A stretch of DNA of 64,000 nt from Thiobacillus sp. GTDB taxonomy: Bacteria > Pseudomonadota > Gammaproteobacteria > Burkholderiales > Thiobacillaceae. The stretch covers positions 43,097-107,096 of the forward strand of contig JAJPEP010000048.1 in assembly GCA_021166845.1 (NCBI GenBank), read 5' to 3'. Below the pieces are notes generated by a model that made no database searches, was not told where the DNA came from, and worked only from the letters and a program-made list of their open reading frames with translations. A program made the position numbers and the translations under genes. Of the stretch, positions 1 to 64,000 are shown piece by piece; position 1 is the stretch's first letter, and each line of letters starts with the position of its first letter.

Positions 1-533
1 CAGGCCTGCGCCAGCGTTTGCAGCAGGGTGGCGCCCGCCTGATTGTCCAGCCCCGGCACCAGGATCGATCCCAGCACCGCCCCCAGTCCGGCCGCGGTGG
101 ACGCGCTTTGCTGGCGCACCCCGTGGCGCGCGGTGACGTGGCCGATTTCGTGGCCGACGACGCCGGCCAGTTCGGCCTCGGAATTCAGATACGCCATGAT
201 GCCGCGGGTGATATAGACGTAGCCGCCGGGCAGCGCAAAGGCGTTGACATCGGGGCTATCGACCACGGTGAAATGCCATTGCAGGTGCGGCCGCTGGCTT
301 TGCCGCGCCAGGCGCTGGCCGACCTCGTTGACGTAGGCCTGCAGCGCAGGATTATCCAGCGCCGCGTATTCCTTCAGCACATCCTGGTGCGCCTGCGCGC
401 CCAACTGGATTTCCTGCTGCTCCGACATCAGCACGAAGTCCCTGTCGCCGCTGACCGGATTCTGCGCGCAGTGGGTCAGCGCCAGCGAACCGAAGGCAAT
501 GACGGCAATACGGCGAAAAGCGCGGGGGGTCAC
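1..533 (-). CDS. M48 family metallopeptidase, probable lipoprotein (3' end outside window)
   Basis: Reading the minus strand from a GTG at 533 gives an N-terminal hydrophobic signal (about residues 8-21) ending in LTHC, a weak lipobox, followed by an M48 protease body. The zinc motif HEIGHVTARH is seen about 125 residues in (DNA 130-160). In this family HExxH binds catalytic zinc and the protein works in the periplasm or at the outer membrane in envelope quality control (BepA/LoiP type). The start is supported by GAGGAAAAG about 8 bases upstream. The gene continues past position 1, so about 177 codons are visible. The lipoprotein assignment is inferred; the protease family is clear from the motif. 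Confidence 0.85.
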   Translation of the reverse strand, partial: MTPRAFRRIAVIAFGSLALTHCAQNPVSGDRDFVLMSEQQEIQLGAQAHQDVLKEYAALDNPALQAYVNEVGQRLARQSQRPHLQWHFTVVDSPDVNAFALPGGYVYITRGIMAYLNSEAELAGVVGHEIGHVTARHGVRQQSASTAAGLGAVLGSILVPGLDNQAGATLLQTLAQA

Positions 534-592
534 GTCAGTCTTTTCCTCGGGAGGCGGCGCTCAAAATGATACCGTTGCCGCGCCGCGAAAAT

Positions 593-620
593 GCAAAAAG
601 CGGCCAAAGCCGCTTTTTGC
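593..620 (-). terminator. Hairpin terminator downstream of rpmE
   Basis: A perfect 12-bp inverted repeat (arms 593-604 and 609-620, loop CAAA) ends in T-runs in both directions, as expected of a rho-independent terminator. It sits just after the rpmE stop on the minus strand and just before the M48 protease gene, so it probably ends rpmE transcripts. Confidence 0.8.
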
Positions 621-643
621 ATAATCGCACAGACCGGCTTACT

Positions 644-862
644 TCATGCCGCGGTTGACTTGATGCCGTAACGCTGACGGAACTTCTCGACGCGTCCGGC
701 GGTGTCCACGATCTTCTGCTTGCCAGTATAGAACGGATGGCAGGCAGCGCAGACTTCCACCAGCAGGGCGTCTTTGCCCAGCGTGGAACGGGTTTTGAAG
801 GTGTTGCCGCAGGAGCAGGTCACGGCCACTTCGTTGTAATCGGGGTGAATGCCGGCTTTCAT
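644..862 (-). CDS. rpmE: 50S ribosomal protein L31
   Basis: The 72-residue product is the normal length for L31. It carries the zinc-binding cysteines of the C+ form (CSCGN at residues 16-20 and CAACHPF at 38-44), so it is the zinc-replete paralog rather than the zinc-free YkgM type. It binds the large ribosomal subunit and the intersubunit bridge. It lies downstream of rho on the same strand, the usual betaproteobacterial order, and ends in a strong hairpin. Family and start are secure. Confidence 0.97.
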
Positions 863-926
863 GGCAATTCCTTAAAATGGGTTGAATTCGGAGAACGCGG
901 GAGTATAGCGGAGACAGGCGCCCCGA

Positions 927-2186
<1,260 letters not shown>

Positions 2187-2241
2187 GGAAGAGGCCTGAA
2201 CAGGCTCGCTTGAAAGAGCCGGGAGATGGGGAGGGGTGAAG

Positions 2242-2337
2242 CCGGATGGCGCCGCGCCAGGACCGTCTGCAGGGCGTGTGTCTGGCGGCGTACTCCCTGC
2301 GGGTGCTGCGTGCAGGCGGCGCCGGAGCGCCATCCGG
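2242..2337 (-). promoter_or_regulatory. rho leader with long-range inverted repeat
   Basis: Between trxA and rho (2187-2350) two perfect 11-base complementary arms, at 2242-2252 and 2327-2337 (GCGCCATCCGG and its complement), enclose 74 bases. In the rho transcript they could pair and bring the distal leader close to the rho start. Rho genes are commonly autoregulated by attenuation in their leader, which makes a regulatory role plausible. The role is inferred; only the repeat is seen. Confidence 0.4.
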
Positions 2338-2350
2338 GTAAAAACTTTTA

Positions 2351-2677
2351 TTAGATGTTGCTGTCTACGAAAGCGGTGAGTTGCGACTTGGACAAGGCGC
2401 CGACCTTGGTGGCCTCGACGTTGCCGTTCTTGAAAATCATCAGGGTGGGGATGCCGCGGATGCCGAACTTCGGCGGGGTGGCCTGGTTTTCATCGATGTT
2501 GAGCTTGCACACTTTGAGCTTGCCGGCGTATTCCTTGGCGACTTCATCGAGGATCGGCGAGATCATCTTGCAGGGGCCGCACCAGTCCGCCCAGTAATCC
2601 ACCAGCACCGGCACGCCGGCCTGCAAGACTTCCTGTTCGAACGAATCGTCGGATATGTAATGAACATGTTCGCTCAT
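2351..2677 (-). CDS. trxA: Thioredoxin 1
   Basis: A cytosolic disulfide reductase of 108 residues, the normal thioredoxin length. The active site WCGPCK is at residues 32-37, with the cis-proline segment IPTLMIF later. The longer open frame to 2806 is not used: the ATG at 2677 begins the conserved fold and has AGGAG about 10 bases upstream. It is followed on the same strand by rho and shares a 164-bp divergent intergenic region with the ferredoxin gene. Confidence 0.97.
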
Positions 2678-2841
2678 CGGTGCGGCTCCTATTTGAAATG
2701 AATTATGCGGTTGGCCGGACACGGCCTGGATGGTTTGGAAGGCGGTAATACTGGAAAATTTGATTTTGTGCCGATATGCTACATCAAAATCGCCGCCTGC
2801 AAGCATCCGGGCGTTTTCTCAAATCATCTGGGTAATTACAA

Positions 2842-3165
2842 ATGACTTATGTTGTAGCCGACGCCTGCGTAAAGTGCAAATACACCGATTGTGTCGATGT
2901 CTGTCCGGTGGACTGCTTCCACGAAGGCCCCAACTTCCTCGTCATCGACCCCGAGGAGTGCATCGACTGCACGCTGTGCGTGGCCGAATGCCCGGTCGAA
3001 GCCATTTTCGCCGAAGACGACGTGCCGGACGACCAGCGCGCCTACATCGCGCTCAATGCCGAACTCGCCAAGCAGTGGAAAGTCATCATCGAGAGCAAGG
3101 ACCCGCTGCCCGATGCCGATGAATGGGCCAAGGTCAAGGACAAGCTGAAACAGCTGGAGCGCTGA
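2842..3165 (+). CDS. fdxA: 7Fe ferredoxin (FdxA type)
   Basis: A small electron carrier of 107 residues with one [3Fe-4S] and one [4Fe-4S] cluster. The N-terminal cysteines are at residues 9, 12, 17, 21 and 25. The second cluster motif, [11 protein letters not shown], spans 40-50. The C-terminal extension of about 50 residues is typical of the FdxA / Azotobacter FdI-like group. It is transcribed away from trxA and is followed 5 bases later by the AddB-like gene. The electron partner cannot be told from the sequence. Confidence 0.93.
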
Positions 3166-3170
3166 GCCGC

Positions 3171-5867
3171 TTGAAAATCTCCGGCGACGACGCGCTGCCG
3201 CATGCCGTCGCCCGCCACCTGCTCGATCAACACGCCGACCGCCTGCCCGACCTGTCCGGGCTGACGGTGCTCGTCCCCAACCACCGCGCCGGGCAGGATT
3301 TCGCCCGCGCGCTGGCGCGGGCAGCCGGCCGCCGGGCACTGATCCCGCCACGCATCGTCCCGCTGAAGGCCTGGGCCGAGAGCGAGGCCGACGGCCGCGC
3401 CGAACCGCAGGCGCGGCGGCTGGCGCGCCTGCACGGCGTGCTGCGGCGCGTCGATTGGCTGGGCGCGGTCGACCGTTGGGCGCTCGCCGGCGAACTGCTG
3501 CAACTTGCTGACGAACTGTCGGCCGCGCGGCTGGGCGCCGAGATCGGCGCACGGGTTCGCGCGCTGCACGCTGGCGCGCTCGACCGCGCCGTACTTGATC
3601 GTGAGACGGCGCTGATCGAGGCGGTGTGGCAGGCGCTCAACAATGACGGCCATGACCCGCAGGCGCGCTATGCACGCGCGCTCGACACGCTGGCCGAACA
3701 AATCGGGGCGGCCCCGCAGCCGATCTACGGCTATGCGCTGGGCACGCTCACCGCCGTCGAACAGCAGTTTCTCGCCCGTTGCGCCGAACGCGCCCCGCTC
3801 ACGCTGTTCGAGGCGGACGCCGAAGCCGCCGTAACTTTCACCCTGCACCAGGCCTGGCAGCTGACCGACCCGCCGCTGCGCGACCGCGCCGCCGCCCTCG
3901 CCCGGCGCGTCCCCGCCTCGCCGCTGCAGGATCGCATCACGCTGGCCCCGGCGCCGCACCTGGAAGCCGAAGCGCGCGCCGTCGCCACCTGGGTGGCCGG
4001 CCAGCTGCGCACCGGCCGGCGCGCACTCGCGCTGATCGCGCTCGACCGCGAAACCGCGCGGCGGGTGCGCGCGCTGCTCGAACGCATGGACGTGCTGGCG
4101 GCCGACGAAACCGGCTGGACGCTGTCGACCACCGCCGCCGCCGCGGTGATCGACCGCTGGCTCGAATGCGTGGCGAGCGACTTCCCGCACGTCGAATTGC
4201 TCGATCTCCTGAAATCGCCCTTCGTTCTGGGTGAACCGGCCGCGCGCCAGGACCAGGTGCTCGCTTTCGAACTGGCGCTGCGCCGGCAAGGCGTGTCGCA
4301 GGGGATGACGGAGATGCTGCGGCTGGCGCACCGCGAATTCGCCGCACTGCCTGCCTGGCTCGCCGCGCTGTTCGACGCCCGCCAGGGGTTCGAGCAGCGC
4401 CGCGCGCCGCTCGCGGTGTGGCTCGCCCGGCTCGCCGACAGTCTCGCCAAACTGGAGGCCATCGCCCCGTTCAAGGCCGACGCCGCCGGCGCCGGCGTAC
4501 TCGACACGCTCGACACCCTGCGCCGCGATCTGGCGGACGATGGCGAAAAATACGGCTTCGCCGAATGGCGGCGCTGGCTCAACCTGGCGCTGGAATCGGC
4601 CAGCTTCATCGACGCCAGAGTCGCCAGCCCCATCGTGCTGACCTCGCTTCCCGCCGCCCGCGGGCGCCTGTTCGACGCCGTGGCGCTGATCGGCGCCGAC
4701 GCCCGCCACCTGCCCGCGCGCCCCGCGCCCGGCCTGTTTTCGCAGGCCACCCGCGCGCAACTGGGCCTGTCAACCGCAAGCGACGAAGCCGAGGCCGTCA
4801 CCGCCGACCTGATGCAGCTGCTGGTCCAGGGGCCCACGCTCATCAGCTGGCAGGCATGGAACAACGACGAGCCCAACCCCGCCTCGCCGCTGGTGCTGCG
4901 GTTGCAGGCGCTGCACCAGGCTGCCTGGGACAGCGCCCTGCCCGAGCAGGCCGTCGGCATTCCGCCCACCCAGCCCGGCCCGCTGCCCACCGCCTGCGTG
5001 CAGCCCGCGCCGACGGTCATGGCCGCGCAGCTGCCGCGCCATTATTCGCCCACCGCCTACCAGACCCTGCTCGACTGCCCCTACCGGTTTTTTGCGCGCA
5101 GCGTGCTCGGCATCCGCGAACTCGACGAGGCCGACGACGCGCTCGACAAGAGCGACTACGGCAACGCGCTGCACCGCATCCTCAAGGCCTTTCACGACAG
5201 CGCGCCGCCACTTGAACGCGCCGCCGCGCTGGCGCAGCTTAACGCCCTCTCCGCCGCCGAGTTCGCCGCGCTGCCCGCGTACACCGCCGCCGCCTGGGCG
5301 AGCCAGTGGGACAGCATCCAGCCCGCCTACATCGACGCCTGGCTGGCGCACGCATCCGCCGGCTGGTGCTACGAATCCGGCGAAACCGATTTCGCGGTGC
5401 CGCACAGCGTTGAAGGCCTGGGTGAGATCACCCTGCACGGCCGCGTCGACCGCGTGGATGCAAAAGGCGACGCCCGCTACGTGATCGACTACAAGACCAG
5501 CGCCGCGCAAGGCCTGAAAAAGAAGCTCAAGACGCCCGACGAGGCCGTGCAGCTGCCCTTCTACGCTTGGCTGTGCGAGGCTGCCGCCGCCTACCTGCCG
5601 ATCAACGAAGCCCCCGTCGCCGCGCTCGAACTCGACGGCGAAACCGACGTCGCCGCCATCAGCCTGCGCCTGCCGGCGCTGCTCGAAGCCATCGCCGCCG
5701 GTACGCCGCTCCCCGCATCGGGGGTCGACGCTGCCTGCCAGCACTGCGAAGCGCGCGGGCTGTGCCGCAAGGGGATGTGGAGCGAATCGGATGAAGCCCT
5801 GCTGGATGCCATTCCGATTGACGAAGATACCGACGAATGGGAGTGGGACGACGACCCTCAGGCTTGA
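3171..5867 (+). CDS. AddB-like PD-(D/E)XK nuclease, DNA repair protein
   Basis: An 898-residue protein resembling the betaproteobacterial AddB/RecB-like 'probable DNA repair' nucleases. The N-terminal two thirds is a degenerate helicase-like region. The C-terminus has the nuclease core (GRVDRVD, then VIDYKTSA). One cysteine in LLDCPYRFF plus three in ACQHCEARGLC match the Fe-S staple seen around AddB nuclease domains. The TTG start at 3171 is preferred: it follows the ferredoxin stop by 5 bases and has GGAG about 12 bases upstream; no in-frame ATG fits. Its expected partner helicase lies not next door but at 10044, beyond the restriction island. Confidence 0.85.
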   Translation: MKISGDDALPHAVARHLLDQHADRLPDLSGLTVLVPNHRAGQDFARALARAAGRRALIPPRIVPLKAWAESEADGRAEPQARRLARLHGVLRRVDWLGAVDRWALAGELLQLADELSAARLGAEIGARVRALHAGALDRAVLDRETALIEAVWQALNNDGHDPQARYARALDTLAEQIGAAPQPIYGYALGTLTAVEQQFLARCAERAPLTLFEADAEAAVTFTLHQAWQLTDPPLRDRAAALARRVPASPLQDRITLAPAPHLEAEARAVATWVAGQLRTGRRALALIALDRETARRVRALLERMDVLAADETGWTLSTTAAAAVIDRWLECVASDFPHVELLDLLKSPFVLGEPAARQDQVLAFELALRRQGVSQGMTEMLRLAHREFAALPAWLAALFDARQGFEQRRAPLAVWLARLADSLAKLEAIAPFKADAAGAGVLDTLDTLRRDLADDGEKYGFAEWRRWLNLALESASFIDARVASPIVLTSLPAARGRLFDAVALIGADARHLPARPAPGLFSQATRAQLGLSTASDEAEAVTADLMQLLVQGPTLISWQAWNNDEPNPASPLVLRLQALHQAAWDSALPEQAVGIPPTQPGPLPTACVQPAPTVMAAQLPRHYSPTAYQTLLDCPYRFFARSVLGIRELDEADDALDKSDYGNALHRILKAFHDSAPPLERAAALAQLNALSAAEFAALPAYTAAAWASQWDSIQPAYIDAWLAHASAGWCYESGETDFAVPHSVEGLGEITLHGRVDRVDAKGDARYVIDYKTSAAQGLKKKLKTPDEAVQLPFYAWLCEAAAAYLPINEAPVAALELDGETDVAAISLRLPALLEAIAAGTPLPASGVDAACQHCEARGLCRKGMWSESDEALLDAIPIDEDTDEWEWDDDPQA

Positions 5868-5892
5868 AAAATACAAAAACAGGGCGTATTGT
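5864..5892 (+). promoter_or_regulatory. Sigma70-type promoter of the restriction-modification operon
   Basis: TTGAAA (5864-5869) and TATTGT (5887-5892) are separated by exactly 17 bases, and the -35 overlaps the stop codon of the AddB-like gene. AAAAATAC occurs on either side of the -10 (about 5867 and 5895), with GTATT between as a partial inverted match. This is a possible operator for the methyltransferase, which has an N-terminal helix-turn-helix. The operator role is inferred. Confidence 0.6.
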
Positions 5893-5918
5893 CCGCAAAA
5901 ATACCCAGAGGAAAGCCC

Positions 5919-7211
5919 GTGTCCGCCCCGATCCCCATTACCACTGTGCTCACCACAGGCGGCGACGATGCCGTTCTAGCCTATCTGAAAGCCGCCCGCG
6001 AACACCACACACAAGCCAAGATCGCCGATTTTCTAAAGACTACTCCCCGCACGATTCGTCGCTGGGAAACCCGCCAGTCCGTCCCACCGCCCTATGTCAT
6101 TCACGCCCTGCAACAGCTTTTGCCACTCGATTTACCTTTCGAGGGGGAGGCCGCGTTCAGCTTTATCGATCTATTCGCCGGCATCGGCGGTATCCGCCGC
6201 GCCTTCGAAACCATAGGCGGGCGCTGCGTCTTCACCAGCGAATGGGATAGCTACGCGCAAAAAACCTACGCCGAGAACTTCCGTGACGGCCACGCCATTA
6301 ACGGCGACATCACACAGGTTAAGGCCACCGAGATTCCCGACCACGACGTGCTGCTGGCCGGATTCCCCTGCCAGCCGTTTTCCATTGCCGGGGTTTCCAA
6401 AAAGAATGCGCTGGGCAAAGCCCACGGCTTCGCGTGCGTAACACAGGGCACACTGTTTTTCGACGTCGCCCGCGTCATCGCCGAAAAGCGACCACGCGCC
6501 TTCCTGCTGGAAAACGTCAAAAACCTTACCTCGCACGACAAAGGCCGCACCTTCGACGTTATCAAACGTACCCTCAGCGAAGAGCTTGGCTACCACATCC
6601 ACACCCGCGTCATCGATGGCGCGCATTTCGTCCCTCAGCACCGCGAGCGCATCCTCATCGTTGGCTTTCGCGAGCCTGTCGCGTTCGACTTTGACGCCTT
6701 ACCCATGCCGCCCAAGGGCCAGCACACGCTGAAAGAAATCCTGCATCATACTGACGGCACCGAACCGCACCTGCCTTGGGATGAAGACCGCTTCTTCAAC
6801 CACGCTCACAACAAGGTGCAGGATAAATACACCCTCACCGACAACCTCTGGCGCTACCTGCAGGGCTACGCGGAAAAACACCGCGCCAAAGGCAACGGCT
6901 TCGGCTTCGGTCTCGTCACGCCCAACAGCGTTACCCGCACCCTTTCCGCCCGCTATTACAAGGACGGCTCCGAGATTTTGATTTATCAAGGCGAAGACAA
7001 AAACCCGCGTCGTCTGACGCCCAGAGAATGCGCAAGGCTGATGGGTTTCCCCGATACATTCAGGATTCCAGTGTCGGACACGCGGGCTTACAAACAGTTT
7101 GGTAATTCTGTTGTTGTTGATGTCATGGCTCACGTTGCCAAGTTGATGCAGCCCTATCTGGAAGCTGATATCCTGGAACCTGAGCTACCCCTTCGTTTTG
7201 CCACAGCCTGA
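5919..7211 (+). CDS. Dcm / M.EcoRII-like DNA (cytosine-5) methyltransferase with N-terminal HTH
   Basis: The 430-residue enzyme carries the ordered C5-methyltransferase motifs: I (DLFAGIGG, 84-91), IV (GFPCQPFS, 148-155, catalytic Cys151), VI (ENVKNL, 198-203), VIII (QHRER), IX (RTLSARYY) and X (FGNSVVV). Long stretches match E. coli Dcm as I remember it (for example AGVSKKN and LTPRECARLMGF), so CCWGG is the likely target. Residues 30-62 look like a helix-turn-helix (IADFLKTTPRTIRRWE), suggesting autoregulation as known for related enzymes. The GTG at 5919 is preferred over a TTG at 5889 because AGAGGA sits 6 bases upstream. It is the first gene of a tight operon with a small ORF, vsr and the endonuclease. 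Confidence 0.93.
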   Translation: MSAPIPITTVLTTGGDDAVLAYLKAAREHHTQAKIADFLKTTPRTIRRWETRQSVPPPYVIHALQQLLPLDLPFEGEAAFSFIDLFAGIGGIRRAFETIGGRCVFTSEWDSYAQKTYAENFRDGHAINGDITQVKATEIPDHDVLLAGFPCQPFSIAGVSKKNALGKAHGFACVTQGTLFFDVARVIAEKRPRAFLLENVKNLTSHDKGRTFDVIKRTLSEELGYHIHTRVIDGAHFVPQHRERILIVGFREPVAFDFDALPMPPKGQHTLKEILHHTDGTEPHLPWDEDRFFNHAHNKVQDKYTLTDNLWRYLQGYAEKHRAKGNGFGFGLVTPNSVTRTLSARYYKDGSEILIYQGEDKNPRRLTPRECARLMGFPDTFRIPVSDTRAYKQFGNSVVVDVMAHVAKLMQPYLEADILEPELPLRFATA

Positions 7212-7221
7212 GGAGATGACC

Positions 7222-7503
7222 ATGTACACACAATCACGCATCCCAAAACTGCAGGACACCACTTTTGATAGCGCCTTGTTGTGGTTCTCTGAGTTGCAAT
7301 GCAACGGCCTTCTTTTCCACCCGGAAGATAATCCATCTGAAATTTTCAGATTCGCTGATGACGAACGCATGTTCTCGGATACCGAGGTTCAGGAGCTGCG
7401 CTTCCTGCTCGACGAGCTAGATGAAAACTTGGGGCACGACAGAATGATTGAAGCTGCTTACCCGATTTTCATGAATGCCGTCGGAATCCAGCTTGATGCT
7501 TAA
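7222..7503 (+). CDS. Small acidic protein of unknown function inside the R-M operon
   Basis: A 93-residue acidic protein that I do not recognise. It has an aromatic N-terminal part (LLWFSELQCNGLLFH), an acidic middle (DELDEN) and no obvious helix-turn-helix, metal site or membrane segment. The ATG at 7222 is chosen because TGAGGAG, overlapping the methyltransferase stop, lies 6 bases upstream. Its stop overlaps the vsr start (TAATG). Translational coupling between the methyltransferase and vsr implies co-expression and a possible accessory role, but no function can be assigned. Confidence 0.8.
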   Translation: MYTQSRIPKLQDTTFDSALLWFSELQCNGLLFHPEDNPSEIFRFADDERMFSDTEVQELRFLLDELDENLGHDRMIEAAYPIFMNAVGIQLDA

Positions 7504-7949
7504 TGGTTGACGTTGTTGATCCGGCCACGCGTAGCCGGATGATGTCTGGCATCCGAGCGCGCAACACCAAACAGGAAGTTTTGATCCGCAGTTTGTTGCA
7601 TCGCAGGGGGTTTCGGTTTCGCCTACATGTCCGAAACCTTCCCGGCAAACCAGACATGGTGTTTCCGCGTTACCGTGCTGTTATTTTCGTTCACGGCTGT
7701 TTCTGGCATGGACACGATTGCTCGTTGTTCAAATGGCCGGGCACGCGCCCAGAATTTTGGCGCGAAAAAATTGGCCGTAATCAGCGTAACGACCACCGTA
7801 CACGCGCCGCACTCATTTCTGCAGGCTGGCGTGTAGGCGTTGTATGGGAGTGTGCCATCCGTGGCGCGGATAAGGATTTGGATGGTGTCATACGTCGGCT
7901 GGCCGACTGGCTACACAGCAATGAGCCGTTTATAGAGGAGCGTGGATGA
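7503..7949 (+). CDS. vsr: Very short patch repair endonuclease (T/G mismatch)
   Basis: A 148-residue Vsr protein. It nicks next to T in T:G mismatches left when 5-methylcytosine deaminates, protecting methylated CCWGG sites from mutation. Key residues match E. coli Vsr numbering: Glu25 (NTKQE), Asp51 (LPGKPDMVF) and the FVHGCFWHGHDC motif with the zinc-site and active-site histidines. The start overlaps the upstream stop (TAATG), and its own stop overlaps the endonuclease start (ATGA). Its position beside a Dcm-like methylase mirrors the dcm-vsr pair of enterobacteria. Confidence 0.96.
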   Translation: MVDVVDPATRSRMMSGIRARNTKQEVLIRSLLHRRGFRFRLHVRNLPGKPDMVFPRYRAVIFVHGCFWHGHDCSLFKWPGTRPEFWREKIGRNQRNDHRTRAALISAGWRVGVVWECAIRGADKDLDGVIRRLADWLHSNEPFIEERG

Positions 7950-9190
7950 AAAGCGGGTACCTGTCGGAATATTTTGAAGGGGTTGCAGCCAAACGTCTTA
8001 GTGCAGTTGAGGCGGACAGAACTTGCTCCAATCAGCATGAATACCAAGCCACCAAGAGCATGCTAACGTTTATGGGCAAGCCGGCCGAACCAACGCGCAT
8101 AGCCACCCGCTTTCTTTACCTGACCGATGATGACGCGGAACCCATTGTTGAAGACGCCTTCCTGACGCTTTACGACTGCCGAAAAGACCAGCCACACCGT
8201 CCAGCTGAATACCGTTTTTATTTTCCAACCACTACTGTCTCCCTAAATGCTGCCGAAGGTGATCTGCTCGTGATTGCCAAGCGCCACGATGGCGAACTTT
8301 TGGTTGTTATCGCTGAAAACGGTTCAAGTATTTCAGCGCAAATTGAATGGCTATTTGGCTTCACCGACTTGGCTCATCCCGGTTTTTCGGTCAAGTCCGA
8401 ACTGGAAACCGAGCAAGATCGCATTGAGTTTGCTTCACGATTCATCCTTGAAAACATTGGCGTTGCGGTAGAGGCTTCGGTTGAGGCCTACCTTGATGCG
8501 ATGCTGGATAGATTCAAAGGGAAGTTTCCGACAACACGCGAATTTTCCGCCTATGCCCGTTCCACCCTGAAGGACCTCAACCCGGTGGAAGACCAGGATT
8601 TGGTATTGATGGCCTGGATGGAGCGGGAAGAAATCCTGTTTCGGACACTCGAACGCCATCTAATCGCCGACCGCCTTTCCACAGGTTTTGGTGGCGACGT
8701 GGACACGGGTGTGGATGTGGATGGTTTTTTATCGTTTTCCTTATCCGTGCAAAACCGGCGCAAGAGCCGGGTTGGACTTGCGCTCGAAAACCATCTCGAA
8801 CTGCTGTTTGCTGAGTGCGGCATCCAATATAAACGCACCGCTGTAACGGAAAACAAGGCCAAACCGGATTTCATTTTCCCCAGTGTTGCGGCATACCATG
8901 ACCCCACCTTTGATGCTCTGCGCCTGACCATGCTCGGCGTGAAATCCACCTGTAAAGACCGCTGGCGACAGGTGCTTGCGGAGGCTGATCGCATCGAACA
9001 CAAGCACCTGCTCACGCTCGAAGCTTCAATCAGCAAACACCAAACAGACGAGATGCAGATAAAAAATCTGCAACTCGTTTTGCCGCGTGGTCTGCACGAG
9101 ACCTACACGCCTGAGCAACAGGCGTGGCTTATGGATATTTCTTCATTTACAGAGATGGTGCGAGAACGGCAGGAAGCCACTGACACCTGA
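7946..9190 (+). CDS. EcoRII-like type IIE restriction endonuclease
   Basis: The 414-residue protein is close to EcoRII length (about 404). It has an N-terminal effector-binding region and a C-terminal catalytic domain. Asp308 in KPDFIFP, Tyr317, and Lys333/Lys337 in GVKSTCKDRWRQVL line up with remembered EcoRII catalytic residues Asp299, Tyr308, Lys324 and Lys328 at a constant offset of nine. This supports cleavage at CCWGG, consistent with the Dcm-like methylase and Vsr upstream. The gene is coupled to vsr by an ATGA overlap and is visibly more AT-rich than the flanking repair genes, a sign of transfer. All catalytic residues are present, so it is probably active. Confidence 0.93.
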   Translation: MKSGYLSEYFEGVAAKRLSAVEADRTCSNQHEYQATKSMLTFMGKPAEPTRIATRFLYLTDDDAEPIVEDAFLTLYDCRKDQPHRPAEYRFYFPTTTVSLNAAEGDLLVIAKRHDGELLVVIAENGSSISAQIEWLFGFTDLAHPGFSVKSELETEQDRIEFASRFILENIGVAVEASVEAYLDAMLDRFKGKFPTTREFSAYARSTLKDLNPVEDQDLVLMAWMEREEILFRTLERHLIADRLSTGFGGDVDTGVDVDGFLSFSLSVQNRRKSRVGLALENHLELLFAECGIQYKRTAVTENKAKPDFIFPSVAAYHDPTFDALRLTMLGVKSTCKDRWRQVLAEADRIEHKHLLTLEASISKHQTDEMQIKNLQLVLPRGLHETYTPEQQAWLMDISSFTEMVRERQEATDT

Positions 9191-9199
9191 TCGCCTTTC

Positions 9200-9262
9200 A
9201 TGCAGCCCCGTCCCCTCGACACCGCCACCGCCCTTTCCCCCGCCCGCTCAGCGGTGTTTTGA
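9200..9262 (+). pseudogene. Vestigial start of the AddA-like helicase gene
   Basis: An ATG at 9200 opens a 20-codon frame ending at TGA 9260-9262. Its product contains DTATALSPARS, identical over 11 residues to the true helicase N-terminus at 10044. Over those 11 codons the DNA differs at only two third positions. Homology stops before the Walker A motif. This is a truncated helicase start left between the restriction operon and the toxin-antitoxin pair, evidence of recombination at this locus. Confidence 0.75.
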
Positions 9263-9332
9263 ATGCCGGAGCCGACATGGTGCATCCATCCCAACCAATG
9301 ATATTCTTACCGGGTATTACAGGAGATCATTC

Positions 9333-9578
9333 ATGGAAACAACATCCGTAACCAGCAAGGGGCAGGTCACCATTCCCAAATCCTTGCGCCAGCAACTGGG
9401 CATCCGTCAGGGCAGCAAGGTGGAGTTCTCGCTGGTTGACGATCATGTTGAGCTGCGGGTGCGGAGTTCGCCCACCGAGGTGGTCACCAGCGGATTTGGC
9501 ATGTTGAGCAGCCGCAAGCGTGCCGTGCCCGCAGATTTTGACCCTGCCACCTTGCTCAATCCATCGCCCAAAAAATGA
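9333..9578 (+). CDS. AbrB/MazE-type antitoxin (VapB-like)
   Basis: An 81-residue protein with an N-terminal SpoVT/AbrB swapped-hairpin domain (TSKGQVTIPKSLRQQLGI, residues 7-24) and a C-terminal tail suited to binding a PIN toxin. Such proteins neutralise the toxin and repress their own operon. The ATG at 9333 follows AGGAGA by about 6 bases; the longer open frame from 9087 overlaps the endonuclease and is not used. Its stop overlaps the toxin start (ATGA), so the two are translationally coupled. Confidence 0.92.
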   Translation: METTSVTSKGQVTIPKSLRQQLGIRQGSKVEFSLVDDHVELRVRSSPTEVVTSGFGMLSSRKRAVPADFDPATLLNPSPKK

Positions 9579-9991
9579 TCGGGCTGGATACTAATGTGCT
9601 GGCCCGCTATTACATCGCGGACAAGGCCGATGCAGAGGCGCAACGTCAACATGAGGCCGCGCGCCGGTTGATTGAATCTGGTCAAGCTTTGATGGTGTGC
9701 AAAACCGTAGCGTTGGAACTGGAATGGGTGATGCGCGGCTATTACGGTTTCAGCCCGCAGGAAATCGCGCGCGTATTTCACCATCTTCTGAGCCTGGATC
9801 ATGTCACGGTGGAAGACCGTGAAACGCTACTGCAGGCGCTGGCGCAGAGCGAAGCCGGGCTGGAAATGGCCGACGCCTTGCACCATGCGAGTTATCGCGG
9901 CTGCGATAGCATGGCTTCGTTTGACGGCCAGAAATTTGCCCGCCGGGTAAAGCGTCTGGGGCTGATGCCCCGAGTTGTTGTACCTGACTGA
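9575..9991 (+). CDS. PIN-domain ribonuclease toxin (VapC-like)
   Basis: A 138-residue PIN-domain protein. Acidic residues expected to hold the catalytic metal are present: Asp5 (GLDTNVLARYY), Glu48/Glu50 (ALELEW), Asp100 (MADALH) and Asp117 (ASFDGQKFA). Toxins of this family cleave specific RNAs and stop growth until bound by the cognate antitoxin, encoded immediately upstream with a 4-base overlap. The RNA target is unknown. The pair forms the right edge of the island, 52 bases before the helicase start. Confidence 0.93.
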   Translation: MIGLDTNVLARYYIADKADAEAQRQHEAARRLIESGQALMVCKTVALELEWVMRGYYGFSPQEIARVFHHLLSLDHVTVEDRETLLQALAQSEAGLEMADALHHASYRGCDSMASFDGQKFARRVKRLGLMPRVVVPD

Positions 9992-10043
9992 GCAATGTTG
10001 TCCCGGCTTATTGAAGCCGCTGACTTCGCCACACGCTTGAATC

Positions 10044-13000
10044 ATGCCCAACCCCTTCGACACCGCCACCGCCCTGTCCCCCGCCCGCTCGGTGGTGGTG
10101 GAAGCCTGCGCCGGCAGCGGCAAGACCTGGCTGCTGGTATCGCGCATGCTGCGTCTGTTGCTGGCGGGTGCCGCGCCCTCGGAGTTGCTGGCGATCACGT
10201 TCACGCGCAAGGCGGCGCAGGAAATGACTGACCGCCTGCACGAGTGGCTGCGCGTGCTGGCGCTGGAAGACGACGCGACGGTGCGCAAGTTTTTGCACGA
10301 GCGCGCGGTGCCGGATGACGAGATCGACGCGCTGCTGCCGCGCGCGCGCGGGCTGCTGGAGATAGTGCTGACTGCGCAGCCGGGACCGACGGTGACGACC
10401 TTCCACGGCTGGTTTCTCGATCTGCTGAAACGCGCACCGCTGGAAGCCGGGTTGCCGTGGGGCGCCCCACTGCTTGAGCGCACCCGCCTGCTGCAGGACG
10501 AGGTACGCGATCGCCTGCTGGCGCAATGGGCTGGCACGCCCAATTCGCCTGAAGGCGCGGCGCTACTGGCCTTGCTGGCCGACGTCGGCGAGCACAATCT
10601 GCACGCACTGCTGAAACACTTTGTCGATGCCCGCGCGGAATGGTGGGCGTATACCGACGAGGCGCCCGACCCGGTGGCGCATGCGCTGGAACAACTGAAG
10701 CCGGGCCTGCACCCCGATCTGGAGTGCGATCCGGTGGCGGCATTCTGGGCCGACGAGCTGATGGTGGCGCGGGTGAAGCGGGTGGGCTTTGCGCTGGAAA
10801 AGGGCGGCAAGAGCGAATGGGTGCGCGCGCCCGAAATTCAGCGCAGCCTGGGCCTGCCGCCCGATGAGGCCCATGTCTCACTCATGAGACACCTGATGAC
10901 GGCGGGCAAGCGGCGCAAGAAGCAGGCGACCAGGGAACTGGAAAACGCGCTCGGCGCCGAACTCGACACCTACCTGCGCGACCTCGACACGCTCGAAACC
11001 GCGCTGGAAACCGTCGCCGCGATCCAGGCCGACCAGCGCATCTGGGCGCTCAACCGTCACGGCCTGCTGCTCGGCCACGCGCTGCTGGCGGCCTATCAGG
11101 ACGCCAAGGTGCAGCAGGGGGTGATCGACTTTGCCGATGCCGAATGGCAGGCCTGCCGCCTTTTGCGCAGCGAGGAACACGCGCCGGCGCTGGCGCTGAA
11201 GCTGGACGCGCGCTACCGGCATCTCTTGCTCGACGAATTCCAGGACACCAACCCGCTGCAGTGGCAGGCGCTTTCGACCTGGCTTCTGGAAGCGCGCGGC
11301 GCGGACAGCGCGATGACGGTGTTCATGGTGGGCGACCCCAAGCAGGCGATCTACCGCTTCCGCCGCGGCGAGGCGCGGGTGTTCGACGCGGCGGCGGATT
11401 TTCTGCGCACGCATTTCGACGCCGCGCGCTTCAGCACCGACATGACGCGGCGGCTGGCGCCGGCGGTCGTCGCGGCGATCAATCCGGTGTTCGCCGGTGT
11501 GACGGGCTTTGCCGAGCACACGCACGCGCCGGCAAACGACCTGCGCCCGGGCGCGCTACGCAGCCTGCCGGTGCAGGTGGAAAAAACAGAAACCGCGACG
11601 ACTGATGGCCTGCCCCACACGGGGACTCCGATCCACTACGCGGCCTCCGGCCACGTGTGGAGTCGTATGCGCAATCCGCTCACCACGCCGCAGCCGGAAG
11701 CCGACGACCGCGCCGTGCATGAGGAAGCGCGGCAGTTTGCCCGGGTGTTGCGCGACGAGGTGCTGGGGCGCTGGGGCGTGGCAGACAAAGCCGGCGCCCT
11801 GCGCGCGGCGCGCCCCGGCGACGTCATGGCGCTGGTGCGAAAGCGCACCCACCTGCACCTGTACGAGCGCGAACTGGAAGCCGCCGGCATCCCCTTCATC
11901 ACCTCGCGCCGCGGCGGCCTGCTGCACGCGCTGGAGGCGCAGGACGTGATCGCGCTGATCGAAACCCTGCTGCTGCCGCACGCCGACCTGAAGCTGGCGC
12001 ACGTGCTGAAGTCCCCGGTCTTCGGCTGCAGCGACGACGACCTGCTGCGGGTGTTCGCGCCCGGCGCCGCGCCGCGCGGCTGGGAACGGCTGCTCGCGCT
12101 CGCCGCCGAAGCCGATTGCCCGCCCACGCTGGCGCGCGCGGCGCAGCTGCTGACCAGCTGGCGCGCCCATTGCGGCACGCTGCCGGTGCACGACCTGCTC
12201 GACCGCATCTACTTTGAGGGCGACGTCGAAGCGCGCTATGGCGCCGCCGTGCCGGAGGCGATGCGACCGCAGGTGGCCGCCAATCTGCGCGCCTTCATGC
12301 AGCTGGCGCTGACGCAGGACGCAGGGCGCTACCCCACGCTGGCCGGCTTCGTGCGCGAGCTGGCCAGTCTCATCGATGACGCCGACGCCGCGCCCGGCGA
12401 AGGGCTGGCGGCCGACGGCGAGAATGCGGTGCGCCTCTTGACCATCCACGGCGCCAAGGGGCTGGAAGCGCCGATCGTCTGGCTCCTGGGCGGCAGCGAC
12501 CACGCGCGCGGCGACAGCTACGCCGTGCTGGCGCCGTGGCCGCCCGAGGCCGCGCGGCCGGTTCACTTCTCGCTGTTCGGCAAACTGGAAGACCGGGGGG
12601 CGGCACGGGAAGGCTGGTTCCAGGAAGAAGCCGATCTGGCGCAGCGCGAATCCGACAACCTGCTGTACGTGGCGCTGACCCGCGCCGCGCAGGGGCTGAT
12701 CGTCAGCGGCGACGCCGGCAGGAACGCCTGGCTTGCGCGGGTCGATGCGGCCTGGCAAAACCTGGGCCTGCCAGCCGATCTGCCATCCGCCGCCGCCGAG
12801 GCAGCCGGAACCCCCGCCGTGCCGGTCCGCATCGACGCCCCGGCGGTGGGCCAGCGCGTCACCCCGCCGGCCGCGAGTCCGGCGGCGGCGGGCGGCGAAT
12901 TGTTCCACGCGTGTCTGGAGGCCCATGCGCCGCCCGGCGCGCCGCGCGACCTGTCCGCGCTGGCGGCGCGCCTGGGGCTTGAAACCGAACTGGACGCCAC

Positions 13001-13337
13001 CGAGGCCGCGGCCCGCGCCCTGCTGGCACAGCCGCAGCTGGCGCACCTGTTCGACCCGGCGCGGTATCGACGCGCCCACAACGAGTGGGCGCTGCTGGAT
13101 GCCGACGGCCGCCTGCAGCGGCTCGACCGCGTGGTGGAATTCGACGACGCGGTGTGGCTGATCGACTACAAGACCGGCGACGACAGCCGCGCGCTGTCCG
13201 ATGCGCAACTGGTCGAGCGCCATCGCGCCCAGCTCACCGGCTACCGGATCCTGCTCGCCGAACTCCATGCCGGCAAGCCGGTGCACGCCGCGCTGCTGCT
13301 GGCCGACGGCCGCCTGGTCGACATGATGTCCGGCTGA
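10044..13337 (+). CDS. UvrD/RecB-family helicase-nuclease (AddA-like)
   Basis: A 1097-residue superfamily 1 helicase. Walker A ACAGSGKT is at residues 21-28, followed by motif Ia (ITFTRKAAQEM), Walker B (LLLDEFQDTNP), motif III (FMVGDPKQAIYRFR), motif V (LTIHGAKGLEAP) and motif VI (YVALTRAAQ). A C-terminal RecB-like nuclease core (LDRVVEF, then LIDYKTGDD) follows. It is expected to process double-strand breaks together with the AddB-like nuclease at 3171-5867, from which it is separated by the 4.1-kb island. The ATG at 10044 precedes the conserved N-terminus, of which a truncated copy lies at 9200. Confidence 0.92.
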   Translation: MPNPFDTATALSPARSVVVEACAGSGKTWLLVSRMLRLLLAGAAPSELLAITFTRKAAQEMTDRLHEWLRVLALEDDATVRKFLHERAVPDDEIDALLPRARGLLEIVLTAQPGPTVTTFHGWFLDLLKRAPLEAGLPWGAPLLERTRLLQDEVRDRLLAQWAGTPNSPEGAALLALLADVGEHNLHALLKHFVDARAEWWAYTDEAPDPVAHALEQLKPGLHPDLECDPVAAFWADELMVARVKRVGFALEKGGKSEWVRAPEIQRSLGLPPDEAHVSLMRHLMTAGKRRKKQATRELENALGAELDTYLRDLDTLETALETVAAIQADQRIWALNRHGLLLGHALLAAYQDAKVQQGVIDFADAEWQACRLLRSEEHAPALALKLDARYRHLLLDEFQDTNPLQWQALSTWLLEARGADSAMTVFMVGDPKQAIYRFRRGEARVFDAAADFLRTHFDAARFSTDMTRRLAPAVVAAINPVFAGVTGFAEHTHAPANDLRPGALRSLPVQVEKTETATTDGLPHTGTPIHYAASGHVWSRMRNPLTTPQPEADDRAVHEEARQFARVLRDEVLGRWGVADKAGALRAARPGDVMALVRKRTHLHLYERELEAAGIPFITSRRGGLLHALEAQDVIALIETLLLPHADLKLAHVLKSPVFGCSDDDLLRVFAPGAAPRGWERLLALAAEADCPPTLARAAQLLTSWRAHCGTLPVHDLLDRIYFEGDVEARYGAAVPEAMRPQVAANLRAFMQLALTQDAGRYPTLAGFVRELASLIDDADAAPGEGLAADGENAVRLLTIHGAKGLEAPIVWLLGGSDHARGDSYAVLAPWPPEAARPVHFSLFGKLEDRGAAREGWFQEEADLAQRESDNLLYVALTRAAQGLIVSGDAGRNAWLARVDAAWQNLGLPADLPSAAAEAAGTPAVPVRIDAPAVGQRVTPPAASPAAAGGELFHACLEAHAPPGAPRDLSALAARLGLETELDATEAAARALLAQPQLAHLFDPARYRRAHNEWALLDADGRLQRLDRVVEFDDAVWLIDYKTGDDSRALSDAQLVERHRAQLTGYRILLAELHAGKPVHAALLLADGRLVDMMSG

Positions 13338-13406
13338 AAACCATTTGGCCCGCGCTTTTTCGCTTGCCGCCGGCAAGCGGCATTCTCTGACACCGGAGTA
13401 ACAAAC

Positions 13407-14006
13407 GTGATCGACAAACCCTTTTCCGAATCCTGCGTGCAGAACCGTGAGCCGATCCTGGCGGTGCTGCGCGAAGTATTTGCCGACTGCCGCCAGGTAC
13501 TGGAAATCGGCAGCGGCACCGGCCAGCATGCCGTGTATTTCGGCGCGGGCCTGCCGCACCTCGTCTGGCAGAGCGCCGACGTGCCGCCGCATCATGCGGG
13601 CATCCGGGCCTGGCTCGATGAAGCCGCGCTGCCCAATGTGCGGCCGCCGATCGCGCTCGACGTCAGCCAGCCCGGCTGGCGCAGCGGACGCTACGATGCG
13701 GTGTTCTCGGCCAACACCCTGCACATCATGGGCTGGCCCGAGGTGGAAGCCTTCTTCGAAGGCGTGGGCGAAGTGCTGGAGGCCGGCGGCGTGCTGGCGG
13801 TGTACGGCCCGTTCAACATCAACGGCGCCTACACTTCGGAGAGCAATGCCCGCTTCGACGCCTGGCTGAAGGCGCGCGACCCGGCCTCCGGGGTGCGCGA
13901 CTTCGAGGCGGTAGACGCGCTGGCTCGCGCGCAGGGGCTGGTCCTGCGGCAGGACATCGCCATGCCGGCGAACAACCGCACGCTGGTGTGGCGCCGCACT
14001 GGCTGA
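13407..14006 (+). CDS. DUF938 family SAM-dependent methyltransferase
   Basis: A 199-residue class I methyltransferase fold. The SAM-binding loop VLEIGSGTGQH lies near residues 33-43, followed by ALDVSQPGW and FSANTLHIMGW, characteristic of the DUF938 family. The substrate is unknown. The ATG follows GGAGTAAC by a few bases. It stands alone between the helicase and a small hypothetical. Confidence 0.85.
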   Translation: MIDKPFSESCVQNREPILAVLREVFADCRQVLEIGSGTGQHAVYFGAGLPHLVWQSADVPPHHAGIRAWLDEAALPNVRPPIALDVSQPGWRSGRYDAVFSANTLHIMGWPEVEAFFEGVGEVLEAGGVLAVYGPFNINGAYTSESNARFDAWLKARDPASGVRDFEAVDALARAQGLVLRQDIAMPANNRTLVWRRTG

Positions 14007-14069
14007 ATCCGGCTTTCCCTTGCGAAGGGCTTTGCTATAAACAAAGCATTGTGAGACCGGGAAAATCCC

Positions 14070-14408
14070 ATGCGTATCGCCGAACTGATCCAACGCTGGA
14101 GCAAGGAGGGACATGCGCGGACAGACGTGCGCGCCTACATGGTTCATTTGCCGCTGCGCGACGCCGCGCGGATCGAAGCCCTGCACATGATGTATCCCGG
14201 CTGCAGCGCTTCTCAACTGATGTCCGACCTGATCCGTGCCGCGCTGGACGAACTTGAGGTGGCCATGCCCTACATCCCCGGCAACCGCGTCATTGCCGAA
14301 GACGACTACGGCGATCCGATCTATGAAGATCTCGGCCCCACGCCGCAGTTCTATTCGCTGTCGCACGAGATCCTGCGCAAGCTCGCCACCGAGCCGGAAG
14401 GCAAGTAA
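14070..14408 (+). CDS. Conserved hypothetical protein, possibly ribbon-helix-helix-like
   Basis: A 112-residue protein that I do not recognise by function. Residues 25-62 (YMVHLPLRDAARIEAL and SASQLMSDLIRAALDELE) recall the strand-helix-helix layout of small DNA-binding proteins. This is only a resemblance. The C-terminal half is acidic and rich in Tyr and Pro. No signal peptide or membrane segment is seen. It lies alone between two unrelated genes. Confidence 0.7.
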   Translation: MRIAELIQRWSKEGHARTDVRAYMVHLPLRDAARIEALHMMYPGCSASQLMSDLIRAALDELEVAMPYIPGNRVIAEDDYGDPIYEDLGPTPQFYSLSHEILRKLATEPEGK

Positions 14409-14507
14409 CTGTCGAATTAATTTACATTTTTTATGGGAACGGTCGGGCAAGGAAATTTAGTTCCTTGTATTGACTGAAATTTCCAGATCAGGAACGAGGC
14501 TTGCTTA

Positions 14508-14783
14508 ATGTTCGGCACAATAATTCAAATGATGGGAAGTGTCATGTACCTCGGCCCGGCTTTTCTTTTTGCGGCCTTTGCCAGCCTGTTTTATATTCCC
14601 GGCTTCCTGGACATGCCCCTCGGCATGCTCACCCCCCGCCAGCTCGTTTCACAGCTGCTGTTTTCCGTCTTCGCGCTGATTTCACTTGCCTCGCTGGCGC
14701 GCTCCATCGAACTCGATCCGGTGTGGCCGTGGCGGCCCGAATTCCGCCGCGCGATGAACTGGCTGCTGGGGCGCACGCAGTAG
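14508..14783 (+). CDS. Small inner-membrane protein, unknown function
   Basis: A 91-residue protein with two hydrophobic segments, about residues 10-30 (MYLGPAFLFAAFASLFYIPG) and 45-65 (LVSQLLFSVFALISLASLA), ending in a basic, tryptophan-rich tail. No family is recognised. The ATG at 14508 is the only sensible start and has GAGGCTTGCTTA upstream. It precedes argJ by about 60 bases but need not be co-transcribed. Confidence 0.65.
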   Translation: MFGTIIQMMGSVMYLGPAFLFAAFASLFYIPGFLDMPLGMLTPRQLVSQLLFSVFALISLASLARSIELDPVWPWRPEFRRAMNWLLGRTQ

Positions 14784-14842
14784 GTCCACCCATCCATTTG
14801 CGGCCGGCATAAAATGACGGTTTTCCATTTTGCGAAACCGCC

Positions 14843-16069
14843 ATGCCCGTCAAGCTCTCCGCGCCCGATCCCGCTTCCCTGCTGCCCATTCGAGGCGTGC
14901 GCCTGGGCATTGCCTCGGCCGGGATCAAGAAACCCGGACGCCGCGACATCACCCTGATCGAGCTTGCGCCGGGCGCCCGGGTGGCCGGGGTGTTCACGCA
15001 AAACCGCTTCTGCGCCGCGCCGGTCGTGCTGTGCAAACAGCATCTGACGCATGGCGACATCCGCGCGCTGGTGATCAACACCGGCAACGCCAACGCCGGC
15101 ACCGGCGAAGAGGGCCTGCACCGCGCGCGCCAGACCTGCGAAGCGGTGGCGCGGCTGATAGGCTGCGCGACAGAAGCCGTGCTGCCGTTTTCCACCGGCG
15201 TAATCCTGGAGCCGCTGCCCATCGACAAGATCCTGCCCGCGCTGCCGGCGGCGCAGGCCGATCTCGCGCCCGACCACTGGTCGGAAGCCGCGCACGCGAT
15301 CATGACCACCGACATCGTCGCCAAGGGCGCGTCGCGCCGGGCGCAGGTCGGCAGCAAGACGGTGACGATAACCGGCATCGCCAAAGGCTCCGGAATGATC
15401 CACCCCAACATGGCGACCATGCTGGGATATGTGGCGACTGACGCGGCGATCGCCCCCGGCCTGATGCCGCAGCTGGTGAAGGAAGTGGCCGAGGTGTCGT
15501 TCAACTGCGTCACCGTCGACGGCGACACCTCGACCAACGACAGCTTCATCCTGATCGCCACCGGGCAGGCCGGCAATGCCGAAATTTCCGACGCGGCCGG
15601 CGCCGACTATGCCGCGCTGAAAGCCGCCTTGAGCGAAGTCGCGATCGAGCTGGCGCAGGCAATGGCGCGCGATGGTGAAGGCGCGACCAAGTTCATCACC
15701 GTGGCAGTCGAAGGCGGGCGCGACCGCGCCGAATGCAAGCAGATCGCCTACGCGATTGCGCGCTCACCGCTGGTCAAGACCGCCTTCTTCGCCAGCGACC
15801 CCAACCTCGGACGCATCCTCGCTGCCATCGGCTATGCGGGGGTGACGGACCTCGACGTCAACACGCTGCAGGTGTATCTGGGCGACGTGCTGGTGGCGGA
15901 GAAGGGCGGCCGCGCCGCCAGCTACACCGAGGCGCAGGGCGCGGCGGTGATGCGGGAAGCCGATATCACCGTGCGCGTGGCGCTCAATCGCGGCAACGTG
16001 AATGCCACCGTGTGGACCTGCGACTTTTCCTACGACTACGTGAAGATCAATGCCGAATACCGCACCTGA
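14843..16069 (+). CDS. argJ: Bifunctional ornithine acetyltransferase / N-acetylglutamate synthase
   Basis: ArgJ recycles the acetyl group from N-acetylornithine to glutamate and can also make N-acetylglutamate from acetyl-CoA in arginine synthesis. The 408-residue product has the family landmarks [12 protein letters not shown] (78-89), the autocleavage site [10 protein letters not shown] with nucleophile Thr192, and the usual C-terminal domain. The precursor cleaves itself before Thr192. Its 3' end overlaps the Nudix-ThiE gene by about 20 bases, suggesting coupled expression. Confidence 0.95.
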
Positions 16070-17054
16070 ACGAAATACCGGAACGGCTGCCGGCCAGACC
16101 CGGCAAACGCCAATGTGCCACGGTTCCATCGTCGAAGTTTCCGCCGCGGTGCTGACCCGGCCCGACGGCCGCGTACTGCTGGCGCAGCGCCCGCAGGGCA
16201 AGGCCTACGCGGGTTACTGGGAGTTCTCCGGCGGCAAGGTGGAGCCGGGCGAGTCGCTGGAGGCCGCGCTGGTGCGCGAACTGCACGAGGAACTCGGCAT
16301 CGTCGTCACCCGCGCCTGCCGCTGGATCACCCGGGTGTTCGAATACCCGCACGCCATCGTGCGCCTCAACTTTTTCCGCGTGTTCGACTGGCAGGGCGAA
16401 CCGCACCCGCACGAGGGACAGGTGTTTTCCTGGCAGCAGCCCGATGCGGTCGAGGTGGCGCCGCTCCTGCCGGCCAATTTCCCGATTTTGAAGGCCTTGT
16501 CGCTGCCGCCGCTGCTGGGGATTACGCATGCCGAGTCGCTCGGCGTCGACAGCTTCCTCGCGCGCCTCGACATCGCGCTCGCCAACGGCCTGCGGCTGAT
16601 CCAGCTGCGCGACAAGACGCTGCCTGAAGACGCACGGCTGGCACTGGCGCGCGAGACGGTGCGCCGCGCCCATCGGTACGGCGCCCGCGTGCTGGTCAAC
16701 GGCGATCCGGCGCTGGCGGGCGCGGCGGGCGCGGACGGCGTGCACCTCGATTCGACCGCCGCCGCCCGATTGACGGCGCGCCCGGACTACGACTGGATCG
16801 GGGTGTCATGCCACGATGCCGCCGAGCTGGCGCACGCCGCCGCGATTGAGGCCGATTTCGCGCTGCTGTCGCCGGTGCTGCCCACGCTCACCCATCCGGG
16901 CGCCGTTACGCTCGGCTGGGATACGTTTTCCGCGCTCGCCGCCGCCAGCCCGATCCCGGTCTACGGCCTCGGCGGGCTGGGGCGCGACGATGTGGCGCTG
17001 GCGCAGTCGCACGGCGCGCACGGCGTGGCGCTGCTGCGCGGGGCGTGGACGTGA
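16050..17054 (+). CDS. Nudix hydrolase fused to a thiamine-phosphate-synthase-like domain
   Basis: A 334-residue two-domain protein. Residues about 22-150 are a MutT-like Nudix domain with a complete Nudix box ([11 protein letters not shown], then RELHEELGI), expected to sanitise oxidised nucleotides such as 8-oxo-dGTP. Residues about 155-334 are a ThiE/TenI-type TIM barrel ([23 protein letters not shown]). The barrel is probably TenI-like, because a true ThiE would need its full diphosphate-binding set, which I cannot confirm. The start at 16050 overlaps argJ; a Met at 16113 just before the Nudix domain is an alternative. Confidence 0.85.
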
Positions 17055-17128
17055 AGCGGGTGCTGCGCCGGGATCGCCCGCAAACCGGGCGCCCCGAAGA
17101 ACATAAAAGTCCGGCGGAGGCGTACCCC

Positions 17129-17539
17129 ATGCGGGTGCTGGCGCCGCTGCTGCTGCTGGTCGCGCTGGTGGCGATCGCGGCGGCCGGCTACTGGCTGAAG
17201 CGACCGCCCGAAGCGGTGACGGTGCCCTGTGTCGACCCCGTGTCCGGATGCGCCTTCAGCCACCACGGCGCGCCGGCAAGTGTGCGCTTTTCGGTGCGGC
17301 CGGCGCCACTGGAAGCTTTCGAACTGAACGTCCGCGCAGTGAACGCCGCCCGCATCAGCGCAGAATTCCAGATGATCGGCATGGACATGGGCTTCAACCG
17401 CTACGATCTGCGGCCGGTCGCGGACGGCACCTGGGCCTCGACGGTGACCCTGCCGGCTTGCGTCAGCGGACAGGGCAGCTGGGTGTTGTACCTGGACCTG
17501 GACGGCTCACGGTACGCGCTGCCCTTCAGTACACAATGA
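17129..17539 (+). CDS. Membrane-anchored hypothetical protein
   Basis: A 136-residue protein with one N-terminal hydrophobic anchor (residues 4-20, VLAPLLLLVALVAIAAA) and a probably periplasmic domain holding two cysteines near residues 34-41 (PCVDPVSGC). No family is recognised with confidence. The ATG at 17129 is chosen over the upstream in-frame start at 17045 because GGCGGAGG lies 8 bases before it. It follows the Nudix-ThiE gene closely and precedes phoU. Confidence 0.75.
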   Translation: MRVLAPLLLLVALVAIAAAGYWLKRPPEAVTVPCVDPVSGCAFSHHGAPASVRFSVRPAPLEAFELNVRAVNAARISAEFQMIGMDMGFNRYDLRPVADGTWASTVTLPACVSGQGSWVLYLDLDGSRYALPFSTQ

Positions 17540-17581
17540 AACCTGCCGTTGCCGGTCATGCAATCTTCACAATGCGCGGCC

Positions 17582-17587
17582 TATAAT
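17582..17587 (+). promoter_or_regulatory. Consensus -10 element upstream of phoU
   Basis: A perfect TATAAT lies 31 bases before the phoU start codon. No strong -35 is seen at the right spacing (TGCAAT at 17559 is the best candidate), so activator help, for example by PhoB, is possible but no clear Pho box was recognised. Confidence 0.5.
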
Positions 17588-17617
17588 TAAAAGCGAATTA
17601 TTGGGGATACCAACACG

Positions 17618-18319
17618 ATGCCAACAGAACACACCTACAAGCAGTTTGACGCCGAGCTGGAAGCAGTGCGCGCCAGCGTGCTGAAAATGGGCGGCATGGT
17701 CGAAGAGCAAATCATCAACGCCGTCGAAGCGCTCATCTCGGGCGACATGGACCTGGCCGAACGGGTGGATGCAAACGACCATAACGTCAATGGACTGGAA
17801 GTCGCGATCGACGAGGATTGCACCCGCATCATCGCGCGCCGTCAGCCGACCGCGTCCGATCTGCGCATGGTGATGATGGTGGTCAAGACCATCACCGACC
17901 TCGAACGCATCGGCGACGAGGCGGCCAAGATCGCCCGCATGGCCAGGCTGATCCATCAGTCCGGGCGCATCAGCATGCCGCGCTTCTCCGAAGTCAAATA
18001 TATGGCGGATATGGTGCTCGACATGCTGCGCAAGGCGCTCGACGCCTTTGCCCGCCTGGACGCCACCAAGGCGGTGGAAATCGCCCGCCAGGACCAGGCG
18101 GTGGATGAGGAATTCCGCCTCAACCTGCGCCACCTCATCACCTACATGATGGAAGACCCGCGCACCATATCGGTTTTTATCGACATCCTGTTCGTTACCA
18201 AGGCGATCGAGCGCATGGGCGACCACGCCAAGAACATGTCGGAATACGTGGTCTACATGGTCAAGGGCAAGGACGTCCGCCACACTTCCCTGGAAGAAAT
18301 CGAAAAAGAAGTGATGTGA
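17618..18319 (+). CDS. phoU: Phosphate signalling protein PhoU
   Basis: A 233-residue, all-helical cytoplasmic protein that links the PstSCAB phosphate transporter to the PhoR kinase and keeps the Pho regulon off when phosphate is plentiful. The paired PhoU repeats with acidic metal-binding clusters are visible (DLERIGDEAAKIARMA near 90 and IERMGDHAKNMSEYV near 200). Here it stands without pst genes beside it. A hairpin terminator follows 21 bases after the stop. Confidence 0.96.
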   Translation: MPTEHTYKQFDAELEAVRASVLKMGGMVEEQIINAVEALISGDMDLAERVDANDHNVNGLEVAIDEDCTRIIARRQPTASDLRMVMMVVKTITDLERIGDEAAKIARMARLIHQSGRISMPRFSEVKYMADMVLDMLRKALDAFARLDATKAVEIARQDQAVDEEFRLNLRHLITYMMEDPRTISVFIDILFVTKAIERMGDHAKNMSEYVVYMVKGKDVRHTSLEEIEKEVM

Positions 18320-18340
18320 TTTTTAGCGACCCCCATCCAA

Positions 18341-18367
18341 ACGGGCTCCCGCGGGGGAGCCCGTTTT
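18341..18367 (+). terminator. phoU terminator
   Basis: Perfect 10-bp arms at 18341-18350 and 18355-18364 (ACGGGCTCCC and its complement) with a 4-base loop, followed by TTTT. It lies between convergent phoU and yggX and serves phoU. Confidence 0.85.
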
Positions 18368-18386
18368 ACTTGAACGCTGCCGGTTT

Positions 18387-18500
18387 TACCCGCAAGGGGT
18401 AGGCCGTGGTTGTAAAGCCGCTGAAGCGTCAACAACCACGCACTACCCGCAAGGGGTAGGCCGCGGTTGTATGGCCGATGAAGCGGCGACAACCACGCAC
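18387..18500. repeat. Two tandem copies of a 57-bp element with internal hairpins
   Basis: Copy 1 spans 18387-18443 and copy 2 18444-18500, differing at 6 of 57 positions by eye. Each begins TACCCGCAAGGGGTAGGCCG. Copy 1 holds 8-bp arms GTGGTTGT/ACAACCAC; copy 2 keeps GGTTGT/ACAACC, so each copy can fold. The array fills the gap between phoU and yggX and ends at the yggX stop codon. It resembles intergenic REP/BIME-type elements; any role in 3' end protection or termination is inferred. Confidence 0.8.
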
Positions 18501-18775
18501 TACCTTGCCGGCGGCACGTAACCCGCGGCGGCATCGACGTTGCCGCCGCCGAAGAAGTAGCGCTCCATCTGTTCCATCAGATAGCTGCGTGCCTGCGCGT
18601 CGGCCAGGTTGAGGCGGTTTTCATTGATCAGCATGGTCTGGTGGCGCTGCCAGCCCGCCCAGGCTTCTTTCGATACGTTCTCGAAAATCTTCTTGCCCAA
18701 CTCGCCCGGCACCGGCTGAAAGGCCAGGCCCTCGGCCTCGCGCCCGAGCTTCACACAATTCACCATCCGCGTCAT
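18500..18775 (-). CDS. yggX: Probable Fe(II)-trafficking / oxidative damage protection protein
   Basis: A 91-residue YggX-family protein with the near-universal N-terminal cysteine segment ([15 protein letters not shown]) and the [20 protein letters not shown] and MLINENRLN blocks. The family protects iron-sulfur clusters and limits damage from labile iron. The length is standard. It lies 19 bases beyond the TPR gene on the same strand, and its stop abuts the 57-bp repeat array. Confidence 0.95.
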
Positions 18776-18794
18776 TTTCTGCTCCTGAAAAAAA

Positions 18795-19145
18795 TCAATC
18801 GTCCGATTTTAACCCAAGCGGCTTGTTGATCAGCGCGGCCTCGATCCGCCGTGCAAACACGCCCATTTCCCTGGCTGCCTGCTTGTCGCCACGCGCCTCG
18901 GCCACCGCGATGCCCTGCCGGTAGGCCGCCAATGCTTCGCTCCAGGCCTCGCTGTCGGCAAGCGCGCGGCCCAGCAGCTTCCAGGCGGCGGAATACTTCG
19001 GGTCGAACCCGACCGCTTGGCGCAGGTGCTCGGCCGCTTTGATTGCATCGCCCTGCTTGAGGTACTCGTTACCGAGCGAGAAGCGCAGCAATGCGTTGTC
19101 GCGACCGGCGGCCAGCATGGCTTCGAAATCGGCAATCGACGGCAT
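18795..19145 (-). CDS. TPR-repeat protein
   Basis: A 116-residue protein made largely of tetratricopeptide-like helical repeats (residues about 16-50, [20 protein letters not shown], and 53-86). It probably mediates protein contacts; no partner can be named. The ATG at 19145 is used; the open frame continues much further upstream but there overlaps trkH in another frame and is not coding. It follows trkH by 8 bases, so it is likely in the same operon. Confidence 0.8.
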
Positions 19146-19153
19146 AAACTTTC

Positions 19154-20611
19154 CTACTTTCTCCAGAACACCGGGGTCAGCACCACCAGCAGGGTGAAAA
19201 ACTCCAGCCGCCCGAGCAGCATGGCAAAGCTGCACACCCAGATCTGGAAGTCCGTCAGTACAGCATAGGTGCTGGCGGGGCCGACCTGTCCCAAGCCGGG
19301 GCCGGTGTTGTTGACCATGGCGACCACCGCGGTGAAGGCGGTAAAAACATCCAGCCCGGACGCGGAGAGGATGAACGACAGGATAACAATCGAGGCGACA
19401 TAGATGAACAAAAAAGCCAGCACCGCATAGATGATCTTGTTGGGCACCGATTGCCGACCGATCTTGGTGTGGATTTCCGCGTTGGGGTGGATCAGCTTGA
19501 TCAGTTCGCGGTAGACCTGTTTGTACAGCAGCACCGCTCGCAGCATCTTGATGCCGCCGCCGGTGGAGCCGGAACTGGCGATGAAGCTCGACAGGAACAG
19601 CATGAACAGCGGGGCGAAATAGGGCCACACGTTGAAGTCGGTGGTGGAAAACCCGAGCGTGGTGGCGACGGCGATGGTGTTGAACGCCGCATAGCGTAGC
19701 GCCTCGGGAAAATCGAGGTAAATCTCCTTGTACTGCAGATACACGGCCAGGCCGAGAATGCTGGCGCCGAGCACGCCAAAGGTCCAGCGGATTTCGGCGT
19801 CGAAGCGATAAGCCAGCAGATTGCGCATGCGGAACGCCATGAAGTGCGTGGAAAAGCTGATGCCGGCGATCAGCGCGAACACCATGACGACGACTTCCAG
19901 GGTGACGGAATCGAAATAGGCCATGCTGGCGTCGTGCGAGGACATGCCGCCCAGGCTCATAACGCTGAAGGCGTGAACGACGGCATCCACCCAGCTCATG
20001 CCGCCGATCCACAGCGCCAGGATGCAGAATGCCGTGAAGATGACGTACACCAGCCACAGCCCCTTGGCGGTTTCCGCCATGCGCGGGGTGAGCTTGCTGT
20101 CCTTCATCGGCGTCGGCGTTTCGGCCTTGAACAGCTGCCGGCCGCCGACCCCCAGCATCGGCAGCACCGCCACCACCAGCACGATCACGCCCATGCCGCC
20201 GATCCAGTGCATCTGGGTGCGCCAGATGTTGATCGACGGCGGCAGGCTGTCGAGCCCGGACAGCACGGTGGCGCCGGTGGCGGTCAGGCCCGAGACGGCC
20301 TCGAAATAGGCGTCGGTGAAACTGAGGCCGGGCATATACGACAGCAGCGGGATGGTGGAAAACAGCGGCAGGATGGTCCAGATCAGCACCACCAGCAGGA
20401 AGCCGTCGCGGGTATGCAGTTCGCGCTGGCCCCTGCGGGAAAATATCCACAGCGCCACCCCGGACAGGAAGGTGACGACGATCGCCTCGTCGTAGGCCCG
20501 GTGCGCGCCATCTTCCAGCCCCAGCGAAATGGCCAGCGGCAGCAGGAATGCTGCCGGAAACAGCATCAGCACTTTCGACAGGATGTGGACGACAGGCAAT
20601 ATTTGCGACAT
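19154..20611 (-). CDS. trkH: Trk-type potassium uptake transmembrane protein (second copy)
   Basis: A 485-residue polytopic membrane protein of the TrkH/KtrB family. It has the repeated pore-like segments expected of the family, for example VSGLTATGATVLSGLDSLPP and SSGSTGGGIKMLRAVLLYK, where selectivity glycines sit. It imports K+ under control of the TrkA gating ring. It is the downstream of two tandem trkH genes of identical predicted length; the two share many blocks and probably arose by duplication. The spacing to the first copy is 116 bases with a GC-rich palindrome. Confidence 0.95.
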   Translation of the reverse strand: MSQILPVVHILSKVLMLFPAAFLLPLAISLGLEDGAHRAYDEAIVVTFLSGVALWIFSRRGQRELHTRDGFLLVVLIWTILPLFSTIPLLSYMPGLSFTDAYFEAVSGLTATGATVLSGLDSLPPSINIWRTQMHWIGGMGVIVLVVAVLPMLGVGGRQLFKAETPTPMKDSKLTPRMAETAKGLWLVYVIFTAFCILALWIGGMSWVDAVVHAFSVMSLGGMSSHDASMAYFDSVTLEVVVMVFALIAGISFSTHFMAFRMRNLLAYRFDAEIRWTFGVLGASILGLAVYLQYKEIYLDFPEALRYAAFNTIAVATTLGFSTTDFNVWPYFAPLFMLFLSSFIASSGSTGGGIKMLRAVLLYKQVYRELIKLIHPNAEIHTKIGRQSVPNKIIYAVLAFLFIYVASIVILSFILSASGLDVFTAFTAVVAMVNNTGPGLGQVGPASTYAVLTDFQIWVCSFAMLLGRLEFFTLLVVLTPVFWRK

Positions 20612-20727
20612 GAGTCGATTGGTGCGTGGCGTTTACCCCCTTCCGCTTGCGGGGGGGCTGGATGGAAGAGCGCAGTCTCGTTGCGGCAGACCGGCTTCGG
20701 TTAGCGCGATGGTACCAGCGCCCGCCC

Positions 20728-22185
20728 TCAGCCACGCCAGAAGGCGCGGGTGAACAACACAAATACGGTGATCAGTTCGAGCCGCCCGAGCAGCATGGTG
20801 AATGCCAGAGCCCAGGTCTGGAAGTCGTTGAGGCCGGCGTAATTCGTTCCCGGGCCAACCTCGTTGAGTCCGGGGCCGGCGTTGTTGATGCAGGCAATGA
20901 CGGCAGAAAACGCGCTGACGAAATCGAGCCCGCTGGCCAGCAGCACCAGCGTCATCGTCACGATGGTGGCAATGTACATCATGACGAAGGCCTGGATCGC
21001 AAACACGATCTGGTTGGGCACGGCATGGCCGCCGATCTTGACCGGCAAAAGGGCGGCGGGATGCAGCTGGTGTTCGAGTTCGCGTACGCCCTGGCGGAGC
21101 ATCAGCACCGTGCGGAGCATTTTCAGGCCGCCGCCGGTAGAACCGGAACTCGCGGTAACGCAGCTCAAGAGCAGCATCCACATCGGCGCGAAAATCGGCC
21201 AGCTGTTGAAATCGGTGCTGGCAAAGCCGCAATCGGTGGCGATCGACACCAGGTTGAAGCTGACATGGCGCAGGGCCGTGAGGAATTCAGGATAGCCCCC
21301 CGCCTGCCAGACATAGAGGCTGAGGCCGAGGCAGCTCGCCACTACCAGGCCGAGCACGCCGACGACTTCAGGATCATGCCGGTAGGCCGCCAGGCTGCGC
21401 TGGCGGAAGGCCAGAAAATGCGTGACGAAATTGAGCGCCGCCAGCAGCATGAAAACGATCAGCACCGCCTCGATCAGCGGTGAATCGAAATAGCCGATGC
21501 TGGCGTCGTGGGTGGAAAAGCCGCCCAGGCTCATCGTAGCGAAGGCGTGGCAGATCGCGTCGAACCAGCTCATGCCGGCCAGTTTCAGCGCCACCGCGCA
21601 GAACGCGGTGAGCGCCGCATACATCGCCCACAACAGCTTGGCGGTGTCGGCAATGCGCGGGGTGAGCTTGCTGTCCTTGATCGGCCCCGGCAGCTCGGCT
21701 TTCAGCAATTGCCGGCCGCCGACCCCCAGCAGCGGCAGAATCGCCACCGCCAGTACGATGATGCCCATGCCGCCCAGCCAGTTCAGCAGATGCCGCCACA
21801 GGTTGAGCGAGGGCGGCAGCGTGTCGAGCCCGCTCATCACGGTGGCGCCGGTGGTGGTGAGCGCCGAGATGGTCTCGAAATAGGCGTCGGTGAAGCCCAT
21901 CTCCGGCGCATGGATCATGAAGGGCAGGGTGGCGAAGGCCGGCAGGCCGGTCCACACCAGCAGCACCAGCAGGAAGCCGTCGCGCACCTTGAGTTCGCGC
22001 CGCCAGCGCCGTCCGACCAGCCACAGCGCCAGGCCGGCGGCCAGCGTCACGGCGAAGGACTCGTCGAACGCATGCTGCGCCGCGTCGTGCGCAACGAGCG
22101 ACGTCAGCAGCGGCGCCAGCATGGTGAAGGAAAAAATCAGGATCACCGGGCCGAGCACGTGCAGGAGGGACGCGAGACGGTGCAT
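20728..22185 (-). CDS. trkH: Trk-type potassium uptake transmembrane protein (first copy)
   Basis: A 485-residue TrkH-family channel subunit with matching pore landmarks (ISALTTTGATVMSGLDTLPP and SSGSTGGGLKMLRTVLMLR). It follows trkA by 6 bases on the minus strand, so trkA and this trkH are tightly linked. A second trkH follows. The two copies differ in many hydrophobic positions, consistent with an old rather than recent duplication. Different K+ affinity or cation preference is possible but not visible. Confidence 0.95.
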   Translation of the reverse strand: MHRLASLLHVLGPVILIFSFTMLAPLLTSLVAHDAAQHAFDESFAVTLAAGLALWLVGRRWRRELKVRDGFLLVLLVWTGLPAFATLPFMIHAPEMGFTDAYFETISALTTTGATVMSGLDTLPPSLNLWRHLLNWLGGMGIIVLAVAILPLLGVGGRQLLKAELPGPIKDSKLTPRIADTAKLLWAMYAALTAFCAVALKLAGMSWFDAICHAFATMSLGGFSTHDASIGYFDSPLIEAVLIVFMLLAALNFVTHFLAFRQRSLAAYRHDPEVVGVLGLVVASCLGLSLYVWQAGGYPEFLTALRHVSFNLVSIATDCGFASTDFNSWPIFAPMWMLLLSCVTASSGSTGGGLKMLRTVLMLRQGVRELEHQLHPAALLPVKIGGHAVPNQIVFAIQAFVMMYIATIVTMTLVLLASGLDFVSAFSAVIACINNAGPGLNEVGPGTNYAGLNDFQTWALAFTMLLGRLELITVFVLFTRAFWRG

Positions 22186-22191
22186 GGAAAC

Positions 22192-23565
22192 TCAGAAGAA
22201 TCCGAAACCGACCTGGAACAGCTTTTCGACCTTGGGAATGATGCGCTTGTTGAGCGCGAAGACGATGAGATGATCCTCCGCCTCGATCAGGGTGTCGTGG
22301 TGCGCGATGATGACTTTTTCGCCGCGGATGATGGCGGCGATCGCCGAGCCCTCCGGCAAGGCCACGTCGCCGATGCGCCGTCCCACCACCTTGGAGGTCT
22401 TCAAGTCGCCATGAACGACGATTTCAAGCGCTTCGGCCGCGCCGCGCCGCAGCGAATGCACCGTCGCCATGTCGCCACGGCGGATCTTCGACAGCAGCGG
22501 GCCGACCGTCGCCTGCGCCGGCGAAATGGCGATGTCGATCTCGCCGCCCTGCACCAGATTGACGTAGGCCGAACGGTTGATCAGGGCAATCACCCGCTTC
22601 GCGCCCATGCGCTTGGCCAGCAGCGCCGACATGATGTTGTCCTCATCGTCGTTGGTGAGCGCGCAGAACACGTCCATCGACTCGATGTTTTCCTGCTCCA
22701 GCAGATCCTCGTCGGTAGCGTCGCCGCACAGCACCAGCGTCCGATGCAGCTTTTCGGCCAACAGCGTGCAGGTGGCCTTGTTGTGGTCGACCAGCTTGAC
22801 CTCGTAATCGCGCTCCAGGCTCGCCGCCAGGCGCCGCCCGATGTTGCCGCCGCCGGCAATCATGACCCGCTTGACCGGGCGCTCCATGCGCCGCAGCTCG
22901 CGCATGACGGCGGAAATGTCCTGCTTGCGGGCGATGAAAAAAACCTCGTCTCCCGGCTCGATGACGGTGATGCCCTGCGGCACGATGCCATGATTGCGCC
23001 GGTAGATCGCCGCCACCCGGGCGTCGATATCCGGCATGTGGCGACGCAGGTCCTGCAGTTCGTGGCCGACCAGCGGCCCGCCGTGATAGGCGCGCACCGC
23101 CACCAGCCGCACACGGCCGCCGGCGAAATCCAGCACCTGCAGCGCTTCCGGGTGCTCGATCAGGCGGCGCAGGGTTTCAGTGACCTCCTGCTCGGGACTG
23201 ATGATGTGGTCAACGCCGAAATGCTCGGCAAGAAAGCCGCCTTCGGTTTCCAGGAAATCGGCCGAACGGATCCGCGCGATGCGCGTTGGCACATTGAACA
23301 GGGTCGACGCGATACGGCACGCCACCAGATTGGTCTCGTCGCTCTGGGTGACCGCCACCAGCATGTCGGCGTCTTCCGCCCCGGCCATTTTCAGGATCGA
23401 GGGATGGGCGGCATGGCCGCGCACGGTGCGCAGATCGAAGCGATCCTGCAACAGCGCCAGCCGCTCGAGATCGAGGTCGACCACGGTGATGTCGTTGTTT
23501 TCGGCAACCAGGCTTGCGGCCAGGTTGGCGCCGACCTGGCCGGCGCCGAGAATGATGATTTTCAT
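22192..23565 (-). CDS. trkA: Trk system potassium uptake regulatory protein
   Basis: A 457-residue cytoplasmic protein with two RCK (KTN-TrkA-C) units. Each has a Rossmann NAD-binding loop: GAGQVGANLAASL near residue 8 and GGGNIGRRLAASL near 237. It forms the gating ring beneath TrkH and senses NAD(H)/ATP. The length is standard. It opens a trkA-trkH-trkH-TPR-yggX run and lies just downstream of ntrYX, a common betaproteobacterial order. Confidence 0.97.
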   Translation of the reverse strand: MKIIILGAGQVGANLAASLVAENNDITVVDLDLERLALLQDRFDLRTVRGHAAHPSILKMAGAEDADMLVAVTQSDETNLVACRIASTLFNVPTRIARIRSADFLETEGGFLAEHFGVDHIISPEQEVTETLRRLIEHPEALQVLDFAGGRVRLVAVRAYHGGPLVGHELQDLRRHMPDIDARVAAIYRRNHGIVPQGITVIEPGDEVFFIARKQDISAVMRELRRMERPVKRVMIAGGGNIGRRLAASLERDYEVKLVDHNKATCTLLAEKLHRTLVLCGDATDEDLLEQENIESMDVFCALTNDDEDNIMSALLAKRMGAKRVIALINRSAYVNLVQGGEIDIAISPAQATVGPLLSKIRRGDMATVHSLRRGAAEALEIVVHGDLKTSKVVGRRIGDVALPEGSAIAAIIRGEKVIIAHHDTLIEAEDHLIVFALNKRIIPKVEKLFQVGFGFF

Positions 23566-23658
23566 TATGGGGTAAGGGATGAAGGGTGAGGGGCGAGGCG
23601 AAAAACCGTGGCCTTGCCTCTTGCCGGGAGCCGTTCACCCGTCATGCCTGACGCCATG

Positions 23659-24933
23659 TCACAGGTCCTCGTCGAGGCGCCGTCCATGGCGGATATTCAG
23701 CTGTTTGAGCTTGCGGTAGAGGTGGGTGCGTTCCAGCCCCGACTTGTCGGCGACCCGCGTCATGCTGCCGCCTTCCTGCTGGATCAGGTGCTCGAAATAG
23801 GTGCGCTCGAAAGCGTCGCGCGCCTCGCGCAGCGGAATGTCGAGCGGGATGCCGTGGGCCACCGCGGGGGTCGACTGCTTCATCGGAGCCAGCACGCGGT
23901 TGACGTCGGCGGCGTCGATTTCGCTCGCCAGCGCGGTGACCGCCAGCGTGCGTACCACGTTGTGGAGCTGCGGCAGGTTGCCCGGCCAGTCGAAGTTGCG
24001 CAGCTGATTCAAGGCCGGCGTGGTCAGCCGCCGCACTGGGCAAACGCCTTCCTCCACCAGCTGCGCCAGCATGAAGTTGGCGATCTCGGGCACGTCCTCG
24101 CGATGCTCGCGCAGCGACGGCACCTGGATGGCCAGGCTGGACAGGCGGTAATACAGGCGATTGTCGAACTCGCCCGCCGCAACCATGATGTCGAGGCTGC
24201 GCCTGGCCGCGCACACCAGGCGCGCGCCGCTGCCCTCGATGCGGTCGAGCAGCAGCCCCAGGCCTTTCTGCTCCAGACGCGCCAGCTCGCACACTTCGGG
24301 CAGATAGAGCGTGCCGTTGCCGAGCGCCTCGACAAAGCCAAGCGGATCGGACACCAAGCGCGCGCGATCCTTGATCTCGACCCACGGACTGGCGGGCTGG
24401 TGCAGGAAACGGGCGCAGACTTCAAAGCCGCTGCCGGTCTCGCCCTGCAGCAGGACGGGCGCGGTATTGCCGGCAATCTGGGTGAGGCGTTTTTTCAGTT
24501 CGAGGATCAGCGGGCTGCGGCCGAGCGCCGACAGATCCATGCCGGGCGAGCGGCGGGGCAGGGCGGCGCCGCGCTTGATCGCCTTGCTGACGGTGTCGAT
24601 CAGTTTGGCCAGCGAAACCGGCTTTTCCAAAAAGTCGGCGGCGCCGAGCCGGGTGGCTTCGACCGCGGTATCGATGGTGCCGTGGCCGGACATCATCACC
24701 ACCGGCATGGTGAGCAGGCCGCCGGCCGCCCATTCCTTCAGCAGTGTCACGCCATCGGTGTCGGGCATCCAGATATCGAGCAGAACCAGATCCGGACGCC
24801 GCAGGGCGCGGAAGGCACGCGCCGCTTCAGCGTTTTCCGCCAGATGCACGTCGTAGCCCTCGTCGGTGAGGATTTCCGACAACAACTCACGAATGCCCAC
24901 TTCGTCATCGACAACGAGAATATGTCCGCTCAC
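23659..24933 (-). CDS. NtrX-like response regulator with a degenerate sigma54 AAA+ domain
   Basis: The 424-residue product has an intact receiver domain (Asp9/Asp10, phospho-Asp53 in LLDIWMP, Lys104) and a C-terminal Fis-type helix-turn-helix (about 390-413). The central AAA+ domain is broken. The Walker A site reads GETGSGFE (164-171), lacking the catalytic lysine. The Walker B site reads GTLYLPEV (207-214) with Pro where Asp belongs. The stretch that should hold GAFTGA is deleted. It cannot hydrolyse ATP or remodel sigma54 holoenzyme in the usual way and is probably a sigma70-type regulator or repressor. It is coupled to ntrY by an ATGA overlap. Confidence 0.9.
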   Translation of the reverse strand: MSGHILVVDDEVGIRELLSEILTDEGYDVHLAENAEAARAFRALRRPDLVLLDIWMPDTDGVTLLKEWAAGGLLTMPVVMMSGHGTIDTAVEATRLGAADFLEKPVSLAKLIDTVSKAIKRGAALPRRSPGMDLSALGRSPLILELKKRLTQIAGNTAPVLLQGETGSGFEVCARFLHQPASPWVEIKDRARLVSDPLGFVEALGNGTLYLPEVCELARLEQKGLGLLLDRIEGSGARLVCAARRSLDIMVAAGEFDNRLYYRLSSLAIQVPSLREHREDVPEIANFMLAQLVEEGVCPVRRLTTPALNQLRNFDWPGNLPQLHNVVRTLAVTALASEIDAADVNRVLAPMKQSTPAVAHGIPLDIPLREARDAFERTYFEHLIQQEGGSMTRVADKSGLERTHLYRKLKQLNIRHGRRLDEDL

Positions 24934-27062
24934 GCTTGCTCCCCGGCCGCATCGGAAACAGGCAGTGCGATGCGGATGGCGGCACCGCCCGATTTGAGAT
25001 TTTCAATCTGAATTTTGCCATGATGCTCTTCGACGATCTTTTTGACGATGGCCAGGCCCAGGCCCGTTCCCTTGGCCTTGGTGGTTGCATAGGGCTCGAA
25101 CAGCCGCGTCATCAGGTGCTCCGGAAACCCGGCTCCATTGTCCGTTACGGTCAGATAAACAGCTTCGTTATCAAGGTGCGTGCCGACCTCGACCCTCGGC
25201 GCGGGATGGCCGGTCAGCGCATCCTGCGCATTTTGCAACAGATTATGAATCACCTGCCGCAATAATGTGGAGTCGCCCGCGATGCGCGGCAGGCCGGCAT
25301 CGAGATGCAGCTGCAGCCCGAGCGTCCTGGCGTCGTACAGCGCCAGCACTTCGCGCACCAGCGCATTCAGATCGGTCGCCTCGAGCCGGGCGCGCGGCAT
25401 CCGCGCATAGTTGGCGAAAGCGTCGACCATGCTTTTCATCGCAGCGACCTGGTTGACGATGGTTTGCGTGGCGCGCGCCAGGAATTCGGCGTCCGCCGCT
25501 TCCAGCCGTCCGTCCAGCTTCTTCGCGAGACGCTCAGCCGACAACTGGATCGGGGTGAGCGGATTCTTGATCTCGTGCGCCAACCGGCGCGCCACCTCGC
25601 TCCAGGCGGCATTGCGCTCGGCGTCGATCAGCTTGGTGACGTCATCGAAGACCAGCACGTAGCCGCACTCGACTCCGGGCGGCAGGCGGGTGCCGCGCAG
25701 CAGCAGCGACTGGTTACCGCCGTGACCCGCATAGTCGATCTGTTCCTGCCATTCGCCTTCGTGCTCAGCAAAACGCGCCGCAACCGTGGCCCCGAACGCG
25801 TGCAATGCCTCGCCCGGCTGGCCCAGTTCGACAAGAGGGTGGGCGTCGAACGCGGCATCCGCCACCCCGAGAATCTGCGCGGCAGCACTGTTCACGGTGC
25901 GTACCCGCAGCGCTTCGTCGAGCACCACCACGCCGGACGACAGGTTGGCCAGCACGCGCTCCAGAAAGGCCTTGGCCTGCTCGGTCTGCTGATGGTTCCG
26001 CGCAACCTGTTCGCGCGCCTCGGACAGCTGGCGCGTCATGCGGTTGAACGACTGGATCAGCACGCCCAGCTCGTCGCGACTCTTCACCGACGGCATCTGC
26101 GAGAAATCGCCCTTGGCCACGGCGCGGGTGCCGCGCGCCAGCGAGCGCAGCGGCGCGCCAAGGCGCTCCGACAGCAGGTAGGCGATGACGAGCGTCATTA
26201 GCAGCGCCAGCATCAGGGTCAGCGTCAGCGCCACGCCGTAGATGCGCTTCAATCCCAGCCGCGACACTGCGATCTGCTGGTATTCCTGGTACGCCAGCTG
26301 AACCGCCTGCGCGTCGCGCGCCAGGCCGGCGGGCACCGGCTGCACCAGTTGCAGCACGCGCGTTTCGCCGGCCAGCGCGCTGGTATACACCGGCACGATG
26401 ACACGCATGATGAGCCCGCGCTCGGCCACTTCCTCGATCCGGCTGTAGGGCTGCTGCTGGCGCACCTGCCACAGCACGCTGCGCTCGGGCAGCACCGGCA
26501 GCAGGGTGCCGCGCTCGCCGCTGAGGTGGGCAATGACGCCGCCGCGCTCGTCGAACAGGGTCAGCTCCTGCACCGCGCTCTGCTCGCGCAGGATCGACAG
26601 GCTGGTAATGGTCGAGCCGATACCCTCGTCCGACAGGGTCAGCGCCATGCGCTGGGCTTTTTTGTCGAGCTCGCGCAGCAGGTCGTCGAGCGCGGCGTGG
26701 CCGAGGTTGACTCCGGAGGTCAGCGCGTTGTCGACCCGCACGTCGAACCAGGTCTCGATCGAACGGTTGAGAAAGAACACCGAGGCGCCATACACCACCA
26801 GGCCGGGCAGCATGGCGACGACGCCGAACATCAGCAGCAATTTCAAGGTGAGCTTGGCGCCGAACACCCCGCGGCGGATGCGTTTTTGCAGCCACCACAG
26901 GCGCCAGCCCAGCAGCACCAGCAGCGCCACGCCGAGCACGCTGCCACCGATGAACAGGGTGGGCAGGGTGTCCGAAAGGGGGCTGCTGCCGCTGCTGGCA
27001 TCGAACAGCAGGAACAGCAGCACGATGCCCATGATCAGGGCGGCGACGATCAGACTTCGCAT
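24930..27062 (-). CDS. ntrY: NtrY-like membrane sensor histidine kinase
   Basis: A 710-residue kinase. Several N-terminal membrane segments lie within about residues 1-120, followed by a periplasmic loop, another membrane segment near 285, a HAMP linker, a PAS domain (VLDEALRVRTVNSAA), a HisKA domain with the phospho-histidine in ARRLAHEIKNPLTPIQLS, and a full HATPase (NLLQNAQDAL, DNGAGFP, GTGLGLAIVKK). It phosphorylates the NtrX-like partner encoded immediately downstream. The family senses nitrogen or redox state; the signal here is unknown. Its start overlaps the DUF4390 stop. Confidence 0.93.
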   Translation of the reverse strand: MRSLIVAALIMGIVLLFLLFDASSGSSPLSDTLPTLFIGGSVLGVALLVLLGWRLWWLQKRIRRGVFGAKLTLKLLLMFGVVAMLPGLVVYGASVFFLNRSIETWFDVRVDNALTSGVNLGHAALDDLLRELDKKAQRMALTLSDEGIGSTITSLSILREQSAVQELTLFDERGGVIAHLSGERGTLLPVLPERSVLWQVRQQQPYSRIEEVAERGLIMRVIVPVYTSALAGETRVLQLVQPVPAGLARDAQAVQLAYQEYQQIAVSRLGLKRIYGVALTLTLMLALLMTLVIAYLLSERLGAPLRSLARGTRAVAKGDFSQMPSVKSRDELGVLIQSFNRMTRQLSEAREQVARNHQQTEQAKAFLERVLANLSSGVVVLDEALRVRTVNSAAAQILGVADAAFDAHPLVELGQPGEALHAFGATVAARFAEHEGEWQEQIDYAGHGGNQSLLLRGTRLPPGVECGYVLVFDDVTKLIDAERNAAWSEVARRLAHEIKNPLTPIQLSAERLAKKLDGRLEAADAEFLARATQTIVNQVAAMKSMVDAFANYARMPRARLEATDLNALVREVLALYDARTLGLQLHLDAGLPRIAGDSTLLRQVIHNLLQNAQDALTGHPAPRVEVGTHLDNEAVYLTVTDNGAGFPEHLMTRLFEPYATTKAKGTGLGLAIVKKIVEEHHGKIQIENLKSGGAAIRIALPVSDAAGEQA

Positions 27063-27640
27063 CAGGGCAAAGGAGGTGGGGCAGGTAAAGCGGGCGCCTC
27101 AAACGACCAGCCGTACCATGGGGTGGAGAATTCCCATTTGTCGCTGGTGACCGCGCCGATGGACAGCGGCTTGGGCAATTGCGCGGTGTCGAGACGCAGG
27201 CGCAGGCGGGCGTCGTAGCGCTGTCCGGTTTTAAGCGCGCCGCGCTCCAGCACCAGCCAGCCTTCCACCCGCCCCAGCAAGGCCAGCGCCTCGTCCAGCG
27301 TGGCGGCGGTCTGCGTGGTGTAGCCGGTTTCAACGACATACCGGCGCAGCAGCAGATGGTAATAAATCCGCATCTTGCGAACCGGCTCGGCGATGCTTTC
27401 GTCAAACCACCAGTTGCGCGGCCGGGTCAGTTCCAGGTTCAGCTGGAAGTGCAGATTGATGCCGCGGGTCAGCGCGTCTTCCAGGGTAGGGTTGAGCGCG
27501 ATATCGATGTCCGCATCCAGCGCGTAGCCCTGCGGCGAGGCCTGGATAACCGCCTGTCTGACCGCGCTCCTGTCGCTGGCCAGCGCGCTGCCCGCCACGC
27601 CGAGCCAGCAGCCCAGCCACAGCGCCGCCAGCCAGCGCAA
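27062..27640 (-). CDS. DUF4390 family exported protein
   Basis: A roughly 192-residue protein with a signal peptide (from the TTG at 27640: RWLAALWLGCWLGVAGSALA, cleavage about residue 21) and a beta-rich DUF4390 body. The gene habitually sits between rsmB and ntrY in betaproteobacteria, as here; its function is unknown. The start is uncertain: the frame is open to 27835, and ATGs at 27685/27682 would overlap rsmB and lengthen the signal sequence. The TTG is favoured because it gives a textbook signal peptide and begins just after the rsmB stop. Confidence 0.75.
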   Translation of the reverse strand: MRWLAALWLGCWLGVAGSALASDRSAVRQAVIQASPQGYALDADIDIALNPTLEDALTRGINLHFQLNLELTRPRNWWFDESIAEPVRKMRIYYHLLLRRYVVETGYTTQTAATLDEALALLGRVEGWLVLERGALKTGQRYDARLRLRLDTAQLPKPLSIGAVTSDKWEFSTPWYGWSFEAPALPAPPPLP

Positions 27641-27647
27641 AGCCGGC

Positions 27648-28904
27648 TCAGGTCTTGCGCAGCAGGGCGTAAAAAAAGCCATCATGCTCGGCAGCGGGCA
27701 GCAACGACCCGTCGGACAAAGATTCAGGAAGCGGACAGCGTTCGGCGTCTCCCGCGTGGCGCACCAGAAATGCACGCACCTGCCCGTCGTTTTCTTCATT
27801 GAAGACCGAGCAGGTCGCGTAAAGCAATGTACCACCCGGAACCAGCAGCCGCCAGAGCGCCTCCAGCATCACGGCCTGCTGCGCGGTAAATTGCGCGATG
27901 TCGTCGGGGCGCCGCAACCACTTGATGTCGGGGTTGCGGCGCACCACGCCGGAGGCGCTGCACGGCACGTCGGCCAGGATGCGGTCGAACAGCCGGCCAT
28001 CCCACCAGGTCTCGGGCTGCGCGGCGGCGCCCTGAATGAGCGTGGCGGAAAGTTGCAGCCGGTTGAGGTTCTCCTCCACCCGCGTCAGCCGCGTGACGTC
28101 AAGGTCGAGCGCGGTCAGGCGCACATCGGCGCGTTCCAGGATGTGGCCGGCCTTGCCGCCGGGCGCGGCGCAGGCATCGAGCACCCGCTCGCCCGGCTGC
28201 ACGTCCAGCAGACGCGCCGCCCACTGCGCGCCGGCGTCCTGCACCGACACGTCGCCCTGGTCGAAGCCGGGAAGCGTGTGCACCGGCACCGCCTTGTCGA
28301 GGGTGACCGCATCCGGGCCGGCTTGCCGCGCCGGCAGGCCGGCCTCCGCCAGACGCTGCAGGTAGTTCGCCACGTCGCCGTGGCGGCAATTGACGCGCAG
28401 GGTGAACGGCGGATGCTGCTGGCTGGCTTCGAGGATGCCCTGCCAGTGCGCGGGGTGTTCGGCCTGCAGCTTGGCGATCCACCAGTCGGGATGCGACCAG
28501 CGCGCTCGCGGCCGCTCGTCCGCCAGCTTTTCCAGCTCGGCGCGGCGGCGCTGAAAATTGCGCAGCACCGCGTTGGCCAGCCCGCGCCGCCAGCCCTCGC
28601 CCGCCGCGGTGACCGCGTTGTGCACCACGGCATGCGCCGGCGCCCGGGTGCAGGCCAGCTGGTACAGCGCCACGCGCAGCAGCCAGCCAAGTTCGGGGTC
28701 GGTCAGCGGGCGCTCCAGCAGCGCTTCCAGCCAGGCATCCAGGCGCCCCAGATGGCGCAGGCTGCCGTACACGATGTCCTGCAGGGCGCCTCGCTCGCCC
28801 GGCGTTTCCAGTTGTTGCAGGCGCCGCGGCAGCACCTGGTGCAGCGCCGCGCCGGCAAGCACTTCTTCGAGCGCGCCGGCGGCCAGTTTTTGCAGATTAC
28901 GCAT
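27648..28904 (-). CDS. rsmB: 16S rRNA (cytosine-967-C5)-methyltransferase
   Basis: A 418-residue NOL1/NOP2/Sun-family RNA methyltransferase. It has an N-terminal NusB-like RNA-binding domain (about 1-140), the SAM loop CAAPGGKAGH and the two-cysteine active site (DVPCSASGVVRRNPDIKW and TCSVFNEEND). It methylates C967 of 16S rRNA. It follows fmt on the same strand after about 120 bases, the classic def-fmt-rsmB order. Confidence 0.96.
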   Translation of the reverse strand: MRNLQKLAAGALEEVLAGAALHQVLPRRLQQLETPGERGALQDIVYGSLRHLGRLDAWLEALLERPLTDPELGWLLRVALYQLACTRAPAHAVVHNAVTAAGEGWRRGLANAVLRNFQRRRAELEKLADERPRARWSHPDWWIAKLQAEHPAHWQGILEASQQHPPFTLRVNCRHGDVANYLQRLAEAGLPARQAGPDAVTLDKAVPVHTLPGFDQGDVSVQDAGAQWAARLLDVQPGERVLDACAAPGGKAGHILERADVRLTALDLDVTRLTRVEENLNRLQLSATLIQGAAAQPETWWDGRLFDRILADVPCSASGVVRRNPDIKWLRRPDDIAQFTAQQAVMLEALWRLLVPGGTLLYATCSVFNEENDGQVRAFLVRHAGDAERCPLPESLSDGSLLPAAEHDGFFYALLRKT

Positions 28905-29025
28905 GGTGGGACATGCCCCGGTTAGTCGGTTGATTCATGGGATTCCAGCCGCAGCGATGAGCGGCGGATGATAGCAGGACGCGCGCGAATCGCCGGATGC
29001 CGACACCGGCGCCCGAAGTCCGGTC

Positions 29026-29997
29026 TCAGGCGCCGAAACGGGTGCCGGCCGGCAGCGGCCGGCCGGCAAGAAACGCCGCGGCCGTCATCCGTTTGCCGCC
29101 CGCCGGCTGGATCTCCTGCAAGGCCAGCGCGCCGCTGCCGCAGGCGACCAGCAGCCGGTCCGCCTCCGCAAGCAGTACGGCGCCGGCTTCATGCGATCTT
29201 TCTTGAGAGGGGGCCCGTAGAACGTCGGCGTCGTTTGGGGCGCCCGACCCGGCGACAACGTGCGCCGACCAGATCTTCAACGGCGCGCCGTCCAGCAGCG
29301 TCCATGCGCCGGGCGCCGGATTGTAGGCGCGCACCGCGCGCGCCAGCGCGTCGGCGGGCTGGCGCCAGTCGAGCCGGGCTTCTTCCTTGCTCAGTTTGGC
29401 GGCATAGGTGGCTTGGGCGTCGTCCTGCGCCTGCGGCATCAGCGCGGGGTAATTCGCCAGCGCCGCGACGATCGCGGCGGCGCCGGCGGCGGCCAGGGTG
29501 TCGTGCAGGCTGGCGGCGGTATCGGTTTCAAGGATCGGCACCACCGTTTTGTAGAGCATCGCCCCGGTGTCGAGCCCGGCGTCCATCTGCATGATGGTGA
29601 TGCCGGTCTCCGGGTCGCCCGCCAGGATCGCGCGCTGGATCGGCGCCGCGCCGCGCCAGCGCGGCAGCAGCGAGGCGTGGATGTTGAGGCAGCCCAGGCG
29701 CGGCAGGTCTAGCACCGCTTGCGGCAGAATCAAGCCGTAGGCGGCGACCACCATGACATCGGCATCCGCCGCGCGCAGTACGGCCTCGGCCTCGGCCGTT
29801 CTCAGGCTGATGGGCTGAACCAGCGGCAGGCCGCGCGCCAGCGCCGCCTGCTTGACCGCGCTGGGCGCGAGTTTCATGCCGCGCCCGGCCGGGCGGTCGG
29901 GCTGGGTCAGCACCAGGACGATATCGTGCCCGGCGTCCGCCAGGGCGTTGAGGGCGGCCGCCGCGAACGGCGGCGTGCCGGCAAAGACGATGCGCAC
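29026..29997 (-). CDS. fmt: Methionyl-tRNA formyltransferase
   Basis: A 323-residue enzyme that formylates initiator Met-tRNA using 10-formyl-THF. The catalytic block [19 protein letters not shown] is intact, as is the loop following it ([14 protein letters not shown]). The C-terminal OB-like tRNA-binding domain follows. It starts 8 bases after the def stop, so the two are co-transcribed, as is usual because deformylase reverses its product. Confidence 0.97.
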
Positions 29998-30005
29998 GAG
30001 CCGGC

Positions 30006-30539
30006 TCAGAGCGACGCGCGCACCGGCGCGGCGTCGGGCCGGTGTTCACGCGCCTGCTTGGCCAGTTTGGCCTTGATGCGGTTGCGTTTGAGGTTGGACA
30101 GATAATCGACGAACACCTTGCCCATCAGGTGATCCATTTCATGCTGGATGCATACCGCCAGCAGGCCATCGGCGTCCAGTTCGAAGGACTTGCCCGCGCG
30201 ATCGAGCGCACGCACGGTGACGCGCTCGGCGCGCTGGACCCGGTCGAAAACGCCGGGCACCGACAGGCAGCCTTCCTCGCTTTCCTCGCGGCCCGACTGG
30301 GCGACGATTTCAGGATTGATGAAGACGCGCAGCGCATCATGGGTTTCGGAAATGTCGATGACGACGATGCGCTCGTGGACGTTGACCTGGGTCGCCGCCA
30401 GGCCGATTCCGGGGGCCGCGTACATGGTCTCGGCCATGTCGTCGACCAGTTTGCGGATGCGCGCATCGACTGTGGCCACGGGCTTGGCGACGGTGTGCAG
30501 GCGGGCATCGGGATAATGCAGGATATCGAGTCTGGCCAT
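30006..30539 (-). CDS. def: Peptide deformylase
   Basis: A 177-residue metalloenzyme that removes the formyl group from nascent proteins. All three family motifs are present: GIGLAATQ (44-51), EGCLSVP (89-95, metal ligand Cys91) and QHEMDH (132-137, ligands His133 and His137, catalytic Glu134). It opens the minus-strand run that continues through fmt, rsmB and ntrYX, and it is divergent from the LysM gene across 160 bases. Confidence 0.97.
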
Positions 30540-30605
30540 AAAAAAGGTTTACGAATGAAGGAGCTGGGCGCACACTTTGACGCGAAATCCGCATCCAAAC
30601 TCGCA

Positions 30606-30625
30606 TCGCCCTAAATATAGGGCGA
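30606..30625. promoter_or_regulatory. Short perfect palindrome in the def / LysM divergent promoter region
   Basis: Arms TCGCCCTA and TAGGGCGA (8 bp) with the 4-base spacer AATA lie between the two divergent starts. A TATATT that could serve as a -10 for the LysM gene follows about 27 bases later (30652). It may be an operator or a hairpin; nothing else distinguishes it. Confidence 0.35.
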
Positions 30626-30699
30626 CGGATAGCCGTAAGCTAAGCGCACAGTATATTTTCAACGCAAAATTAGACAAGATTTAAGTGGAGGGTTCCCCC

Positions 30700-31971
30700 G
30701 TGCGTCAATTCGTTTTTTCTCTTGCCCTGTTGCTGGCGATGCCTGCGCTGGCCGACACCCTGAAACTGCAAGACAACGCGCCCGACACCTATGTCGTGGT
30801 CAAGGGCGACACCCTGTGGGACATCTCCGGACGTTTTCTCAAGGATCCATGGCGCTGGCCGCAAATCTGGAACCTGAATCGCGAGGCGATCAAGAACCCG
30901 CACTGGATCTATCCCGGTGACCTCGTTGTGCTCGACCGCAGCGGCAAGGAACCGCGGCTGTCGCTGGTCAAGGGCGGCAACGGCCTGCCGACGGTCAAGC
31001 TGTCGCCCGGCGTACGCGCAACCGACATCGGGGATGAAGCCATTCCCTCCATTCCGATCAATGCCATCCACGCCTTTTTGAACCAGCCGCTGCTGGTCAG
31101 CCATGACATGCTTGATAAAGCACCGCAGATCATCGGCACCAACGAAGAGCGCGTCATCATGACCACCGGCGATACCGTTTACGCGACCAGCGATGAATCG
31201 GGCACCACGCGGTGGCAGGTTTATCGCAAAGGCCAGGCCCTGACGAATCCGGACGATGGCGAACTTCTCGGCCATGAAGCGGAATATCTGGGCGACGCGG
31301 AAACCGTGACGCCCGGCAACCCGCAAAAACTGCGGATCACCCGGGTTAGCCAGGAAATCCTCCCCCAGGACAAGCTGATCCCGGCCCGGGAAGTTACACA
31401 GTTCGAGTTTGTGCCGCACGCTCCGGAAAAGCCGATTTCCGGCAAGGTGATTTCTGCCTACGGTGTGACGGGACTTCTTGCAAATTCGGGACGTTACCAG
31501 ACCGTCGTCATCAATCGCGGCGCTCAAGACGGACTCGAACCGGGCCATGTGCTGGCCGTTTACCGCGCGGGTAAAGTGGTCAAAATCGACAAGGCCGGGC
31601 GCCAGCGCTGGGTTTATCTGGATTCCGGCTGCATCAAGCCCGGAGAAGAGATCAGCTACGACCGGTTTTACCGGCCCGGCAAGGTGATGGAAGACTGCAA
31701 TCCAAGCGCAGAAGTGCAAGCCGGCCCCTGGGCCTACCTGGACGTGGGCTGCCTGAAGCCGGGCAAGAAGGTCAGCTTCAACCAGTTCTTCGACCCCAGG
31801 GAAGTCTACGATCGGGGATGCACGGACAAAAAACAGACCGAATCGGTGCGGCTTCCGGATGCGCGGACGGGCCTGGTCATGGTGTACCGCGTGTTCGACC
31901 GCGTGTCCTACGCGCTCATCATGCAGTCCGAGCGGCCGGTCTACCTGCTCGACACGGTGAAAAATCCCTGA
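30700..31971 (+). CDS. LysM domain protein with an inserted Cys-containing duplication
   Basis: A 423-residue exported protein: signal peptide 1-18, LysM peptidoglycan-binding domain about 29-79 ([16 protein letters not shown]), then the long conserved domain of betaproteobacterial LysM proteins that neighbour dprA. Residues about 303-333 and 343-374 are two copies of a 30-residue module ([18 protein letters not shown] / [18 protein letters not shown]), each ending in Cys, inserted before the conserved C-terminal block. The GTG at 30700 is preferred over a GTG at 30685 because GGAGGG lies 7 bases upstream and the signal peptide starts cleanly. Confidence 0.88.
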
Positions 31972-32001
31972 GCATGCGCGCGCCCGAAAGACGTCTCGAG
32001 C

Positions 32002-33114
32002 GTGCCTGACGCCTGGCTGCGCCTCGCCCTCGCCCCGGGCGTCGGCAACACCAGCCTGATCCGCCTGCTGACGGCCTTCGGTTCCCCGGAGGCCGTTTTG
32101 GCGTCCGGGCGCGGCGCGCTGTCAGCGCACCTTTCCCGCGCGCAATGCGACGCGTTGCTGGACGAACCCGACATCGCGCTGCTGGACGCCGCGCACGCCT
32201 GGCTCGCCCAGCCCGGCAACAGCCTGATGACGCTGGCGGACGAGGACTATCCGAAAAGCCTGCTCGAGATCGCCGATCCCCCCGCCATGCTGTATTGCAA
32301 GGGACGGCGCAGCCTGTTGAGCCAGCCCTGCCTCGGCATCGTCGGCAGCCGCAACGCCACGCCGCAGGGCGTGCGCGACGCCGAGGCATTCGCCCACGCG
32401 CTGTCCGGCGCCGGGCTCACCATCGTCAGCGGACTGGCGCTCGGCATCGACGCGGCCGCGCACCGTGGCGGGCTGGCCGGCGCCGGCTCGAGCGTCGCCA
32501 TCATCGGCACCGGGCTCGACCGCATCTATCCCGCGCGCAACAAGGCGCTGGCGCACCAGCTGGCCGAAAACGGGCTGATCGTGTCGGAGTTCGCGCTCGG
32601 AACGGCCCCCCTGCCCGGCCACTTTCCGCGCCGCAACCGGCTGATCAGCGGCTTGAGCCGCGGCGTGCTGGTGGTGGAAGCCGCGCCCAACAGCGGTTCG
32701 CTGATCACCGCCCGGGTGGCGACTGAACAGGGGCGCGAGGTGTTCGCCATTCCCGGTTCGATCCATTCGCCGCTGGCGCGCGGCTGCCATGCATTGATCA
32801 AGCAGGGCGCCAAGCTGGTCGAATCCGCCGCCGACATTCTCGACGAACTGGCGTGGCAGCAACGGCTGGCGCCACCGGTGCTGCGCCAAGACCGCCCGCA
32901 GGGCGAGCGTCAGGCGGCGCACCCCTCGCGGGTGCTGACCGAAACCCTGTCCGACCCGGTACTGGACGCGCTGGACGGCGCGCCGACCACCCTCGACACG
33001 CTGGCACAAAGAACCGGGTTGACGCTGGAAGCGCTTTCAGCGAAGCTGTTGGCGCTTGAACTGGACGGGCGGATTGCATCCTTGCCCGGCGGGCGTTACC
33101 AAAAAATTCACTGA
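32002..33114 (+). CDS. dprA: DNA-processing protein DprA/Smf
   Basis: A 370-residue protein that loads RecA on incoming single-stranded DNA during natural transformation. The extended Rossmann core is clear (GIVGSRNATPQG, ALGIDAAAHRGGL, IIGTGLDRIYPARN, FPRRNRLISGLS), and a C-terminal winged-helix domain of the DprA C type covers about 305-370. The start is a GTG at 32002. It is followed by smg and topA, the standard order. Its presence suggests competence but does not prove it. Confidence 0.95.
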   Translation: MPDAWLRLALAPGVGNTSLIRLLTAFGSPEAVLASGRGALSAHLSRAQCDALLDEPDIALLDAAHAWLAQPGNSLMTLADEDYPKSLLEIADPPAMLYCKGRRSLLSQPCLGIVGSRNATPQGVRDAEAFAHALSGAGLTIVSGLALGIDAAAHRGGLAGAGSSVAIIGTGLDRIYPARNKALAHQLAENGLIVSEFALGTAPLPGHFPRRNRLISGLSRGVLVVEAAPNSGSLITARVATEQGREVFAIPGSIHSPLARGCHALIKQGAKLVESAADILDELAWQQRLAPPVLRQDRPQGERQAAHPSRVLTETLSDPVLDALDGAPTTLDTLAQRTGLTLEALSAKLLALELDGRIASLPGGRYQKIH

Positions 33115-33118
33115 CACT

Positions 33119-33565
33119 ATGCTCGACATCCTGGTTTACCTCTACGAAAGCTTCCGCATGGCGGAGCTGGCGCCCGATCGCGACGCGCTGGAAAAGCGCC
33201 TGTTTGCCGCCGGTTTCGAGGAAGCCGACATCAACGCCGCGCTCGACTGGTACGCCAACCTCTCCGGCAGCGCCACCCACGAGCGGCTGGCGCTGGCCTT
33301 CGACCGCCATTACGCGCCCGAAGAGCTGGAGCGCCTGAACGACGCCTGCCGCAACGAACTGACCTACCTGGTCTGCGCGCAGGTGCTCGACCCCGAATCG
33401 CGCGAATGGGTGATTTCCGGGTTGATGGCGTTGGGCGGCGAAGACATCGAAGCCGACCACGTGCGCTGGATGACCCTGATCGTGTTGTGGAGCCGCGGGC
33501 TGATCGAACATTTCACCCACCTGGAAGACATGCTGCTGAACCACGAGCCAGGACGTCTGCATTAA
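33119..33565 (+). CDS. smg: Smg family protein (DUF494)
   Basis: A 148-residue, acidic, helical protein of the Smg/DUF494 family (MLDILVYLYESF at the N-terminus). The family is found next to dprA and topA across proteobacteria; its molecular role is not established. The ATG at 33119 is 4 bases after the dprA stop and is preferred to the upstream in-frame start at 33056, which lies inside dprA. Confidence 0.92.
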   Translation: MLDILVYLYESFRMAELAPDRDALEKRLFAAGFEEADINAALDWYANLSGSATHERLALAFDRHYAPEELERLNDACRNELTYLVCAQVLDPESREWVISGLMALGGEDIEADHVRWMTLIVLWSRGLIEHFTHLEDMLLNHEPGRLH

Positions 33566-33577
33566 TAAAGTAAAACC

Positions 33578-36124
33578 ATGTCCAAACTCGTTATCGTCGA
33601 ATCGCCGTCCAAATCCAAAACGCTGAAAAAATACCTCGGCGCCGACTACGACATCCTCGCCAGCTACGGCCACGTGCGCGACCTGGAGCCGAAAACCGGC
33701 GCGATCGATACTGAAAGTTTCAGCATGAAATATCAGCTCATCGAGCGCAACGCCAAGCACGTCGAGGCCATCGTCAAGGCCGCCAAAAAGGCCGACGAAG
33801 TGCTGCTGGCAACCGACCCGGACCGCGAAGGCGAGGCGATTTCCTGGCATATCAGCGAAATCCTCAAGGAGCGCAAGGTCAAGACGCCGATGAAGCGGGT
33901 GGCCTTCTACGAGATCACCGAATCCGCGGTCCAGGACGCGGTGCGCAACCCGCGCGAGATCGCGACCGACCTGGTCAACGCACAGCAGGCGCGGCGTGCG
34001 CTGGATTATCTGGTGGGCTTCAACCTGTCGCCCTTGCTGTGGCGCAAGATCAGCCCCGGTTTGAGCGCCGGCCGCGTGCAGTCGCCCGCCCTGCGCATGA
34101 TCGTCGAGCGCGAGGAGGAGATCGAGGCTTTCGTGCCGCGCGAATACTGGACGCTGCATCTCGATACCCACAAGGGTGAGCAGGCCTTCACGGCCAAGCT
34201 CACCCATTTCAAGGGCGAGAAGATCGAGCAATTCACGGTCGAGCACGAAGCGCGCAGCAAGGAATGGCTGGCGATGCTGGAGGGCCGCGATGCCACCGTG
34301 ATGCGCATCGAAAAGAAGCGCCGCGCGCGCCATCCCGGCGCCCCGTTCACCACCTCGACGCTGCAGCAGGCCGGGGTGCGCCAGCTCGGCATGACCACCG
34401 ACCGCGTGATGCGCACCGCGCAGCAGTTGTATGAAGGCATCGACCTCGGCGAAGGCCCGGTCGGCCTCATCACCTACATGCGGACCGACTCGGTCAATCT
34501 GGCGCAGGAAGCCATCACCGACATCCGCAAGTATGTGGGCGGCAACTTCGACAAGGATTACCTGCCGCCTGCCGCCATTGCCTACAAGGCCAAGACCAAG
34601 AACGCGCAGGAAGCGCACGAAGCGGTGCGCCCGACTTCGGTGGCCCGCACGCCGGAATCGGTGAAGCCGTTTCTTTCGCACGACCAGACACGGCTGTATG
34701 AGCTGATCTGGAAGCGCACCGTCGCCTGCCAGATGACGCCGGCACAGTTCGACACCGTCGCCGCCGACATCACGGTGGGCGAGGGCACTTTCCGCGCGAC
34801 CGGGCAGACGCTGGCGTTCGCCGGTTTCCTCGCCGTCTACCAGGACGACGAGGAAGAAGAGGAGTCCAAGCTGCCCGCGCTGACCGAGGGCGAAACCCTG
34901 CCGGTCGACAAGCTCTACGGCGAACAACACTTCACCCAGCCGCCGCCGCGCTACACCGAAGCCAGCCTGGTGAAGGCGCTGGAGGAGTACGGCATCGGCC
35001 GTCCGTCCACGTATGCCAGCATCATTTCCACCCTGCAGGACCGCGAATACGTGGTGCTGGAAAAGAAGCGCTTCCAGCCGACCGACGTTGGCCGCCTGGT
35101 CAACTGCTTCCTCACCCGCCATTTCGGCCACTATGTCGACTACGACTTCACCGCCAGACTGGAAGACAAGCTCGACGATGTGTCGAACGGCAAACGCGTG
35201 TGGACGCGCCTGCTGGGCGAATTCTGGAGCGAATTCGACGGCGACCTCAAAGCCAAGCAAGGCGTCGAGCGCGGCTGCCCGATTTCGGAAGCCTGCCCCA
35301 AATGCGGCAAGCCGCTGTTCATGCAGGCAAGCAAGCGCGGCCTCTTCATCGGCTGTTCCGGCTACCCGGAATGCGATTACACGCGGCCGCTACATGCGGC
35401 CACCGCGGAGGGCGACAACATCCTGGGCAAGGACCCGGCCACCGGGCTCGACGTCAAGCTGCTTTCCGGCCGCTTCGGTCCTTATGTGCAGATCGGCGAA
35501 ATGCCGGAGGACAAGAAGGCGCCGAAACCGCGCCGTGCCTCGTGGCCGAAGGACATCCCGCTGGAAAACGCAACCCTTGAGCTGGCGCTGAAATTCCTCT
35601 CGCTGCCGCGCGAAGTCGGCCATCACCCGGTTACCGGCCTGCCGATCGTCGCCAACAACGGCCGCTTCGGCCCGTATCTGCTGCACGACGGCAAATTCAA
35701 GTCGATCCCCAAGACCGACAGCGTGTATGAAATCGATCTGCCGCGCGCGCTCGAAGTGCTGGCGATGGAGCGCGAGCCGCGCGGCGACTCGGCGGCATCG
35801 GTGCTAAAAAACCTCGGCCCGCACCCGGAGGATGGCAAGGACATCACCGTGCGCAGCGGCCGCTACGGCCCCTATGTGAAGCACGGCAGCACCAACGCCA
35901 CCCTGCCCAAGGACATTACGCCGGAAGAGATCACCCTGGACGAGGCGCTCGCGCTGATCGCCGCGCGCGTCGCCAAGGGGCCGGCCAAGAAGCCGGTGAA
36001 AAAAAAGGTTGCCGCCAAACCCGCGGCCGCCGATGCGGCCGAAACGAAGAAACCCGCCGTTAAAAAGGCGGCCACCAAAAAAACCGCCGTCAAGAAGCCC
36101 GCCAGCAAAAAAGCCGCCGCATGA
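33578..36124 (+). CDS. topA: DNA topoisomerase I
   Basis: An 848-residue type IA topoisomerase that relaxes negative supercoils. It has an N-terminal Toprim domain (VIVESPSKSKTL, TDPDREGEAISWH), the active-site tyrosine Tyr300 in ITYMRTDS and a C-terminal region with one four-cysteine zinc finger (CPKCGKPLF, then CSGYPEC). Several TopA C-terminal repeats follow, with a lysine/alanine-rich tail (about 805-848) for DNA binding. Its stop overlaps the next start (ATGA). Confidence 0.97.
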   Translation: MSKLVIVESPSKSKTLKKYLGADYDILASYGHVRDLEPKTGAIDTESFSMKYQLIERNAKHVEAIVKAAKKADEVLLATDPDREGEAISWHISEILKERKVKTPMKRVAFYEITESAVQDAVRNPREIATDLVNAQQARRALDYLVGFNLSPLLWRKISPGLSAGRVQSPALRMIVEREEEIEAFVPREYWTLHLDTHKGEQAFTAKLTHFKGEKIEQFTVEHEARSKEWLAMLEGRDATVMRIEKKRRARHPGAPFTTSTLQQAGVRQLGMTTDRVMRTAQQLYEGIDLGEGPVGLITYMRTDSVNLAQEAITDIRKYVGGNFDKDYLPPAAIAYKAKTKNAQEAHEAVRPTSVARTPESVKPFLSHDQTRLYELIWKRTVACQMTPAQFDTVAADITVGEGTFRATGQTLAFAGFLAVYQDDEEEEESKLPALTEGETLPVDKLYGEQHFTQPPPRYTEASLVKALEEYGIGRPSTYASIISTLQDREYVVLEKKRFQPTDVGRLVNCFLTRHFGHYVDYDFTARLEDKLDDVSNGKRVWTRLLGEFWSEFDGDLKAKQGVERGCPISEACPKCGKPLFMQASKRGLFIGCSGYPECDYTRPLHAATAEGDNILGKDPATGLDVKLLSGRFGPYVQIGEMPEDKKAPKPRRASWPKDIPLENATLELALKFLSLPREVGHHPVTGLPIVANNGRFGPYLLHDGKFKSIPKTDSVYEIDLPRALEVLAMEREPRGDSAASVLKNLGPHPEDGKDITVRSGRYGPYVKHGSTNATLPKDITPEEITLDEALALIAARVAKGPAKKPVKKKVAAKPAAADAAETKKPAVKKAATKKTAVKKPASKKAAA

Positions 36125-36507
36125 GTTCGCCCCCCAGCCTGCTCATGGTCAATGCCTTCATCGGCACGGCCGGCTACAAAAAACTGTATCAGGAACTGGG
36201 GTACGCGGTTGTTACCGAATGGTCGGAGCGCCGCGCCATCAGTCTGGTGCGCAAAACACCGCCCGCCGTCATCGTGGCTGATTTTTACCACCAGACCGAC
36301 TTCCGCGACCGCCTGTCCAACCTCGAATCCCTGCTGGCCACGGCGCAAGGCATGCCGCATACCCGTATCCTGGTTTTTTATGAAGCGGCTCACCAGGCTG
36401 TACTGGACAAAGTCTGCCAACGTTTACGCATCGATATCGCACTGCCGATGCCCGTAGACGAAGCGGATTTACGAGCCACCCTGACATCCTGGTTTGATTG
36501 TTGCTGA
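36121..36507 (+). CDS. Hypothetical protein coupled to topA, receiver-like fold possible
   Basis: A 128-residue cytoplasmic protein not recognised. The alternation PPAVIVADFYHQ, RILVFYEAAHQ and IALPMPVDEADLRATL is reminiscent of a degenerate response-regulator receiver domain (beta strand with Asp, later strand, then a helix). The usual acidic pair and lysine are not evident. The 4-base overlap with topA implies translational coupling. It ends about 75 bases before the binding protein-rhodanese gene. Confidence 0.7.
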   Translation: MSSPPSLLMVNAFIGTAGYKKLYQELGYAVVTEWSERRAISLVRKTPPAVIVADFYHQTDFRDRLSNLESLLATAQGMPHTRILVFYEAAHQAVLDKVCQRLRIDIALPMPVDEADLRATLTSWFDCC

Positions 36508-36583
36508 TCCTTGTTCAAGAAGACAGCCTGCATGCCCGTTATCTGGCTGAACCTCATTCAACCCTTAAAGAGTGGAAACAATC

Positions 36584-37729
36584 ATGCTACGTTACTTTTT
36601 AATGCCCTTGATTCTGCTGGCGTCCTCCGTAGTTCATGCGGCTCCGCTCACCCTTGGCATTGTGCTGGACCAGAATGAGTCGTTCACGGATCAAGCCACG
36701 AATTCGCGCTATCGCGCTTTCGCCAAAGATATCGAAAAATCGGTTGGTCAGCCGGTTCGCCTGCAGTATTTCAAACGTGGCTTTACCGCCATCAAGAGCG
36801 CCAAGGACGGCTCCCTGGATATGGTTTTCGGGCCCGCCCAAATCATCGCCAATATAGGCAAGTTCAAATTCGAACCCATCGTCAAGACCAAGGAAAACAT
36901 GGCGGTCTCATTTGTTGCCGGTCCCAACTACTCAGGCTCGCTCACCACCAAATCCGGCGCCAAGCTGGGCCTTCCTGATTACGAGTCCTTGGTAGGCGGG
37001 ATCGCACGCAGCGAAATCAATAGCCGCGGACTGGCCAAAACCGACTTCAGGGAAATAAAATTTCACCGCATGGCCGAGGCTCCCCTTTACGGCCTGAAGA
37101 TTGGCCGCTATGACCTTGCCGTGGCATCCACCGAAGAGGCCAAGACCTGGACAGCCGCCAACGGTGGACGCATCATATCCACCAGCGCAACCGTACCGTT
37201 GCGTGCCCTGAGTGTGCAAACCGAAAGGGTGCCGGCCAATATCCAGCAAAAACTGTCTGCCTCGCTGCAACAAGGAAACAGCCTCAATCTCGCGATGAAT
37301 ATGGCTTCGAGGGCGGATTTCAAAAGTGTTGCCTCGATGCTGAACACCACCCCCACCAGCCTTCCTGGCGCCAAGATCATCTCCGCTGTCGAGGCCAAGA
37401 CACTGATCGAAAAAGGGATGCCTGTTTATGACGTGCGACACGAAGACGAATTCAAGAAGGCCCACGTTCCTTCTTCCATATCCGTTCCTTACAATGAAAG
37501 CAGCGCCAAGGAAGTAGACTTCGACCGGGGAGACGACCAGTTCGCACTTAACAAACTGCCCAAGGACAAAAACACTCCTTTCATGATGTATTGCGACGGC
37601 ACCATCTGCTGGAAGAGCTACAAATCCGCCGTCATGGCAATCGAGGCCGGATGGAAGAACATCTACTGGTTCCGCGGCGGTTTCCCTGAATGGAACGAAG
37701 CAGGTTTTGCCATCGCCAAGAGGGAATGA
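36584..37729 (+). CDS. Periplasmic PhnD-like binding protein fused to a rhodanese domain
   Basis: A 381-residue exported protein. Signal peptide 1-19 precedes a phosphonate/phosphate-type substrate-binding domain (about 21-255; DMVFGPAQIIANIGKFKFEP). A rhodanese-like domain follows (about 262-381) with Cys337 and Cys342 in YCDGTICWKS and the closing FRGGFPEWNEAGF. The CxxxxCW loop resembles rhodanese proteins of periplasmic sulfur or PQQ-linked systems. It may bind an anion and act on sulfur, but the substrate is unknown. The ATG at 36584 begins the signal peptide; an in-frame GTG at 36572 is less likely. A strong terminator follows. Confidence 0.85.
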   Translation: MLRYFLMPLILLASSVVHAAPLTLGIVLDQNESFTDQATNSRYRAFAKDIEKSVGQPVRLQYFKRGFTAIKSAKDGSLDMVFGPAQIIANIGKFKFEPIVKTKENMAVSFVAGPNYSGSLTTKSGAKLGLPDYESLVGGIARSEINSRGLAKTDFREIKFHRMAEAPLYGLKIGRYDLAVASTEEAKTWTAANGGRIISTSATVPLRALSVQTERVPANIQQKLSASLQQGNSLNLAMNMASRADFKSVASMLNTTPTSLPGAKIISAVEAKTLIEKGMPVYDVRHEDEFKKAHVPSSISVPYNESSAKEVDFDRGDDQFALNKLPKDKNTPFMMYCDGTICWKSYKSAVMAIEAGWKNIYWFRGGFPEWNEAGFAIAKRE

Positions 37730-37748
37730 TCCATCCCGATGGCGCCCA

Positions 37749-37776
37749 AAAAAAGCCCGGTGAACCGGGCTTTTTT
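37749..37776. terminator. Bidirectional terminator between the rhodanese fusion and gyrB
   Basis: 12-bp arms (AAAAAAGCCCGG at 37749-37760 and its complement at 37765-37776) with the loop TGAA end in T-runs on both strands. They lie between converging genes, so this probably serves both. Confidence 0.92.
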
Positions 37777-37794
37777 CAATGGTGATTTATAACC

Positions 37795-41434
<3,640 letters not shown>

Positions 41435-41613
41435 TTATATATTCCTGAGAATCATAATAAAGGCGGCCTAAAATTGGGGATAAGCTTTTTTACCTAATGA
41501 AAACAGCCGCTTGTTATTGGTTTTTGGGTGTGGATAAGGCCTTGGCAGAGCGGGACAGGCGGGGATGTTTTTTCCCCGGAACCCGCTTTACACGCCTTAT
41601 CCACATTTCATCC
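41435..41613. other. Candidate replication origin region (dnaA-dnaN intergenic)
   Basis: This AT-richer gap contains two perfect DnaA boxes (TTATCCACA: complement at 41529-41537, forward at 41597-41605) and one single-mismatch box (TTATCCCCA as complement at 41475-41483). It also has runs rich in A and T (about 41440-41520) that could unwind. Another perfect box lies upstream of dnaA at 43028. Together with the divergence of transcription this marks the oriC neighbourhood. Which of the two intergenic regions holds the unwinding element is not settled from sequence alone. Confidence 0.65.
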
Positions 41614-42960
41614 TCAGCCTGTCAGGCTTTGTAGTAACACCAGATAATCGTGTCCAATGTCCGCTTGTGTCTCGCGTAATTCGGCTACCTTGCGGCAGGC
41701 GTGGATGACCGTGGTGTGGTCGCGGCCGCCGAACGACTCGCCGATTTCTGGCAGGCTCTGGTTGGTGAGTTCCTTCGCCAGCGCCATCGCGATCTGGCGC
41801 GGCCGCGCCAGGTTGCGTGTGCGTTTTTTGCAAAACATGTCGGCGACCTTGATCTTGTAAAAATCGGCTACCGTTTTCTGGATGTTTTCAATCGAGACCA
41901 TCCGCGAGGTCGAAGCAATGAGATCGCGCAATGCCTCCTTTACCAGTTCCAGCGTGATGGGTTTTTCGTGGAATCGCGAAAAAGCAATCACCCGTTTCAG
42001 GGCGCCTTCCAGTTCACGCACATTGGAACGCACCTGCTTGGCGATGAAGAAAGCGACATTTTCGTCTAGTTTGGTATTTTCCGCCTGCGCCTTGGCAAGC
42101 AGAATGGCCACTCGCATTTCCAGTTCTGGCGGCTCGACGGCAACCGTTAGGCCCCAGGCGAAGCGTGACTTGAGCCGGTCGTCCAGGCCACTGATTTCCT
42201 TGGGAAATGTGTCGCAGGTGATGACGATTTGTTTCTTGTTTTCGATCAGAGAGTTGAAAACGTAGAAAAACTCCTCCTGGGTACGGTCTTTCTTGGCGAG
42301 GAACTGGATATCGTCGATCAGCAGCAAGTCCAGCGACATGTAGCGCCGTTTCAGGTTGTCGAATTGCTTGTTAAGGTAGGCCTTGACCACATCGTCCACA
42401 TAATCATTGGCATGAATATAACTGATGCGAGCGTTGGGGTTGGCTTGGCGCACGGTGTTGCCGATGGCTTGCAACAGGTGGGTTTTGCCCAGACCCACGC
42501 CACCATAAACAAATAGCGGGTTATAGGCAATACCGGGGTTATTGGATATTTGCAGCGCGGCGGCACGCGCCAACTGGTTGGCGCGACCGGAGACGAAGTT
42601 GTCGAAATTGAACCCAGGGTTGATGCGCAGGCCTATCTGGTCTGGAACAACGGCGCTGATCGGCGTAACGATGGCGGACGCCGTTGTGGCCAAAGCAGGG
42701 GATGATGGACGGGGGGCGCTGGTTTTTTTCCTCAACGCATAGGTGATGGCGACCGGGTGTGTGTAGAACTCAATCGCCCAGCCATCGATGTGTTCGGCAA
42801 ACTTCTCGCGCACCCAGTCCATCACGAAATGATTGGGCGCTAGAATGCGCACGTCGCCGTCCGCATCTTCAAACACCAGCGGCTTGATCCATGTGCTGAA
42901 TTGCTGCTGGGTCAGATTGGCGCGGAAACGTTCTTGGCAAAGGTCCCAGAAAGAATCCAT
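41614..42960 (-). CDS. dnaA: Chromosomal replication initiator protein DnaA
   Basis: A 448-residue initiator. It has an N-terminal DnaB/DiaA-contact domain (about 1-85), a variable linker (about 86-120), an AAA+ domain with Walker [12 protein letters not shown] and Walker [11 protein letters not shown], and a C-terminal box-binding helix-turn-helix with signature [13 protein letters not shown]. The ATG at 42960 (MDSFWDLCQ) is chosen over an upstream TTG at 42999 because it begins the conserved domain. No strong ribosome binding site is visible. Confidence 0.97.
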
Positions 42961-43027
42961 AGTCGAGTGTCGGGAAGCGGAAAGCTGCAAGGGATTCAAA
43001 CGCGAAGTCTACTCCCCTTCGACGAGG

Positions 43028-43036
43028 TTATCCACA
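43028..43036 (+). promoter_or_regulatory. DnaA box upstream of dnaA
   Basis: A perfect TTATCCACA in the 225-base region between divergent dnaA and rpmH. It could mediate dnaA autoregulation and add to the origin's box set. Confidence 0.7.
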
Positions 43037-43185
43037 GGCATGATGTGCGGATATTGTCAGGAGAGCCAGTCGAACTTGACATCCCCCCAGCAGTGCGGGT
43101 TTAATAAGCGGTTTTTCAACAGATTTTTTGTGTCTGGCCATCCTGCGCACGTGGGATCGGGTGGACCCTGCCAGAAAGGATAGTC

Positions 43186-43320
43186 ATGAAACGTACTTAT
43201 CAGCCTTCCACCGTCCGTCGCAAGCGCACGCACGGTTTTCGCGCACGCATGAAAACCAAGTCGGGCCGGGCCGTGATTAATGCACGTCGCGCCAAGGGCC
43301 GTACCCGTCTGGCCGTCTAA
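43186..43320 (+). CDS. rpmH: 50S ribosomal protein L34
   Basis: A 44-residue, extremely basic L34: it begins [18 protein letters not shown] and ends KGRTRLAV, the full normal length. The ATG follows AAAGGA by 6 bases. It is the first plus-strand gene right of the origin and is followed by rnpA, the universal order. Confidence 0.97.
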
Positions 43321-43349
43321 TCGACACGCCACCCAACAAGGCGCGTCGC

Positions 43350-43736
43350 GTGCGCATCCATGATGCGCGCCTGGTCAACAAGGCCGATTTTGATCGGGTG
43401 TTTGCCGACAATCAGCGCGCTCGGACGGACTATGTTTTGGTGATGGCGCGTCCCAATCAGGTGGGGTATCCGCGCTTGGGAATGGTGATTGCCAAACGCC
43501 TGCTTGCGCGTGCTGTGGACCGCAACCGCGTCAAGCGATGCGTGCGTGAAAGCTTCAGGCAGGTTTTGCCGGAACTTCCCGCGTGCGACTTTGTTGTTCG
43601 CTTGATCGCCAAGCCGGTTCCGGGTGAAGAAGCGCACGATCTGCCACGCACGTTCAAACGTGCCGGTCTCCGGGCCATGGCAAAATGGCCAACCGCTCCG
43701 GCAGGAGAAACAGCGCCGGAATTCTCCCCCAACTAA
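43350..43736 (+). CDS. rnpA: Ribonuclease P protein component
   Basis: A 128-residue basic protein that helps RNase P RNA mature tRNA 5' ends. The RNR signature is intact (LLARAVDRNRVKRCVRESFR), as is the early DFDRVF segment. The start is a GTG at 43350, 29 bases after rpmH. The C-terminus is a proline-rich tail reaching almost to yidC; the small yidD gene usually found here is absent. Confidence 0.93.
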   Translation: MRIHDARLVNKADFDRVFADNQRARTDYVLVMARPNQVGYPRLGMVIAKRLLARAVDRNRVKRCVRESFRQVLPELPACDFVVRLIAKPVPGEEAHDLPRTFKRAGLRAMAKWPTAPAGETAPEFSPN

Positions 43737-43750
43737 ACGCGTCCCGTCTC

Positions 43751-45391
43751 ATGGATAACCAGCGGCTGATTCTTTTTATTGTTTTTTCCTTTTCCCTGCT
43801 TTTACTGTGGGAAGCGTGGCAGGACAAAAGCGCGCCGCAGCCAACCGTGCCTTCCGCGACAAGCGCGCCGGCCACAGGCGTTCCTGCGCCCAGCGAGGCC
43901 TTGAAAGCGACCGCGCCACCCGCAACGCCATCAACCGGTTTCGGCAGGGGCCCGCGTGCCGTGGTGGAAACCGATGTCTTGCGCGCGACCATCGATGCCA
44001 ACGGCGGCGACCTGCGCGAATTAAAATTGCTGCAGTATCGTGAAACGGAAGATAAAAATCAGGTTTTTACCCTGTTCGAGGAAAGTCAGACACAGCCTTA
44101 TCTGGCACAAAGCGGCCTTGTGGGCGAAGGTCTGCCGACGCACCGCAGCGTGTTTCAGCTCAATCCCGGCACTTATCGCCTGACCAGCGGCGCCGCGCAA
44201 CTGGAAGTTCCGCTGGTGTGGGACGATCCCGCCACCGGCGTACGCGTCGAAAAAACCTATGTTTTCAAGCGCGGCAGTTATCAGGCCGAAGTCAGAACCC
44301 GTGTCATCAACGGTGGTTCCCAACCCATCGATCTGACCCCCTACTACCAGTTTACCCGCCACGGCGAAGCGCCGCGCGGCGAATCCTTCTTCCTCTATAC
44401 CTATACGGGCGCGGCGTTTTACACCGACGCCAAGAAATACCAAAAAGTCGCCTTCAAGGACATTCAGGCCGGCAAGGCAGACTTCGAGAAAACCGCCGAT
44501 AACGGCTGGGTTGGCATGGTGCAGCACCACTTTGTGTCGGCCTGGTTGCCCGAGAGCGGCGTCAAGCGCGAGTATTACACCCGCGCATTGGGTGACGGGC
44601 TGTATTCGGCCGGAGTGATCGTGGCTGCAGGTACGCTCGAACCCGGCCAGCAAAAAACCTTTACCGTGCCGCTGTACGTCGGACCGCAAACCCAGACCGT
44701 GCTGGAGAAAATTGCGCCGGGGCTCGAACTCACGCGTGACTACGGCTGGCTCACGCCATTGGCATACCCGATTTTCTGGTCGCTGGAAAAAATCGAGCGG
44801 CTGGTCGGCAACTGGGGCTGGGCCATCATCATCCTGACTTTCCTCCTCAAGCTGGCGTTGTATCCGCTGTCGGCAGCGGGCTACAAATCGATGGCCAAGA
44901 TGAAGAAGCTGACGCCGCGCCTGCAGAGTCTTAAAGAAACGTACGGCGACGACCGCGCCAAGCTGCATCAGGCCATGGCGGAGATGTACAAGACCGAGAA
45001 GATCAATCCGCTCGGCGGCTGTCTGCCGATCCTGATCCAGATTCCGGTATTCATTGCGCTGTACTGGGTGCTGCTCGCGGCAGTCGAAATGCGCGGCGCG
45101 CCCTGGCTGGGCTGGATCACCGATCTGACCGCACCCGATCCGTGGTACATCCTGCCCGTCATCATGGGCATCACCTCGATCCTGCAGGTCAAGTTGAATC
45201 CGCAGCCGATGGATCCGATGCAGGCCAAGATCATGATGATCATGCCGGTGGCGTTTACCGTGATGTTCATTTTTTTCCCGGCGGGCCTGGTGCTTTATTG
45301 GGTCGTCAACAACATCCTGTCGATCGCGCAGCAGTGGGCGATCAACAGGCAGGTCGTGGGCGGTGACAAACCCGCCGCAGGCAAGGCCTGA
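43751..45391 (+). CDS. yidC: Membrane protein insertase YidC
   Basis: A 546-residue inner-membrane insertase. It has an N-terminal signal anchor (residues 5-20, [16 protein letters not shown]), a large periplasmic domain (about 60-340) and the conserved five-helix core (about 345-540; [40 protein letters not shown]). It inserts proteins such as F0 subunit c. The ATG at 43751 is used instead of the upstream frame start at 43685, which overlaps rnpA. It overlaps mnmE by 29 bases. Confidence 0.97.
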
Positions 45392-46703
45392 CCTGATCGC
45401 TGCCATTGCCACCGCCCCAGGGCGCGGTGGGGTGGGGGTGGTGCGGGTGTCGGGCGCGGAGATCGCGCCGCTTGCCACAGCGATACTTGGGCGCCTGCCG
45501 GAGCCGCGCCGCGCCACATTTACCCGTTTTCTCGACCGCGATGGCGAGGTGCTTGACGAGGGTATCGCGCTCTATTTTGCCGCGCCGCACTCATTCACCG
45601 GCGAGCATGTTCTGGAGTTGCAGGGGCATGGCGGGCCGGTGGTGCTGAATCTGATTCTGCAGCGTTGCGTCGAGCTCGGCGCGCGCTTGGCTGCGCCGGG
45701 CGAGTTCACCCGCCGCGCCTATCTCAATGGCAAGCTCGATCTGGCGCAAGCCGAGGCGGTGGCCGATCTGATCGACGCGGCATCCGGCGAGGCGGCGCGT
45801 TCGGCCGTGCGCTCGCTCTCGGGCGCCTTCTCGGCACGGATCGCCGAGCTGGTCGAGGCGCTGACCCGCCTGCGCATGCTGGTCGAGGCCACGCTCGACT
45901 TTCCGGAAGAAGAAATCGATTTTCTGCGCGATGCCGATGCCTTCGGCCGGCTCGATGTCATCGATGCCAGCCTGCGGGCGGTGCGTTCTCAGGCCAGGCA
46001 GGGTGCGCTGCTGCGCGAAGGCCTGACCGTGGTGCTGATCGGCCAGCCGAATGTCGGCAAGTCGAGCCTGATGAACCAGCTGGCCGGGTTCGAGGCGGCG
46101 ATCGTCACGGAGATCGCCGGCACTACGCGCGACACCGTGCGCGAGGCGATTCAGATCCAGGGAGTGCCGCTCCACATCATTGATACTGCAGGCTTGCGCG
46201 ATACAGACGATGCCGTGGAAAAAATTGGCATCGCCCGCACCTGGGACGCGGTGGGCAAGGCCGATGTGGCGCTGCTGCTGGTGGACGCGGCGCACGGCGT
46301 GGGCGAACGCGAGGTGGCGATCCTGCAACGCCTGCCCGGCGTGGCGCGGCTGACCCTCCACAACAAGATCGACGTCACCTTGGATGCGCCGCGCGCAGTG
46401 GGCGACGAAATCTGGCTGTCCGCCAAAACCGGCGCTGGCGTCGAGCTGCTGCGCGAAAAGCTGCTCGAAGCGGCCGGCTGGCAGGCCGCGGGTGAGGGCG
46501 CGTTCATGGCGCGCGCACGCCACCTCGACGCGCTCGGCCGCGCCGCGGGCCATCTTGCCGCCGCGCGCGCGGCCGCCACGCAGCTCGAGCTGTTTGCCGA
46601 GGAGCTGCGGCTGGCGCAGGCCGCCCTGTCGGAAATTACCGGCGAATTCACCGCCGACGATCTGCTGGGCGAAATCTTCAGCAAGTTCTGCATCGGCAAG
46701 TAA
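45363..46703 (+). CDS. mnmE: tRNA modification GTPase MnmE
   Basis: A 446-residue GTPase. With MnmG (encoded at 55017) it makes the 5-carboxymethylaminomethyl modification of wobble uridine in tRNA. The N-terminal folate-binding domain is followed by a helical domain with an embedded G domain ([23 protein letters not shown]) and the C-terminal catalytic motif FCIGK. The start is a GTG at 45363 within yidC, implying coupling. MnmE and MnmG are not adjacent but lie in the same 20 kb. Confidence 0.97.
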
Positions 46704-46779
46704 ACGGCGCGCTGGACTTTTTCCCGAGTGCGCTAGCGCTTATGCTTGAAACCTTTCTCTTCCCGCAGGATTGTCAGTC

Positions 46780-48546
46780 ATGTTGACCTGGCGCGGCATC
46801 GCCGACGAACTCAAGACCCATCGCGCGCGCCTGCTGCAGGCCAACCTCATTGCGCTGCTGGCCGTCGCCGCCGCGGTGCCAGTGCCGCTCTTGCTGCCGC
46901 TGATGGTCGACGAGGTGCTGCTGCAGCATCCGGGGAAAATGGTCGCCGTCATCGGCGCGTGGTTTCCGGCGGCGTGGCACGGGCCGGTGCTGTTCATCGG
47001 CGCTGCGCTGCTGCTGACGCTGGCCTTGCGGCTGACGGCGATTCTGCTCAACGTGTGGCAGGGGCGGACCTTTTCACTGCTGGCCAAGGAAGTGGTGTAT
47101 CGCATCCGCGTGCGCATGCTGAACCGCCTGTCGCGCATTGCGCTGTCGCAGTTCGAGACAGTGGGCGCGGGGCGGGTGACCTCGCATTTCGTGACGGACC
47201 TGAATGCCATCGACAGCTTCCTCGGCGCCTCGGTTTCGGGCCTGGTGGTGTCGGTGCTGACGCTGGTTGGCGTCGCCGCGGTGTTGTTCTGGATGCACTG
47301 GCAGCTGGCGCTGTTCATCCTGCTGCTGAACCCCGTCGTGATCCTGTTTTCGACCCGGCTCGGCAAGCGGGTGAAGGACCTGAAAAAGTTCGAGAACCGC
47401 GCGTTCGAGGTGTTTCAGGATGCGCTTTCCGAAACGCTGGATGCCTTGACCCAGATCCGCGCGATGAACCGCGAGAAGCATTATCTGGTGCGGGTGAGCG
47501 AGAAGGCTGCGGACATCCGCCAGCATGCAGCGGCGTTCGCCTGGAAATCCGACGCGATGGGCCGGTTTTCCTTCTTCGTTTTTCTTGCCGGGTTCGACGC
47601 CTTTCGCGCTGGGGCGATGCTGATGGTGGTGTTTTCCGACCTCTCCATCGGCGAGATGCTGGCGGTGTTCGGTTACCTGTGGTTCATGATGACGCCGGTG
47701 CAGGAACTGGTGAACATGCAGTACGCCTGGTACGCCGCCAACGCCGCGCTGGGGCGGATCAACGCGCTGCTCGGCCTCGCCAGCGAGCCGCAACATCCGG
47801 CGCTTCGCGACCCCTTCGCCGGCCAGCCCACCGTTGGTATTGCGCTCGACCACGTCAGTTTTGCCTATGACGAGGGCGAGACGGTGCTCGACGACGTCAG
47901 CCTTGCGGTGGCGTCGGGCGAGAAAGTGGCGCTGGTGGGCGCCTCCGGCGGCGGCAAGTCGACTTTGGTGCAAGCCTTGCTGGGCCTGTATCCGGTGAAA
48001 TCGGGGCAAATTTTCTATGGCGATGCGCCGGTGACCGAGATCGGCTGGGAGACGGTGCGCGAGCACGTCGGCGTGGTGCTGCAGCACCCGGCGCTGTTCA
48101 ACGACAGCGTGCGCGCCAACCTGACGCTGGGACGCGAGGCCGACGACGCCATGCTGTGGCAGGCGCTGGAAATTGCCCAGCTGAAGGACGTCATCGCCGC
48201 GCTGCCGCATGGGCTGGATACGGCGGTGGGACGGCTGGGCGTGCGGCTGTCCGGCGGGCAGCGGCAACGCCTGGCGATCGCGCGCATGATCGTCGCCGAC
48301 CCAAAAATCGTCATTCTCGACGAAGCCACCTCGGCGCTCGATACCGAAACCGAACGGCGCCTGCACCAGGCACTGAGCGGATTTCTGGCCGGGCGCACCA
48401 CGCTCATCATTGCCCATCGCCTGTCGGCGGTGAAACAGGCCGACCGCATTCTGGTGTTCGAGAACGGCCGCGTGGTGGAAGCGGGCGCTCACGATGAACT
48501 GATCGACCGTGGCGGCCTGTATCACAAGCTGTATCACCCCGCCTGA
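46780..48546 (+). CDS. MsbA-like ABC exporter (fused permease and ATPase)
   Basis: A 588-residue half-transporter with a six-helix membrane domain (about 20-305) and an ATPase domain (about 345-588). The ATPase has Walker A GASGGGKST, the signature LSGGQRQR, Walker B IVILDEATSALD and an intact H-loop (IIAHRLS). The family exports lipids or drugs; the substrate is not apparent. The ATG at 46780 sits 9 bases after GCAGGA; an in-frame TTG at 46771 lacks such spacing. It is followed by a 342-base gap before the DEAD-box gene. Confidence 0.9.
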   Translation: MLTWRGIADELKTHRARLLQANLIALLAVAAAVPVPLLLPLMVDEVLLQHPGKMVAVIGAWFPAAWHGPVLFIGAALLLTLALRLTAILLNVWQGRTFSLLAKEVVYRIRVRMLNRLSRIALSQFETVGAGRVTSHFVTDLNAIDSFLGASVSGLVVSVLTLVGVAAVLFWMHWQLALFILLLNPVVILFSTRLGKRVKDLKKFENRAFEVFQDALSETLDALTQIRAMNREKHYLVRVSEKAADIRQHAAAFAWKSDAMGRFSFFVFLAGFDAFRAGAMLMVVFSDLSIGEMLAVFGYLWFMMTPVQELVNMQYAWYAANAALGRINALLGLASEPQHPALRDPFAGQPTVGIALDHVSFAYDEGETVLDDVSLAVASGEKVALVGASGGGKSTLVQALLGLYPVKSGQIFYGDAPVTEIGWETVREHVGVVLQHPALFNDSVRANLTLGREADDAMLWQALEIAQLKDVIAALPHGLDTAVGRLGVRLSGGQRQRLAIARMIVADPKIVILDEATSALDTETERRLHQALSGFLAGRTTLIIAHRLSAVKQADRILVFENGRVVEAGAHDELIDRGGLYHKLYHPA

Positions 48547-48584
48547 GGATATTCAAAACCAGGCCTGGCTATTACAGCGTTTTC

Positions 48585-48593
48585 TGATATACT
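48585..48593 (+). promoter_or_regulatory. Extended -10 promoter of the DEAD-box helicase leader
   Basis: TGATATACT gives a TG-extended TATACT -10 element at 48588-48593. CTGGCT at 48565-48570, 17 bases upstream, is only a weak -35. Transcription would start near 48600, leaving a leader of almost 290 bases. Confidence 0.5.
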
Positions 48594-48599
48594 CCGCCG

Positions 48600-48888
48600 A
48601 GTTGTGCATACAGCAGTGGGCAGGCCAAGTTATTTGCCGCCGTGCCTCGGGACTGTTCTCACAGCCCCATCGTCTTCGACCTCTCTATTGTGCTCCGGTT
48701 GTTCCTGACAGCCGGCAGTGACAAGTCTTGTGGTTGGCGCCGATGTGATCGACGCGACCCGTTGGGCGGCCAGGAATTAATACATTCCAAACCCCGCTTA
48801 TTTCCGGTTCGTATTTTAATGGCCTGTTCGGTATTGAACCGGGCGCAGGTCTGTTTTGCGCGTTTGAGCGCACTAAAAAGGTATTGTC
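48600..48888 (+). other. Long structured 5' leader of the DEAD-box helicase gene
   Basis: No reading frame of note fills this gap. GCCGCC (about 48636-48641) and CGGG (48648-48651) can pair with CCCG (48758-48761) and GGCGGC (48765-48770). They enclose hairpins GGGACTGT-TCTC-ACAGCCCC (about 48650-48666), CCGGTTGT-TCCTG-ACAGCCGG (48695-48715) and CGAT-GTG-ATCG. The layout suggests a folded RNA element, perhaps cold or helicase autoregulation as seen for other DEAD-box and cold-shock genes, or a small RNA. No known RNA family was recognised. Confidence 0.45.
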
Positions 48889-50541
48889 ATGAGCTTTTCC
48901 GAACTTGGGCTAGATCCCCTTCTCCTTAAATCCGTGCTGGCTTCGGGCTACGAAAACGCCACGCCGGTGCAGCAGCTGGCGATTCCCGCCGCGCTGACCG
49001 GCCGCGACCTGCTGGTGTCGTCGCACACCGGCAGCGGCAAGACCGCAGCATTCATGCTGCCATCGATCCAGCGCATGCTGGCCGAGCCGACGGTCAAAGG
49101 CATGGGCCCGCGCGTGCTGGTGCTGACGCCCACGCGCGAACTCGCGCAGCAGGTCGAAAAAGCGGCCATCACTTATGGCAACGAGATGCGCCGTTTCCGC
49201 ACCGCCTGCCTGGTCGGCGGCTCGCCGTATGGCCTGCAGTTGAAGCGCCTGTCGCAGCCGGTGGACGTGGTGGTGGCAACCCCGGGTCGCCTGATCGACC
49301 ATCTGGAGCGCGGCAAGATCGACTTTTCGCGTCTCGAAGTGCTGGTTCTCGACGAAGCCGACCGCATGCTCGACATGGGTTTCGTCGATGACATCAAGGC
49401 CATCGCCGCACGCTGCCCGAAGGAGCGCCAGACGTTGCTGTTCTCGGCCACGCTCGATGGCGTAGTGGGCAACCTGGCGCGCGAGCTGACCCGCGACGCA
49501 CAGCGCATCGAGATCGAAGCCGTGCCCCACCTGGAGTCCAAGATCGAGCAGCGGCTGCTGTTTGCCGACAACATGGACCATAAGAACCGTCTGCTCGATG
49601 CGCTGCTGCGCGGCGTGGAGATGACCCAGGCCATCGTGTTCGCCTCGACCAAGCGCAGCACCGAAGAAATTTCCGACCTGCTGTCCGAAAGCGGCTTTGC
49701 GTCCGACGCGCTACACGGCGACATGCAGCAGGGCCAGCGCAACCGCGCGCTGCAGCGCCTGCGCGAAGGTCGTACCCGCGTGCTGGTGGCCACCGACGTC
49801 GCCGCGCGCGGCCTCGACGTGGCGGGCATCAGCCATGTCATCAACTTCGATCTGCCGCGGCAAGCCGAAGATTATGTCCACCGCATCGGCCGCACCGGCC
49901 GCGCCGGCCGCACCGGCATTGCGGTGAGTTTCGCCGGTATGCGCGAAGTCGGGCTGGTGAAGAACATCGAGCGCTACACCGGCAACCGTATCGAGGTCCA
50001 CACCCTGCCCGGGCTGGAACCCACCCAGAAGCCGACCTCCGGCCGTCCCGCAGCAGCGGGGCGCCCACGCAGCAACGCAGGCCCGCGCGGCGGGTTTGGC
50101 GACAAGCGCAGCGAACCGCGCAGCTACAGCGACCGTCCGCCGCGTGGCGACAGCCGCGATAACCGTGACCGCGGCTACCGTGCCGATGTGCGCCCCGGCG
50201 GCGACCGTTCTGCCCACAGCGATGCACCGCGCGGCAACCGCGCGGACAGCGCCCCGCGCGGCCCGTTTGGCGGCGCCCCGCGTGCCGCGTATGGCGACCG
50301 TCCGCCGCGCAACGAGGCTTATCGGGGTGCCGATGCCCAGGCTGCGCCCAAGGCCGAAGTCAACGGCAACAGCGTCGAGTACTGGGAGAAGCGCGAACGC
50401 GAGGCCAAAGCCAAAGCAGCCTCTCCCCGCAGCTACGGGGACCGCGGCAATAGCGCGCGCCCCGGCCAGTCGCGCAGCGCCGGCAATGAAAACCGGGGCG
50501 GCGGCAATCGCGTCGGCGTGCGGGGTCGTTTCAAGGACTGA
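48889..50541 (+). CDS. rhlE: DEAD-box ATP-dependent RNA helicase (RhlE-like)
   Basis: A 550-residue helicase with all DEAD-box motifs in order: Q motif (GYENATPVQ), Walker A (SHTGSGKTAA), PTRELAQQ, TPGR, VLDEADRMLDMGF, SAT, ARGLDV and HRIGRTGRAGR. Residues about 385-550 are a low-complexity Arg/Gly/Asp/Ser-rich tail with repeated RPPR and YGDR pieces, of the kind that binds RNA and drives condensates. It likely acts in ribosome assembly or RNA decay. It is preceded by a long structured leader and followed by a terminator. The RhlE subgroup is a best guess. Confidence 0.9.
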   Translation: MSFSELGLDPLLLKSVLASGYENATPVQQLAIPAALTGRDLLVSSHTGSGKTAAFMLPSIQRMLAEPTVKGMGPRVLVLTPTRELAQQVEKAAITYGNEMRRFRTACLVGGSPYGLQLKRLSQPVDVVVATPGRLIDHLERGKIDFSRLEVLVLDEADRMLDMGFVDDIKAIAARCPKERQTLLFSATLDGVVGNLARELTRDAQRIEIEAVPHLESKIEQRLLFADNMDHKNRLLDALLRGVEMTQAIVFASTKRSTEEISDLLSESGFASDALHGDMQQGQRNRALQRLREGRTRVLVATDVAARGLDVAGISHVINFDLPRQAEDYVHRIGRTGRAGRTGIAVSFAGMREVGLVKNIERYTGNRIEVHTLPGLEPTQKPTSGRPAAAGRPRSNAGPRGGFGDKRSEPRSYSDRPPRGDSRDNRDRGYRADVRPGGDRSAHSDAPRGNRADSAPRGPFGGAPRAAYGDRPPRNEAYRGADAQAAPKAEVNGNSVEYWEKREREAKAKAASPRSYGDRGNSARPGQSRSAGNENRGGGNRVGVRGRFKD

Positions 50542-50564
50542 TCGCCCGCACGATCACCTGCGAT

Positions 50565-50591
50565 AAAAAGGGCTCTCACGAGCCCTTTTTT
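50565..50591 (+). terminator. Terminator after the DEAD-box helicase
   Basis: 11-bp arms AAAAAGGGCTC (50565-50575) and GAGCCCTTTTT (50580-50590) with loop TCAC, continuing into more T residues. It is the only feature in the gap before pxpB. Confidence 0.9.
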
Positions 50592-50705
50592 ATTTGTCCG
50601 GATCGCGTAGCCGCCACGATACCTGCGCTCACATGGGCATTGTGTTTTTGCGACAATGCAGGATTGATTCCGATCGTTCACGGCAGCGGGAAGGCGCTGT
50701 AGCTT

Positions 50706-51350
50706 ATGGAAAATGACACTAGGGCACTATCGCAAGGCCATCCCGTCTGGCGCTGGATAAGCGACCGCGGGTTGCGGGTGGAGACGGGCGACACCACGCT
50801 GACGCGTTATGCCGCGTTGATTTCGCTGAACTTGCCGGAAATAGAAGACATTATCCCTGCAGATGGCAGCCTGTTTCTGGTTTTTCGGCGCGGCGCAGAC
50901 TTGTCTGAAAATTTACGGGCGGCATTGATCGCGCCGTTGGGCGGCATGCCGGCCCACGGCGGAACCCTGCACGAAATTGTGGTCGAGTACGGTGGGACCG
51001 CCGGGCCGGATTTGCGGGCGCTGGCAGAGCGGGCGGGCCTGGATGCCGCGGCCTATATAGATAGCCATGCAGCGGTGGAATATTCGGTTGCTTTCCTGGG
51101 CTTTCAGCCGGGCTTCCCGTACTTGCGCGGCTTGCCCTGCGCCCTGCACGCGCCTCGCCGGGCGTCGCCGCGGTTGCGGGTGGCGGCGGGCAGCGTGGCG
51201 ATCGGCGGGGGATACACCGGGATATATCCTGCCAGCGGTCCCGGCGGCTGGCAGATCATTGGCCATACGACGGCCGTCATGTTCGACCCGCAACGCGATG
51301 CACCCGCCCTGCTGATGCCGGGCGACCGCGTACGCTTTGTGCCGCGATGA
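50706..51350 (+). CDS. pxpB: 5-oxoprolinase subunit PxpB (KipI family)
   Basis: A 214-residue protein of the KipI/PxpB family. The signature [13 protein letters not shown] is near 138-150, and the [20 protein letters not shown] block follows. With PxpC and PxpA it forms the prokaryotic ATP-dependent 5-oxoprolinase that opens pyroglutamate to glutamate. The stop overlaps pxpC (ATGA), so the three genes form one operon. Together with the other two subunits the assignment is strong. Confidence 0.93.
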
Positions 51351-52270
51351 GTGCGGCGATTATTCAGGTACTGCGCGCCGGCCTGTGCGACCTGGTGATG
51401 GATCAGGGCCGACCTGGCTGGGGCGCGCTCGGCGTGCCCGTCGGCGGCGCGGCGGATCCTGCGGCGCTGGCGGCAGCCAATCGGTTGGTGGGGAATGACG
51501 CGGCGGCGGCGGGACTGGAAATCACCCTGAAGGGGCCCGGCCTGCGGTTTCCGTTGGGGGGCGTCGTGGCGCTCACGGGCGTGCGCTTTGCGGCGACGCG
51601 CAGCAGCGGCGCGGCGGTCGAGTGGGGCGAAACACTGGCTCTGGCGGCAGGCGAGACCCTGAATCTGGAACAGGCGGAAGCGGGTTGCCGCTGCTGGCTG
51701 GCGCTGCGTGGCGGGCTGGCGGTGCCGCCGGTGATGGGCAGTCGCAGCACGTTTCTGCCGGCCGGATTCGGCGGCTATCGGGGCCGTGCGTTGCGAGTGG
51801 GAGATGTGCTGGCAAGCGGGGCACAGTCGGGGGCGGTGCGCTTGCTGCGCGCGCGCGTACCCGCCATCGAGCGGGACGCCCCGCTGCGCGTGGTGGCCGG
51901 ACCGCAAGCCGGCCAGTTCGACGATGCCGGGCTGCTGGCGTTCTTTGCTGGAAACTATCGGGTGGGGGTGGCGTCAGACCGTCGCGGTCTGCGGCTGGGC
52001 GGGCCGGCGGTGACGCATGCGCGGGCTGAACTGCCGTCGCAGGGCGTGCTGCCCGGGGCGGTGCAGGTGCCGCCGGATGGCCGGCCGATCGTTTTGGGCT
52101 GGGACGGTCCGGTGACCGGCGGCTACCCGGTGATTGCCGGGGTGATCGCCGCCGACATGGCGAAACTGGCGCAGCTGCGGCCGGGCGATGCGGTTCGCTT
52201 TGCCACCATCGAGCTTGAGCGGGCCCGCTCACTGGCCACCAAGCAGTGGGAAATCGAGGAACTGACATGA
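51347..52270 (+). CDS. pxpC: 5-oxoprolinase subunit PxpC (KipA, carboxyltransferase-like)
   Basis: A 307-residue biotin-dependent-carboxyltransferase-like protein of the KipA/PxpC family ([19 protein letters not shown] near 19-37; [21 protein letters not shown] near the C-terminus). It acts with PxpB to activate 5-oxoproline with ATP. It overlaps pxpB and pxpA by 4 bases each. Confidence 0.93.
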
Positions 52271-52977
52271 TCGAACTTAATGCCGATATCGGTGAAGGCC
52301 GCGACGACGCCAGTCTGATGCCCTATCTGGGGCGGGTGTCGGTTGCCTGCGGCGGCCATGCCGGCGATGCTGCGAGTATGGCCGCCGCGCTGCAGCTGGC
52401 GGCCGCTCATGGGGTGGCGGTGGGCGCCCATCCGGGCTATCCCGATCGCGACTACTTCGGCCGCCGACCGCTGGTCGCGACCGAAGATGAAATTGCAGCA
52501 TGGGTTACGCAGCAGACCGAGGCGCTGGACGAGCAGGCGAGGCGGCTGGGGCTTCGGTTGGCGCACGTCAAGCCGCATGGCGCGCTGTATAATGCGGCGG
52601 CGCGCGACGCGAGCGTGGCGCGGGCGATCGCCCGGGCGGTGGCGGCATTCGATCCGGCGCTGGTGCTGGTGGGCCTGTCTGGATCGCAATTGATTGCGGC
52701 CGGCGCCGCAGCCGGCCTGGCTGTCCTTGACGAAGCCTTTGCCGACCGCCGCTATCAGGCCGATGGTCAACTGGTTTCACGTGAAACCAGCGGAGCGCTG
52801 GTGACCGATCCAGAAAAGGCGGCACATCAGGCGCTCGCGCTCGCGCAGGGCTTGCCCGTCGCCACCTTGAATGGCCGACCCATCAGGATTGCTGCCGGCA
52901 CGATCTGCCTGCACAGCGACACCCCCAATGCATTAAATATCGGCCGGGCGGTCCACGCCGCCCTCAACCGTGGATAA
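52267..52977 (+). CDS. pxpA: 5-oxoprolinase subunit PxpA (LamB/YcsF family)
   Basis: A 236-residue LamB/YcsF-family hydrolase, the third 5-oxoprolinase subunit. The N-terminal block ELNADIGEG and the sites ACGGHAGD, HPGYPDRDYFGRR and VKPHGALYN (metal and substrate region) are all present. The ATG at 52267 is used, overlapping the pxpC stop; the upstream frame start at 52246 lies inside pxpC. A 20-bp parS-like palindrome is embedded in the coding sequence at 52771. Confidence 0.95.
   Translation: MIELNADIGEGRDDASLMPYLGRVSVACGGHAGDAASMAAALQLAAAHGVAVGAHPGYPDRDYFGRRPLVATEDEIAAWVTQQTEALDEQARRLGLRLAHVKPHGALYNAAARDASVARAIARAVAAFDPALVLVGLSGSQLIAAGAAAGLAVLDEAFADRRYQADGQLVSRETSGALVTDPEKAAHQALALAQGLPVATLNGRPIRIAAGTICLHSDTPNALNIGRAVHAALNRG
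52771..52790. promoter_or_regulatory. parS centromere site 1
   Basis: A perfect 20-bp palindrome, CTGGTTTCAC followed by its complement, containing the parS core GTTTCACGTGAAAC (the consensus is TGTTTCACGTGAAACA). It lies within pxpA, 5.6 kb from parB, as chromosomal parS sites often lie in genes near the origin. Confidence 0.85.
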
Positions 52978-52982
52978 TGCCG

Positions 52983-53070
52983 CCCCTGACCCCTGACCCC
53001 TGACCCCTGACCCCTGACCCCTGACCCCTGACCCCTGACCCCTGACCCCTGACCCCTGACCCCTGACCCC
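52983..53070. repeat. Twelve-copy heptanucleotide tandem repeat
   Basis: Twelve perfect copies of CCCCTGA (52983-53066) plus CCCC fill the gap between the pxpA stop and the ATG at 53073. The unit is not a multiple of three, and slipped-strand changes would alter the spacing ahead of the ABC-F gene. The repeat leaves no recognisable ribosome binding site before that start. Confidence 0.95.
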
Positions 53071-53072
53071 CT

Positions 53073-54968
53073 ATGCCGCTGCTTACTTTTGACCGACTTG
53101 AACTCGCCTATGGCCACTGGCCCCTCCTTGATGGCGCCTCGCTGGTGGTCGAGGCGGGCGAGCGCATCGGCCTGATCGGACGCAACGGCACCGGCAAGTC
53201 GAGCCTGCTTAAAATCATCGCGGGCATCAATCCGCCGGATGCCGGGGACGTTTGGCGCAAGCCTTCCCTGAAGCTCGCCTATGTGCCGCAGGAGCCGCAG
53301 TTTCAGCCCGGACATACGGTGTTCGAGGCGGTGGCGGAAGGCGTCGGTGCGGCGCAGGCGCTGCTGGCCCAGTACCATGCCGTGGCGCATGCGATGGCGG
53401 AGGGCGACGAGACGGTGTATGCCGACTTCGAGCGCTTGTCGCACGAACTGGAGGTGGTCGATGGATGGCGGCTCAATAGCCGGGTGGAGGAAACCATGCA
53501 GCGCCTGAGCCTGGACGCCGGCCGCGCGGTCGACACCCTGTCCGGCGGTCTCAAGAAACGCGTCGCGCTGGCGCGCGCGCTGGTCACCGACCCCGAATTG
53601 CTGCTGCTGGACGAGCCCACCAACCACCTTGATTTCTCTGCCATCGAGTGGCTGGAAGGCTTGCTCAAGGACTTCAAGGGCGCGCTGCTGTTCATTACAC
53701 ACGACCGGCGCTTTCTGGACAACGTCGCCAACCGAATTGTCGAACTGGATCGCGGCCAGTTGCGCGAATATCAGGGCAATTTCACCGCATATCAGGCCAA
53801 AAAAGCCGAACAGCTGGAAATTGAGGCGGTGCATAACCGCAAGTTCGACAAGTTCTGGAAGCAGGAGGAGATCTGGATTCGCAAGGGCGTACAGGCCAGG
53901 CGCTGTCGTGACGAAGGCCGGGTGCGGCGGCTTGAGGCTTTGCGCCTCACCCGCGAGGCACGCATAAGCCGTGCCGGCCAGGTCGGCTTCCAGATCGACG
54001 CGGGCGACCGTTCCGGCAAGGTGGTGGCCGAACTTGAGCACGTTATCTACGGTTACGATGACAGAATATTGATTAACGACTTTTCCGGCATCTTGCTGCG
54101 CGGCGACAAGCTGGGCCTGCTCGGCCCGAACGGCGCCGGCAAGACCACCCTGATCCGGCTGATCCTGGGCGAGTTGCAGCCGCACTCCGGCAAGATCCGG
54201 CAGGGCGCCAAGCTCGAAGTCGCCTACTTCGATCAGTTCCGCAATCAGCTGAACGACGACGCGACGCTGATCGACACGATTTCTCCCGGCTCCGACTTTG
54301 TCGAAATCGGCGGACAAAAAAAACACGTCATCAGCTATCTGGAAGACTTTCTGTTCCCCGCCGAGCGGGCGCGCGCCAAGGTGTCGGCACTCTCGGGCGG
54401 CGAGCGCAACCGGCTGTTGCTGGCGCGCCTGTTCGCCCGCCCGGCCAACCTGCTGGTGCTGGACGAGCCGACCAACGACCTCGACATCGACACATTGGAG
54501 CTGCTGGAGCAATTGCTGCAGGAGTACAGCGGCACCGTGCTCATCGTCTCGCATGACCGCACCTTCCTCGACAACGTCGTCACCCAGTCCATCGTGTTCG
54601 AGGGCGGCGGCAAGCTGACCGAAATCGTCGGCGGCTATGCCGATTGGCAGATGTGGAAAGCGCAGCAAGCCAAGGCCGCCCAACAGCCCGCCGGCGCCAA
54701 GGCCCCATCGACGACCGCGTCGCCCAAGCCCGCTGCCAAATCCAGCCTTAGTTACAAGGAGGCACGCGAACTCGAGGCCCTGCCGGGGCAGATCCAGGCG
54801 CTGGAAACCGAGCAGGGGGCGCTTGCCGCCCGCCTGGCCGATCCCGTGCTGTATCAGGATCAGCCGCAGGCGGCGGCGGCACTGCACGCGCGTACGGAGG
54901 CCATCGAGGCTGAATTGCTTGACGCGCTGGCGCGTTGGGAGGCGCTGGAGGCGAAACAGGCCGGTTAG
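53073..54968 (+). CDS. uup: ABC-F family ATPase (Uup)
   Basis: A 631-residue soluble protein with two ABC ATPase domains, Walker A GRNGTGKSS (about 37-45) and GPNGAGKTT, and signatures LSGGLKKR and LSGGERNR. A linker separates the domains, and a C-terminal coiled-coil region (about 560-631) is typical of Uup. ABC-F proteins act on ribosomes or DNA rather than as transporters. The start directly abuts the heptamer array, unusual for a translated gene. parS site 2 begins just after its stop. Confidence 0.92.
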   Translation: MPLLTFDRLELAYGHWPLLDGASLVVEAGERIGLIGRNGTGKSSLLKIIAGINPPDAGDVWRKPSLKLAYVPQEPQFQPGHTVFEAVAEGVGAAQALLAQYHAVAHAMAEGDETVYADFERLSHELEVVDGWRLNSRVEETMQRLSLDAGRAVDTLSGGLKKRVALARALVTDPELLLLDEPTNHLDFSAIEWLEGLLKDFKGALLFITHDRRFLDNVANRIVELDRGQLREYQGNFTAYQAKKAEQLEIEAVHNRKFDKFWKQEEIWIRKGVQARRCRDEGRVRRLEALRLTREARISRAGQVGFQIDAGDRSGKVVAELEHVIYGYDDRILINDFSGILLRGDKLGLLGPNGAGKTTLIRLILGELQPHSGKIRQGAKLEVAYFDQFRNQLNDDATLIDTISPGSDFVEIGGQKKHVISYLEDFLFPAERARAKVSALSGGERNRLLLARLFARPANLLVLDEPTNDLDIDTLELLEQLLQEYSGTVLIVSHDRTFLDNVVTQSIVFEGGGKLTEIVGGYADWQMWKAQQAKAAQQPAGAKAPSTTASPKPAAKSSLSYKEARELEALPGQIQALETEQGALAARLADPVLYQDQPQAAAALHARTEAIEAELLDALARWEALEAKQAG

Positions 54969-54973
54969 AAATG

Positions 54974-54989
54974 TGTTTCACGTGAAACG
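54974..54989. promoter_or_regulatory. parS centromere site 2
   Basis: TGTTTCACGTGAAACG matches the 16-bp parS consensus at 15 positions. It is in the 48-base gap between uup and mnmG, 2.2 kb from site 1 and 3.3 kb from parB, so ParB spreading could cover both. Confidence 0.88.
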
Positions 54990-55016
54990 AAAGCCGGCAG
55001 CGGGTAAAATGCGCCC

Positions 55017-56915
55017 ATGAATTTTCCCGAATCCTTCGATGTCATCGTCATCGGCGGCGGTCACGCCGGCACCGAAGCCGCGCTGGCGGCCGCGCGCATG
55101 GGCGTGAAGACGCTGCTGCTGACGCACAACATCGAAACCCTCGGCGCCATGTCGTGCAACCCGTCGATCGGCGGCATCGGCAAAGGGCATCTGGTCAAGG
55201 AGGTCGACGCGCTGGGCGGCGCGATGGCGCTGGTCACCGATGAGGCGGGGATCCAGTTCCGCACGCTCAATTCGTCCAAGGGCCCGGCGGTGCGCGCCAC
55301 TCGCGCGCAGGCCGACCGCGTGCTGTACAAGGCGGCGATTCGGCAGCGGCTGGAAAACCAGCCCAATCTCACGCTGTTTCAGCAGGCGGTGGATGATCTG
55401 CTGCTTGACGGCGACTGCGTCGTCGGCGTGAAAACCCAGCTCGGCATCCGCTTCGGCGGCCGCGCGGTGGTGCTGACTGCCGGCACCTTCCTTGCCGGCC
55501 TGGTGCACGTGGGGCTGGAAAACTTCCAGGCCGGGCGCATTGGCGATCCGCCATCGCTGTCGCTGGCTGCGCGCCTGCGCGAACTGAACCTGCCGGCCGG
55601 CCGCCTGAAGACCGGCACCCCGCCGCGCATCGACGGCCGCAGTATCGATTTCAGCCAGACCCAGGTCCAGCCGGGCGACGACCCGGCGCCGGTGTTTTCC
55701 TTCATGGGCGATGCGCTTATGCATCCCGCGCAACGCCCGTGCTGGATCACCCACACCACAGAAAAAACGCACGAGATCATCCGCGGCGGCCTTGATCGCT
55801 CGCCGATGTACACCGGCGTGATCGAAGGGGTGGGGCCGCGCTACTGCCCGTCGATCGAGGACAAGATCACCCGCTTCGCCGACAAGGCGAGCCACCAGAT
55901 CTTCCTCGAACCCGAGGGGCTGACCACCCACGAGATCTATCCCAACGGCATTTCGACCTCGCTGCCGTTCGACGTGCAGCGCGATATCGTGCGCTCGATC
56001 CCCGGACTGGAAAACGCCCACATCCTGCGCCCCGGCTACGCCATCGAATACGACTACTACGACCCGCGCAACCTCAAGGCCTCGCTCGAAACCAAATCGA
56101 TCGCCGGACTGTTTTTCGCCGGACAGATCAACGGCACAACGGGGTATGAAGAAGCCGCGGCGCAGGGCCTGCTGGCGGGCATCAATGCTGGCTTGCAGGC
56201 GCAGGGGCGCGACGCCTGGCGCCCGGGCCGCCACGAGGCCTACCTCGGCGTGCTGGTCGACGATCTCATCACGCGCGGCGTCTCCGAGCCCTACCGCATG
56301 TTCACCAGCCGCGCCGAATACCGCCTGCAGCTGCGCGAGGACAATGCTGACATGCGGCTGACCGAAGCCGGGCGTGCGCTCGGCGTGGTCGGCGATGCGC
56401 GCTGGGACGCGTTCAATCGCAAGCGCGATGCGGTCGCGCGCGAGACCGAGCGGCTGAAGGCGACCTGGGTCAACCCGACGATCCTGCCGGCCGCGGACGC
56501 CACCCGTCTCATCGGCCAGCCGATCGATCACGAATACAACCTGTTTGAGCTGTTGCGGCGGCCGAACCTGGATTACGCGCAGGTGCTTGCCTTGCCTGGC
56601 GGCGGGGCGGGCGAGCGTGACCCGCGCGTGGCCGAGCAGGTCGAGATCGCCGCCAAATACCAAGGCTACATTGACCGGCAGAACGAGGAAATCGGCAGGC
56701 AGCACGAACAGGAAACCCTGCGTCTTCCCCCCGACCTCGACTACAGCCGCTTCACCGGCCTGTCGATGGAAGTGCGCCAGCGCCTGCAAACGGCAAGGCC
56801 CGAGACCCTGGGCCAGGCGGCGCGGCTGCAGGGCGTCACCCCGGCGGCGATTTCAGTGCTGCTGGTGTACGCCAAGCGCGGCTTCAAGCCGGACGAACAA
56901 AAGAAAAGCGCATGA
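55017..56915 (+). CDS. mnmG: tRNA uridine 5-carboxymethylaminomethyl modification enzyme MnmG
   Basis: A 632-residue flavoprotein, partner of MnmE, that modifies wobble uridines. The FAD-binding loop [11 protein letters not shown] (about 10-20), [15 protein letters not shown], the family block [19 protein letters not shown] and the C-terminal helical domain are all complete. It is directly followed by rsmG with a 4-base overlap, then parA and parB, the standard origin-linked set. Confidence 0.97.
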
Positions 56916-57544
56916 CGGTCGAGCAACAATTAACGGAGGGAATCGCCGCCCTGGATCTGGCTTTGCCCGCAGGCGCCGAGGCGAAGCTGCTGGCCTATCT
57001 GGCGCTGCTGGATAAATGGAACCGTGTGTACAACTTGACCGCGGTGCGCGAGGTCGAGCGCATGGTCGGCCACCACCTGCTGGATTCGCTGGCGGCGGTT
57101 CCCTTCTTTCAGGGCGGCGATTTGATTCGTGTGCTCGACGTCGGCAGCGGCGGCGGCCTGCCGGGCATCCCGCTGGCGATAGCGCGGCCGGAGCTGCGGG
57201 TGACGCTGATCGACAGCATCGCCAAGAAGACCGCTTTCCTGCTGCAGGTCAAGGCCGAGCTGGGGCTGGCCAATTTGAATGTGGTTTCCGGCCGGGTGGA
57301 GGATTACCGGCCCGAGACGGGTTTCGATGTCATCACCTCGCGCGCGTTTTCCGATCTCAAGGAATTCGTCACCCTGACCCGCCACCTGCTCAGGCCGGCA
57401 GGCCGCTGGCTGGCGATGAAGGGGCTGATGCCGCACGAAGAGATCGCGTCCTTGCCGGACTGGGTGAAAGTAAGCGCCAACCACTCGCTTGTCGTCCCGG
57501 GGCTGCAAGCGAGCCGCCATTTGATTATTCTGGAGCCTGTGTAA
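56912..57544 (+). CDS. rsmG: 16S rRNA (guanine-527-N7)-methyltransferase
   Basis: A 210-residue SAM-dependent methyltransferase modifying G527 of 16S rRNA; loss in other bacteria gives low-level streptomycin resistance. The YNLTAVRE segment, SAM loop [16 protein letters not shown] and [15 protein letters not shown] are intact. It overlaps mnmG and parA by a few bases, forming one operon. Confidence 0.97.
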
Positions 57545-58329
57545 TGAGCCGAATCCTGGCAATTGCCAATCAAAAGGGCGGCGTCGGCAAGACGACGACG
57601 GCGGTGAACCTTGCCGCGAGCCTGGCCGAACTCGGCCAGCGGGTGCTGCTGGCCGATCTCGATCCGCAGGGCAATGCGACCATGGGTGCGGGCATCGAAA
57701 AGCGCACCGCGCTGCCGACGGTGTACCAGATCCTGCTCAACCAGGTGAGCGTGCGCGACGCGCGGATGCGTTCCGGTCCGGGCCATTTCGACGTCATCCC
57801 GGCCAACCGCGAACTCGCGGGCGCGGAAATCGATCTGGTGAACCTGGAGCAGCGCGACCTGCGGCTGAAGGCGGCGCTGGCGCAGGTGGCCGACGACTAC
57901 GACTTCATCCTGATGGATTGCCCGCCGACACTGAACCTGTTGACCGTCAACGCCTTTGCCTCGGCGGAGGCGGTGCTGATCCCGATGCAGTGCGAGTACT
58001 ACGCGCTGGAGGGCCTCACCGATCTGGTTGCCACCATCAAGAAGGTCAAGCAGCGGCTCAATCCCGGCATCCGCATCGAGGGCCTGCTACGGGTGATGTT
58101 CGACCCGCGCAGCATGCTGGCGCAACAGGTGTCGGACCAGATCAAGCAGCATTTTGGCGACAGGGTGTACGACACCGTCATCCCGCGCAACGTACGGCTG
58201 GCCGAGGCGCCCAGCCATGGCCAGCCGGTGCTGGCCTACGACCGTCAGTGCAAGGGCGCAAAGGCATATATGGAACTGGCCGGGGAAACGCTCAGGCGTG
58301 CCGGCATCGCGACAGGGGAGACAGCATAA
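57544..58329 (+). CDS. parA: Chromosome partitioning ATPase ParA (Soj)
   Basis: A 261-residue deviant Walker ATPase with KGGVGKTT at residues 11-18 and the early signature lysine, LADLDPQGNAT and the DCPPTLNLLTVNA motif. It moves ParB-parS complexes to segregate origins. The ATG at 57544 overlaps the rsmG stop. Cognate parS sites lie upstream at 52771 and 54974. Confidence 0.97.
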   Translation: MSRILAIANQKGGVGKTTTAVNLAASLAELGQRVLLADLDPQGNATMGAGIEKRTALPTVYQILLNQVSVRDARMRSGPGHFDVIPANRELAGAEIDLVNLEQRDLRLKAALAQVADDYDFILMDCPPTLNLLTVNAFASAEAVLIPMQCEYYALEGLTDLVATIKKVKQRLNPGIRIEGLLRVMFDPRSMLAQQVSDQIKQHFGDRVYDTVIPRNVRLAEAPSHGQPVLAYDRQCKGAKAYMELAGETLRRAGIATGETA

Positions 58330-59180
58330 TGGCCAAACTCAAGGGACTCGGGCGCGGCCTCGATGCGCTGCTGGGCGGCGAAGACAACGCGGCGCCGCCG
58401 CAGGGCGACTTGCGCATGATGAATGTGGCGCAACTGGCGCCCGGCAAATACCAGCCGCGCACCCAGATGGATAGCGAGTCGCTGCAGGAATTGGCCGACT
58501 CCATTCGCGCGCAGGGGTTGATGCAGCCGATTCTGGTGCGAGAAGTCGCGGGCGGCCATGAAATTATCGCTGGTGAACGCCGCTGGCGCGCCGCGCAGAT
58601 GGCGGGGCTCGACGAGGTGCCGGTGCTGGTGCGCGAAGTGGCCGACGATGCGGTGGCGGCGATGACGCTGATCGAAAACATCCAGCGCGAAGACCTCAAC
58701 GCCATCGACGAGGCGCACGGTATGCAGCGCCTGATCCATGAATTCGGCATGACGCACGACGCGGTGGCGCAGGCGCTCGGCAAATCGCGCGCGGCGGTGT
58801 CCAACCTGCTGCGCCTGCTCAATCTGTCGCACCCGGTGCAGGACATGCTCACCGCAGGCCTCATCGAAATGGGCCACGCGCGCGCGTTGCTGCCCCTGCA
58901 CGCGACCGCGCAACGCGAGCTGGCGCATGAAATTGAAACCCGCGGCCTGTCGGTGCGCGAGGTCGAGCACCGGGTGGCGCGGCTGAAAGACGCGGTTGCC
59001 GCACCCGTCAAACAAGCCGTTTCGCGCGACGTGATCCGTTTGGAAGAGGCGCTGTCGGACGCACTGGGGATGACCGCCCGCGTGCAGGCCAACAGCAAGG
59101 GCGGCGGCAGGCTGACGCTGAATTTCGCCAGCACGGAAGCGTTGCAGGGCTTGCTGCAGCGTCTGGGCATCCAGCTGTAG
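58329..59180 (+). CDS. parB: Chromosome partitioning protein ParB (Spo0J)
   Basis: A 283-residue ParB. The N-terminal ParA-stimulating end (KGLGRGLDALLGG) is followed by the CTPase/arginine-patch motif GERRWR (82-87), a parS-binding helix-turn-helix (about 140-165; AQALGKSRAAVSNLLRLL) and a C-terminal dimerisation domain. The ATG overlaps the parA stop. It clamps and spreads from the two parS palindromes in this window. Confidence 0.97.
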   Translation: MAKLKGLGRGLDALLGGEDNAAPPQGDLRMMNVAQLAPGKYQPRTQMDSESLQELADSIRAQGLMQPILVREVAGGHEIIAGERRWRAAQMAGLDEVPVLVREVADDAVAAMTLIENIQREDLNAIDEAHGMQRLIHEFGMTHDAVAQALGKSRAAVSNLLRLLNLSHPVQDMLTAGLIEMGHARALLPLHATAQRELAHEIETRGLSVREVEHRVARLKDAVAAPVKQAVSRDVIRLEEALSDALGMTARVQANSKGGGRLTLNFASTEALQGLLQRLGIQL

Positions 59181-59245
59181 GCGTGGGACGCAGCTTGGCG
59201 GATGGGCAATTGTCGGCTATAGAACATCAGTACATGCTGAAATTC

Positions 59246-59266
59246 ATCATCAAGCTGCTTGATGAT
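59246..59266. promoter_or_regulatory. Palindrome upstream of the atp operon
   Basis: 9-bp arms ATCATCAAG (59246-59254) and CTTGATGAT (59258-59266) with loop CTG lie between parB and atpI. There is no T-run after it, so it may be a parB-end hairpin or an operator overlapping the atp promoter -35. Confidence 0.45.
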
Positions 59267-59295
59267 TGCATAGGCCTTGCTAATTCTAGTATCAT
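59266..59295 (+). promoter_or_regulatory. Putative sigma70 promoter of the atp operon
   Basis: TTGCAT (59266-59271) and TATCAT (59290-59295) are separated by 18 bases. The predicted start is close to the atpI ATG at 59305, so the leader would be very short. Confidence 0.4.
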
Positions 59296-59304
59296 GACTG
59301 GCTA

Positions 59305-59673
59305 ATGTTTACCGGCAACCATACCGGCATTCAGCGCGTCGCGCTGGCGCAAGCCGGGCTCGCATTGACCGCCGCGCTGATAAGCGGGGGGGTTGCCGGA
59401 GTCGGGGCGGGGCTTGCCGCCTTGTATGGCGCGCTGGTCGCGTTAGCGGTCAGCGCAGTGCTGGTCTGGCACGAGCGGAAGTCGATGCGGCACCCTGAAT
59501 GGGATCAGCACCGCTTGTTCAAGGTGTTTGTCCGTGCCGGGGTTGAGCGCTTGCTGCTGCTGGCGGGGTTGTTGATTTTTGGCCTCGGGGTCTTGAATCT
59601 GGCGCCCTTGCCATTGTTGCTGGGGCTCCTGTCGGCCCAGCTTGGTTGGCTGGCCGCAGCGACAGGCCGCTAA
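59305..59673 (+). CDS. atpI: ATP synthase accessory subunit I
   Basis: A 122-residue membrane protein with four hydrophobic segments, the normal AtpI layout, with a small basic loop (HERKSMRHPEWD) between the second and third. AtpI helps c-ring assembly and magnesium or ion supply. It is the first gene of the atp cluster but is separated from atpB by a short direct repeat and a strong hairpin. Confidence 0.85.
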   Translation: MFTGNHTGIQRVALAQAGLALTAALISGGVAGVGAGLAALYGALVALAVSAVLVWHERKSMRHPEWDQHRLFKVFVRAGVERLLLLAGLLIFGLGVLNLAPLPLLLGLLSAQLGWLAAATGR

Positions 59674-60630
<957 letters not shown>

Positions 60631-60677
60631 TTTCGATTGTATCCAACCCCTTTTCAACTTCAATTTTTTACCTTTAG

Positions 60678-60926
<249 letters not shown>

Positions 60927-60978
60927 TTCGCGGGTTGATACGGATCTTGTCTAACCCCGTCATGAATAAGGTGCGGAT

Positions 60979-61449
60979 ATGAATTTCAACGCAACTTTGA
61001 TCGGCCAGTCCGTCACGTTCATCTTCTTCGTGTGGTTCTGCATGAAGTTCGTGTGGCCGCCGATCATGAACGCGCTCGAAACGCGCAAGAAGCAGATCGC
61101 CGACGGTCTCGCCGCGGGCGACCGCGGCAAGCACGAACTGGAACTGGCCGCCAGAAAGGCCGCTGACAAACTGCGCGAAGCCAAGGCGCAGGCTGGCGAA
61201 GTGATTGCCCAGGCCGACAAGCGCGCGGCCCAGATCATCGAGGAAGCGAAAACGGCCGCCAAGGAAGAGGGCGAACGTCAGCTTGCCGCCGCCCAGGCCA
61301 ATATCGCACAGGAGACCAACCGCGCACGCGAAAGCCTGCGCGATCAGGTGGCGGCACTGGCCGTGGCCGGCGCGGAAAAAATCCTGCGCCGCGAAGTCAA
61401 CGCACAAACCCACGCTGAGCTGCTGGGCCAGCTGAAAGCCGAGCTGTAA
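60979..61449 (+). CDS. atpF: F-type ATP synthase subunit b
   Basis: A 156-residue peripheral-stalk subunit: one N-terminal membrane anchor (about 5-26) and a long charged, Ala/Glu/Lys-rich coiled coil. The length is that of a standard proteobacterial b subunit. It ends 3 bases before atpH. Confidence 0.96.
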   Translation: MNFNATLIGQSVTFIFFVWFCMKFVWPPIMNALETRKKQIADGLAAGDRGKHELELAARKAADKLREAKAQAGEVIAQADKRAAQIIEEAKTAAKEEGERQLAAAQANIAQETNRARESLRDQVAALAVAGAEKILRREVNAQTHAELLGQLKAEL

Positions 61450-61452
61450 ACC

Positions 61453-61989
61453 ATGAGCGAACTGTCTACCCTGGCACGTCCCTACGCCGAAGCGGTATTC
61501 CGCATGGCACTGGGCGAAAACGATCTGGCGGGCTGGTCGTCACGCCTGCAATCGCTGGCGCTCATCGTATCGGATGCCCAGGTGGCGCGCCTGATCGCCG
61601 ATCCTGCGGTGGCGGCCGATCGCGTGGCCGGCCTGGTTGTCGAGGTGGCCGGCGGCGATCTCGGCGAACGCGGCAGCAACTTCGTCAAGGTGCTGGCCGA
61701 AAACGACCGTCTCGCCCTGCTGCCGGAAATCGGCGCGCAGTTCGAAACGCTGAAGGCCGATGCCGAAGGCACGCTCGAGGCCACCATCACCAGCGCACAG
61801 GAACTGTCGCAAGCCCAGCTCGACGAGCTGGTGGCGGGACTCAAGGCCAGGTTCAACCGCGCGGTGAACGTGCGGGTGGCGGTCGATCCCGAGCTGATTG
61901 GCGGCGCGGTCATTGCCATCGGCGACCAGGTGATCGACGGCTCGGTCAAAGGGCGGCTGCAGCGCATGTCCTTCGCCCTGCAGGCCTGA
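61453..61989 (+). CDS. atpH: F-type ATP synthase subunit delta
   Basis: A 178-residue OSCP/delta subunit that joins the F1 head to the b stalk. The N-terminal helical domain ([14 protein letters not shown]) and the C-terminal motif [20 protein letters not shown] are complete. Confidence 0.97.
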
Positions 61990-62048
61990 GGCGCGGCCAG
62001 GCTCATCCAACTCATCCTTATCGGAACCTCGCGGTTCGGAGAATATAA

Positions 62049-63590
62049 ATGCAATTGAATCCAAGCGAAATCAGCGAACTGATTAAAGCCAAGATCGAAA
62101 ACTTCGGCGCATCGAGCGAACTGCGCACCCAGGGCACGATCGTCTCGGTCACCGACGGCATCGTCCGCATTCATGGGTTGTCCGACGTGATGTCGGGCGA
62201 GATGATCGAAATGCCGGACAACACCTTCGGCGTGGCGCTCAACCTCGAGCGCGACTCGGTCGGCGCGGTGATCCTGGGCGACTACGAGCACATCACCGAA
62301 GGCGATGTCGCCAAGTGCACCGGGCGCATTCTCGAAGTGCCGGTGGGTCGCAGCCTGCTCGGCCGCGTGGTGAACTCGCTGGGCCAGCCGATCGACGGCA
62401 AGGGCCCCATCGCCGCCGACAAAACCATGCCGATCGAGCGCATCGCCCCCGGCGTGATCGAACGCAAATCGGTCGACCAGCCGGTGCAGACCGGTCTCAA
62501 GTCGATCGACGCCATGGTGCCGGTCGGCCGCGGCCAGCGCGAGCTCATCATCGGCGACCGCCAGACCGGCAAGACCGCCGTCGCGATCGACGCCATCATC
62601 AACCAGAAGGGCGCCGGCGTGACGTGCATCTACGTCGCCATCGGCCAGAAGGCCTCTTCGGTGGCCAACGTGGTGCGCAAGCTCGAAGAGCACGGCGCGA
62701 TGGATCACACCATCGTCGTCGCCGCGACCGCGTCCGACGCCGCCGCCATGCAGTACATCGCACCGTATGCCGGCTGCACCATGGGCGAATACTTCCGCGA
62801 CATCGGCGAGGACGCCTTGATCGTGTACGACGACCTGACCAAGCAGGCCTGGGCCTACCGCCAAGTGTCGCTGCTGCTGCGCCGCCCGCCGGGCCGCGAA
62901 GCCTATCCGGGCGACGTCTTCTACCTGCACTCGCGCCTGCTCGAGCGCGCCGCGCGCGTCAACGCCGACTACGTCGAAAAGATCACCAACGGCGCCGTCA
63001 AGGGCAAGACCGGATCGTTGACCGCGCTGCCGATCATCGAAACGCAGGCCGGCGACGTCTCCGCTTTCGTTCCGACCAACGTGATCTCGATCACCGACGG
63101 CCAGATCTTCCTTGAAACCGACCTCTTCAACGCCGGCATCCGCCCCGCGATCAACGCCGGTCTGTCGGTGTCCCGCGTCGGCGGCGCCGCCCAGACCAAA
63201 GTGATCAAGAAGCTCGGCGGCGGTATCCGCCTGGCGCTGGCGCAGTACCGCGAACTCGCGGCCTTCGCCCAGTTCGCTTCCGACCTCGATGAAGCCACCC
63301 GCAAGCAGCTGGAGCGTGGCCGTCGCGTCACCGAACTGATGAAGCAGGCGCAGTACTCGCCGATGTCGGTTTCGCAGATGGCGTTGACCCTGTTCGCGGT
63401 CAACAAGGGCTACATGGACGATGTCGAGGTCGGCAAGATCCTGGCCTTCGAATCCGCGCTGATGGCCTTCATGAAGTCCAAATACGCCGGCATCATGGAC
63501 ACCATCGAAACCAGCGGCAATCTGGATGAGGCCACCGAGACGGCGCTCACCGCCGCGGCGGAAGAGTTCAAGAAAACCGGCGTCTATTGA
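62049..63590 (+). CDS. atpA: F-type ATP synthase subunit alpha
   Basis: A 513-residue F1 subunit of normal length. The P-loop GDRQTGKT is at 169-176, and the visible core includes [20 protein letters not shown]. It forms the catalytic hexamer with beta (atpD, beyond the window). Confidence 0.98.
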
Positions 63591-63646
63591 TAGACCGCGC
63601 TGATTTGCAGCCGCTGGTTTAAGGAGGCTGGTTTTAAGGAGCAAGT

Positions 63647-64000
63647 ATGGCAGCCGGAAAAGAGATACGGACCAAGATCAAGAGCGTGGAAAACACGTGC
63701 AAGATCACCAAGGCCATGGAAATGGTGGCGGCGTCCAAGATGCGCAAGGCGCAGGAGCGGATGAAGGCCGCGCGCCCGTACGCCGAGAAAATTGCCCGCG
63801 TGGCAACGCACCTGGCGTACGCCCACACGGAATACAAGCATCCGTTCGTGATCGCGCGCGACAACGTCAAGCGCGTTGGCCTCATCGTCATCAGCTCCGA
63901 CAAGGGCTTGTGCGGCGGCCTCAACACCAACGCCTTCCGCGTGATGGTGGGCCAGATGAAGCAGTGGGAAGCCGCCGGCGTCGGCATCGACGTCACCGCG
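63647..64000 (+). CDS. atpG: F-type ATP synthase subunit gamma (3' end outside window)
   Basis: The first 118 codons of the central shaft subunit: the N-terminal coiled coil ([31 protein letters not shown]) and the following [16 protein letters not shown] strand are seen. The ATG at 63647 follows AAGGAG by 6 bases. The gene runs off the right end. Confidence 0.97.

Follow-up and report, generated by a model that had tools for sequence, protein, structure and literature searches.

What does a restriction-modification cassette do between the two genes of a DNA-end-processing enzyme, and how did it come to be there? Restriction enzymes make DNA breaks, and AddAB degrades or repairs DNA ends. In the window (the whole 64,000-nucleotide stretch of Thiobacillus DNA that was analysed), four tightly packed genes at 5919-9190, every frame of them intact and open, split addB from addA, the genes for the two AddAB subunits (Table 1). 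The top NCBIfam rows of the two flanking genes are addB_alphas (126.9 bits, under the curated equivalog cut-off of 486.5) and addA_alphas (370.3 bits, under 860.75). An earlier note, made from the sequence alone, had described a complete EcoRII-type operon of methylase (M), Vsr (V) and endonuclease (R), and the four open genes with their family matches bear this out. We think it probable that they form an intact EcoRII-type cassette, with predicted methylation and cutting at CCWGG, that it occupies an addB-addA site of varied cassettes, and that it was captured there, most likely by addA-anchored recombination.

Table 1. Features of the cassette and its surroundings (positions in the window)
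Feature	Position	Strand	Description
addB-like gene	3123..5867	+	914 aa; 5' of cassette; PF12705 131.6 bits
MazE-like tail of AddB, SDEALLDAIPIDEDTDEWEW	5787..5846	+	13/20 identical to G013 MazE end
Predicted M promoter TTGAAA-17-TATTGT	5864..5892	+	overlaps addB stop; layout same in relatives
Predicted operator palindrome GGGCGTATTGTCC for HTH of M	5882..5894	+	10/13 to consensus
M	5919..7211	+	C5-cytosine methylase, predicted N-terminal HTH, likely GTG start, 430 aa
S	7222..7503	+	93 aa, acidic, three predicted helices, without described family
V	7503..7949	+	Vsr mismatch endonuclease
R	7946..9190	+	EcoRII-type endonuclease; B3-like N-domain and EcoRII-C
addA 5'-end remnant, MQPRPLDTATALSPARSAV then stop	9200..9256	+	earlier addA
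VapB (AbrB/MazE-fold antitoxin) and VapC (PIN) module	9333..9991	+	PF04014 44.7 bits, PF01850 31.4 bits
addA-like gene	10044..13337	+	1097 aa; 3' of cassette; PF00580 144.4 bits

Gene content of the cassette

M has the C5-methylase fold and motifs of Dcm and M.EcoRII (PF00145, 283.4 bits with a cut-off of 22; TIGR00675, 328.9 with a cut-off of 100.65). Because it scores 444.1 bits against the E. coli Dcm subfamily NF007772, under the curated cut-off of 710, we regard it as a relative of Dcm and do not class it as Dcm itself. It is predicted to be a CCWGG methylase of the Dcm/M.EcoRII kind, which would protect the CCWGG sites of the host. Several helix-turn-helix (HTH) models concur on residues of about 31-82, HTH_3 reaching 19.5 bits against a Pfam cut-off of 23. 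The most likely start is GTG 5919, since AGAGGA precedes it at 5907-5912, genome G023 has an ATG at the same codon, and the other candidate, TTG 5889, was rejected as it falls inside the predicted -10 box.

R carries the EcoRII-C catalytic domain of the PD-(D/E)XK type (PF09019, 229.7 bits, cut-off 25). Its alignment to EcoRII, a check that the earlier note had proposed, gave a strong match (3hqg, E 3.6e-41), and the catalytic residues do lie at a constant offset, as had been claimed: D308, K333 and E346 (positions counted by hand) align at +9 with D299, K324 and E337 of EcoRII, which we take to be the catalytic residues, and they are invariant across 44 aligned R proteins. The N-terminal B3-like effector domain was recognised by its fold; a Pfam profile search gave no match to EcoRII-N. 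R would be a Type IIE enzyme that cuts DNA unmethylated at CCWGG, in which EcoRII-C would catalyse and the B3-like domain would sense a second CCWGG. V belongs to the Vsr family (PF03852, 109.9 bits, cut-off 27; TIGR00632, 150.4, cut-off 97.85) and would repair the T:G mismatches that arise by deamination at methylated CCWGG.

The small protein S matches no described family. It had no match in Pfam or PADLOC and a single NCBIfam row far under cut-off (E 0.15), no plasmid match at E up to 0.001, no phage match at E up to 1 and no PDB fold match with E < 2; the best match among viral models was borderline and unnamed (E 1.2e-3). S is present in 4 of the 274 genomes of a class-wide draw, the window's genome counted, and in the other three (L151-L153) it again lies between M and Vsr. 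Locus L059 has a 28% match near Vsr and M, and G009 a 36% fragment of S ahead of Vsr. S has a pI of 4.1, against 11.1 for Vsr, and one may speculate that it is an acidic partner of this basic protein. It likely modulates M or V, which is the least certain part of our explanation.

Predicted control of the methylase

The promoter that the earlier note had called well formed is the only sigma-70-like match in 5600-10300. Since shuffled sequence yields 2.0 such matches on average, this promoter alone is no better than chance, and we rejected it as stand-alone evidence; what supports it is the comparison of operators among relatives. A palindrome resembling an operator covers the -10 box, and its consensus occurs upstream of 42 of the 50 rows for M proteins bearing an HTH (two rows being one contig) and of 1 of the 10 relatives without one, a consensus derived from the same loci that were later scored and of which the window copy is among the weaker. 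Sequence comparison thus places a palindrome over the methylase promoter, as in SsoII-like autoregulating methylases, and the consensus resembles the published Ecl18kI site. Autoregulation of M through its putative HTH and the predicted operator, which the earlier note had suggested from the promoter and the HTH, is well supported by this comparison, and we judge it probable. Through this HTH the methylase would attach to the palindrome at 5882-5894 and so repress the operon when it is present in sufficient amount. With the operator upstream of some forty loci, a known scheme of autoregulation becomes a prediction for a broad family.

The addB-addA junction and its cargo

The addB-addA junction carries an insert in 11 of 26 genomes of the genus, against 0 of 30 for the neighbouring fdxA-addB junction; the genomes are related and not independent counts, a dependence that the Fisher p understates. 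The flanks are the same, empty sites occur (G001, G005), and the cargo differs between relatives, comprising MazEF, VapBC, AAA-DUF4143 and methylase-HNH fusions, all predicted defence or toxin-antitoxin genes. Together with the higher frequency than at the control junction, this makes the site a probable insertion hotspot. An ordinary mobile restriction-modification island that landed here by chance, its place being meaningless, would fit the wide distribution of EcoRII-type R, which is found in phage KL3 and in 2593 plasmid records (most of them under 60% identity), and also the low GC content of the cassette (M 0.575, S 0.479, R 0.516, against 0.71 for addB and addA). However, repeated filling of this junction with differing cargo, when its neighbour is filled in none of 30 genomes, makes such a chance landing unlikely.

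The use of a single fixed junction again and again could also point to a site-specific integrase or a transposon instead of addA-anchored recombination. But no integrase or transposase was found among the 17 cargo ORFs scanned, which are part of all cargo ORFs, and the addA remnants are of unequal length (about 17, 32 and at least 80 codons), which sets them apart from a target duplication of fixed size. We give this mechanism as little chance as a random landing. The addA 5' remnants mark repeated insertion, and they offer a readable history of how cassettes were stacked without an evident integrase.

Under capture by addA-anchored recombination, the site of the window was probably filled in three steps. 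A MazEF module would have arrived first, its MazE tail now ending addB: the last 26 or so residues of AddB are absent from relatives whose addB abuts addA, and the identity of this tail to the C-terminus of the MazE that follows addB in G013 was equalled in 0 of 100000 shuffles. M, S, V and R would then have been placed beside addA, and finally VapBC would have come in and brought a fresh 5' end for addA; the remnant at 9200-9256 would be what was left of the earlier one. A VapBC module also adjoins addA in G003, G004 and G006. The earlier note had missed that the cassette interrupts addB-addA, that a VapBC module lies behind it, that a remnant of addA is present, that addB has a MazE-like end and that M most likely starts at 5919.

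At sister loci, HNH modules stand in place of R and a 3' stub of R is left (L045, L047, L062, L063); in L063, MazEF-like DNA matches MazE residues 1-78 and MazF residues 1-104 at the level of sequence alignment. Such stubs, and a premature stop at codon 104 of R in G033, could mean that the cassette is decaying, in which case M would persist as an orphan Dcm-like methylase and R would have ceased to restrict. In the window, however, each of the four frames is open and the catalytic residues have been retained, so decay seems more doubtful than either alternative above. CCWGG sites do remain in the window, as the earlier note had pointed out, with 226 sites at 0.70 of the Markov expectation. 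Depletion separates the R classes only weakly, because the ratio is still 0.67 in G033, 0.73 in G002 and 0.94 in G007 (both methylase-HNH) and 0.77 in G013 and G030, both without R; intact R is limited in this comparison to the window's genome and G023. The depletion is compatible with CCWGG cleavage by R and is no proof of it. An assembly or binning artefact is very improbable: many of the genomes are draft assemblies, G000 being 86% complete and 6% contaminated, but eleven carry inserts, several of them (G002, G010, G013, G015 and G032) 97-100% complete on contigs of 40-715 kb, and their junctions are graded and decayed.

There is also a bolder reading, which we put forward tentatively and hold to be less likely than not. 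The addB-addA junction may be a dedicated site of defence-gene exchange in the genus, filled by addA-anchored recombination, in which a self-regulated CCWGG methylase and its operator form a fixed platform and the nucleases are swapped (EcoRII-type with Vsr, or HNH). R and AddA might then form one transcription unit, and the MazE tail of AddB might still neutralise MazF. The replacement of an EcoRII-type enzyme by HNH behind the same kind of methylase shows a way for a genome to trade one restriction enzyme for another and keep its protective methylase. The recurrence of predicted defence cassettes between the AddAB genes makes co-expression and joint selection testable.

Comparison with known systems

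The earlier note had considered the presence of M, V and R together uncommon. This view does not hold: M and V lie within a few kb in 34 of the 63 loci that encode a relative of R, with the M-V-R order kept on a single strand in 31 of the 34, and the trio found in Burkholderia phage KL3 has been in the literature since 2010 (PMC3091744). The KL3 module likewise combines R, V and M, for which the same roles were proposed, and its R is 78.5% identical to that of the window; it differs in that it sits in a P2-like phage and that its published gene table has no S gene between M and V (PMC3091744). The EcoRII system itself (Type IIE, CCWGG) shares the EcoRII-C catalytic domain, the B3-like N-domain as judged by fold and a C5 methylase of the Dcm/EcoRII kind. 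Unlike it, the window cassette has Vsr and S in one operon, is chromosomal between addB and addA, and has an N-domain that Pfam misses.

SsoII and Ecl18kI have a C5 methylase with an N-terminal HTH, which is also predicted for M, and, as here, a methylase promoter covered by a GGACA..TGTCC-type palindrome, as outlined in PMC3695355. However, the recognition site of Ecl18kI is CCNGG, and its M and R genes are transcribed divergently (PMC3695355), whereas the window genes are one operon. Repression of M would therefore lower R too, unless an internal promoter exists.

Biochemically the cassette is a known kind of restriction-modification system. As for its place, a literature search at the level of titles and opening lines of abstracts found no report of an addB-addA insertion hotspot. 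The Listeria hotspot lmo0301-lmo0305, as described in PMC10059834, similarly has fixed flanks and restriction-modification systems that vary by strain, but the site in the window is the overlap of two AddAB subunit genes, where addA remnants persist. In the account of Vibrio T6SS effector-immunity arrays in PMC5361080, a homologous anchor also admits modules, and remnants of displaced genes stay behind; in the present case addA would serve as the anchor, for a cargo of defence and toxin-antitoxin genes.

Interruption of the addB-addA junction

The cassette, which encodes a C5-cytosine methylase with an N-terminal HTH (M), a 93-aa protein (S), Vsr (V) and an EcoRII-type endonuclease (R), lies between an addB-like gene upstream and an addA-like gene downstream. 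Both genes are present on one contig in 26 of the 36 same-genus genomes (G000-G035, G000 being the window's own). addB abuts addA in 15 of these 26, overlapping it by a few bases in G001 and G005, whereas in the other 11 the aligned ends are 1.6 to 23.6 kb apart. The neighboring fdxA-addB junction served as a control and was interrupted in none of the 30 same-genus genomes in which both genes share a contig; of these, 25 show overlapping aligned ends and 5 a gap of 83-144 bases. The difference between the junctions is significant when the relatedness of the genomes is ignored (Fisher p 5e-5). None of the 11 order-level genomes (of 24) with both genes on one contig has a large insert. We found no report of an addB-addA exchange site in the literature searched, and this site may be unfamiliar to specialists.

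Coordinates of features in the window and in related loci
Feature	Sequence	Position	Strand
Overlap of addB start with fdxA 3' end, 43 bases	window	3123-3165	
addB-like gene	window	3123..5867	+
Predicted M promoter	window	5864..5892	
Predicted operator palindrome	window	5882..5894	
M-S-V-R	window	5919-9190	
Leftover addA start	window	9200-9256	
DNA resembling G006	window	from 9277	
VapBC	window	9333..9991	+
addA-like gene	window	10044..13337	+
523-aa ORF between S and V	L004	7987-9558	
Near relative of M-S-V-R	L002 (G033:C129)	10001-11230	
Second C5 methylase and its Vsr (L065, L175)	G000:C108	8761-12443	

Cargo between addB and addA in the 11 interrupted genomes
Genome	Cargo
G023	M-S-V-R
G000	M-S-V-R, then VapBC
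G002	M of the window's kind fused to HNH nuclease; small gene
G007	M-HNH fusion of the kind in G002; small gene; AAA_14-DUF4143 gene (PADLOC PDC-S01)
G003	MazEF, HNH gene, VapBC
G013	MazEF, HNH, DUF4143
G009	MazEF, different methylase with Vsr, DUF4143, signalling genes
G010, G014, G032	DUF4143
G015	Signalling genes only, among genes matched

A predicted defence or toxin-antitoxin gene is found at the junction in 10 of the 11. Large histidine-kinase genes lie there in G009 (L134) and G015 (L139), with EAL-domain gene(s) also in G009, so some cargo is not defence-like. G009 carries an additional addB fragment (aa 783-853).

The cassette and its relatives

The earlier note regarded M, V and R together as uncommon, and this does not hold. 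The three occur in order on the same strand in 31 of 63 loci encoding an R relative (S is present in 5 of those 31) and otherwise arranged in 3 more, which makes 34 of 63, and the module of phage KL3 was reported in 2010 with the same roles proposed (PMC3091744). Viewed as a restriction system, the cassette is well formed and of a type already known.

S, which is acidic and has three predicted helices (pLDDT 89.8), has 393 homologues, 120 of them listed, and may be unfamiliar to specialists. It follows M in the inspected loci L001, L002, L004, L005, L012, L024 and L151-L153, and V comes next except in L004 and L024. In L004 a 523-aa ORF separates S from V; therefore, cargo can also enter inside the operon. 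The near relative in G033 is not at addB or addA, and its R frame stops at codon 104. Outside the window, the genome it comes from (G000) encodes a further C5 methylase paired with a separate Vsr; between them is a 241-aa ORF that, by motif, we take to resemble a GIY-YIG protein.

In the window, CCWGG, the predicted target of M and R, occurs at 0.70 and CCSGG at 1.08 of Markov expectation. When samples of 20-64 kb per genome were compared, CCWGG stood at 0.70 (window) and 0.71 (G023) with intact R, 0.67 with the truncated R frame of G033, 0.73 (G002) and 0.94 (G007) with methylase-HNH fusions, and between 0.77 and 0.95 in eight genomes lacking R, among which G024 and G032 have a methylase relative. 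These figures are weakly compatible with a CCWGG system and are no proof of one. CTAG, which is scarce in many proteobacteria, was observed 9 times in the window against 32.5 expected.

A predicted operator before M

The most likely M start, GTG 5919, has AGAGGA six bases 5' and corresponds to an ATG in G023, and is favoured over TTG 5889, whose first base is already within the -10 box. A palindrome with consensus GGACATAATGTCC is repeatedly found 5' of M in related loci, its centre often being CATAAT at the expected position of the -10 box. HTH-bearing M rows score at least 10 against the 13-mer consensus in 42 of 50 cases (at least 11 in 30 of 50), or more fairly in 41 of 49, because L001 and L149 are one contig, in a test that is partly circular because the consensus was derived from the very loci scored. 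Shuffled sequence reached 10 in 2.7% of trials; where the M match did not include the HTH (10 rows), a single row reached 10, far from the M start. In the window the palindrome reads GGGCGTATTGTCC, a copy with a score of 10 that its close relatives share. For Ecl18kI, repression of the methylase gene by its product takes place at GGACAAATTGTCCT (PMC3695355), and such autoregulation is covered, citing EcoRII and SsoII work, in a review (PMC3874152). Judged from sequence, M may likewise repress its operon via the window palindrome. Because the genes form one operon, this would also lower R, barring another R promoter; a simple promoter scan found no second promoter for R. The breadth of the operator among loci may be unfamiliar to specialists.

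Probable turnover and stepwise insertion

Between addB and addA, L063 has MazEF, HNH, a gene for 115 aa and a C-terminal fragment of R (aa 310-411), in that order. In L062, L045 and L047, M and HNH are accompanied by a related small gene and by pieces of R from aa 232, 155 and 155 onward. HNH modules appear to have taken the place of V and the front part of R behind a similar methylase. Methylase-HNH fusions are widespread, with both domains in 119 of the 120 matches listed.

Four addB genes (window, G023, G002, G007) continue for about 25 residues beyond CRKGMW, as does that of L005, though with less resemblance; addB ends within 2-6 residues of this motif in G001, G005, G014, G032, G015 and L063. 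The window tail, SESDEALLDAIPIDEDTDEWEWDDDPQA, is identical in 13 of 20 residues to the C-terminal end, HDEAVLDTIPVDEGDDEWVW, of the MazE encoded directly after addB in G013 (0 of 100000 shuffles as good), and this MazE is also encoded in G003 and G009, where MazF comes next. The simplest history would be that a former MazEF was lost except for its putative antitoxin tail, now fused to addB. A MazE-tailed AddB may be unfamiliar to specialists.

Downstream of R, the leftover addA start, MQPRPLDTATALSPARSAV, ends at a stop. Together with the preceding bases, it is 85% identical over 124 columns to the R-addA junction of G023, where addA starts MQPHPLDTATALSP. The G006-like DNA runs across VapBC into the working addA (MPNPFDTATALSP) and is 96% identical over 1225 columns. 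Because the remnant matches the G023 junction and is followed by G006-like DNA, M-S-V-R probably once adjoined addA, and VapBC probably arrived later, bringing a new addA 5' end. Other addA remnants are found in G007 (aa 1-32) and, at a contig edge, in G004 (aa 12-91), and L004, which is not at addB, carries M-S, one more gene, V-R, DUF4143 and then a truncated addA start. The remnants are of unequal length, and none of the 17 cargo ORFs that were scanned matched an integrase or transposase; both points fit the mechanism that we infer, illegitimate recombination facilitated by homology, with addA as the anchor. Such recombination has been put forward for the T6SS arrays of Vibrio and is said to be rare there (PMC5361080).
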